A stretch of 40,103 nucleotides of DNA, taken from assembly GCA_009691245.1 (NCBI GenBank), contig SHUM01000031.1:1-40103 (forward strand), given 5' to 3'. Positions within the stretch are counted from its first letter, which is position 1. Each line of letters starts with the position of its first letter. The DNA is from Acidobacteriota bacterium. Its GTDB lineage: Bacteria > Acidobacteriota > Terriglobia > 2-12-FULL-54-10. The notes below the pieces were generated by a model that worked only from the letters and a program-made list of their open reading frames with translations, was not told where the DNA came from and searched no databases. Made by a program: the position numbers and the translations under genes. Shown in pieces: positions 1 through 40,103 of this stretch.

Positions 1-109
1 TGAGACAATTGGCATTGGGACAACGAAGAAGTTTCATGGCTTGGGGACCCGTTCAACAGCAGACCTGCTGTTCTCAAAAATAGGCCTTAAACCATAACAC
101 ATGAACACG

Positions 110-881
110 TTACAAGAAACCCAACAACAGCCAATTGCGGAAGCACCGATCGTGGAGCAGGTAGCGGTGGTTTTGGAGGAATCCCCAGCTCTCCGAGGTG
201 GCGTTGCGTCCTATCTGTTCCATCCAGACACCATCGGGATGCTAGGTGATGCCGGCAATCGAAACACGACGGGTGTCCAGATGGATGAAAAACAATACGT
301 AGTACGTTACCAGTCCGCGCCACGTCAGCACTTCTGCCGTGAAGAAGTCGGTAGCAGCCAGGACGCTCATGTGCGAACGGGATGAAGTCTTTCCAGGTGG
401 TGTTATTCCTGCGCTCGGTTGTGGGCTGGATACCTCGGCGGCGAAGGATGTTCCCAACCGTTTGATCGGAAAGCGAATGTCCCAGATTGGCAAGTGCGCC
501 AACAATCCGATCGTAGCCCCAACCGGAATTGCTCTGAGCCAACTGGACGACCAAATCCTCAAGCTCTCGTCCGATTCGTGGACGCCCGAGGGCAGCACGC
601 TGCTTCGACCCGTCGAACTTCTTGGCAACAAGTTTTCGGTACCAAGCCAGGATGGTATCTGGTTTGGCCACGCAGGCGATCTGTGCGATGGCTTTGCGGC
701 CTAATCGCTTGGCGATCTCAGCCAATGTCGCCTTCTCCCCATTCGACAGCAGCAATCGGCTCTCGATATGCGCTTTCAGGATGCGGTTCTCGGCCACCAG
801 AAACTCATTCTTCAGCAGCAATTCTTGATTCACCATTCCGCTCAGATAGCCGAGCAACCGCAACCAACTCGTCTTTGCCAT
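110..881 (-). pseudogene. decayed IS transposase (integrase-core, IS3/IS481-like)
   Basis: Remnant of a transposase with an N-terminal helix-turn-helix region and an rve-type integrase core. The first ~167 residues read normally, including the motifs [10 protein letters not shown] and [13 protein letters not shown] one-base insertion near 378-380 then shifts the frame; homology continues as [20 protein letters not shown] in the next frame, which carries the first catalytic Asp region. An in-frame TAG at 242-244 follows GIT. The same frame then resumes with HPDGVWMEQIGRNATSESWG and RYLLHDR, and departs from the family where DTKF would be expected. The rest of the catalytic core is missing. With a frameshift, a stop and a C-terminal truncation, it cannot make an active transposase. 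The family is recognised from memory, so the exact IS family is uncertain. Confidence 0.85.
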
Positions 882-946
882 CCGCAGAATTTATCGTAGA
901 ACTGCCCAGAATTCAACACGTTCGACTATTTTGACCATACGGGCAA

Positions 947-990
947 GGATTTTGCTACAGTTTGAAGCTTAAGGGGAGTTTTGCTACAGT
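947..990. repeat. IS terminal motif, repeated twice
   Basis: The motif TTTTGCTACAGT occurs at 950-961 and again at 979-990, each preceded by GGA or GGAG. It lies just outside the 5' end of the decayed transposase gene. This is the expected place for the IS terminus and transposase-binding repeats. No matching opposite end was found in the first 110 bases, consistent with a truncated element. Confidence 0.45.
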
Positions 991-1037
991 GGAACAGTTG
1001 ACCACAGGATCGTGATTGTAAGCCCTTTATTTTCAAG

Positions 1038-1114
1038 GGGCGGTTAGCTCAGTTGGTTAGAGCACCTGCCTTACAAGCAGGGGGTCGCAGGTTCAAGTCC
1101 TGCACCGCCCACCA
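1038..1114 (+). tRNA. tRNA-Val (anticodon UAC)
   Basis: A full cloverleaf can be drawn. The acceptor stem GGGCGGT (1038-1044) pairs with ACCGCCC (1104-1110). The anticodon stem CCTGC/GCAGG encloses loop CTTACAA with anticodon TAC at 1072-1074, and the T-loop is GTTCAAGTC. The 3' CCA (1112-1114) is encoded in the DNA. It reads GUA and, by wobble, other valine codons. The gene stands alone downstream of the IS remnant. Confidence 0.96.
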
Positions 1115-1244
1115 TCCATTTTGATTTGCTTGCCCGGCTCTGCTTTGCTTGCATGGCGTGCTGAAAAGGACGTGCTGCAAAGAAAATGTTCGGCGGCTGG
1201 AGATCTCGAAGTGGGATCGGCAGCCGCGCCTTTCTACCGCGACT

Positions 1245-3068
1245 CTAGCGCTGCGCCGCAATCTGCTCAGCGGTGCGGAACTGGATGCGGGCCAGTTTGC
1301 TGGTGCGCCAGTAAGGCGTCCACACCTCCACCGGCTCGGTGCGATTGTCCACGGCGATGAAGCGCGTCTCGGTGCCGCGCGTGGGCAGGTGGAAATCGGT
1401 CCACTTCTCCGTCTTCGGGTTGAAGCGGGCCACGCGGTCGGCGTGCATCAGATTCATCCATACCATGCCGTGCTTGTCGATCACCGTGTCATAGACGCCG
1501 CGAAACTCATTCTGGTTCGGCGGATTGTACATGGTTACCTTGTGCGTCTTGGAATCAATCTTCGCCAGATTGTCGCCCCACCAGTTGGCCACCCAGACGG
1601 TCGAGCCTTTCTTGTCCGCGCCCAGCCGGCGCGGCGCTTGTGCGTCAAAGGCAGACGAGTTCCAGTCTGAGCCGGTCGCCTGGAACGTCTCGCGATCCTT
1701 CGCGGTCATGAGCTTATCGAACTCGGTGCGGCGGTTGAGCGCGACTTCAGTGATTTCGCCGGTGCGGTAGTTGCCCACGCCCAGCTTGTCGTAGTTCATC
1801 TGCGCCCACCAGCCATTGCCGTCAGCATCCGCCGCGACGCCGTACGTCCGGCCGTCGTTGCCGGGACTAAGCGACTTGAACGGCTTGAACTGATTGGTCG
1901 CCGGATCGAAGGCCAGCGCGCCCTCATTTGTGGAAATCCAAACGATGCCGTCGTTGTCCACGTCGAGCGTGCCGCCGGCGCGGGCCATCCCTTTGGGCGG
2001 ATCGAACTGCTCCAGCTTCTCCGTGCGTGTATCGATCTTGCCGAGCCAGCCGTCGGCGTTGAACCACGCGACGCCTTTCTGATCAATCACGATGCCGTGG
2101 CTGCGCTTGGACAATCCCTTGCCGTTATCCAGCTTGAAGTGCTTGACCGCGCCGGTGCGCGGATCGAGTCGCGAGACGGAGCGCTCGGGATTCCCCTGCG
2201 AGTCGGCGATCCAGACCATGCCGTCCGGCGCAACTTCGGCGTCGTGCGGCCCGCGCGCCTCGTAGGCCGATGGCGTGCCCTCCATCCAGTCGCTGCCGTC
2301 CTGCGTGACATATTTCTTGAGGTCCGCGTTCGAGGTGATGTCGTACTCGGTGATCACCACCTGCGCGGCTTCTCCGCGCGGGCGCGGCGATGGCTTGAAG
2401 CTGAGCTTCGAGTTTGGCCCGGCTACCTTCTCGAGATAGACAGCCAGTTCATCCTTGAAGTAGCGCAGCAGAGGCATGGGCGGCTCTGCGGGATCTGGCG
2501 GATCGCCGTAGATGCCCACGCCTTCCATCAGGTCAATAATTTTTTTCCAGCCCGCCTCATCGAAACGGTTCTGCAGCACGAAGCTCGGCTGATGGCATCC
2601 GGCGCAGTTGTTGCGGAAGGCCATCTTCATGCGCGCGTCGGCGGGCGTAGCCTCGGGCAACGCGGCCATCCACTCGGCGCTGGAGAGCTGGCGCGTGTAG
2701 TCCGCCAGCGGCTTCATGGTGAAGTTTTGCTTCGCTGATTTGCTGGAGTCCATCGTAGCGTCGGCGCGCGCTGTTTCATAGCCGATGGCCTGCGCCCACA
2801 CCTTGTATGCGCCAGCGTCCAGCGTCGGTCCTAGGGCAGGAAACACGTACGCACCCTGCTCGTCTGTGAAGACCGTGGTGGTGATGGTCGCGCCCGCGCG
2901 CTTGGCCGAAACAGTAACGCCTTCGAGCGGCTTGCCGTCGCCGGACCTGATCACGCCGGTGAGTGAACCGGCATGCGCAGCGGCCGCGGTCAGCAGCAGG
3001 GCCGCCACCGCGAAGACCAACATCACTTGCTTTCTTTTGCTAATCCCCAGTTCGTCCCGTGTTGGCAT
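1245..3068 (-). CDS. secreted haem-c / Vgb-like beta-propeller protein with regulatory domain
   Basis: A 607-residue predicted periplasmic protein. The order of parts is: signal peptide (hydrophobic VMLVFAVAALLLTAAAAHA); a carboxypeptidase-regulatory-like beta-sandwich at about residues 35-120 (LTGVIRSGDGKPLEGVTVSA); one c-type haem site C155-A-G-C158-H159; then a C-terminal propeller with repeated blades of the type GxVWIADSQG and RFNPKTEKW, as in virginiamycin-B-lyase/SMP-30 proteins. The ATG at 3068 is preferred over GTG at 3083 because AAGGAGGG sits 5 bases before it. It overlaps the upstream cytochrome gene by 29 bases, so the two are probably translationally coupled. The substrate is unknown; lyase activity should not be assumed from the fold. 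Two relatives lie at 4764 and 21241. Confidence 0.85.
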   Translation of the reverse strand: MPTRDELGISKRKQVMLVFAVAALLLTAAAAHAGSLTGVIRSGDGKPLEGVTVSAKRAGATITTTVFTDEQGAYVFPALGPTLDAGAYKVWAQAIGYETARADATMDSSKSAKQNFTMKPLADYTRQLSSAEWMAALPEATPADARMKMAFRNNCAGCHQPSFVLQNRFDEAGWKKIIDLMEGVGIYGDPPDPAEPPMPLLRYFKDELAVYLEKVAGPNSKLSFKPSPRPRGEAAQVVITEYDITSNADLKKYVTQDGSDWMEGTPSAYEARGPHDAEVAPDGMVWIADSQGNPERSVSRLDPRTGAVKHFKLDNGKGLSKRSHGIVIDQKGVAWFNADGWLGKIDTRTEKLEQFDPPKGMARAGGTLDVDNDGIVWISTNEGALAFDPATNQFKPFKSLSPGNDGRTYGVAADADGNGWWAQMNYDKLGVGNYRTGEITEVALNRRTEFDKLMTAKDRETFQATGSDWNSSAFDAQAPRRLGADKKGSTVWVANWWGDNLAKIDSKTHKVTMYNPPNQNEFRGVYDTVIDKHGMVWMNLMHADRVARFNPKTEKWTDFHLPTRGTETRFIAVDNRTEPVEVWTPYWRTSKLARIQFRTAEQIAAQR

Positions 3069-3480
3069 TGGACCCTCCTTCACTCTTCGCCGCGGCTGGC
3101 GGCGCTTTCAGCGTTTTCAGATACGCGATCACATCATCAATCTCGCTGGCTTGCAGGCCGTACTGAAAACCAGGCATGCGCGGCGTGCCCTCGCGGATGG
3201 CCGTGCGCGCCAGCGCCTCGAATTGCGGGTTGCGCAGATAACCATCCAGCACCGGCCCATACGGTTTCACCGACGCCGGCCTGTAAAGCGGCGGCAAATG
3301 GCAGATCGAGCAGCGCTGGAGAAACACCTTCTTGCCGCGCAGCTCCGAGCCGGACAGCGATTCGTTGCCCGCCGCCTGCTGCGCGCGCGCCGCCGTGCCC
3401 ACGCCAGCCATCAGCGCACCAAGCAGGATCAAATCAATAAAATTAACATCGCGACGCACCAGAAAATCCTCCCACGGCAT
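3040..3480 (-). CDS. small secreted c-type cytochrome
   Basis: A class-I-like monohaem cytochrome c of about 146 residues. It has an N-terminal hydrophobic export segment (FIDLILLGALMAGVGTAARA). The haem attachment motif CSICH lies about 40% along, and a distal Met ligand candidate is in GTPRMPGFQYGL, followed by the usual C-terminal helix (IDDVIAYLKTL). It probably passes electrons in the periplasm, perhaps to or from the haem-propeller protein encoded immediately downstream, whose start codon it overlaps. The start is uncertain: ATG at 3480 gives a clean signal peptide but has only a weak upstream GGGGAAG; TTG at 3525 would add 15 residues. Confidence 0.82.
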   Translation of the reverse strand: MPWEDFLVRRDVNFIDLILLGALMAGVGTAARAQQAAGNESLSGSELRGKKVFLQRCSICHLPPLYRPASVKPYGPVLDGYLRNPQFEALARTAIREGTPRMPGFQYGLQASEIDDVIAYLKTLKAPPAAAKSEGGSNANTGRTGD

Positions 3481-3682
3481 CTTCCCCGTTTTGCCACCCA
3501 CGGTTTTGCCGCTATGATACGCCAATTTATCATAAATTAGCAGGATTGATTTTGATCCGAATGCTTAGATTCCCTGAAGGGGAATCAGAGGATAGCCGAA
3601 GGCATCGCCCCCGGAATCATTAGCCGAAATTATTAGGATGCTCCACATCCACGCCGAGCCCCGGCAGGGGCGACAGATAGTA

Positions 3683-3950
3683 GCCCAGGGCGTAAGCCCT
3701 GGGTATGGAGGAGGAACAATCCACTACCTCTCTGCCGAAGGCCTGCGTGCCGCAGTCCCGGCTGGCCGGGACGAAGGCGGGCACAGGTGACGCCCCGTTC
3801 CTTCTGCTTTCGCTGGTCCGCCCCATGGCGCACTCAAAAGGAAACGCGATGCGCGGCGTCACCTGTTCACGCTACGCCCTGCGGGCTCCGCGTGTGCCTT
3901 CGGCAGAGTGGAAGTGTGGCGTCCGCCTGATACCCAGGGTTCACGCCCTT
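3683..3950. repeat. nested palindromic (MITE/REP-like) element
   Basis: Three pairs of inverted repeats are nested in order. The outer pair is GCGTAAGCCCTGGGTA (3690-3705) against TACCCAGGGTTCACGC (3931-3946), with 14 of 16 positions matching. The middle pair is CTGCCGAAGGC (3732-3742) against GCCTTCGGCAG (3896-3906). The inner pair is ACAGGTGACGCC (3783-3794) against GGCGTCACCTGT (3855-3866). The left end also forms its own hairpin, CCCAGGGC-GTAA-GCCCTGGG (3684-3703). The ORFs read through here look spurious. The rest of the 3481-4015 gap shows no convincing gene. Confidence 0.7.
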
Positions 3951-4015
3951 GGCTAGAATCTGCCGCGCCTCCGGCGCTCTGTGAGGATGGGAACTGGCAG
4001 GGTAATCCAGTGTTT

Positions 4016-4264
4016 CTAAGCGGAGCGGCGGGAGCTGGCCCGTTGGGGTCGGGCCGATTGCCGGGCGACCTCCGCTAGCGACAGCAAGGCATTGTTGACC
4101 GCTTTGGCGTTGGGGAAAAGTTCCGCAACGCGCGGGTCCAGCACGACCACATTTGAATTCTCGTGCAGCTTGGCGGCGTATTTCCCGCGCTCCATTTTGC
4201 CGAAGTCGGAACGCTTGTACTCGGCACGGAGTTCGTCTTTTTTTGCGCTACTCGCCTTCTTCAT
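4016..4264 (-). CDS. antitoxin partner of a BrnT-type toxin
   Basis: An 82-residue, strongly basic and charged protein (MKKASSAKKDELRAEYKRSD...), followed by a compact conserved-looking core NVVVLDPRVAELFPNAKAVN. Its ATG at 4264 has AAAGGAAA just upstream and overlaps the last codons of the BrnT-like remnant by 17 bases, the usual toxin-antitoxin arrangement. It does not resemble classical BrnA; it resembles the alternative small partner seen beside many BrnT genes. It would bind the toxin and autoregulate the operon. Because the toxin is broken, this gene is either an orphan antitoxin or a decaying remnant. The N-terminal extension to 4393 lies in the toxin gene in another frame and is not expected to be translated. 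Confidence 0.65.
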   Translation of the reverse strand: MKKASSAKKDELRAEYKRSDFGKMERGKYAAKLHENSNVVVLDPRVAELFPNAKAVNNALLSLAEVARQSARPQRASSRRSA

Positions 4265-4530
4265 AAAGTTTCCTTTCCGACCTTGTTGTTTCACGCGCGG
4301 AGATGATGCGGATGGCATCTGCCGAATCTGCGTGGGACACCACAAGAAGCCGACCAGAATTTGACATCCCAAAGGTAACCGAGCGCCGCTCACTCAGGGA
4401 ATGATCCGGGTCGTCGCCGGTTACAGAAAGCGTGTCGAAGAATACCGTGGATGCTTCCTGAAATGAGATGCCATGTTCGCGGATGTTGGTGCGTGCCTTC
4501 CTAGCATCTCACTCGAAAAGTATACGTCAT
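4248..4530 (-). pseudogene. brnT: broken BrnT-family RNase toxin
   Basis: Reading from ATG at 4530 gives MTYTF. If one T of the TTTT run at about 4515-4518 (minus-strand view) is ignored, the frame continues FE-stop-DARKARTNIREHGIS, then FQEASTVFFDTL, DDPDHSLSERRSVTFGMS, RLLVVSHADS and IRIISARETTRSERKLYEE. This is a near full-length BrnT-like protein (usual length ~90). The conserved FEWD Trp codon is TGA instead of TGG. A one-base insertion plus a nonsense change therefore disable it at residues 5-7. No in-frame upstream start rescues it, because TGA also lies directly upstream in the downstream frame. The remainder is free of further stops, which implies recent inactivation. Confidence 0.75.
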
Positions 4531-4763
4531 CTCCGCCGGGCTTTTCGCATTTCCAGCGATTCGAACATATCGCACTGGATATTCCATTGCGAAGCCCACG
4601 CGGCGAAGGGGCCGCCCGGCAAAATTATCCCTTACGTGCTGCTGTGGAACGGGCTACAATCGGCGCATTGCTGTTTTATTTGCATTGCTGGAATAGTGGA
4701 ATCGGCGAGCCGTGGGCGCGCGTTAACCGTGCGCCGGGCGGCCACATCAGGAGGGTGTTTCGT

Positions 4764-6521
4764 ATGAAGAGTACCAGGAGAATCGCATTTAATTTGGCGG
4801 CATTGCTGCTGCTGCCTATGCTGGCGATGCAGCCGGCCGCGCAGGCGGCAACTCTGCCGGGCACGGCGACGGTATCAGGGACAGTCGAAGCACCCCAGCC
4901 CTTCAAGGCCGCGCAGGTTTATTTCCGTAACAACGCCAAGCGCATGCTCTACATGGTCTATACCGTGGGCGGCAAATACAACGCACTGCATCTGTTTCCC
5001 GGCGAGTACGAAGTCAGCGTGAAGACCAAGGGCCTGCAGTCCGACCTGCAGAAGCTGACCGTGACGGCGGGGCAGGCCGCCTCGATGAATCTGTCCATGC
5101 ACGCCTCCACCGCCGCCGAGCAGCGCCGCAGCACGGAGATGAAGTACGAGGAAATCTACCCGGCCGGCCCAGGTCGCGTCATCGCGGAGCGCACTTGCCT
5201 CTACTGCCACGGAAATAATTATCTCCCCGCCCGCGCATGGGATGAGAAGAAGTGGTCCGAAGCCATTGACCTGATGCTAGGCCAGGGCAATCCACAGGGC
5301 GCGCAGATTCAGCCCGCGGACCTGCTGGCGGCGGACCGGCAGGTGCTGACGAAATATCTGGTGGACAACTTCGGCCCCGACAGCAAGCCGCGCTCGGTGC
5401 GCGTCGAGGTGGATCTCCCGGTCGATGAATCGCTGCTCGCCAAGGCCGAGTACATCGAGTATTACTTCAGCGTCGATGCGCCGGGACAGGGTGTCAACGA
5501 TCCCCAATACAAGAGGCCGGGCGCTACCGGCGAGATGGGTTTCGCCGCCGGACGCCGCATGGGGCAGGAGCCTCAGCTTCATCCCGACGGCACTGTTTGG
5601 ACCGTGGACCGTGGCTTTCCTACGCGCATTGTAAAGCTCGACCCGCGCACCGGCGTATCAAAAGATTACCTGATGCCCAACCCCATGGCCGCGTTGCACG
5701 ATCTGGAAATTGACAAGCTGGGAATCATCTGGGTGCCGGAAAACGAAGGCGTGCCCAAGACCGAGCCGAAGCTGTGGAAGTTCGACCCCAAGACAGAGAA
5801 GTGGTTCGAGAGCTTTCCGTTCGATCCGAAAAAGGTGATCAGCGATGACACGCTGAAGCATCCACACTCCATTGCCTTCGACTCCAAAGCGAACGTTTAC
5901 GTCAGCTACATCCTCGGCGGCGGACTTTCGGTGTGGAACCGCGAAACCAAGCAGATGCAGACCTACATGATTCCCACGCCGAACTCGTTCCCCTACGGCG
6001 TAGTGGTGGACAAGAACGACAACGTCTGGATCGCCGAGTTCCACGGCAGTAAGCTCGCCAAGTTCGATACCAAGACCAAGCAGTTCACCGAGTACAATCC
6101 GCCGACGCAGCCTGCGCTGATTCGCCGCCTGACCGTGGGCTCGGATGGCCTGACCATCTGGGCCGGCCTGTTCAGCGCCGGCAGGCTGGAAAAGCTCGAT
6201 CAAAAAACCGGCAAGTTCACCGAGTACAAAATTCCCCACCAGGTCTCGCAGCCCTATGACTTCACCCCGCAGGGCAAGTACCTCTGGTTCAGTGATGCGG
6301 GGCAGGGCGGCACGCTGATCCGTTTCGACTCGCAGACCGAGAAGTTCGACTATTTCCCCGCGCCGCAGACCGCCGACATGCCCAAGATTCGCCTCACCAA
6401 AGAAGGCGCGATCTGGTATTCGCCGCGCTCCAGCCGCGACTGGCCGGGCTCGGGCGTGCTGTATCCCGACGCCACGAAGATCACCACGCTGGCCGCCTTT
6501 CCCGCGCCGCGCGGCTGGTAA
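4764..6521 (+). CDS. secreted haem-c / Vgb-like beta-propeller protein
   Basis: A 585-residue paralogue of the 1245-3068 product with the same order of parts. It has a signal peptide (MKSTRRIAFNLAALLLLPML..AQA), a regulatory beta-sandwich at residues ~35-115 (ATVSGTVEAPQPFKAAQVYF), one haem-c site C145-L-Y-C148-H149, and a C-terminal propeller with blades such as DNVWIAEFHGSKLAKFDTKT and GRLEKLDQKTGKFTEYKIP. The reading frame is open back to 4473. ATG at 4764 is chosen because AGGAGG sits 9 bases before it and a clean signal peptide follows. A strong terminator follows at 6546. It is likely periplasmic and redox-active; substrate unknown. Confidence 0.86.
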   Translation: MKSTRRIAFNLAALLLLPMLAMQPAAQAATLPGTATVSGTVEAPQPFKAAQVYFRNNAKRMLYMVYTVGGKYNALHLFPGEYEVSVKTKGLQSDLQKLTVTAGQAASMNLSMHASTAAEQRRSTEMKYEEIYPAGPGRVIAERTCLYCHGNNYLPARAWDEKKWSEAIDLMLGQGNPQGAQIQPADLLAADRQVLTKYLVDNFGPDSKPRSVRVEVDLPVDESLLAKAEYIEYYFSVDAPGQGVNDPQYKRPGATGEMGFAAGRRMGQEPQLHPDGTVWTVDRGFPTRIVKLDPRTGVSKDYLMPNPMAALHDLEIDKLGIIWVPENEGVPKTEPKLWKFDPKTEKWFESFPFDPKKVISDDTLKHPHSIAFDSKANVYVSYILGGGLSVWNRETKQMQTYMIPTPNSFPYGVVVDKNDNVWIAEFHGSKLAKFDTKTKQFTEYNPPTQPALIRRLTVGSDGLTIWAGLFSAGRLEKLDQKTGKFTEYKIPHQVSQPYDFTPQGKYLWFSDAGQGGTLIRFDSQTEKFDYFPAPQTADMPKIRLTKEGAIWYSPRSSRDWPGSGVLYPDATKITTLAAFPAPRGW

Positions 6522-6545
6522 GAGCAACATCCATTTCATTAAAAG

Positions 6546-6588
6546 ACAACGGCAGCCTGACGATTTCGTCCGGCTGCCGTTTCTTTTT
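6546..6588 (+). terminator. rho-independent terminator after the propeller gene
   Basis: The stem AACGGCAGCC (6548-6557) pairs with GGCTGCCGTT (6572-6581), with a short loop that can itself fold (TGACG/CGTCC), followed by TTCTTTTT. It lies 25 bases after the stop codon at 6521 and could also serve the opposite strand weakly. Confidence 0.85.
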
Positions 6589-6622
6589 CCGATGATGGAA
6601 GCAAGCTCATTGGCCGTCTCGG

Positions 6623-7237
6623 CTAGACGCCAAGGATATCTACCGCAGTCCGGCTGGCTATTACACTTAGGTGCCGGAAGGCATTAGCCGTGAATAAGTG
6701 ATTTGACCCTGTTGCGGTCAGGATGGCGGGAACCCTTGTGCGGAGTCTATTGTAGATGGTCCTCATTTGCGGCACAGTCGGCTGCTGCTGGCGGCGGATG
6801 AAGATGTTGCTCAACTCCCGGAATACTCCGTCGACGCGCCCGTTATGGATGAGTGGATCGGTTCCGGCGAGGTCGCTCAGGGATTTCGCAAGCCGATATG
6901 GCTTTGCTTCAAACACAAACCAGTTGTGACTTTGCTTGCCGAATTTTTGCCATGCCAGCGACAACCCCAATTCAAACGGCATGTTGAATCGCGGTACTCG
7001 TGGATGGTGTCGATCCAACTCAACTCTGGAAAGGTCGTGGATGGAGTAATCGCATTCCTGAATTAGTCCAAGTATCCTGTCCAATCTGCGGGAACCAGTT
7101 GGAATCTCAAGAGTGGCGCGTGGGGTGTATCCGAGCGCACTGAGGCCGGCGATGTAGGCCAAATACAGGCCCTTAAACTCCACATCATAGGGGATATTCA
7201 GGAATACTTTACCTGGAAGGCTTTGAGGCGGGGACAC
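6623..7237 (-). CDS. TIR / nucleoside-deoxyribosyltransferase-fold protein
   Basis: A 204-residue cytosolic protein. The N-terminal ~130 residues look like a small alpha/beta nucleotide-hydrolase fold. There is a first strand KVFLNIPYD, a helix LYLAYIAGLSALGY, a strand CDYSIHDLSR, and the motif RFNMPFELGLSLAW. In that motif the Glu of FELG sits where TIR and related NADases place their catalytic Glu. The strand NWFVFEA follows, and the last ~70 residues are helical. No signal peptide is visible. The start is GTG at 7237. The first 29 bases overlap the end of the upstream HTH-like gene, so the two are probably co-translated. Homologues I remember are annotated only as hypothetical. A role in nucleotide signalling or phage defence is inference. 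Confidence 0.65.
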   Translation of the reverse strand: MSPPQSLPGKVFLNIPYDVEFKGLYLAYIAGLSALGYTPRATLEIPTGSRRLDRILGLIQECDYSIHDLSRVELDRHHPRVPRFNMPFELGLSLAWQKFGKQSHNWFVFEAKPYRLAKSLSDLAGTDPLIHNGRVDGVFRELSNIFIRRQQQPTVPQMRTIYNRLRTRVPAILTATGSNHLFTANAFRHLSVIASRTAVDILGV

Positions 7238-7469
7238 GAGTGGGTTTCATCCTCGACTGAACACGGAGTTTACGGGATGTCTTTTTGACGGGTGAAGCTG
7301 CCCTCTTCTTCAAACCCTTCAAGCCAACCGATACCTTGGCGGGCGTGTGCTTGTCGCCAAGTTCATAAATGCGAAGTATCTCTTTCAGCCGAGTATTGCT
7401 CACCCCGAGGATTCGTGCTGTATCCTCAGCGGTGGCGAAGCGTGTCGTAACTATTACTCGGTGTGTCAT
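7209..7469 (-). CDS. small HTH-like protein upstream of TIR-like gene
   Basis: An 86-residue basic protein. Its N-terminal half (FATAEDTARILGVSNTRLKEIL) reads as a helix-turn-helix resembling the MerR/excisionase or phage-regulator type. The tail is Lys/Arg-rich (KKTSRKLRVQSRMKPTRV). It overlaps the TIR-like gene by 29 bases, so it is likely the first gene of a two-gene operon and its regulator. The start is uncertain: ATG at 7469 is preceded by AGGAG at only one base spacing, while ATG at 7514 has no visible ribosome site and adds 15 residues that do not look like part of the fold. Confidence 0.6.
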   Translation of the reverse strand: MTHRVIVTTRFATAEDTARILGVSNTRLKEILRIYELGDKHTPAKVSVGLKGLKKRAASPVKKTSRKLRVQSRMKPTRVPASKPSR

Positions 7470-7666
7470 ACTCCTGACCCAATCATATATTGAAATCGGG
7501 GGAATTGGAAGCATCCAGGCACAATCGGCACCTGGTTGCGAACTCCTTCAACCCCAACTTTACAGGCCTTCGATTCTGCGCTAAACTCGCTACAAATCGG
7601 CGTATTTCAGGCGTCGGCGTAGCTGCTCATGCCGACTTGTAGATTGCCGGTCTGCGCTGGTGATGA

Positions 7667-10165
7667 TTGCGGGATAACTCAATCGTGCGAATTGCGTTTG
7701 TTGTCATACTGGTGTCGGCGTCGGTTGCGTTTTCGCAAACTCCTCCAGCCGCGCCCGGAGCGCAGTACACGGCCACCGTCAATCGCTACTGCGTTTCCTG
7801 CCATAACGAAAAACTTAGGACCGCCAGCTTGTCGCTTGAAAAACTTGACGTCGGCGATGTCGCCGGGCACGGAGAAATTTGGGAGAAGGTCATTCGCAAG
7901 CTGCGCACCGGGGCCATGCCGCCTACCGGCGCGCCGCGTCCTGATAAGGCCATGAATGATGGTCTTGCGACTTACCTGGAAACTTCGCTCGACCGCGCCG
8001 CTGCTGCGAACGTCAACCCGGGGCGCGCCGCCGCCGTGCATCGTTTGAATCGCGGCGAGTACGCCAACGCGGTGCGCGATCTGCTGGCTGTCGAGGTCAA
8101 CGCGCTCGACCTGCTGCCGCCCGATGAATCGACCAACGGGTTTGACAACAACGGCGAAGTGCTCTCGGTCTCGCCTGTGCTGCTCGAGCGCTACATGACC
8201 GCTGCGCGCCGCATCGCGCGCCAGGCCGTGGGCGACGAGGCGACCAAGCCGTATTACGAAACCTATCTCATCGACAAGTCGTTGCGCCAGGAAGGCCGCA
8301 TGGGCGGGGGGTTGCCGTTGGGCTCGCGCGGCGGCAAGGCCATCCGACATTATTTCCCGCTCGACGCCAATTACTCCATCCGCGTACGCATGACGCGCGA
8401 TTATCGCGACCGCATCCGCGGGCTGCAGGAGCCGCATCAGCTCGACGTGCGCGTCGACGGCAAGCTGATCAGGAGTTTTACCATCGGCGGTGAAAAGCAT
8501 GGTCGCTCGGCTTCCATATTTTCCACCGGAGGCACCGGCGACCCCGCGCAGGAGCACTACGAGCTGAGCGCGGACGATCAGCTTCAACTCCTCTTTCCCG
8601 CCACCACCGGCGCGCATACCGTGGCCGTGGCCTTCGCCGAAGCTGACTTCGAGCCGGAAGGCCCGTTGCAACAGATCAACAGTCGCCCCGAGTCACTCGA
8701 ACGAATACCATTGGGTGACTACGTTGCCTACAAAGGCGGCGACCCCGGCGTGGAGGAAGTCATCATCGGCGGCCCATTCAGCCCGCGCGGCATCGGCTCT
8801 TCCCCCAGCCGCGAAAAAATCTTCACCTGCCTGCCGTCGCCGCGCGCGTCACAGAGCCGCGACCGGGAGGGAGCGGGGGTTCCCCCCTCCTCGAACAACG
8901 TCCCCTCCGATGAAACCTGCGCCAGGCAAATTCTCTCCACCCTCGCCCGTCGCGCCTATCGCCGACCTCTAACCGCGCAAGATCAGGAAACGCTACTCAC
9001 GTTCTATCGCACCGGTTCCAAAAAGGCCGATTTCGAAGCCGGCATACAGACGGCCCTCGAACGTATTCTGGTCGGTCCTGAGTTTCTCTTCCGCGTGTAT
9101 CGCGACCCCGCAGGCATTGCCACCGGTGCAACGTATCGCTTGAGCGACCTCGATCTGGCGTCGCGCCTGTCCTTCTTCCTGTGGTCCAGCATCCCGGATG
9201 ACACGCTGCTGGCGCTCGCCGAGACCGGGAAGCTCCACGACCCCGCCGTGCTGGAGCAGCAGACCCGCCGCATGTTGGCCGACCGCCGCGCGCGCGCCCT
9301 AGTGGACAACTTCGCAGAGTCCTGGCTCTACCTGCGCAACCTGCGCTCCATGAAGCCCGACCCGGACGCCTTCCCCGAGTGGGATGAAAACCTGCGCGAG
9401 GCATTTCATAGCGAGACCACTCTGTTCGTCGAGAACTTGATCCGCGAGGATCGCAGCGTACTAGAATTACTCAGCGCGGACTACACATTCTTGAACGACC
9501 GCCTCGCGCGCCACTACGGTATCCCCAACGTCTATGGCAGTCACTTTCGCAAAGTGAGTCTGAGTGACTCATTACTCGAGGGGGGGCGCGGCGGCTTACT
9601 GGGGCAGGGAAGCATACTCACTGTTACTTCCTACGCCAACCGTACTTCGCCCGTGCTGCGCGGTAAGTGGGTGCTGGAGAATCTGCTCGGCTCTCCGCCA
9701 CCACCACCTCCCGCCAATGTCCCTTCGCTGGTGGACAAGAGTAAGGATGGCAAACTGCTCACCGTGCGTCAGCGCATGGAGCAGCATCGCGCCAATCCGG
9801 CCTGCGCGGGGTGCCACTCGCGCATGGACCCGCTGGGCTTTGCGCTCGAGAATTTCGACGGCCTCGGCAAGTGGCGCACCGTAGACTCCGGCGCGACGAT
9901 TGACCCCTCGGGCGTGCTGCCGGACGGCTCGAAGTTCGCAGGCCCCGCTGGCTTGCGCAAGCTGCTCATCGGCAAGCAGCAGGAGATCACCGCCACCTTC
10001 GCCGAGAAGCTGTTGATCTACGCCACCGGCCGCGGTGTGGAGTACACCGACCAGCCCGCGCTTAGAAAGCTACTGAGAGATGCCGCGAAGGAGAACTTCC
10101 GTTTCTCATCGCTGGTAACAGGAATTGTATCTAGCACGCCCTTTCAGATGCGGCGCGCGCAGTGA
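7667..10165 (+). CDS. DUF1592-type secreted cytochrome (planctomycete-type cytochrome c)
   Basis: An 832-residue exported protein with the series typical of this family: N-terminal haem site C42-V-S-C-H46; DUF1587 at about residues 120-190 ([20 protein letters not shown]); a carbohydrate-binding-like middle; DUF1595 ([19 protein letters not shown]); DUF1592 ([20 protein letters not shown]); DUF1588 ([20 protein letters not shown]) with a second haem site C713-A-G-C-H717; and DUF1585 at the C-terminus. The start is TTG at 7667 or GTG at 7685; both lead into the same signal peptide and neither has a strong ribosome site. The DUF1552 gene follows, as usual for this pair. Residues ~395-407 ([10 protein letters not shown]) are encoded by a dispersed repeat arm, so this linker is a repeat insertion. 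The family's substrate is not firmly known. Confidence 0.9.
8851..8881 (+). repeat. repeat family C arm inside a coding sequence
   Basis: ACAGAGCCGCGACC plus GGAGGGAGCGGGGGTT matches the arms of the palindromic element at 17677-17775, with about one difference from its consensus. It sits in frame in the DUF1592 gene and encodes [10 protein letters not shown]. Only one arm is present, so no hairpin forms here. Confidence 0.75.
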
Positions 10166-10168
10166 TTT

Positions 10169-10201
10169 GGTAGCCACGGTGAGTGTTTTTCTCGCCGTGG
10201 G
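10169..10201 (+). repeat. repeat family D, single arm
   Basis: GGTAGCCACGGTGAGTG followed by TTTTTCTCGCCGTGGG matches the left arm of the palindrome at 32501-32585 with one substitution. It starts 4 bases after the DUF1592 stop codon. No complementary arm is nearby. Confidence 0.75.
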
Positions 10202-10228
10202 CATTGGATGTGCGATTCGGCAAACTCT

Positions 10229-10354
10229 GTCACAGTGCCGCGCGCGTCAGCAAGCGGACACGTCGGCAGGGCAGCAATGATGGCGCACACGCCGCGAACG
10301 GGGCAAGGAATGTAATCACACGGGTCCGCTTGCTGACGCGCGCGGCACTGTGAC
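10229..10354. repeat. palindromic element B, 31-base perfect arms
   Basis: The left arm 10229-10259 (GTCACAGTGCCGCGCGCG...) is the exact reverse complement of the right arm 10324-10354, 31 of 31 bases. The arms enclose 64 bases with no obvious gene. The element lies between the DUF1592 and DUF1552 genes and could fold in their shared transcript. Confidence 0.88.
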
Positions 10355-10401
10355 CGTGATCGAACGAATTAGGTGTTTGGCGACAGGGAGGTTACTCCAT
10401 C

Positions 10402-11745
10402 ATGATGATCTTCAAGAAAGCCATACCGCGCCGGACGTTTCTGCGCGGAGCGGGAGCGGCGCTGGCGCTGCCTCTTCTCGAAAGCATGTCGCCTGCTCTC
10501 GCAGGGTCATCATCAGTAGCCGACCCCGCGCTGAATCGTCCGCAGCGGCTGGGCTTTGTCTATGTGCCGAACGGCATCATCATGGACCATTGGACGCCGG
10601 ACTCAGTCGGCGCGCAGTTCGATCTGAAGCCCACGATGGAACCCTTCGCGGCGTTTCGCGATCAGTTCACCATCATCACCGGCCTTGATCACAACAACGC
10701 CGAGCCGCTGCCCGGCGAAGGCGAAGTCGCTCCACACGAGCGCGCCGGCGCGACGTTCCTTACTGGCGTACACCCGGAGCGGCAGGGCCGCGTGGGCATC
10801 TCCATTGATCAGATTGTCGCGAAGGAGTTGGGTAAGCACACACAGCTCGCCTCGATGGAACTCGGCCTTGATGGCTCGGACGTAGTGGGGCAGTGCGAGC
10901 GCGGATGGAGTTGCGCGTATCTCCACACGCTGTCGTGGCGCAGCGAGACTAATCCGCTGCCCACCGAGAATCAGCCGCGCGCTGTGTTCGAGCGCATGTT
11001 CGGCGACAGCGACACCACGGACCCGGCTGAGCGGCGCGACCGCATCCAGAAAAACCGGAGCTTGCTCGACTCCGTTACCGAGGCGGCTTCGTCAATGATG
11101 GCTGGCCTCGGCGCGCGCGATCGCGGCAAGCTCTCGGAGTTCCTCGACGCCATCCGCGATATCGAGCGTCGCATCCAAACCGCAGAAGCGGAGACCGGGC
11201 GCGAGTTGCCGCAGTTTGACCGTCCCGCGGGCATTCCGGCCAGCTTCGACAATCACGCCAAGCTGATGTTCGATCTTCAGGTGCTTGCGCTCCAGACCGA
11301 TCTCACACGCGTGATCACATTCATGATGGGACGCGAGCAGGCCGACCGCACGTATCGCGAGATCGGCATCGCCGACGCGCATCATCCGCTGACGCATCAC
11401 CAGAACGATCCCGAGAAGATCGCCAAGGTCGTGCGCATCAACACATTCCACGCGCAGCAGTTCGCGTATTATCTTGACAAGCTGCGCGCAACGCGCGACG
11501 GCGACGGATCGCTTCTAGACCACTCGATGATTTTGTACGGTGGGTGCATCTCGGACGGCAACAAGCATCTGCATCAGAATATTCCTCTGATGCTGGCCGG
11601 CGGCGCGGGTGTAAAGTTGCGCGGCGGCAGGCATCTGAAATTTCCGGCGGGCACTCCGGCGACCAATCTGTTCCTGACTATGCTCGACAAATTGAATGTC
11701 CCGCTCGACCGTTTCGGCGACAGCACCGGAAGACTGAACATTTGA
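10402..11745 (+). CDS. DUF1552 secreted protein
   Basis: A 447-residue protein with a twin-arginine-like leader (IPRRTFLRGAGAALALPLLES), so it is probably exported folded by Tat. The body matches DUF1552 by its characteristic stretches RLGFVYVPNGIIMDHWTP, LTGVHP, TRVITFMMGREQADRTY, HHPLTHHQND and LYGGCISDGNKHLHQNIPLM. The last resembles the metal-rich end of sulfatase/phosphatase-like (DUF1501) folds. Two ATG codons occur in tandem at 10402 and 10405, with GGGAGG about ten bases upstream. It follows the DUF1592 cytochrome as in many Acidobacteria and Planctomycetes, where the pair is thought to act together. The biochemical activity is unknown. Confidence 0.9.
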   Translation: MMIFKKAIPRRTFLRGAGAALALPLLESMSPALAGSSSVADPALNRPQRLGFVYVPNGIIMDHWTPDSVGAQFDLKPTMEPFAAFRDQFTIITGLDHNNAEPLPGEGEVAPHERAGATFLTGVHPERQGRVGISIDQIVAKELGKHTQLASMELGLDGSDVVGQCERGWSCAYLHTLSWRSETNPLPTENQPRAVFERMFGDSDTTDPAERRDRIQKNRSLLDSVTEAASSMMAGLGARDRGKLSEFLDAIRDIERRIQTAEAETGRELPQFDRPAGIPASFDNHAKLMFDLQVLALQTDLTRVITFMMGREQADRTYREIGIADAHHPLTHHQNDPEKIAKVVRINTFHAQQFAYYLDKLRATRDGDGSLLDHSMILYGGCISDGNKHLHQNIPLMLAGGAGVKLRGGRHLKFPAGTPATNLFLTMLDKLNVPLDRFGDSTGRLNI

Positions 11746-11967
11746 TGCCACCGGGATGCAACCGAGGGCTCCAAGGCTCAAGAAATAATCGGATAATTTA
11801 AGGAAATTGGATTTTCTGGTCAGGTTGGATTCATTGCGCGGAAGAGTCATTCAACGGCGAGCCGCAAACTTTTTCAGAACCGCAAAAACCGTGAAAGTGT
11901 GCAATTTGGTCAGGACCGCAAGAACCGCAAATTTGTCGAGATGTTTGGAGTACAGGAGTTGGCGAAA

Positions 11968-13482
11968 ATGAGACTCAATTGGGAACCCCACCTCAAAAAC
12001 ATTGGGCAGTTCACGACCTCACTATTGGCCTACATTTTTACCATGCTAATGGCCGTGTCGGCCTCCGCCGCACCAGTGGGCGATCAGGCGCTGGCCGACT
12101 TCATTGAGCACGGCGACCGCGAGGCGGCCATGACCCTGGTGCGCGCGAGGGCCGACGTCAACGCGACCCAGGCCGATGGTTCGACGGCCCTCGCCTGGGC
12201 CGCGCATCACGATGATCTGGAGTTGGCGAACCTGCTCATCGCGGCGGGAGCGAAGGTGAATGCGGCCAATGAATACGGCATCACGCCGCTGTCGCTGGCC
12301 TGTGTCAACGGCAGCGCGGCGATGGTGGAGAAGCTGCTTGCAGCCGGGGCCGATCCCAACACCGTGCAGCTTCGCAGCGGCGAGACCCCACTGATGACGG
12401 CCGCGCGCACGGGCAATGTGCTGGTAGTCCGCATGCTATTGTCCAAAGGCGCGCAAGTGAACGCGCGCGAGTCACGGCGCGGCCAGAACGCGCTGATGTG
12501 GGCGGCATCGCGCAGCCACGCCGATGTGGTGATGGCGCTGCTGGAGCGCGGCGCGGACGCCAGGGCGGCGTCGCAGAATGGATTCACCGCGCTCATGTTC
12601 GCAACGCGCAATGGTCATCTGGATATCGCTCGCATGTTGGTCAGCACCGGCGCAGGCCTGAATGATAGGAGTCCTGAGGACGGCACCGCGCTGGTCGTTG
12701 CCGCTGCGGGAGGACATGAAGATCTTGCGCTGTTCCTGCTGGAGAAGGGCGCGGATCCGAATCTTACCGATGCCTATGGAATCACGCCGCTGCATTTCGC
12801 GGCACAGAAGGGCATCGCGGATTTGAGCGCCGTCGAGTACACCAACTCCGTGCGACCTCCGCGCAATTTGCCGCGGCTGGCCAAAGCGCTGCTTACCAGG
12901 GGCGCGAATCCCAACGCCGCGATTAGCAAGGACTACGCCTCTAATACACGCTCGCCCTATCGGCACACCGCGCCGATGAGTCTGACTGGAGCCACGCCAT
13001 ACTTCCTGGCGGCTGCGGCTGGCGATGTTGAGTTGATGCGGCTGCTGGCCGCCTCGGGCGCGAATACCAGGATGAAGGTGAAGGGCGACACGACGGTGCT
13101 AATGGTTGCCGCTGGTTCAGGTCGCGTGCAGGATTTCCTGGCGGGCGAAGAGACGCAGCATCTGGAAGCGATGAAGCTTGCGTTGCAACATGGCGCGGAG
13201 GTAAATCTGGCGAACGCCAAGGGTCAGACGGCGGTGATGGCCGCGGCTTCCGCAGGTGCGAATTCATTGGTGCGATTGCTGGCGGCGGAGGGCGCTGACC
13301 TGAATGCGCGTGATCGCATCGGCATGACTCCGTGGACCATCGCGCTGGCAATGAGTCCATTGGCCAACTATGCCGGCGAACTGCGCCTGCACCAGGAGAC
13401 CGCCGAGTTGTTAGTGGAGTTGGGCGCGAGGATGATGACGCGGGAAGAGTTTGACGCTACGGTGGAGAAGGAGCGGTATTGA
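11968..13482 (+). CDS. exported ankyrin-repeat protein
   Basis: A 504-residue protein. It has an N-terminal signal/anchor (LLAYIFTMLMAVSASAAPVG), followed by about ten ankyrin repeats. Examples are DGSTALAWAAHHDDLELANL, GETPLMTAARTGNVLVVRML and YGITPLHFAAQKGIADL. A loop-like insertion of ~60 residues (SAVEYTNSVRPPRN to SPYRHTAPMS) interrupts the array. ATG at 11968 is chosen because AGGAG lies 9 bases before it and the signal peptide follows directly. The frame is open to 11899, but that part reads like non-coding sequence. It lies about 220 bases after the DUF1552 gene on the same strand, suggesting a scaffold partner of the DUF1592/DUF1552 proteins (inference). Confidence 0.87.
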   Translation: MRLNWEPHLKNIGQFTTSLLAYIFTMLMAVSASAAPVGDQALADFIEHGDREAAMTLVRARADVNATQADGSTALAWAAHHDDLELANLLIAAGAKVNAANEYGITPLSLACVNGSAAMVEKLLAAGADPNTVQLRSGETPLMTAARTGNVLVVRMLLSKGAQVNARESRRGQNALMWAASRSHADVVMALLERGADARAASQNGFTALMFATRNGHLDIARMLVSTGAGLNDRSPEDGTALVVAAAGGHEDLALFLLEKGADPNLTDAYGITPLHFAAQKGIADLSAVEYTNSVRPPRNLPRLAKALLTRGANPNAAISKDYASNTRSPYRHTAPMSLTGATPYFLAAAAGDVELMRLLAASGANTRMKVKGDTTVLMVAAGSGRVQDFLAGEETQHLEAMKLALQHGAEVNLANAKGQTAVMAAASAGANSLVRLLAAEGADLNARDRIGMTPWTIALAMSPLANYAGELRLHQETAELLVELGARMMTREEFDATVEKERY

Positions 13483-13504
13483 CTGGGGAGCGCGGACAAA
13501 AGCA

Positions 13505-13573
13505 GATTCCTCGCTACGCTCGGAATGACAAAAGCGAAAATACCTCCGCACTCTGCTACGGCTTCGCAGAGTG
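13505..13573. repeat. short dispersed repeat and hairpin between convergent genes
   Basis: GATTCCTCGCTACGCTCGGAATGAC at 13505-13529 is itself imperfectly palindromic (ATTCC...GGAAT), a type seen widely between bacterial genes. It is followed by hairpin CACTCTGC-(9 nt)-GCAGAGTG (13549-13556 / 13566-13573). The second hairpin runs into the 3' end of the ferredoxin gene, whose last residues (HSAKP) are encoded by it. It may terminate transcription from either side; no T-run is seen. Confidence 0.5.
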
Positions 13574-13990
13574 GGGATCGTCAAGCGGAATGATGGGCCA
13601 GTCCGCGCGACAACCGTCGGGCTGTCCAGCGATGCGCCGCTCGTCGACGTTGCGCTCCATTTTATTTGCGCCGGCCTTGGGCGGATGATAGCGCAGCCGC
13701 TCGACGGGACGTCCTCCGGCGAGATGTTCGTCGACGATCGCCGCTACATCCTCCACCTTCAAGTGTGAATACCAGACGCCTTCGGGATACACCACTGCGG
13801 TAGGGCCGTGGCCGCATTGATCAAGGCAGCCGCTCTTGTTGACGCGCACTGTTCCCTTCAACCCTGCCTTCGCCACCAGGTCCTTCATCTGCTTGTGGAC
13901 ATCACCGGAGTTGCCATCGAGTTGCGGGCAATAATCTCCCGACGTGCAAACAAAGACATGCTTCTCAAATGGATTGGTGCGATCGCTCAC
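13556..13990 (-). CDS. thioredoxin-like [2Fe-2S] ferredoxin
   Basis: A 144-residue cytosolic protein of the thioredoxin-like 2Fe-2S family (related to the NuoE C-terminal domain). The four cluster ligands are visible as C15-x5-C21 (VCTSGDYC) and C55-x3-C59 (GCLDQCGHGPTAVVYPEG). The family usually ends near residue ~110. The last 35 residues (AGANKMERNVDERRIAGQPDG...) look like a tail, and the final codons lie in an intergenic repeat hairpin. The start is GTG at 13990 with GAGGAG 10 bases upstream. It is 24 bases downstream of the 64-residue ferredoxin gene, so the two form an operon for electron transfer. The partner enzyme is not in the window. Confidence 0.85.
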   Translation of the reverse strand: MSDRTNPFEKHVFVCTSGDYCPQLDGNSGDVHKQMKDLVAKAGLKGTVRVNKSGCLDQCGHGPTAVVYPEGVWYSHLKVEDVAAIVDEHLAGGRPVERLRYHPPKAGANKMERNVDERRIAGQPDGCRADWPIIPLDDPHSAKP

Positions 13991-14014
13991 GGCTACGTTC
14001 TCCTCTGCGTACTC

Positions 14015-14209
14015 TCAATCAGTAAGTTGAATTGCCTTTGATGGACACATCTTGGCAGCCATCTCGGCCAGCTTCAATTGCTCGGGCGTTAATTCGCCCT
14101 CCACTATCGGCACGGCTACGTTCCGATCATTCATGCGAAATAACGTAGGGGCAATGCGAAGGCATTTCACGTAACCATCGCAGGCGATAGCATCCACAAT
14201 AACTTTCAT
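14015..14209 (-). CDS. small ferredoxin, [3Fe-4S] / P450-associated type
   Basis: A 64-residue ferredoxin with ligands C10-x5-C16 (CDGYVKC) and C55-P (MCPSKAIQL). This is the three-Cys pattern of short [3Fe-4S] (Fer4_13-like) ferredoxins that often serve cytochrome P450s or other oxygenases. ATG at 14209 is preceded by GGGAG at 7 bases; the long upstream extension in frame has no coding character. It is co-directional with the [2Fe-2S] gene and divergent from the TonB receptor gene. No P450 is present nearby. Confidence 0.85.
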   Translation of the reverse strand: MKVIVDAIACDGYVKCLRIAPTLFRMNDRNVAVPIVEGELTPEQLKLAEMAAKMCPSKAIQLTD

Positions 14210-14448
14210 TGCTAGTCTCCCAAAATGATTTCCGGGCCCGCGCCAGCGAATCTCCATTGGACTGTGGTGGCTCGCGGGGCTGACGCCAGCCAGCGGGAAG
14301 TATAACATGCGCGATTGGTTTCCGTGGTGAACCGGAGCGCGGGAAGCTATACTATTTAATGCGGTCACGGTCTTGGGCGGAGTTTGTATTCTGCCGCCCG
14401 CAATGGCTCGCAAATTGCTTGCACAACCTGCCCGGAAAGGTACTTCAC

Positions 14449-17400
14449 ATGAACTGTAGTGACATATTGGCGTCCTTGCCACGGGGCCTTCGTTTATTCG
14501 CGGGGTTACTGCTGGTCGGCGGAGTGCTGTTTACTCATGACGGACGAGCGCAACAGATTGGTGGCTCACTGCATGGTGAAGTTGCGGACTCCGCGGGAGC
14601 GCCAGTCGCCGGGGCCACCGTCACGGCAAAGTCTGCGACAGGAGGCGCTGCGCGAACAGTGCAGACTGGCGCGCAGGGTCAGTACACTCTGCCGGAGCTG
14701 GCCGCTGGAAGCCATTCGGTTGAAGTGACGGCGAACGGATTTGCGAAGCAGACGGTGGAGAGCATCGCGGTCAATGGAGCGGCCACGCAGAACTTCAAGC
14801 TGGATCGTGCATCGTCGTCCAGTTCCTCGCGCATCAGTGAAGTGCAGTTGGTGGGCTTGCCCTTGAATGGGCGCAGCTACAGCCAACTGGCCACACTGCA
14901 GGAAGGGGTGTCGGACACTTCGGCGGCGGATTCTTCGCGCGGCATCGGCGGCAGCAGTCTTACTGTTTCCGGCGGGCGACCCACATCCAACAATTTTTTA
15001 CTCGACGGCACCAGTGTGATGAATACTGATAACGGCGTGCCCACCAGCGCGAGCGGCGCGCAACTTGGCTCCGAGGCGGTTCTGCAAGTGATCGTGCAGA
15101 GTACGAATGTAACCGCTGAGAACGGGCGCGGCAGCGGCGGGACGCTGAACTCGATCACCAAATCGGGGTCCAATGATATTCATGGAACGCTATTCGAGTA
15201 TTTCCGCAACAGCAAGATGGACGCCAAGAATTTCTTTGATCAAGGCGTTGATCCGCCGCCGTTCAAGCGCAATCAATTTGGATTCATGTTGAGCGGGCCG
15301 GTGCGCAAGGATCGCACGTTCTTCATGGGCGCAATGGAGTCGATGAGCGACCGGCTGACGAAAACAGAAATCAGCAATCTGCCGAGCACGGAGGCTCGGC
15401 TGGGGATCATTCGTGACTGTGATGGCCGTGAGTTGCGTCGCGTGGCGGTGAATCCGAAGATGCAACCCTATCTGGATCTCTATCCGCTTCCGAACTTGCG
15501 TTGCAAAGGGCCTGGCATCAGCACGAGCGCCGCACCGCTATTCCTTCCCACGAACGACACGTTCTTTACCGCGCGCGTGGACCATAAGATATCGGATCAC
15601 GACAGCTTCTTCGCGCGCTACACTTTTGACGATGCTTCCAGTGTTTCCGGCCAGGAACTTTTTCTATTTCGCAGCCACAACTCGAGCCGCCAGCAGTACC
15701 TGACGCTGGTTGAGACGCATTTTTTCACACTGAGCACGATCAACTCGTTTCGCGCCAGCTTCACCCGGCCCGTGGAGCTGGTCAACTCGCTTTACGATCC
15801 AATTCCGCGCAACCTCTTCTTCGTGCCGACTGCGCGAGACTTCGGTCAGATCTCCGTGCCTGGCTTGAACTCTTTCGGGCCGACGTTCACCACTCCGGAT
15901 GGACATTTCATGACGACGTTCCAATTCGCCGATGACTTGGTCCTGCAGCGCGGCGCACATGGCATCAAGATGGGCGTGGACATTCATCGCAACCTTTGGA
16001 ACATCTTCAACTCCAACAGCAAGGGCGGCGTCTGGACTTTCAACGATCTGGATAATTTTCTGCAGGCGGGTCTGGTAGGCACCGCGATTCAGGTGGCGCT
16101 GCCCATCTCGGATAATCACAAGGGATTTCGCCAGACGCTGGCGGGATTCTACGTACAAGACGCCTACAGAGCGACGGAGCGGCTGCGCCTGGATATGGGG
16201 TTGCGCTACGAAATCGCAACGGTCATCAAGGATTCCTACGGTCGTACTTCGTTCATACCCGACTGGCTGCATGACACTGTGCTGCAAACGGGTCCGATGC
16301 TGGGCAGTAACCCTTCGCTGAAGAACTTCGCGCCGCGCATTGGATTCAGTTGGTCGCCAGAAAGAGATACATCAATGGTGGTTGCCGGTGGCTTCGGAAT
16401 CTACCACGATCAATTCCTCGAGTACGCGGTGGACTCGCAGAAGAACTCGGCGCCATTTAATCGCCGCGTCATCAATCAGAACTTCAACGCTTCCGAGGTG
16501 TTTCCAAATGCGCTGGCCGCCGCGGCGCTGGTTACCAATGCCACGCCGTTCGGCGTTGCCGTTCTCGATTATCCTCACATCTCCACGCCCACCGTGATGC
16601 GCTATAACCTAACGGTGCAGCAGTCGCTCTCCGGTGGAGTGAATCTTCGGGTGGGTTACGTGGGCATGCGCGGCAATCACCTGTTCCGGGGATACGAAGC
16701 GAATCTCTATCCGCAAGCGGTGATTCAGGCCAATGGAGAACTCTGCCTGCCGGGCAATGCAGCGACGGTCCGGCCACAGGATGTGAATCCAACTTGTCCG
16801 GCGGTCGCGGCGGCGCAGGCCGGGCCGCTCAATCCCGCATTCGCGTCGCTGGGGTTGAACTCCACCGATGCGCAGGCATTCTACAATGCATTGCAGCTCG
16901 CCGCCGGACTCTCCCGAAAGCGCGGGTCCATTCAGGGAAATTATACGTTCAGCAAGTCGGTGGACGATTCGTCGCAACCATCGAGCGGCAGCACGACTGA
17001 TTACTCGCGGCAGTATCCGCATATGCGCACGGTGGACCGCGGGCCGTCCGAGTTCGATATCCGTCATCGTCTTTCTTTCAATTACTTTTACACGCTGCCT
17101 ACGGGGTTGAGCCAATGGTTAGTGAAATCCAACCTGCTGAGTCCGCTGCTGGATGGCTGGCGGGTTGGCGGTGTCGTCTCCTTCCGCACGGGAACCGCAT
17201 TCCATCCACTGTCGAATGTCCGACGGCCTGGGTATCTGTTTTCTCCAAACCGTCCTAGCCTGGGGGCTGGCGCGGATAACAATCCCACCAGCGGAGTGTC
17301 TCTCGGTTGCCTTGGAATTCCTGCCGGTGAGGCGCTGGGCGGGCCGGACCGTTACTTCGACCCGTGCGCATTTGTCGCCGCTGCGCCTGGACGCATAGGG

Positions 17401-17670
17401 GATGCTGGGCGCAATACCATTGCCGGGCCGAGTGTCTTCACCATGGACTTGTCGTTGCAGAATGATTTTGCGCTGACGGGCGATAAGAAGCTACAGTTCC
17501 GGGCGGAGATGTTCAATCTTCCCAATCATCCGAACTTCGGCATACCACCGCGCGCTGGGCAAATTGCTTTCTCCGGCGCGGCGGGCAATCCGAATCCAAC
17601 CGCGGGGCAGATCGTGAATACGATCACCACCTCGCGGCAGTTGCAGTTCGCGTTGCGCCTGACGTTCTAG
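14449..17670 (+). CDS. Oar-like TonB-dependent outer-membrane receptor
   Basis: A 1073-residue outer-membrane protein. The parts in order are: signal peptide (LRLFAGLLLVGGVLF...GRAQQ); a carboxypeptidase-regulatory domain at ~37-115 (GSLHGEVADSAGAPVAGATV); a plug domain at ~125-230 (LPLNGRSYSQLATLQEGV, GGRPTSNNFLLDG, GRGSGGTLNSITKSGSND); then a ~840-residue beta-barrel ending in an aromatic strand (LQFALRLTF) as needed for BAM insertion. The start ATG 14449 has GGAAAGG 8 bases upstream. Acidobacteria carry many such receptors; the substrate (polysaccharide, peptide or metal complex) cannot be told from sequence. A palindromic repeat immediately follows the stop codon. Confidence 0.93.
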   Translation: MNCSDILASLPRGLRLFAGLLLVGGVLFTHDGRAQQIGGSLHGEVADSAGAPVAGATVTAKSATGGAARTVQTGAQGQYTLPELAAGSHSVEVTANGFAKQTVESIAVNGAATQNFKLDRASSSSSSRISEVQLVGLPLNGRSYSQLATLQEGVSDTSAADSSRGIGGSSLTVSGGRPTSNNFLLDGTSVMNTDNGVPTSASGAQLGSEAVLQVIVQSTNVTAENGRGSGGTLNSITKSGSNDIHGTLFEYFRNSKMDAKNFFDQGVDPPPFKRNQFGFMLSGPVRKDRTFFMGAMESMSDRLTKTEISNLPSTEARLGIIRDCDGRELRRVAVNPKMQPYLDLYPLPNLRCKGPGISTSAAPLFLPTNDTFFTARVDHKISDHDSFFARYTFDDASSVSGQELFLFRSHNSSRQQYLTLVETHFFTLSTINSFRASFTRPVELVNSLYDPIPRNLFFVPTARDFGQISVPGLNSFGPTFTTPDGHFMTTFQFADDLVLQRGAHGIKMGVDIHRNLWNIFNSNSKGGVWTFNDLDNFLQAGLVGTAIQVALPISDNHKGFRQTLAGFYVQDAYRATERLRLDMGLRYEIATVIKDSYGRTSFIPDWLHDTVLQTGPMLGSNPSLKNFAPRIGFSWSPERDTSMVVAGGFGIYHDQFLEYAVDSQKNSAPFNRRVINQNFNASEVFPNALAAAALVTNATPFGVAVLDYPHISTPTVMRYNLTVQQSLSGGVNLRVGYVGMRGNHLFRGYEANLYPQAVIQANGELCLPGNAATVRPQDVNPTCPAVAAAQAGPLNPAFASLGLNSTDAQAFYNALQLAAGLSRKRGSIQGNYTFSKSVDDSSQPSSGSTTDYSRQYPHMRTVDRGPSEFDIRHRLSFNYFYTLPTGLSQWLVKSNLLSPLLDGWRVGGVVSFRTGTAFHPLSNVRRPGYLFSPNRPSLGAGADNNPTSGVSLGCLGIPAGEALGGPDRYFDPCAFVAAAPGRIGDAGRNTIAGPSVFTMDLSLQNDFALTGDKKLQFRAEMFNLPNHPNFGIPPRAGQIAFSGAAGNPNPTAGQIVNTITTSRQLQFALRLTF

Positions 17671-17676
17671 GATTTA

Positions 17677-17775
17677 ACAGAGCCGCGATCGTGAGGGAGC
17701 GGGGGTTGGTTGTGAGTTGGTCGCCGTGCTCTCGGGCGAAACCCAACCCCCGCTCCTTCACGGTCGCGGCTCTGT
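17677..17775. repeat. palindromic element C between convergent genes
   Basis: The arms 17677-17709 and 17743-17775 are inverted copies of 33 bases with two mismatches (ACAGAGCCGCGA...GGAGCGGGGGTTGG), enclosing 33 bases. The element fills the space between the TonB receptor stop codon and the nucleoside transporter stop codon. It can form a strong hairpin on both transcripts. Related copies lie at 8851 and 22577. Confidence 0.88.
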
Positions 17776-19064
17776 CACGCTTCCAGAACTCCGACGACGG
17801 CTCCGAGCAGGCAGGTGGAAAGCGTTCCGGAGACGATCGACTTCAGGCCCAGCGAGACGACATCGTTGCGGCGCGCCGGAGCCATGGTGGCCAGGCCGCC
17901 GATCATGATGCCGAGGCTGCCGAAGTTGGCGAATCCGCACATCGCATAGAGCATGATCATGCGCGAGCGCGGGGAGAGCGCCTCGGCGGGCAGCGCGGCC
18001 ATCTGCAGGTAGGCGATAAATTCATTCAGGATTGTCTTCACGCCCATCAGGCTGCCGGCGGTGGCGGTCTCGGCCCACGGCACACCCATCAACCAGCAAA
18101 CCGGCGCCATCAACACTCCCAACATGCGCTGCAAGGTGATTGGCGCTCCCGCGACATCAGGCAGCGCGTTGAGCATCAGGTTTGCCAGATGGACCAGCGC
18201 GACGAGCACGATAAGCATCGCGACTATATTGAGAAGAAGCTCCAGGCCGGCGGTGGTTCCCTTGGCCACGGCATCCATGCTGCTGGATGCCACGGGCGCA
18301 TCCGGTTCCAGTTCTTTGTCTTCAAGCTTAGACTCGTCGTTGGTCGTCCGTTGAATTTCCGGGACCATTTCCGGAACCATGATGAGGGATATCAAGATCG
18401 CCGCCGGCGCGCCCATCACCGAGGCGATGATGAAGTGGCTGGTGGCGCCGGGAATCACCGAGCCAAGGATAGTGGCATAGAGCACCAGCATGGTGCCCGC
18501 GATGCCGGCCATGCCGCCGGTCATCACGATAAACAGTTCGCTGCGCGTGAGCCGGTTGAGATAGGGGCGAATGAATAGTGGCGCTTCGACCATTCCGACA
18601 AAGATGTTTGCGGCGGTCGAGAGCCCAACCGCGCCGCCCACGCCCAGCGTTTTTCTTAGCAGATGCGCCAGCAGGCGAATGACAGGCGGAAGAATTTTCC
18701 AGTAGTAGAGCAACGTTGTTAGAACGCTCATCACCAGTACGATGGGCAGCGCCTGGAAAGCCAGCACGAACTCCGCGCCCGGCGTCTTCGGATCAAACGG
18801 CAATGGTCCGCCGCCGAGGTATCCGAAGACTATGCTGGTTCCGGCGCGAGTGGCTTCCGACAGACCATCCACAAGTTTGTTGGCGTGTGTAAAGATGGCG
18901 CGGATGGGAGGAATCTTCAGCAATGCCCCAGCCAGCAGGAAGGTGACGCCGAGCCCCACGCCCGCCTGCTTCCAGCGAACCGCCGGGCGATTCTCGCTCA
19001 TCACCCAGGCGATGCCGAGCAGCGCGACAACTCCCAGGACGGATTGCAGTTGCGCAGAAATCAT
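17775..19064 (-). CDS. nupC: concentrative nucleoside transporter (CNT family)
   Basis: A 429-residue inner-membrane protein with about ten hydrophobic segments, the usual CNT length. Family signatures are visible: GGAVGLSTAANIFVGMVEAP, the substrate/ion-binding stretch VKTILNEFIAYLQ, and GFANFGSLGIMIGGL near the C-terminus. A charged loop of ~35 residues (QRTTNDESKLEDKELEPDAP) separates the N-terminal from the C-terminal core. It takes up nucleosides with Na+ or H+. Its ATG overlaps the TGA of the upstream cytochrome/propeller gene (ATGA), so the two are translationally coupled. The symbol is by family only. Confidence 0.92.
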   Translation of the reverse strand: MISAQLQSVLGVVALLGIAWVMSENRPAVRWKQAGVGLGVTFLLAGALLKIPPIRAIFTHANKLVDGLSEATRAGTSIVFGYLGGGPLPFDPKTPGAEFVLAFQALPIVLVMSVLTTLLYYWKILPPVIRLLAHLLRKTLGVGGAVGLSTAANIFVGMVEAPLFIRPYLNRLTRSELFIVMTGGMAGIAGTMLVLYATILGSVIPGATSHFIIASVMGAPAAILISLIMVPEMVPEIQRTTNDESKLEDKELEPDAPVASSSMDAVAKGTTAGLELLLNIVAMLIVLVALVHLANLMLNALPDVAGAPITLQRMLGVLMAPVCWLMGVPWAETATAGSLMGVKTILNEFIAYLQMAALPAEALSPRSRMIMLYAMCGFANFGSLGIMIGGLATMAPARRNDVVSLGLKSIVSGTLSTCLLGAVVGVLEA

Positions 19065-21241
19065 TTCGCCAGCGGGTCCGGGCGCAACTGGAACTTCACG
19101 ACCTTACTGGTGGTTCCTTTGCCGCCTTCCACGTGGAACGGAGTGCGCGTCGCGTAGGTGGACCACAGGCCGCGGCCTTTCCATCCCGCGTTGGGGTCGT
19201 CGATGCGTCCGTCGAGGCCCTTGGCATAGAAGCCCATGGGGTAGGGAACGCGCAGCGTGGTGAATTTGCCGGTCGCCGGGTCCAGCGCCAGCAGCGCGTC
19301 GGAGAGATTGCCGGTGGCGATCGGCGTATTCTTACCGAGACCGAAGATGTCATGCCAATCCACCCAGCTAAAGTAGCTCGACTCGGCGCTGCCGTAATCC
19401 TTGGCGCTGCGCAGCGGCGGACCAGGGAAGGGATAGAGCGTCCAGCCTTCCGGGCAATGTTGGCCGGTGGCCGTGGGGCCATTTAATGGGCCTTTGCATT
19501 TGCGACGGTCGAAGCTGGCGAAGTGTCCGCTGGCCAGCGGTGCCCATACGACGTTGTTGCGATCCACGTCCATGCCGCGTGGCGCAAAACCTTGTCCCTT
19601 GACTGCCGGGTTGTCATAGGGCAGTTCGAAGATTTCAGCCAGCGCGGTGGAAGGCGGATTCGCGCCGGGGTTGAGACGGACAATCGAACCGGGGAAGCCA
19701 AGCGAAGAGGCCCAGACGGAGCCGTCCGGGGCGGGCATCACGCCATAGAATCCCGCGCTGATGCGTTTGTCCTTCGAGGAATCAACCGCTTGATCGGGCT
19801 CCACCCAGGCATCCTGCTTGCCGTTGCCGTTGATGTCCAGAATGAGCGGAGTCCAGCCCTGGGACTTTTGCTCGTCGCCGGTCTCGTCCAGCATCTTGGT
19901 GTTCAGCCATCCCACCACCTGGCCGCCGCCGCTGGTCCACAGAGTGTGATTGGCGTCTTCCGCGAAGAACAGATGATGCGTGCTGTAGCAGGTTTGCACC
20001 AGCGTCCAACGTCGGCCCTTGGGGTTGTACATGGCGATGTGGCGGCTGCTCGACTCGACGGGAAAAAGTTTCGCCGATGGATGGTCTGATCCCTTTTTAC
20101 AAAACTCGGGATTGTCATTGGGGCTTACCTTGGAGGTCAGCCACACGCGGCCTTCCTGATCGATCATGGGGTTGTGCGCGTTCACTTTGCTGTCCCAGAT
20201 GGGCTCTTCATCCCAATAAACCGATGATTGAAAGCCCGTGCGCGGCGAGGCGTAGGGCGTCTCAAGATCGCGCAGCGGAATCTTGATCTGCGTCGCGGTA
20301 TTCTTGACGGGATCGAGCACGCTCATGAAGTCCGAGCTGAACTCCGTAACGCCGTAGACAGGGCCATTGGCGTTGACGGTGGGATTGCGCTTGTCCGTGG
20401 TCACTTCGTCGTGGAAATACTCCTTGGACTTGGCCCAATCCCAGACGGAGACCACGATGTTGCGTTCCTTACCTTGCGGACGTTGCGGCACGGGCGGAAG
20501 TTCTCCGGCGGCGATGCGATCCGTCCAATCTGCAAACAGCGAGGCGGCGCGCGGACCCATGCCGTTCAAATTGTTGCCCATATTGCTGCCGGCTTGACCG
20601 GAGAGAATACGGCGTTCCCACGCCTTGGTGGAATTTTCAAGATTGCTGAACTCTTTGGGCACCTCACGGGTGGCCTGGTTGCCGAGCTGATGTCAGGTGA
20701 CGCAGCCGTCCGTCTTAATCGACTTCAGCCACATTGCTTGATTCTTTATGTTTGGATGGATGCCGTTTCCGGTGGCGCCGGTGCCGGGGAAATCGCTCTT
20801 GGGCGGGACATCAAGCATCGAGTACCAGTAAATGGCGGGGTAATATTTGGCCGCCGCCTGCGGCGAAGGCGCAGGTTGCGCTGCGAGGTTCAGGATGTTT
20901 CCCGGGACGGTTTCCATCGGCGTGGAATCAACCAGGCCGTACCCACGAACCCAAATTTTATATTGCCCAGCCGGCAGGTCGGGAATCAGGTAGCGCCCCT
21001 GATCGTCCGTAACCACGGACTTGGAAAACTTGGTTGGCAGGTTGGTGGTTTCGGCAATCACCCATACGCCCGCCTCCGGTCCGCTGGATCCGATGACACG
21101 CCCGCCGATGTCGTCGCTGTCAACAGCCACGGCGGGGGCGGCTGGAGTTTGTGCCGCACTCCGTCCAGAGTAGAGCGGTGTCAGCAGAGCAAGCGCGAAT
21201 CCAACTGCCAAACGGGCAATGGTACGGGATGATCGTTGCAT
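19061..21241 (-). CDS. secreted haem-c / beta-propeller protein with in-frame TGA in CxxCH
   Basis: Read through one TGA, this is a single 726-residue protein of the same architecture as the products at 1245 and 4764. It has a signal peptide (IARLAVGFALALLTPLYSG), a regulatory beta-sandwich at ~45-110 (IGGRVIGSSGPEAGVWVIAE), a haem-c site, and a propeller. The haem site reads DGCVT-TGA-HQLGNQATREVP: the TGA (20693-20695, codon 183) replaces exactly the second Cys of C180-x-x-C-H184. Coding continues without break for 543 codons (SGQAGSNMGN, ADWTDRIAAGELPP, VWLTSKVSP, DGSVWASSLGFPG) and overlaps the transporter start. The start ATG 21241 has GGAGG 6 bases upstream. Possible explanations are selenocysteine or cysteine insertion at UGA, a recent nonsense mutation, or a sequencing error. 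Conventional annotation would split it at the TGA into 20693-21241 and a piece starting near 20662. Confidence 0.8.
20658..20675 (-). promoter_or_regulatory. candidate bacterial SECIS-like hairpin after the in-frame TGA
   Basis: Starting 17 bases after TGA on the minus strand, GGCCACC-CGTGA-GGTGCC can form a 6-bp stem with one bulged C and a 5-base loop. The loop begins 24 bases after the TGA and has G at its second position. Known bacterial SECIS rules are a loop 16-37 bases downstream of UGA with a G in the first two loop positions; this hairpin fits. It is short, so a chance fit is possible. Confidence 0.35.
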
Positions 21242-21422
21242 AAAGGCCTCCAAATCGTGCTTCGATTAGAAATGGACGAGTCAGCCGCTATTCTACTGAA
21301 TTTTTGGTCTTTGGCGGAGAAATTACTTGATCCCATGGGATTAGTGGATCTCCCAGGCATCTCTCGACCGGAGGTCCTTTCCGCTTGACACAACTCCGGG
21401 ACGGGCAGTGAGACCTGTTGGA

Positions 21423-21452
21423 TTGACACTGCCATGCGTCGCTGCGTACTCT
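21423..21452 (+). promoter_or_regulatory. candidate sigma-70 promoter for the PilZ-like gene
   Basis: A perfect TTGACA (21423-21428) is followed after 18 bases by TACTCT (21447-21452), a weak -10 box. It lies 44 bases before the chosen start at 21496, in the divergent region with the propeller gene. A second TTGACA at 21385 has no good -10 partner. Confidence 0.4.
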
Positions 21453-21495
21453 CAAATCAGATGGAATAGTGTTATTGCAGGGAGCAAGTGAGGCT

Positions 21496-22554
21496 ATGAT
21501 CTCGGTTCAAAATGGGGTGCGGCGGAGCGCCAGAATTCCAATCAATAAGCCGGTCCAGGTGTCTGGAGTCAACGTGGAAGGGCGCGACTTCGCCGCGGAT
21601 GCCTCCACGCTGCTGCTGAGTCAGCACGGTGCCATGATTGTCGTTAAGCAGGGCTTGGTTCCGGATCAAGAGGTGGGCCTATTCAACCCGGAGACGGCGC
21701 GCGAGGAAGATGCCCGCGTGGTGGCTATGCTCCGCGATGAACGGGGCAGCTACACCTATGGCGTCGAGTTCCTCGATCCGGAGGTGGATTTCTGGAACAT
21801 TACATTCCCCGCCGTGGATTCATTTGCCACATCGTCGGCGGAGTCCCGGATGACTCATCAACCAGAACCAATTGCCAAGACCCCAATTTCTGAAACTAAA
21901 GTTCACCCGATGAAAGCTTTAACGGCGTTCGAACCGGGAGTTTTGAAGCCGCTGTTAATTGCTGAAATCCGGCCATCCAATTTGGTGTCCGTCCGGAAGT
22001 TGGAGATCAGGGATTACTCGATTCTTCTGAAATGTCCGTATGACAATCAGGATCAGTGGATCATCCTACGGGGCCGCAGCGAGCCACTAACGGAGATACT
22101 GGCAACACGGTGGTCGTTTGATTGCGCAGTGCATGGCGCGCTTCTGGAGTATCCAGTGATAGCAAACGAAGGCGCGGTCAAGCAGGCCGCCTCCGCCAAA
22201 GACAGCAACCTTGGTTTCGCCGAGATGGAAGGATTCTACGCCAAAGGCCGTGTCGGGAATGCATCGCGAGTGCAGACTCGTTTCCCGGAAGCGCGACGAG
22301 TGTGGGTGCGTGGCGTCGATGCACTGGGCAATCCTTTTATGCAGTCCACTCTGTCAATCAATATCAGCAGAAATGGAGCACGCCTGCAGGGGCTCGGATT
22401 CCTGGCGGGAACCGGCATTGAATTGGAGTTGAAGCGGAACTGGAAAAAGGCTCTCTATCAGGTAGTTTGGATTGGCCATTCTGGATCTGGATTGGCGCAA
22501 CAAGTCGGCATGGTCTGCCTGCAGCCGGAGAAGAATGTCTGGGGACTTACCTAG
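21496..22554 (+). CDS. PilZ-like domain protein, two modules
   Basis: A 352-residue cytosolic protein. The first module (residues ~8-105) starts with the basic PilZ-type entry RRSARIPINKPVQVSG and ends GVEFLDPEVDFW. The second (~240-350) has STLSINISRNGARLQGLGFL, like the D/NxSxxG strand of PilZ c-di-GMP binders, followed by VWIGHSGSGLAQQVGMVCL. The middle, ~110-230, has a Cys-containing stretch of unknown type. In the first module the second motif is degenerate (DASTLLLSQHGAMI). PilZ domains bind c-di-GMP, but conservation here is only partial, so binding is uncertain. ATG at 21496 is chosen; GTG at 21469 is possible. Confidence 0.7.
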   Translation: MISVQNGVRRSARIPINKPVQVSGVNVEGRDFAADASTLLLSQHGAMIVVKQGLVPDQEVGLFNPETAREEDARVVAMLRDERGSYTYGVEFLDPEVDFWNITFPAVDSFATSSAESRMTHQPEPIAKTPISETKVHPMKALTAFEPGVLKPLLIAEIRPSNLVSVRKLEIRDYSILLKCPYDNQDQWIILRGRSEPLTEILATRWSFDCAVHGALLEYPVIANEGAVKQAASAKDSNLGFAEMEGFYAKGRVGNASRVQTRFPEARRVWVRGVDALGNPFMQSTLSINISRNGARLQGLGFLAGTGIELELKRNWKKALYQVVWIGHSGSGLAQQVGMVCLQPEKNVWGLT

Positions 22555-22576
22555 CCCGCTTACGAAATGGTTTGGC

Positions 22577-22664
22577 AGAGCCGCGACCATAGGGAGCGAA
22601 CCCGTTCAATAATTACAAGTGGCCATTGAACGGTCCGGCTCCCTTACGGTCGCGGCTCTTTTTC
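22577..22664 (+). terminator. family C-like palindrome acting as terminator
   Basis: AGAGCCGCGACCATAGGGAG (22577-22596) is inverted at about 22640-22659 (CTCCCTTACGGTCGCGGCTCT). Extra pairing closer in (CCGTTCAAT/ATTGAACGG) is followed by TTTTTCT. It lies 22 bases after the PilZ-like gene stop codon. Both its sequence and form relate it to the element at 17677. Confidence 0.75.
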
Positions 22665-22719
22665 TGTCAGGGCTATGGTGTGGTTGTTCCAACCTCGCGT
22701 GCTGCGGCTCAAATGGCAA

Positions 22720-23412
22720 CTAATTAAGTATTTTCTTTTTCAAATAGTTAGCGGCTGCAAGTGGAGGTTTTACACTTAGATTTACCGCCGAGGTGAAAAC
22801 CGACAACATGTTGTCCACCATGGTGGGCCGCGCCGCGGGTGGAGTTACCGCAGTGGGCTTGATCGAATCGTTCCGGTCCTTGGCCACAGGCCGCGCAGAA
22901 ATGGGGATGGATGGGGGCCGCATAGCTGGGAGGGACAAGGGGGGCCTCTTGACTGGACTCTCTGCTACGGACTGGGCTGCTACGGACTTGGCCGCTGCGG
23001 GAATCGCAACGACCTCAACTGTGCCAGCCGCTAGGGCGTGCTGTATCCGGTCGGCAACATTCTTGGCGGTCTTGTATTGAACGTCGAGGACAAATCTCAA
23101 CTGATTGACGGAGATGGGGGCATTCGGATCAGCAAGGATTCGCATGGCCTCAAACCATTCGGAAAGGGGCAGGTGGCTGTCGTGAAAGATGCTGCCCGTC
23201 GTAACCGAAAATTGGTATTTGCATTCTTTGTTCAAGCACTGGCAAATGTGCCGGACTTTGCCGGTTTTGCCCTTAGCCTGGAACCGCGAAACTTTCTTGT
23301 TCCCGCAGTTGGGACAAGTGATGCCATCGGGCCAGCGCAGACTCTCAAGGTAGGAGATGCACTGCTCTTCGTTCAGAAGTTTGGCGGTAACTGAAGGGTT
23401 TGGGAATGCCAT
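22720..23412 (-). CDS. stand-alone IS1595-type zinc-ribbon DNA-binding protein
   Basis: A 230-residue protein. Residues ~1-130 match the N-terminal part of IS1595-family transposases: CISYLESLRWPDGITCPNC, further Cys at QCLNKECKYQFSVTTGSIF completing a zinc ribbon, then the helical ISNQL-like segment VNQLRFVLDVQYKTAKNVAD. The catalytic DDE domain expected next is absent. It is replaced by an Ala/Pro-rich linker (~135-205) and a short C-terminal segment (NYLKKKILN). The ORF is intact with no terminal repeats seen, so it looks like a domesticated DNA-binding fragment rather than a live transposase. It lies downstream of dnaJ on the same strand. The gap 23413-23580 has no gene I can support, though a CxxC fragment (PDCLRCGGHKR) is visible. 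Confidence 0.75.
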   Translation of the reverse strand: MAFPNPSVTAKLLNEEQCISYLESLRWPDGITCPNCGNKKVSRFQAKGKTGKVRHICQCLNKECKYQFSVTTGSIFHDSHLPLSEWFEAMRILADPNAPISVNQLRFVLDVQYKTAKNVADRIQHALAAGTVEVVAIPAAAKSVAAQSVAESPVKRPPLSLPAMRPPSIPISARPVAKDRNDSIKPTAVTPPAARPTMVDNMLSVFTSAVNLSVKPPLAAANYLKKKILN

Positions 23413-23580
23413 CCTGCGTTTGTCCTCGCCTGCCGCTGAGGTGATTTCTTAAAACGTGATGTCCAAATCCTAGCACTGGCTGGGACGACGCGTCCAGTCT
23501 CTTGTGGCCTCCGCAGCGCAAGCAATCCGGCACATTCTGGAGAATCGGCGGCGGATCGGATATTGACACCAGCTATGGGC

Positions 23581-24726
23581 CTAAGAAAACAGTTCCTTTA
23601 CCTTTTGCGAAAGTGTTTTTTCCGACTGATCGCCGTTGCCGATGGTCTCCTCAGCCAAACCTTCCAATAGCTTCTTCTGATCACGGGTAAGATTCGTGGG
23701 AGTAACGACGCGAACAAAAACAAAGTGATCGCCGCGGCCGTGCCCATTCACCTGGGGAATGCCTTTACTCTTTATCCGAAAGCGCGCTCCGGTCTGGGTT
23801 CCTTCCGGGATGTGCAAAGGCTCTTCGCCTTCCAAAGTTTTTACCCTAATGGTGGCTCCCAGCGCTGCCTGCGCAAAACCAATGGACACAGAGGAGATAA
23901 CATGCTGCCCCTCGCGCTCGAACTCCGTGTGCTCCTTGACGTGGATCAGTACATAAAGGTCGCCAGTGGGGCCGCCGTTCATTCCTGCTTCGCCTTCGCC
24001 CGAGACCCGCAATGAATTTTCGTTATCCACGCCGGCGGGAATGCTAACGCTTATGGTGCGCTCGGTGGCAACTATTCCCTGTCCGGTGCAGGTCTTGCAA
24101 GGATCGGAAATCACCTGGCCCTGCCCCTGGCAGGCCGAGCAGGTATGCGCCATGATCAGCGGCCCGCGCTGTGTGCGGACCTGTCCCGCTCCACCGCAGC
24201 GTTGACAGGTCGTCGGCTTGGAGCCCGCGCGCGAACCAGATCCGGAACATTTTGGGCAAGTGTTATTGCGCGGAATCCTGATCTGCTTCTTCACCCCAAA
24301 AGCGGCTTCTTCAAAGGTGACGGACAGGTTGTATCGCAGGTCCGATCCGCGGCGCGAGCGTGAGCGCTGCCCGCCCCCGCGCCCTCCGCCAAACAGATCG
24401 CCGAGGCCGAACATGTCTCCGAAGATGTCGCTGAAATCGGTGAACTGTGTGGGATCAAACCCACCAGCAGCGCCTCCGAGGCCGGCGTGTCCAAACTGAT
24501 CGTAACGGCTGCGCTTGCCGGGATCGCTGAGAACGCTGTATGCCTCCGAGGCCTCTTTGAACTTCTCTTCTGACGCAGTCTTGTTGTCCGGATTTTTGTC
24601 TGGGTGATGTTGGATGGCTAGTTTCCGGTAGGCCTTCTTGATCTCTTCTGGCGCCGCGATGCGGGACACACTTAGGACTTCGTAATAGTCTCGTTTCTCG
24701 CTGGCGTGGCCGCTTCGGTTGGACAT
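23581..24726 (-). CDS. dnaJ: chaperone co-factor DnaJ
   Basis: A 381-residue type I J-protein. It has a J-domain at ~12-78 with H41-P-D43 in HHPDKN, a Gly/Phe linker ([15 protein letters not shown]), then four zinc repeats [24 protein letters not shown] and CKTCTGQG. The C-terminal substrate-binding domains follow ([48 protein letters not shown]). It stimulates the DnaK ATPase and delivers unfolded clients. It is the last gene of hrcA-grpE-dnaJ, 32 bases after grpE; dnaK is not in the window. No clear Shine-Dalgarno is seen before ATG 24726. Confidence 0.97.
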
Positions 24727-24758
24727 AATGTTTTAGATAGGGTGTTGTAGCTGAGGCA

Positions 24759-25379
24759 CTAATCGAGAATCAGAATTGTTTCATCGCCGGAATCATCGAC
24801 ACGGCCCTCGCCGGAGTTTCTCACCGCCCCGGATTTCGGATTATGCGCCACTCGGACGCGCGCCGCCCGCAGCAATCGTTGCTTGTACATGAAGCCCGGT
24901 TGCAACTCGTCGACAATCTGTTGATCCTCATAGGTCTCGGTTTCAACTGCGGCGACGGCCTCGTGGAGATTGGGATCGAAGAATTGATCCTTCGTTTCTA
25001 TCGGCTCAATGCCCAGGCGCTGTAGCGTTGTCAGAAATTGTTGGTAAATGATCTCGATGCCCTTGCGATAATTCTCTCCCTCGCCTGGCGACTTAATAGC
25101 CATTCCGAAACCATCCAGAACAGGCAGCAGCGACTCGAGCGTGGCGAATAGACTGTACTGGAGAAACTCTTCCTTCTCCTTCGCCATCCTCTTACGGATA
25201 TTGTCGAACTCGGCCACTTTGCGCAGCATCTGCTCAGTGGTCTGGCGATTATCCTCGCGTAGTTGGCGAATCGTTTCTTCGGCTACCGAGGCGCTGGAAG
25301 TCGCATCTCCGGCGGCTGATTCCTGGTCGGCGCCGGTCTGGGCTTGTTCGGATTCCTGATTTTCCAAGTTGTCGTTCAT
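24759..25379 (-). CDS. grpE: nucleotide exchange factor GrpE
   Basis: A 206-residue protein. It has an acidic disordered N-terminus (~1-35), a long coiled-coil (VAEETIRQLREDNRQTTEQM to FDNIRKRMAKEKEEF), then the four-helix and beta-wing parts (LLPVLDGFGMAI, IIYQQFLTTLQRLGIEPIE, FDPNLHEAVAAVE, LQPGFMYKQRLLRAARVRVA). It releases ADP from DnaK. AAAGGAAA stands just before ATG 25379, and the gene is 18 bases after hrcA. The last ~20 residues form an acidic extension. Confidence 0.97.
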   Translation of the reverse strand: MNDNLENQESEQAQTGADQESAAGDATSSASVAEETIRQLREDNRQTTEQMLRKVAEFDNIRKRMAKEKEEFLQYSLFATLESLLPVLDGFGMAIKSPGEGENYRKGIEIIYQQFLTTLQRLGIEPIETKDQFFDPNLHEAVAAVETETYEDQQIVDELQPGFMYKQRLLRAARVRVAHNPKSGAVRNSGEGRVDDSGDETILILD

Positions 25380-25397
25380 GGGTTTCCTTTAAGAGTT

Positions 25398-26462
25398 CTA
25401 GTTGGCAGCCTGCTCGCGGAAAAGCCTGCCGATAAATCCTATCGCACGAATGGCCCGGTCGTAGGGCATGCGTGTGGGACCAAGAATCGCCATGCGCCCC
25501 GACGTGCCGCCGGGCCAGGGGAACAGACTGCCAATCAGCGCGAAGTTCCGCATCTGCGGCGCGGCGCCAGGCAGGCCAATGATCACTTGCAATGGGGACT
25601 CCCCGGCAGTCAATCCGCTGGCGATACATTCATTCAGCAGCCGCACCAAATTTTCTTTTTCTTCAAGCGCGTGAATCAGCTCACGCAACCGCGACGGGTC
25701 GGCCAGCTCCGGTCGTCCGATCAGGTTGGACGCGCCTTCAAGAAAAACATCCGCGAGAGACGTTTCCGCCAACATTCCCCGATTGTTCAACTGACGTAGC
25801 GCCAGGACCAGCCCGTCCACAGTGTGGCGCTCTGCCGTCAGGAGCTCGTGCAATTTCTCGCGAATCCTTTCCAGCTCCCAACCCTGGAAATTGGCGTTGA
25901 GATACTCGGCGGCCGCAGCCAGTTCAGACTGCGCAATCTGAAAATCAACTCGGATCATGCGGTGCAATACCGGTATGCCGGGAGAAACCAGGATGACCAA
26001 GATGCGCCGCTCGCCGAGGCTGGTGAAGTGAATATGCTCCATGACGGCCTTGCCGGCGGGCTGCCGCACGACCACGCCGAGATTGTTCGAGACGAGCGAG
26101 AGAACCCGTGAGGTCTTCTCAAAAAGTTCCTCGTCCGAATTCTCCCCCCCGCCGCCGAGATGAGCGCCGAGGTTGGCCATGATCAAATCCTCGTCGGGCT
26201 TGGCGGGCGGCTCGCTCGAATCGAATTGGCCGGCGTAGTAACGGTAAGCTTTTTCGGTGGGGATGCGTCCGGCAGAGGTGTGCGGCTGCTCCAGCCAGCC
26301 TTCTTCTTCGAGGTCCAGCATGATGCTGCGAATGCTGGCCGACGAGATGCTGTCTGGCCACTGACGCGAAATGGTGCGCGAACCAACCGGCTCGCCGGTA
26401 TCAATGTGCTTTCGCACCACCGCTAGCAGCGTGCCCCGCGTTCTGCCTGCAAGTGTTTCCAT
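25398..26462 (-). CDS. hrcA: heat-shock repressor HrcA
   Basis: A 354-residue transcriptional repressor. The N-terminal winged HTH (LLAVVRKHIDTGEPVGSRTI, SSASIRSIMLDLEEEGWLEQ, HTSAGRIPTEKAYRYY) is followed by a GAF-like domain with inserted dimerisation region and the conserved end GPTRMPYDRAIRAIGFIGRL. It usually binds CIRCE (TTAGCACTC-N9-GAGTGCTAA) upstream of groE or the hrcA operon. I see no CIRCE copy in 26463-26603. It is the first gene of the hrcA-grpE-dnaJ operon. ATG 26462 has GGAG 4 bases upstream; TTG 26474 is an alternative. Confidence 0.96.
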   Translation of the reverse strand: METLAGRTRGTLLAVVRKHIDTGEPVGSRTISRQWPDSISSASIRSIMLDLEEEGWLEQPHTSAGRIPTEKAYRYYAGQFDSSEPPAKPDEDLIMANLGAHLGGGGENSDEELFEKTSRVLSLVSNNLGVVVRQPAGKAVMEHIHFTSLGERRILVILVSPGIPVLHRMIRVDFQIAQSELAAAAEYLNANFQGWELERIREKLHELLTAERHTVDGLVLALRQLNNRGMLAETSLADVFLEGASNLIGRPELADPSRLRELIHALEEKENLVRLLNECIASGLTAGESPLQVIIGLPGAAPQMRNFALIGSLFPWPGGTSGRMAILGPTRMPYDRAIRAIGFIGRLFREQAAN

Positions 26463-26603
26463 CAATCTCCGCAACCTAATGAATACAAGTAGCTTTCGAA
26501 GATACGGCCAAGCTGGAAAATCAAGCCTAACAACAATCTTAGTGGCTACTCCGCAGCAGTGTCAAGTTCACCAGCCACACACGCGACTCACTCTTGGCTA
26601 TGG

Positions 26604-26972
26604 TCAGGAGCGTGGCGTGGATTTGGTTTTGGCGCGGACTTTCAGCGGCGGATGGCGATGCCAAGTGGCCTCCCGGCGCAGAGACGCTTTGTGCTTGTTC
26701 ACTTGCCGCAGTAAATCCTTGAAGCACTCCTGCAGGGCCGACAAGATTGAGTCGTCAGTCTCCTTGGCGTGCAGCACTGCGGAGGGAAGGGAGAGATTTA
26801 GCGAGCAAGTGGGGATATCTTTCGCCGAATTGTATTCGAGCACGCCGTGCAGATGGACCAGGTCGGGCTCAAAGTGCTTCAAGTATTTATTCAGCTTCTC
26901 CGTATTGAGCGCGATGGTCTTGTCGATCTGCGCTGTTCGGACTACGTGGTGATACGCAAAATGTACTTGCAT
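26604..26972 (-). CDS. hpf: ribosome hibernation-promoting factor, short form (HPF/RaiA family)
   Basis: A 122-residue basic protein with the beta-alpha-beta-beta-beta-alpha pattern of the HPF/RaiA family (sigma-54 modulation, S30AE). The first strand is QVHFAYHHVVRT, the helix IALNTEKLNKYLKHF, the strands LVHLHGVLEYN and TCSLNLSLPSAVLHAKE, and the second helix ILSALQECFKDLLRQVNKHK. It lacks the C-terminal dimerisation domain of long HPF, so it is a short form. It would sit in the ribosomal decoding centre and silence ribosomes under stress. GAGGAG lies 5 bases before ATG 26972. Confidence 0.82.
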   Translation of the reverse strand: MQVHFAYHHVVRTAQIDKTIALNTEKLNKYLKHFEPDLVHLHGVLEYNSAKDIPTCSLNLSLPSAVLHAKETDDSILSALQECFKDLLRQVNKHKASLRREATWHRHPPLKVRAKTKSTPRS

Positions 26973-27144
26973 CAAAGCTCCTCTATGTAGTGCAGGGTAG
27001 TGTCAGGATAGTGTCAGGATGAAAATTGATTCTATGGAAATGCTGCGCAGCCACGGGCTACACAACTCCGCAATAATCCACCGCGACCGCCTGAAGATTT
27101 TGCGCGGAAAATTACGATGAATTAACTTGCGTCCGGCGGGGCAG

Positions 27145-28584
<1,440 letters not shown>

Positions 28585-29028
28585 TTATTGATTCGTGCGG
28601 CGCTGCCGCGCGTGGATCAGTTTGTCGTCGAGAGGCTTACGGCTGGCGAATCCCTCGTCGGTATAGTGCCAGTGCCGGATGCCGTGCTCACCCATCTTCC
28701 AGCAAAGATAGGCATCCCGACCGCCGATCAGGGTAGGGAAGTCGATCAAGCCGATGTCGAGATCTTTAATGAGTACTCCGTACTCCTGTACAACTTCGAT
28801 ATGCTCGCGCAACCGTTCGAGCGCGTTCTCCTTGCGCTTTTTTATCGCCAGCGCTTCGGGTAAATCCACCCGAACACCGCCCATGCGAACAATGCGCTCG
28901 ATCAACTTCGCCTGCTCGCGGCCCGCTTCATCCAGGAGCTGCTTGCAATCGATGGCAGCTTGCAGCAGCCCTGCGATCTCGGGCAACAATTCTTCAGCTT
29001 GGCGCAAATCAAAATGGTTCTCCGGCAT
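28585..29028 (-). CDS. DUF2203 family protein
   Basis: A 147-residue cytosolic protein. It is mostly helical at the N-terminus (FDLRQAEELLPEIAGLLQAA, then a charged helix with KRKENALERLREHIEVV). It ends with the DUF2203 signature LIDFPTLIGGRDAYLCWKMG, then IRHWHYTDEGFASRKPL. Function is unknown. It is the likely first gene of a minus-strand unit with thiC 51 bases downstream. It is divergent from truA. Confidence 0.88.
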   Translation of the reverse strand: MPENHFDLRQAEELLPEIAGLLQAAIDCKQLLDEAGREQAKLIERIVRMGGVRVDLPEALAIKKRKENALERLREHIEVVQEYGVLIKDLDIGLIDFPTLIGGRDAYLCWKMGEHGIRHWHYTDEGFASRKPLDDKLIHARQRRTNQ

Positions 29029-29218
29029 GATTTCTTCACCGTCTCCAGAGCAGATTTTCCTGTGGGGCTCGACCAGCGCGAATAGGAGAAGCGTCAGCCT
29101 TACCTAGGATCATACTATCATCATAAAGGCGGACAGTGAGGGTGTGGAATACAAACTGATTTGCAACCGCGTGTCCTCACTGCCCCCCCCCAATGGAAGA
29201 GATCAAGGAATCGCTGCT

Positions 29219-30037
29219 ATGTCCGAAATTGTCGCAGAAGAAATATCGCGCGAGCATTCGGGAAAAAATGTTCTGTTGCGGCTGGCCTACGATGGCACGG
29301 ACTTCTCCGGCTGGCAGATTCAGCTGGGGTTGCCCTCCATCCAAGGTCAATTGACCGAAGCCTTTCAGAAGATAACAGGCGAGCTGGTCCAAGTCCGCGG
29401 CTCAGGGCGTACCGACGCGGGGGTGCATGCGCTGGGGCAGGCGGCCAGCGTCCGGCTGCAATCGCCGATTCCGGCTGCGAACCTGGTTCGCGCGTTGAAC
29501 CATCATCTGCCGGGGAGCATTCGAGTCCTGTCGTCCGTGGAGGTTGCCAATGATTTCCACGCGCAGCTCGACGCTGTCGCCAAGACCTATCGCTATCGCA
29601 TCTACCGCGCGTCGGTCTGCTCGCCGTGGCTGGTGCGCTTCGTTGACCCCTATCCTTATCCACTCGACGAGAAGTTGATGATCGAGGCCGCTGGGCATTT
29701 CGCGGGCACGCACGATTTCCGTTCTCTCGCCTCGGTGGACAAGAGCGGCCTGCGGCCCAACAGGACTTTTGTCCGCACTATTTTTGAATCCCGCATGGAG
29801 CGGCTCGGCGAAGAGCTGGTCTACACGGTTCGCGGGAGCGGTTTCCTCACACACATGGTGCGCAATATTGTTGGCCTGCTGATTGAGATGGGCCACCATC
29901 GTCGCCAGGTGCATGAGATCGCTGAAATTATCGCCGCACGCGACCGCCGCCGCGCCGGCCCCACGGCCCCAGCGCGAGGCTTGCATCTGGTGCATGTCGA
30001 ATACCGTGATGAGATCGGCGAATTTCGGCTAAAATAA
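29219..30037 (+). CDS. truA: tRNA pseudouridine synthase TruA
   Basis: A 272-residue enzyme that makes pseudouridine at tRNA positions 38-40. The catalytic Asp is in GSGRTDAGVHALGQ. Other family marks are LRLAYDGTDFSGWQIQ, KTYRYRIYRASVCSPWL, FAGTHDFRSLAS and FLTHMVRNIVGLLIEMG. ATG 29219 is preferred because AAGGA lies ~10 bases upstream and the preceding frame has no family similarity. It opens a plus-strand cluster through cysH. Confidence 0.97.
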   Translation: MSEIVAEEISREHSGKNVLLRLAYDGTDFSGWQIQLGLPSIQGQLTEAFQKITGELVQVRGSGRTDAGVHALGQAASVRLQSPIPAANLVRALNHHLPGSIRVLSSVEVANDFHAQLDAVAKTYRYRIYRASVCSPWLVRFVDPYPYPLDEKLMIEAAGHFAGTHDFRSLASVDKSGLRPNRTFVRTIFESRMERLGEELVYTVRGSGFLTHMVRNIVGLLIEMGHHRRQVHEIAEIIAARDRRRAGPTAPARGLHLVHVEYRDEIGEFRLK

Positions 30038-30120
30038 TATTTCGTTGATTATAAGCATGCATTGCCTTGCTACCAGAACCGAGCGGCAGGCAGCACATAG
30101 AGCGGGAAGGATTCCACAGC

Positions 30121-30393
30121 ATGTCAGACACACCCACACCCACGCCAGCGCCGGTAGCCGCAGTCAGCCCGGAGCAAAAAGTAAAGACGCGTCTGCCCCA
30201 TCAGCGGGCATGTAATGAAAAGGATGAAAAGGGCAAACTGTGCGCAGGCCATCTGAAGCGATGGTATGACTTCGGCGACAACGTCAAACGGCAGCATGGG
30301 GAAAAGGCCGAAGTCTATCGCTGCGAATTCTGCAAGTCGATCTATCTCCCCGCGCCTGGCTACGATTCCCGGACCGGCACCTTGCAATTCTAG
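30121..30393 (+). CDS. small Cys-rich conserved protein, probable zinc ribbon
   Basis: A 90-residue protein. It has a Pro/Thr-rich N-terminus (TPTPTPAPVAA) and four cysteines arranged C31-x9-C41 (CNEKDEKGKLCAGHLKRWY) and C68-x2-C71 (YRCEFCKSIYLP), which could bind one zinc. GGAAGGA lies ~10 bases before ATG 30121. No named family is recognised; similar small proteins seem common in Acidobacteria, which I recall but cannot verify. It lies 83 bases after truA. Confidence 0.7.
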   Translation: MSDTPTPTPAPVAAVSPEQKVKTRLPHQRACNEKDEKGKLCAGHLKRWYDFGDNVKRQHGEKAEVYRCEFCKSIYLPAPGYDSRTGTLQF

Positions 30394-30450
30394 TCCGCCA
30401 CTACTTTTTTTCGCGGAACCGCCGCAGAACTACTCAAACCATTGGACGTC

Positions 30451-31698
30451 ATGCCATTCTCTTCCCATTCCGCCTCTCCATCCGCTGCGGTTGAGGGGCA
30501 GGATTTCATCGCCCCTTCCGTTCTGTTTCGCACAGCGGAATGGGCGGAGCTTAGCCGCGCCGTGGAAGCTCGACGGCATTGGATCGAGCAGCGACATCTG
30601 GAACTGACCGCGATTCCCGCGCCCACTTTCCATGAAGCGGCGAGAGCCAAGTGGATGGCGGAACAGTTTTGCAGCCTGGGCTTGAAGCAGACGCGGATCG
30701 ACGAAGTCGGCAACGTGCTTGCCGACCGCCCCGGAAGTAATCGCAACCGTATTTGGGTAACGGCGCATCTGGATACGGTGTTTCCAGCCGACACCGCCAT
30801 CCAGCCGAAACGCGATGGCTCGCGCATCCATGCTCCCGGCATCACCGATAACGGCGCTGGTTTGGCGGCATTATTGACCGTCGCCGCAGTAATGCAGGAA
30901 TGCCCCCTCCGCACAGGCTGCGGGATTCGATTTGCCGCTAATGTGGGAGAAGAAGGCGAAGGCGACCTGCGCGGCGTGCGCCACTTGTTCGCCACTTCAG
31001 ATGCGCGGCGCAACGCGGTGGGCGTGATTGTGCTCGACGGCGCGGGCGTGGAACACATTACCAGCGCGGGTCTTGGGAGCAGGCGGTTTCTGGTTGAGGT
31101 GCGCGGCATCGGTGGCCATAGCTGGAATGACTTTGGCCGGGCCAATCCAATTCATGCGCTGGCCGCTATCATTGCTCGCATCGAGCAGATGCCACTTTCC
31201 CTGGAACCACGCTCGACGATGAGTGTCGGTCTCATCGAAGGCGGCAGCACGGTGAACTCGATTCCACAATCGGCGTGGATGAAGGTGGACATTCGCTCCA
31301 CCGACATGGTTCAGATTGAGCGACTGACCGCCGCACTGTATCAGGCTGTCAGCGAGGCTGCGGCGCAGGAGATGGACCGCGGCACGGGTGGCCTAGAGAC
31401 TCGCCTGGTCCAGTTGGGGGAGCGCCCGGCGGCAGACGCTCAACGTCCCTCGCGGTTGGTGGAAACGTTTCAGCAAACGGACCGTGTGCTGGGCATCCAA
31501 AGCCAGTTGCATTGTTCCTCCACTGACGCGAATTGGCCGCTCTCACTCGGTATTGACGCGGTGTCCGTAGGTGGCGGCGGCTCCGGCGGTGGCGCGCACA
31601 CACTGGAAGAGTGGTTTGATCCCAAGGGCCGCGAACTGGGCATCAAGCGCGTGCTGATCACGTTGCTTGCTCTCGCGGGCGCTCAGATTTTTAAGTAG
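30451..31698 (+). CDS. M20 family metallopeptidase
   Basis: A 415-residue di-zinc peptidase or aminoacylase. Metal and catalytic residues are in place: H106 and D108 (VTAHLDTVF), bridging D133 (GITDNGAGLAALL), catalytic E167-E168 (NVGEEGEGDLRG), an Asp in VLDGAGVEHI, and a late His in GGGSGGGAHTLEEWFD. The lid/dimerisation domain spans ~205-315 (GGHSWNDFGRANPIHALAAI). No signal peptide is seen, so it is cytosolic, closest to peptidase-T-like members. ATG 30451 is used; TTG 30442 is possible. Confidence 0.92.
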   Translation: MPFSSHSASPSAAVEGQDFIAPSVLFRTAEWAELSRAVEARRHWIEQRHLELTAIPAPTFHEAARAKWMAEQFCSLGLKQTRIDEVGNVLADRPGSNRNRIWVTAHLDTVFPADTAIQPKRDGSRIHAPGITDNGAGLAALLTVAAVMQECPLRTGCGIRFAANVGEEGEGDLRGVRHLFATSDARRNAVGVIVLDGAGVEHITSAGLGSRRFLVEVRGIGGHSWNDFGRANPIHALAAIIARIEQMPLSLEPRSTMSVGLIEGGSTVNSIPQSAWMKVDIRSTDMVQIERLTAALYQAVSEAAAQEMDRGTGGLETRLVQLGERPAADAQRPSRLVETFQQTDRVLGIQSQLHCSSTDANWPLSLGIDAVSVGGGGSGGGAHTLEEWFDPKGRELGIKRVLITLLALAGAQIFK

Positions 31699-31748
31699 AT
31701 GCGCGGGACGGTTCACCCGGTTGACATCAATTGATGAGGAAGCATGAC

Positions 31749-32468
31749 ATGCCGTTAACACAGGATGAAGTCACGCGGCTTGCCGCGCAGTTCGAGGGAC
31801 AGACTGCCGCGGATGTGCTGCGCTGGGCGCTCGAAAAGTTCCATCCGCGCCTTGCTCTCTCCAACAGCTTGCAGACCGAAGACATGGTGGTGCAGGACAT
31901 CGCCTGGCGGATTGAGAAGGGGCTGAAGGTTTTTACGCTCGACACCGGACGCGTTCACCAGGAAACTTACGACATGATCGATCGCGTGCGCGATCAATAC
32001 GGCATCCGCATGGATGTGTTGTTCCCCGATGCGACAGAAGTGCAGGGGATGGTGGACGCCAAGGGAATGAATCTGTTCTACGAATCGTTGGAGAATCGGC
32101 ATGAGTGCTGCGGCATCCGCAAGGTGAAGCCGCTGGGGAAGAAGCTGGCCACGCTCGATGCCTGGATCACAGGTCTGCGTCGCGATCAATGGGCCTCGCG
32201 CGGCAATGTGCAGAAGATCGAGATCGACGCGGCCAACGGCGGGATCATCAAGCTGAATCCCATCGCCGATTGGACGCGGGAGATGCTGGATGAATACGTG
32301 GCCAAGAATCGTGTGCCGCGCCACGCTCTCTACTCGAAGGGCTTCACGAGTATCGGATGCCTGCCCTGCACGCGCGCAACCCAGCCGGGCGAGAATCCGC
32401 GCGCGGGCCGTTGGTGGTGGGAAGACGATGGCAAGAAGGAATGCGGCCTGCACGTAGCGGAGAAGTAG
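31749..32468 (+). CDS. cysH: adenylyl-sulfate reductase CysH (APS type)
   Basis: A 239-residue assimilatory reductase that makes sulfite from APS. The PP-loop-like start LALSNSLQTEDMV and TLDTGRVHQETY are present. The [4Fe-4S] cluster Cys pairs CCGIRKVKPL and CLPC mark the APS rather than PAPS type. The C-terminal nucleophile lies in KKECGLHVAEK, and RAGRWWWEDD is conserved. AGGA sits 8 bases before ATG 31749. No other sulfate-assimilation gene is in the window. Confidence 0.96.
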   Translation: MPLTQDEVTRLAAQFEGQTAADVLRWALEKFHPRLALSNSLQTEDMVVQDIAWRIEKGLKVFTLDTGRVHQETYDMIDRVRDQYGIRMDVLFPDATEVQGMVDAKGMNLFYESLENRHECCGIRKVKPLGKKLATLDAWITGLRRDQWASRGNVQKIEIDAANGGIIKLNPIADWTREMLDEYVAKNRVPRHALYSKGFTSIGCLPCTRATQPGENPRAGRWWWEDDGKKECGLHVAEK

Positions 32469-32500
32469 GGCCGGCAGAGGAGCGAAATCTGCTTTTGCAC

Positions 32501-32585
32501 GGGTAGCCACGGTGAGTGATTTTCTCGCCGTGGGCCTTCCTACGGCAACCAAGCTCACGGCGAGAAAATCACTCACCGTGGCTAC
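32501..32585. repeat. palindromic element D, 31-base perfect arms
   Basis: The arm 32501-32531 (GGTAGCCACGGTGAGTGATT...) and 32555-32585 are exact reverse complements over 31 bases, enclosing 23 bases. It separates convergent cysH and ypdA-like genes; the last base pairs include the ypdA stop codon. It may act as a bidirectional terminator. A single arm of the same family is at 10169. Confidence 0.92.
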
Positions 32586-33595
32586 CTACCCAATTTCTTG
32601 GCGATGTCAGTGATGATCTGCTTGCCGTGGAAGCGTCCGTTTTCGATGAAGACTTCGTTGGTGTCGAGGCCGGCGATGATGACTCCAGCCAGATAAAGTC
32701 CCGGAATGTTGCTCTCTAATGTAGTTGGGTTGCAGTAGGGACGCATGCGCCGCGGCTCGATGGTGACGCCCATCTGCCGCAGGAACGTCGTGTCGGGCTG
32801 GTAGCCGATCAGCGCCAGTACAAAATCATTCTTGAGAGCCTGCATCCCGGTTGAGCCGGAGCCCGGCTTGGCATCAGCGTGAACCGGGGCGACGACAATC
32901 GAGTCCGGGCGAATCTCCACCACCTTGGTGTCGAACAGCGCTTTGATCTCCCCATTCTTGATGCGGTTCTCGATGTTCGGCTTAATCCAGTATTTAATTT
33001 TGTCGGAGAGCTGCGAACTGCGGTGGATCATGGTTACCCGCGCCCCGTGGCGATGCAACTCCAGCGCGGCGATGGCCGCCGAGTTGCGCGCGCCGATCAC
33101 CGCGACATCACAGTTGTAGTAAGGGTGCGCCTCGCGGTAGTAGTGCGAAACCTTGGGCAGTTCCTCGCCGGGAACGCCGAGCAGATTGGGAATGTCGTAA
33201 TAGCCCGTGGCCAGGATGATCTTGCGCGCTTCGTAGCGACCAACACTCGCATCCTGCCGCTGGGTCCGCACATGGAATTGCCCGTCCGCGCCGGATATCT
33301 CGGCGACCGCTTCATACTGATTGATCTGAATCTGATAGCGCTGCGCCGCGAGCCGGTAATACTTCAACGCCTCGATGCGCGTGGGCTTCTCGCGCAGGCT
33401 GACCATGGGCAGGTCGCCGATTTCCAGCAGGTCCGGCGTGGTGAAGAAAGTCATGTCGGTTGGATAGTTATAGAGCGAATTGACCACGCAACCCTTATCA
33501 ATGACCAGCGCGCTGAGTCCGGCGCGCCCAGCCTCAATGGCACAGGCCAGTCCCGTCGGTCCCGCCCCCACCACGATGATGTCGTAACATTCCAT
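32582..33595 (-). CDS. ypdA: YpdA-like FAD/NAD(P)-dependent reductase
   Basis: A 337-residue flavoprotein of the thioredoxin-reductase-like fold. The FAD-binding start is DIIVVGAGPTGLACAIEAGR. The YpdA hallmark is YPTDMTFFTTPDLLEIGDLP. The NADPH site is VAVIGARNSAAIAALELHR with IHR, and a C-terminal FAD motif is IPGLYLAGVIIAG. It lacks the CxxC redox pair of thioredoxin reductase, as YpdA does. YpdA reduces bacillithiol disulfide in Firmicutes; the same role here is inference. The 3' end lies inside palindrome D. Confidence 0.9.
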   Translation of the reverse strand: MECYDIIVVGAGPTGLACAIEAGRAGLSALVIDKGCVVNSLYNYPTDMTFFTTPDLLEIGDLPMVSLREKPTRIEALKYYRLAAQRYQIQINQYEAVAEISGADGQFHVRTQRQDASVGRYEARKIILATGYYDIPNLLGVPGEELPKVSHYYREAHPYYNCDVAVIGARNSAAIAALELHRHGARVTMIHRSSQLSDKIKYWIKPNIENRIKNGEIKALFDTKVVEIRPDSIVVAPVHADAKPGSGSTGMQALKNDFVLALIGYQPDTTFLRQMGVTIEPRRMRPYCNPTTLESNIPGLYLAGVIIAGLDTNEVFIENGRFHGKQIITDIAKKLGR

Positions 33596-33675
33596 AGCCC
33601 GCGAACCCCCCGCTCGCCTGACATGTTAGCGGTTAAAACGGAACACTGTAAAGGCGGCGCTTAAGTGGAGGAATC

Positions 33676-33722
33676 CCAAAAACACAACGGCGCTCCGGAG
33701 AGTTGCTCCGAAGCGCCGCTGT
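33676..33722 (-). terminator. rho-independent terminator of the M11-like protease gene
   Basis: On the minus strand ACAGCGGCGCTTCGGAG pairs with CTCCGGAGCGCCGTTGT (two mismatches), with loop CAACT, followed by GTTTTTGG. It lies 22 bases after the stop codon at 33744. Confidence 0.85.
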
Positions 33723-33743
33723 GGTTAATGGTTGGTCAGTGAA

Positions 33744-36014
33744 CTACTGGACGTTGAATGTCACGATGTTGCTCACCGGGCCTTGCAGACCGTTGGCAGT
33801 GGACCGCGCGGTAACCGAGTAGCTGCCCACGGGATCCTTTGGCGACAGCTTGTAACTCGTGGACGCTATTCCGTTCGCGCCGGCGATTGCGGTTTTGGTA
33901 GTTGTGCCGTTCGGTTTGACGATGGTGAACACCACGGAGCTGCCGCCAATGGATGCTAAGGCCGACATCGGGACATTCGCGCGTTTGGCGAAGGGACCGC
34001 CGATGGGATTCATCGTCGTGGTGGGTGCAACGGGCGGAACTGTTACGTTGGCAGTGGCTGTTGCGGTCGCCGTGTTTGCCCCGCGAGTGCCGGTAGCGTT
34101 GACCGTGTTGCTGCCTGCCCCGGTGCCAGCCGGGATGGTCTTGGTCATGGTGGTGTTATTGGTGATGCCCGGAAGGATGTTGAGCGTGTTGGAACCAAAA
34201 CTGGTGTTCCAACCCACGGGCAGCCCAGTGGTCAGCACAAAGTCGCTGGCTGTGCAGCCGGTCGAGTCATTGTTGGTAACGTTGACGGTGTAGTTCAGCG
34301 CTGCGCCCGCTACGCCGCTTAGGCTGGACGGAGTGATGCTCACCGTCGGATTGGCGGTTACGCAAGGTACTGCGCCATAGTTTACGGTAACATTCAGTGC
34401 GGACGACGGAGCCGCGCCGGTGAGGCTGTCCACGCTGAAGGTGAGGTTGGTGTAGGGATCGACGTAGAAGCCAGTGCCCGGCAGCTTGGCGGCATCGGAG
34501 AAGTTATTGCCAGTGCTGGGCGTGAAGTCGAGAAGATGAGTGAAGGTTCCCGTGGAAGCGTCGGAGTGATGGATCAGCGCGCCGCTGCGGACCTGTGCGC
34601 CCAGCGTCGAGTCGTAAAGGCCGATGGCCTGACGGAACTCCAGCCACATCCAGGCATTGTTGCCGGTGCCGCGACGAACTTTCAGCGCCTGCACGCCGGC
34701 GGTGATGTTCTCGAAGGGTTGAATGGAGAAGCTGCCGTTGGTCTCAACCGTTTGCACGTTGCTGCCGGCGAACCAGCCGATCTGCTCCTTGTGCGGCGCG
34801 GCATAGTGGCCCAGATTCCAGCTGCTCATGGAGGAGTGGCGATCACCGTATTCATTGTGCGTTCCCGCGACGCCGACCGGGCCGATTGGCTCGGGCAGGC
34901 CGGATGTGGCATTGGTAAAGTACCGGGTTGCCGCGTGGTGCAGCGTGAGATTGTGTCCGCCTTCATGGGTGGCCAGTTGCACGCCCTGATCGATGCTTTG
35001 CATGTATGCGGCAATGTTCCACGAAGTCGAAGCCTGAAAGCTGCCGTCGGCGGAGCTAAGTGTCGAGCAACCGAGCGTACCCAATCCACCCCAGCCGCAG
35101 TCGGAAGCCGCAAAGATGAGCATTACGCGTGTGTACTGTGTGAAGTTCACCTGCGAATCCGCGGCATTGATCGCTGCCTGGCGCAAGTTGTAATAATCAG
35201 TATTGCAGGAGTGCCAGGGAATGGTAACGGGACCGACCACAACGCCCGAGGCGCTGGCCTTGTTGTAAGATGCATCGCGCCAGTAGCCATCCACTGAGCG
35301 GCCGCCCGTCTGGAAGTAGATGTTGCTCAACATCGTTGGTGTTGCGCCAGCGGGCAGCAAGACCGGGTCTATGGCGGGGGTCGCGGGATTATCCAACATA
35401 TTGATGAGGATGATCACCGTCTTCTGGTCGCCCAGAGTAGTGCAGTTTGCTCCGGCCACCGAGCCGGACACGTTGCCATCGGCGGCGGCAACTTCCGCGC
35501 CGGCGCGCACGCCAGCGACAGTCAGAATGTCGTTGCATTTGAACCAAGTCGGCTCATTATCCTTAAAGTGAAGTTTCACGATTTCGTTGTTGACCTTCAT
35601 ATTCAAGTCCACGCGATGCTTGGTCAGCGTCGCATCATCCAAGATGATGTAGTCTACCGGGCCGGTCCAGTTGCCGTGCGACTCGAACTGGGACGCTGAG
35701 GCCGGAAAGGTTTCAGTCATGGAGGCCAGCAGGGTGGAGTAGAAGGACAATTCAAGCGCGGCCATGGGGTCTTGCTGAATCAGCGACTGCAGCGCCGCGA
35801 CGCGCTCGGCGATGACTGCAGAGGCTTGGCTGTGCAGCGAGTTGCCATTGCTGTTCTCAGCGGCATTGATCTGGCCGTGGAGGTGCAGCAGCTTGTTATT
35901 CAGTTGGCGTAGATGTGCCGCCTCGGAATTTCCCTGCGCACGCACCGTGCGGGGTGCGATCACCCCAACCGTGAGCAGCAGGACTGCGACGATAAGTGAT
36001 TTCAAGCGATTCAT
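33744..36014 (-). CDS. secreted M11-like zinc metalloprotease with Ig-like tail
   Basis: A 756-residue exported protein. It has a signal peptide (MNRLKSLIVAVLLLTVGVIA..VRAQ), an N-terminal helical part (~25-110), and a protease domain at ~120-560 with zinc motif H350-E-G-G-H354-NLTL-H359-H360. The pattern matches the gametolysin (M11) form HExxHxxxxH, and E351 would be the general base. The C-terminal third has Thr/Ser-rich, repeat-like Ig folds (VSITPSSLSGVAGAALNYTV, NVTVPPVAPTTTMNPIGGPF, YSVTARSTANGLQGPVSN). The ATG at 36014 has AGAGGA 8 bases upstream. The ORF is open to 36170, but that part has no coding look. It is probably a secreted, cell-wall- or matrix-degrading enzyme. Confidence 0.82.
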   Translation of the reverse strand: MNRLKSLIVAVLLLTVGVIAPRTVRAQGNSEAAHLRQLNNKLLHLHGQINAAENSNGNSLHSQASAVIAERVAALQSLIQQDPMAALELSFYSTLLASMTETFPASASQFESHGNWTGPVDYIILDDATLTKHRVDLNMKVNNEIVKLHFKDNEPTWFKCNDILTVAGVRAGAEVAAADGNVSGSVAGANCTTLGDQKTVIILINMLDNPATPAIDPVLLPAGATPTMLSNIYFQTGGRSVDGYWRDASYNKASASGVVVGPVTIPWHSCNTDYYNLRQAAINAADSQVNFTQYTRVMLIFAASDCGWGGLGTLGCSTLSSADGSFQASTSWNIAAYMQSIDQGVQLATHEGGHNLTLHHAATRYFTNATSGLPEPIGPVGVAGTHNEYGDRHSSMSSWNLGHYAAPHKEQIGWFAGSNVQTVETNGSFSIQPFENITAGVQALKVRRGTGNNAWMWLEFRQAIGLYDSTLGAQVRSGALIHHSDASTGTFTHLLDFTPSTGNNFSDAAKLPGTGFYVDPYTNLTFSVDSLTGAAPSSALNVTVNYGAVPCVTANPTVSITPSSLSGVAGAALNYTVNVTNNDSTGCTASDFVLTTGLPVGWNTSFGSNTLNILPGITNNTTMTKTIPAGTGAGSNTVNATGTRGANTATATATANVTVPPVAPTTTMNPIGGPFAKRANVPMSALASIGGSSVVFTIVKPNGTTTKTAIAGANGIASTSYKLSPKDPVGSYSVTARSTANGLQGPVSNIVTFNVQ

Positions 36015-36523
36015 GTGAATTCCTCTCCGTGTGGTATTGAATCTAAGCTCATTGACACATTCGGACTCAACCCTGTTGTCCTTATCTAGTGGAGCCACGT
36101 TGGTGCGCCCAAATTTACTGTTGTAAATTGAGCGGGCCATCGCGGCGTCCATGTTGGTCCTATGCGTCATGGGTCCATCATGGCGTGATTGCCCATACAG
36201 GCCAATCCATCGGAGGTCTCAATTTGGGGGGGGCTGTGGTACTAGAGTGATCACAGTGAGTAAGTGCCCACTAATCTCAACCCGCTGAAAAGAAATAAAT
36301 TGTTGTATTGTGGATGAATTTTGGAACGTCTCAGACCGAGCGCGGCAAATCCGGGACTAATCGCAAAATACCAACACCCTCGACTTAAGTCGCGCGGATA
36401 TTTTCTTCCAACCCGGCGCGGCTGACGTTGTAAAGTTGGAGTGGTAGCTCCTTTTAGGGAGTCAGGCATGGGTTCACGGGCTTTGCGAAAAATTCCACGC
36501 GTTGTAGAATGAGTTAGCGCGCC
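36015..36523. other. divergent intergenic region, no gene seen
   Basis: About 510 bases between the divergent M11-like and RsbW-RsbV-like genes. Short ORFs here look spurious. It contains the inverted repeat AATTTAC-TGTT-GTAAATT (36111-36128), a possible operator about 100 bases upstream of the protease start, and the candidate promoter at 36483. It also contains a G8 run at 36226-36233. Confidence 0.5.
36483..36510 (+). promoter_or_regulatory. candidate promoter for the anti-sigma fusion gene
   Basis: TTGCGA (36483-36488), a 16-base spacer, then TAGAAT (36505-36510). The ATG follows only 13 bases later at 36524, with no ribosome site between, so the transcript would be nearly leaderless. 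Confidence 0.35.
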
Positions 36524-37387
36524 ATGACAGGATCAAAGACACGTCACACTGCGGTGAAACAAAAGTCTGGAGCCGGACGGAGAACGAAGGGAACCGTGTC
36601 CCACAAGTTGCAATTGGTCCTGGATAGCGAATTGGACAACGTGGAGCGTGTTGAAAAGCTGGTGAATGACTTCGCGTTGAAGTGCGGATGCGGCACACAG
36701 CAATGTAGCGAAATTGAGCTGGCCGTGCGCGAGACCGTGATCAATGCCATCATTCATGGGAATCAGAAACGCCGCACCAAGAAAGTTCATGTAAAGGCGG
36801 AGTTGAATAATTCGGATCTGACCATTTCAGTTCGCGATGAAGGAAATGGATTCGATCCGGGTGCGGTTCCGGACCCGACCAAGCCGGAGAATCTTATGCG
36901 GGATTCCGGCCGCGGGATTCTGCTGATGCAGACTCTGATGGATCGCTTGTCCATTCGGCCCGTGCCCGGCAAAGGCACGGAAGTCCGCATGGTAAAAAAA
37001 ATCGCAAGGAATATTGATCAACAGACAGGGGAGGAGCATAGCATGAGTTTGAAGCTTTCGAGTCGGCAAGTGGACGGCGTTACGGTTCTCGATTTTGAAG
37101 GGCGCATCATTCTCGGCGAGCCTACCGAGGCGATCCGCGACGCGTTGCAGGATCTGGTCAGTAAAGGCCAGAAGAAAATATTGCTCAATCTGGGAGAAGT
37201 CAGTTACATCGATAGCTCCGGGCTGGGCGCGCTGGTGCGCGGGTACTCCACGCTCGCCAGTCAGCAAGGGGCGCTTAAGCTGCTCAACCTGACCAAGAAG
37301 GTTGAGGACCTGCTGCAGGTTACCAAGCTCTATACCGTCTTTGAAATCTTTAACGACGAGAGCGCCGCTATAAAGAGCTTCCAGTAG
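36524..37387 (+). CDS. anti-sigma kinase (RsbW-like) fused to anti-anti-sigma (RsbV-like STAS)
   Basis: A 287-residue in-frame fusion. Residues ~28-160 form a GHKL ATPase of the RsbW/SpoIIAB type: N-box ETVINAIIHGNQ, G1 box DEGNGFDPG, G2 box GRGILLMQTLMD. Residues 174-287 form a STAS domain (SLKLSSRQVDGVTVLDFEGR) with the phosphorylatable Ser region YIDSSGLGALVRG. In Bacillus the kinase binds a sigma factor and phosphorylates the separate STAS protein. Here kinase and substrate are in one chain, joined by MVKKIARNIDQQTGEEHS. The join crosses an A8 tract (36994-37001) and is followed by a strong internal ribosome site, so separate products may also arise. No sigma factor is adjacent. Confidence 0.88.
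   Translation: MTGSKTRHTAVKQKSGAGRRTKGTVSHKLQLVLDSELDNVERVEKLVNDFALKCGCGTQQCSEIELAVRETVINAIIHGNQKRRTKKVHVKAELNNSDLTISVRDEGNGFDPGAVPDPTKPENLMRDSGRGILLMQTLMDRLSIRPVPGKGTEVRMVKKIARNIDQQTGEEHSMSLKLSSRQVDGVTVLDFEGRIILGEPTEAIRDALQDLVSKGQKKILLNLGEVSYIDSSGLGALVRGYSTLASQQGALKLLNLTKKVEDLLQVTKLYTVFEIFNDESAAIKSFQ
36994..37001 (+). other. A8 slippage-prone tract at the domain junction
   Basis: Eight A residues in GGT-A8-TCGC at codons 158-160. One extra A, or a -1 ribosomal slip, gives KNRKEY-stop at TGA. One fewer A gives a frame ending in TGA that overlaps the internal ATG as ATGA. Either would produce a free RsbW-like protein. Confidence 0.55.
37028..37045 (+). promoter_or_regulatory. internal ribosome-binding site and start of the STAS part
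   Basis: GGGGAGGAG (37028-37036) lies 6 bases before ATG at 37043-37045. This ATG is in frame and would yield a free 114-residue STAS protein (MSLKLSSRQVDG...) ending at 37387. It is the best Shine-Dalgarno site in the region, better than the one for the full-length product. Confidence 0.65.
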
Positions 37388-37439
37388 ACCTCACGCACCG
37401 CATAAGGCAAGGAAAACTGATGCTGCGTTTTTAGGCTAT

Positions 37440-37464
37440 GCGGGCGGACTATCAGTCCGCCCGC
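37440..37464 (+). repeat. perfect hairpin downstream of the anti-sigma fusion gene
   Basis: GCGGGCGGACT (37440-37450), loop ATC, AGTCCGCCCGC (37454-37464): 11 perfect pairs. It lies 52 bases after the stop codon. No T-run follows, so it is a stable 3'-end hairpin or repeat rather than a clear terminator. The rest of 37388-37667 shows no convincing gene. Confidence 0.7.
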
Positions 37465-37667
37465 TTGCCGCTCAGCCTCGCTGCGCTCTGTGTCTTGCCT
37501 CGGTCATTTATCGTCCTGAACCATTCCACCTCTTCCGCGCTGCGCAAATGGCCCGCACTGCGAGCATCGCCTGCTGGAGTCGCCGAGAGATTCGCCGATA
37601 AATTGGAAAAGATTTGTAATACTCAGAATGTGGACGCTCTTAGTGTGAACCCTCGAGGATAAATCGT

Positions 37668-38273
37668 GTGGCTTGGCTGAAACAACTGGGTCTATGGGTG
37701 CAGACTGTTCTTGTGCCGCTAGGAGGCTGGGGCCTGGGACCAGCGGCCTTTCTCGACTCTTCTTTCCTATCGCTGGCTGGCGGAGTAGACCTCTGGCTGG
37801 TTACGCTCGCCGTCGCCAATCCAGGCAGTACGCCTATCTACGTGCTGGCTGCCATGGCTGGCTCGGTCAGTGGCGCCACCGTGCTTAGTCTGACCATGCG
37901 CGCCGGTGGCCGCGCTCTGGTGGGCAAGCGGGTTTCCTCGGAGGGCATGCAGAAAGTCCGGGCACAGCTCGAAAAATACGGTGCGTGGGCTGTAATGGCT
38001 GCGGCCTTGATGCCACCGCCGGCTCCCTTTAAATTGTTCGTGGTGACTTCAGGACTTCTAAACCAGCCCATCGGGCGTTTTGTGCTGGGACTTATTGTGG
38101 GCCGCGCGATCCGCTATTCCCTGGTGGGCTTTTTGGCGGCTCATTACGGGCGCCAAGTATGGGATTGGATTCTTCGCTTGGGACCGTGGATGCTGGGCGT
38201 GGTGCTGCTCAGTGTGCTGGTGCTGGTGATGCAAAGATGGAAGGCAAACAAGACCCGTGAAATGTCCGCCTGA
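37668..38273 (+). CDS. VTT-domain (DedA/YqaA-like) membrane protein
   Basis: A 201-residue inner-membrane protein with about five hydrophobic segments. The VTT core is visible: GPAAFLDSSFLSLAGGVDLW, AAMAGSVSGATVLSLTMRAGG, then the conserved region YGAWAVMAAALMPPPAPFKL and the closing RFVLGLIVGRAIRYSLVGFL. Such proteins act in envelope lipid scrambling or transport. The start is GTG 37668 with GAGGAT 7 bases upstream. Its stop is 6 bases from the convergent gene's stop codon. Confidence 0.85.
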   Translation: MAWLKQLGLWVQTVLVPLGGWGLGPAAFLDSSFLSLAGGVDLWLVTLAVANPGSTPIYVLAAMAGSVSGATVLSLTMRAGGRALVGKRVSSEGMQKVRAQLEKYGAWAVMAAALMPPPAPFKLFVVTSGLLNQPIGRFVLGLIVGRAIRYSLVGFLAAHYGRQVWDWILRLGPWMLGVVLLSVLVLVMQRWKANKTREMSA

Positions 38274-38279
38274 TTTCCG

Positions 38280-38813
38280 CTATGAGCCCAGTGGTACTTC
38301 AATCTTGAAAACGGGAAGAACCAGATCGGGATTTACCGGCAGACGGCTTTCCAGAACCACCGCCGTGCCGGGATTCTTCGATTGAACGTCGCTCTCCACG
38401 GTGAGCAGCAGCCCGAAAATACGGAAGGGAACCTGCACGCTAGTCTTAATTCGCTTGCCGTTCAGTTGAACGGCCCCCAGATTCATGACCTTCTTATCCT
38501 GATCCACCGCCCACAGAACATACTGGCCTCCGGTCTTGCCGAGGTCTGCTGGCGCCGGCAATTGGTCCGCTGCAAGTTCCACCGTGGCCGCACCGTCGCG
38601 CCACTTCACTTTGACCAAGCCGCGTGCTGTCAGTGCGCGCTCCGAGCCGCCCACCACTACCTCCACGTCGCGCGCGTCCGGGTAGGCTACCGCCAGCAAG
38701 TTCCATGCGGTCGCGCTGCTGCGCTCGCCCCAGGCAGCGAATGGGGACAGCGCGAGAAACGCCAGAAGTGGCATCAGATAGTTGTAAGGCACCGAGAATT
38801 TTCCAGATCGCAT
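38280..38813 (-). CDS. secreted protein of unknown function
   Basis: A 177-residue exported protein with a signal segment (YNYLMPLLAFLALSPFAAWG), then a beta-rich body. A stretch GGQYVLWAVDQDKKVMNLGA resembles the YxLWAvd strand of RskA-type anti-sigma extracellular domains. The similarity is short, so no function is assigned. ATG 38813 is chosen for the signal peptide, but its ribosome site is weak (GGA 9 bases upstream); the frame is open to 38867. It is convergent with the VTT gene. Confidence 0.6.
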   Translation of the reverse strand: MRSGKFSVPYNYLMPLLAFLALSPFAAWGERSSATAWNLLAVAYPDARDVEVVVGGSERALTARGLVKVKWRDGAATVELAADQLPAPADLGKTGGQYVLWAVDQDKKVMNLGAVQLNGKRIKTSVQVPFRIFGLLLTVESDVQSKNPGTAVVLESRLPVNPDLVLPVFKIEVPLGS

Positions 38814-39011
38814 TTTAATTGTTCCAAGCTCGAGGAGATTTTTCCGATTGTCCAGCCCGCCATCCACCAGCTAGCGGACTCGCGGCGCCAATCCGCGCGG
38901 CCACTTCACTGGCATAATTCAAGGTAAGCGAAAAGCGATGTGGTTGTCAGCAAGAATCAGAGGGGGAACGGAGTGATGAATCTGGTTGTATCAGGTTGTG
39001 CCAGGGAGCAT

Positions 39012-39818
39012 CTAGTGGCTCAGTGCGAATAGAAAATAGTTGATGCCGAAACGCAGCGCCTCCGTGGAAGGAGCCAGTGGGTACATGGGCTGGTCGATCC
39101 ACTCCCAGAAATCGCCGAGGTCGTGATTGAGGTTGATGATCATGCAGAGCCGCCCGCGGTCATCATAGTACCCATAGAATTTGGGCGGCGCGGCGGTCTC
39201 GTAGGGCGGGATCACGTTCAAAGTGGGCAGCTCGTAAAAGGTGTGGAACAGTGGATGCTCGATAGTCATCTCCACAAAATCACGCCCCGGGAATACCTGT
39301 TTCATCTGTGAGAGGAACCAGTCGAGCTGGCCCACGCCGTCGAAGTCATCCACCATGGCGAAGCCGCCGCGGTTGAAGTACTCGCGCAGGTTGACGGTCT
39401 CCTCGGGTAGCAGGTTCATCTCGCCAACCTCGCTGAAATAGATGAACGGATATTTGAAAACATCTTCGCTGCTGAGGTCGACAATGGCGTAAGAGTCCTT
39501 CTTCAAGTTGATGCTTGTTGCTTCCGAGGCCACTTGCAGGATGTGCTCTTCCGCGTCGGGATAGTCGTGGGCCCAGCCCTCCAGCCCACGAAACATGAAT
39601 CCCCCCGCGCCCATGCGCGAGTAGCGCCCGTTGAAATGAATGCGCGCGAAGACAAATTCGGTATCCTTCGGTGGCTGACGATTATCCTGAAGATCGCGGA
39701 AGAGCCGCTGAATTTCACGCTGCATCTGCGCCGAGGCGCTGCCCCAAAGGCCGAGGCAGGCCAGCACGGTTAGCAATGCGATATACACATTTCTATTTAC
39801 TGAGATCCGAGACCACAT
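39012..39818 (-). CDS. DUF4159 secreted protein
   Basis: A 268-residue exported protein. It has a signal peptide (NVYIALLTVLACLGLWGSASA), then the DUF4159 domain (FVFARIHFNGRYSRMGAGGF, DYPDAEEHILQVASEAT, YPFIYFSEVGEMNL, LREYFNRGGFAMVDDFDG, RDFVEMTIEHPLFHTFYEL). It ends LRFGINYFLFALSH. The domain has a class-I-glutamine-amidotransferase-like look and commonly accompanies MoxR/DUF58 operons, which are not seen here. ATG 39818 is chosen; AAGGA is 13 bases upstream, somewhat far. Confidence 0.85.
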   Translation of the reverse strand: MWSRISVNRNVYIALLTVLACLGLWGSASAQMQREIQRLFRDLQDNRQPPKDTEFVFARIHFNGRYSRMGAGGFMFRGLEGWAHDYPDAEEHILQVASEATSINLKKDSYAIVDLSSEDVFKYPFIYFSEVGEMNLLPEETVNLREYFNRGGFAMVDDFDGVGQLDWFLSQMKQVFPGRDFVEMTIEHPLFHTFYELPTLNVIPPYETAAPPKFYGYYDDRGRLCMIINLNHDLGDFWEWIDQPMYPLAPSTEALRFGINYFLFALSH

Positions 39819-40027
39819 CGCGGCGGCTAGTCCTTCCCCATGCAAGGGTTAGTTAGAAGCTAAGGCACGCTGCGCAGATTGTCAATTGCCGAATCTGCTG
39901 GCAAATATAGTTAGTTGAACTGGCGCGGCGAGAGAAAATTCCTTATCATCGAAGGAGTGTTCCGTGAATTGGTGTACGAACGGTGCGCCATTCACCGCGC
40001 GTTCGCCTTTGTCGGCGCTTCAGCGGC

Positions 40028-40103
<76 letters not shown>

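Follow-up and report, generated by a model that had tools for sequence, protein, structure and literature searches.

An in-frame TGA at a haem-linking cysteine codon in an acidobacterial cytochrome-propeller gene: selenocysteine or recent nonsense mutation

The cytochrome-propeller gene and its surroundings

The window, that is, the whole stretch of 40,103 nucleotides analysed here, is contig C31 of an Acidobacteriota genome assembly (G000; 3.43 Mb in 96 contigs). It holds a minus-strand gene for a putative haem-binding beta-propeller protein, which overlaps the next gene on that strand by an ATGA, a layout that reads as translationally coupled. The features to which we refer, in window coordinates, are as follows.

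17775..19064, minus strand: concentrative nucleoside transporter gene, intact, 3' of the propeller gene (ATGA overlap)
19061..21241, minus strand: haem-binding beta-propeller gene, product predicted to be secreted; 726 codons with an in-frame TGA inside
20579..20581, minus strand: codon of Met221, invariant in the alignment and lying in helix 218-228 of the model
20657..20675, minus strand: SECIS-like hairpin GG-C-CACC[CGUGA]GGUG-C-CC, with a 5-nt loop and G at position 2
20660..20662, minus strand: GTG codon of Val194, in the 3' arm of the hairpin
20693..20695, minus strand: in-frame TGA, codon 183 (gene nucleotides 547-549), at the second Cys of CxxCH
20702..20704, minus strand: codon of C180, first Cys of CxxCH, invariant in the alignment

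The translation starts with MQRSS, reads DGCVT-TGA-HQLGN in its middle and ends at residue 726. Its product appears to carry a signal peptide and to be secreted, and consists of a CarboxypepD_reg-like domain (residues 45-113), a mono-haem cytochrome c-like insert with CxxCH at 180-184 and the invariant Met221, and a large beta-propeller of the virginiamycin B lyase type. The AlphaFold model, with a mean pLDDT of 89, shows a beta domain at the N terminus, a helical insert bearing the haem motif (helices 168-176, 180-183, 204-213, 218-228 and 231-244) and a large propeller. Met221 is probably the distal haem ligand. At the level of the family, the features of a c-type cytochrome are in place, with C180, C183, H184 and M221 invariant in a helical domain; the window protein has TGA at C183.

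Several other genes in the window encode proteins with haem motifs: a small CBB3-type cytochrome with CSICH (3040-3525, minus strand), and a DUF1592/PSCyt protein with CVSCH and CAGCH (7667-10165, plus strand) that is followed by a DUF1552 gene. The DUF1592/DUF1552 pairs and OMP_b-brl_4 receptors among the genes probably reflect the acidobacterial origin of the DNA. Two further Vgb-like propellers, at 1245-3083 on the minus strand and 4473-6521 on the plus strand, were cited in a preliminary description of this DNA as paralogues with Cys at the interrupted position. They do have Cys there (CAGCH and CLYCH, respectively), but they are only distantly related propellers (tblastn E 0.01 and 4e-5), and the real support for a conserved Cys comes from close homologues elsewhere.

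Conservation at and beyond codon 183

The in-frame TGA at the second Cys of the motif was confirmed at codon 183, as was the continuation of coding past it: the frame stays open for 543 further codons, and homology spans the TGA on both sides, the best relative being 69% identical across residues 9-726 and full-length homologues of 60-69% identity occurring across the class. Reading the same codon in homologues, a comparison that the preliminary description proposed, gave Cys in all 73 (TGC in 49 and TGT in 24), including those of the Sec-using relatives G003, G005 and G006, and TGA in the window gene only. C180, C183, H184 and M221 are kept in 65 of 65 aligned rows if the window gene is taken as Cys at 183. 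A scan of contigs from 85k GTDB genomes for the pattern CxxUHQxGxxxTR returned seven chance matches, which we rejected as TGA homologues because they are not homologous, and no other species with TGA at the site; inspection of all 56 CxxUH strings in G000 found no other in a plausible gene. With no TGA in the 73 homologues or the other species scanned, the evidence for selenocysteine (Sec) rests on one sequence, and a Sec form in more than one species, which would have been supporting rather than strictly defining, was not seen.

Two homologues have lesions of their own, a Trp-to-TGA change in GVWVIAETT (L047, on G036:C386) and a frameshift (L098, on G304:C2); both were rejected as instances of the same site. 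The search for homologues did not turn up the gene in G001, which is of the same genus, or in G002 and G004, so loss within the family is plausible. Constraint on the window gene is not looser after the TGA, where identity to its nearest relative (L003) is 72% as against 63% before it, and the gene differs at only 2 of 144 invariant alignment columns, which excludes an old pseudogene but would fit a young one. Gene-specific acceleration was rejected as a sign of decay: the branch of the gene is 0.53, but that of the intact DnaJ of this lineage is similarly long, at 0.62, as against 0.11 for DnaJ of G005. The earlier argument that a nonsense mutation would strike exactly this codon only by chance can be put in numbers for one-step random changes: TGA at this codon makes up 0.2-0.4% of those that give any stop and 1-2% of those that give TGA, while 5-12% of the one-step changes to TGA fall on a Cys codon of the gene.

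Selenocysteine use in the genome and the hairpin after the TGA

A search for selA, selB, selC and selD, likewise proposed earlier, found all four in G000, with profile scores of 552 bits for selA, 361 bits for selB and 358 bits for selD, and 73 bits for a tRNA-Sec with the UCA anticodon. SelD itself contains Sec, its gene having an in-frame TGA (KAAG-U-ASK) and a clear canonical SECIS, GUCCAA[AGGUU]UUGGAC; no Sec formate dehydrogenase scored above cut-off in this genome. Among 47 tRNA matches in G000 (Rfam, with anticodons by ARAGORN), the tRNA-Sec is the sole one with UCA and the others that were read have ordinary anticodons.

Four paralogous exported beta-propeller genes in a 1.24 Mb sample of G000 have TGA at EILVPN-U-V, each with a SECIS. 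There are about 19 such LVPN-U-V genes in the genome (L238:8213-10480 (C1:69590), C8:62115, C10:48372, C14:36100, L325-L336 and others), on account of which G000 is, judged by its gene content, a heavy user of Sec. Of 61 relatives searched, 13 have matches to these genes, over 140 in total (relatives listed under L296-L342), nearly all with an internal TGA. The proteins are exported beta-propellers of about 750 amino acids, and at every one of the 52 sites read, in G000 or in a relative, the codon is TGA, with no Cys form. Their SECIS, UUCGCC[AGGUU]GGCGAA, lies 30 nt after the TGA, and its stem covaries, with 23 cells in which both sides have changed and 0 of 500 shuffles scoring as high. Neither NCBIfam of June 2026, which has no selenoprotein model matching this propeller, nor the list of 119 prokaryotic selenoprotein families in a 2026 review (PMC13188914), which has no beta-propeller family like it, accounts for these genes, and current annotation would split them in two at the TGA. 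The LVPN-U-V propellers are apparently an undescribed, massively expanded selenoprotein family, in our view a stronger finding than the TGA at the haem site. Genomes G001 and G039 (L306, L312, L319 and L337-L342) have TGA propeller genes and SECIS hairpins, yet no clear tRNA-Sec match, probably because of assembly gaps or a divergent tRNA.

The hairpin in the cytochrome-propeller gene begins 17 nt past the TGA and has its apical loop 24 nt past it; the stem, of 4 bp, a C.C mismatch and 2 bp, is weaker than that of most true SECIS elements. For the full downstream stretch the fold of minimum energy is a different one; the hairpin becomes dominant, with a pair probability of 0.7-0.97, if the ribosome is assumed to cover the 12 nt beside the codon, and the real SECIS of SelD behaves likewise. 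The bSECIS model calls for a loop of 3-9 nt, a stem of at least 4 bp, a G at one of the first two bases of the loop, a spacing of 16-37 nt and an MFE of -7.5 or lower (PMC13188914). The hairpin described earlier as meeting bacterial SECIS rules does exist and has this geometry, but its local energy of -7.2 kcal/mol, or -8.0 when more of the 3' sequence is included and the first 12 nt are masked, puts it on the borderline of the model. The bare match to the model is weak, in that an equally good hairpin stands after 24% of the codons of nine genes in the window and occurs in 7% of synonymous recodings, and we therefore rejected the generic SECIS criterion alone as evidence.

A narrower rule, specific to this genome, requires an apical loop of 5 nt with G as its second base, 6 or more of 7 pairs and a distance of 16-37 nt from the UGA, and it is obeyed by all 52 propeller sites read and by SelD. 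The candidate hairpin also obeys it, at -5.7 kcal/mol, the true sites ranging from -4.0 to -10.4. At the energy of the candidate the rule is satisfied after 1.7% of 60,928 coding codons, in 2.3% of synonymous recodings and in 2 of the 73 Cys homologues, percentages that are optimistic because the rule was fixed after the candidate had been seen perhaps to fit. The apex of one G000 propeller gene, CC[CGUGU]GG, is one base away from the CC[CGUGA]GG of the candidate, and propeller genes on C8 and C20 share with it a C.C mismatch within the stem. Formation of the candidate stem hinges on an Ile-to-Val change at Val194 that is specific to the lineage, the position being occupied by Ile in 53 of 64 homologues and by Val in 2 of 64.

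Readings of the TGA and comparison with known systems

Given the full Sec machinery and a fitting hairpin, we hold insertion of Sec at codon 183 near even with a recent nonsense mutation, narrowly ahead, with a rough probability of 0.5, so that the idea put forward in the preliminary description is partly supported and not proven. By the proposed mechanism, SelB loaded with Sec-tRNA-Sec would attach to the hairpin, which lies 17-35 nt past the codon on the mRNA, and Sec would be inserted at residue 183. The exported cytochrome/beta-propeller protein would then be made in full length and have a haem motif that reads C-x-x-U-H, in which haem may be attached by one thioether and one selenoether, or which may instead serve as a redox CxxU site. 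The more specific proposal of a natural c-type cytochrome in which Sec replaces a haem-linking Cys (CxxUH) and binds haem covalently as a selenoether, the host being a bacterium with wide use of Sec in exported beta-propellers, is possible and, in our estimation, less likely than not.

The background of interrupted genes in G000 bears directly on the alternative. In the 1.24 Mb sample (about 36% of the genome), for which coding signal was required on both sides of an in-frame stop, at least four single-nonsense genes have stops inside Pfam domains:

G000:C5:35747: TGA in a Pyridoxal_deC domain
G000:C9:6932: TAG in a Cytochrome_C554 domain
G000:C6:64915: TAG in a NIDO domain
G000:C1:90875: TAA in a TPR protein

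Interrupted genes are thus not rare in the assembly, and a recent single C-to-A or T-to-A change may have made the Cys codon a stop in a young, otherwise intact-looking pseudogene, whose product would end after 182 residues with the haem domain and propeller lost. We give this reading somewhat less than an even chance. The Cys in every homologue read, the Trp-to-TGA and frameshift lesions in paralogues elsewhere and the failure to find the gene in three genomes all agree with it, but it would require a mutation at a codon that takes so small a share of the TGA changes, followed by a fitting hairpin that arises at about a 2% chance, in a gene whose constraint is not relaxed after the TGA. Of ten TGAs that lie within coding frames in the sample, five obey the genome-specific rule, namely those of the four propeller genes and the candidate; the other five fail, so that the other non-propeller interruptions lack such a hairpin. 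A rough count would allow a handful of genes with TGA nonsense changes per genome, about one-tenth of them at Cys and, in a few per cent of these, a hairpin that fits; as counterweight we considered that the genome is rich in Sec, that new Sec sites are plausible in it and that a haem-linking site is unreported. These priors are rough and our own.

Explanations other than Sec and nonsense mutation, sequencing or assembly error included, together take a small share of our estimate. A one-base error in this metagenome assembly is improbable: the TGA is known from a single sequence, as an error would be, but the gene has no frameshift, the site lies outside any homopolymer, and a random substitution yielding TGA at exactly this codon is very unlikely. 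Still less credible is a split into two functional genes, a 182-residue secreted domain and a 533-amino-acid ORF from the GTG at 20662, which is indeed open but would have neither haem motif nor signal peptide; none of the homologues is divided like this. Decoding of the TGA as Cys by an opal-reading tRNA-Cys or other suppressor tRNA, raised earlier since such tRNAs have been reported in some bacteria, is close to refuted and excluded as far as the assembly goes, the sole tRNA-Cys of G000 having the anticodon GCA and UCA occurring only on tRNA-Sec.

The predicted fold of the window protein has virginiamycin B lyase (Vgb, 2z2p) as its best PDB match (E 9e-10), and NirS-type cd1 nitrite reductase (NirS, 6tpo), which likewise combines cytochrome c and a propeller, ranks 40th among the PDB matches of the model. 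It resembles cytochrome c-fused Vgb-like propellers in predicted fold, although Pfam gives no significant cytochrome or Vgb_lyase match for it; weak Pfam cytochrome matches occur in 7 of 35 family members. The families in the 2026 review include Sec-bearing multihaem cytochromes (PMC13188914), and in ExtKL (NF040886) and an octahaem entry (TIGR04315), as in the window gene, the reading frame of a c-type cytochrome contains a UGA (PMC13188914; PMC1914089). The UGA of what is probably ExtKL lies downstream of the N-terminal CxxCH motifs, with a C-terminal part dissimilar to characterized proteins (PMC1914089); the review does not state the Sec motif of TIGR04315, and neither is described as a CxxUH site. 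Sec within CxxCH is absent from the 119 families of the review, and no paper for 'CXXUH' was found among the open-licence literature. With the SelB-recoded bacterial selenoproteins that occur as Cys/Sec pairs, the window gene shares a UGA at a family-invariant Cys, a genome with SelABCD, and, at a distance of 16-37 nt, a downstream hairpin whose loop has a G within its first two bases; it differs from them in being known from one species and in that its Cys is haem-linking rather than a redox-active thiol. If Sec does occupy this position, the gene would offer a test both of whether cytochrome c maturation accepts selenium and of how a selenoether affects the redox chemistry of haem.
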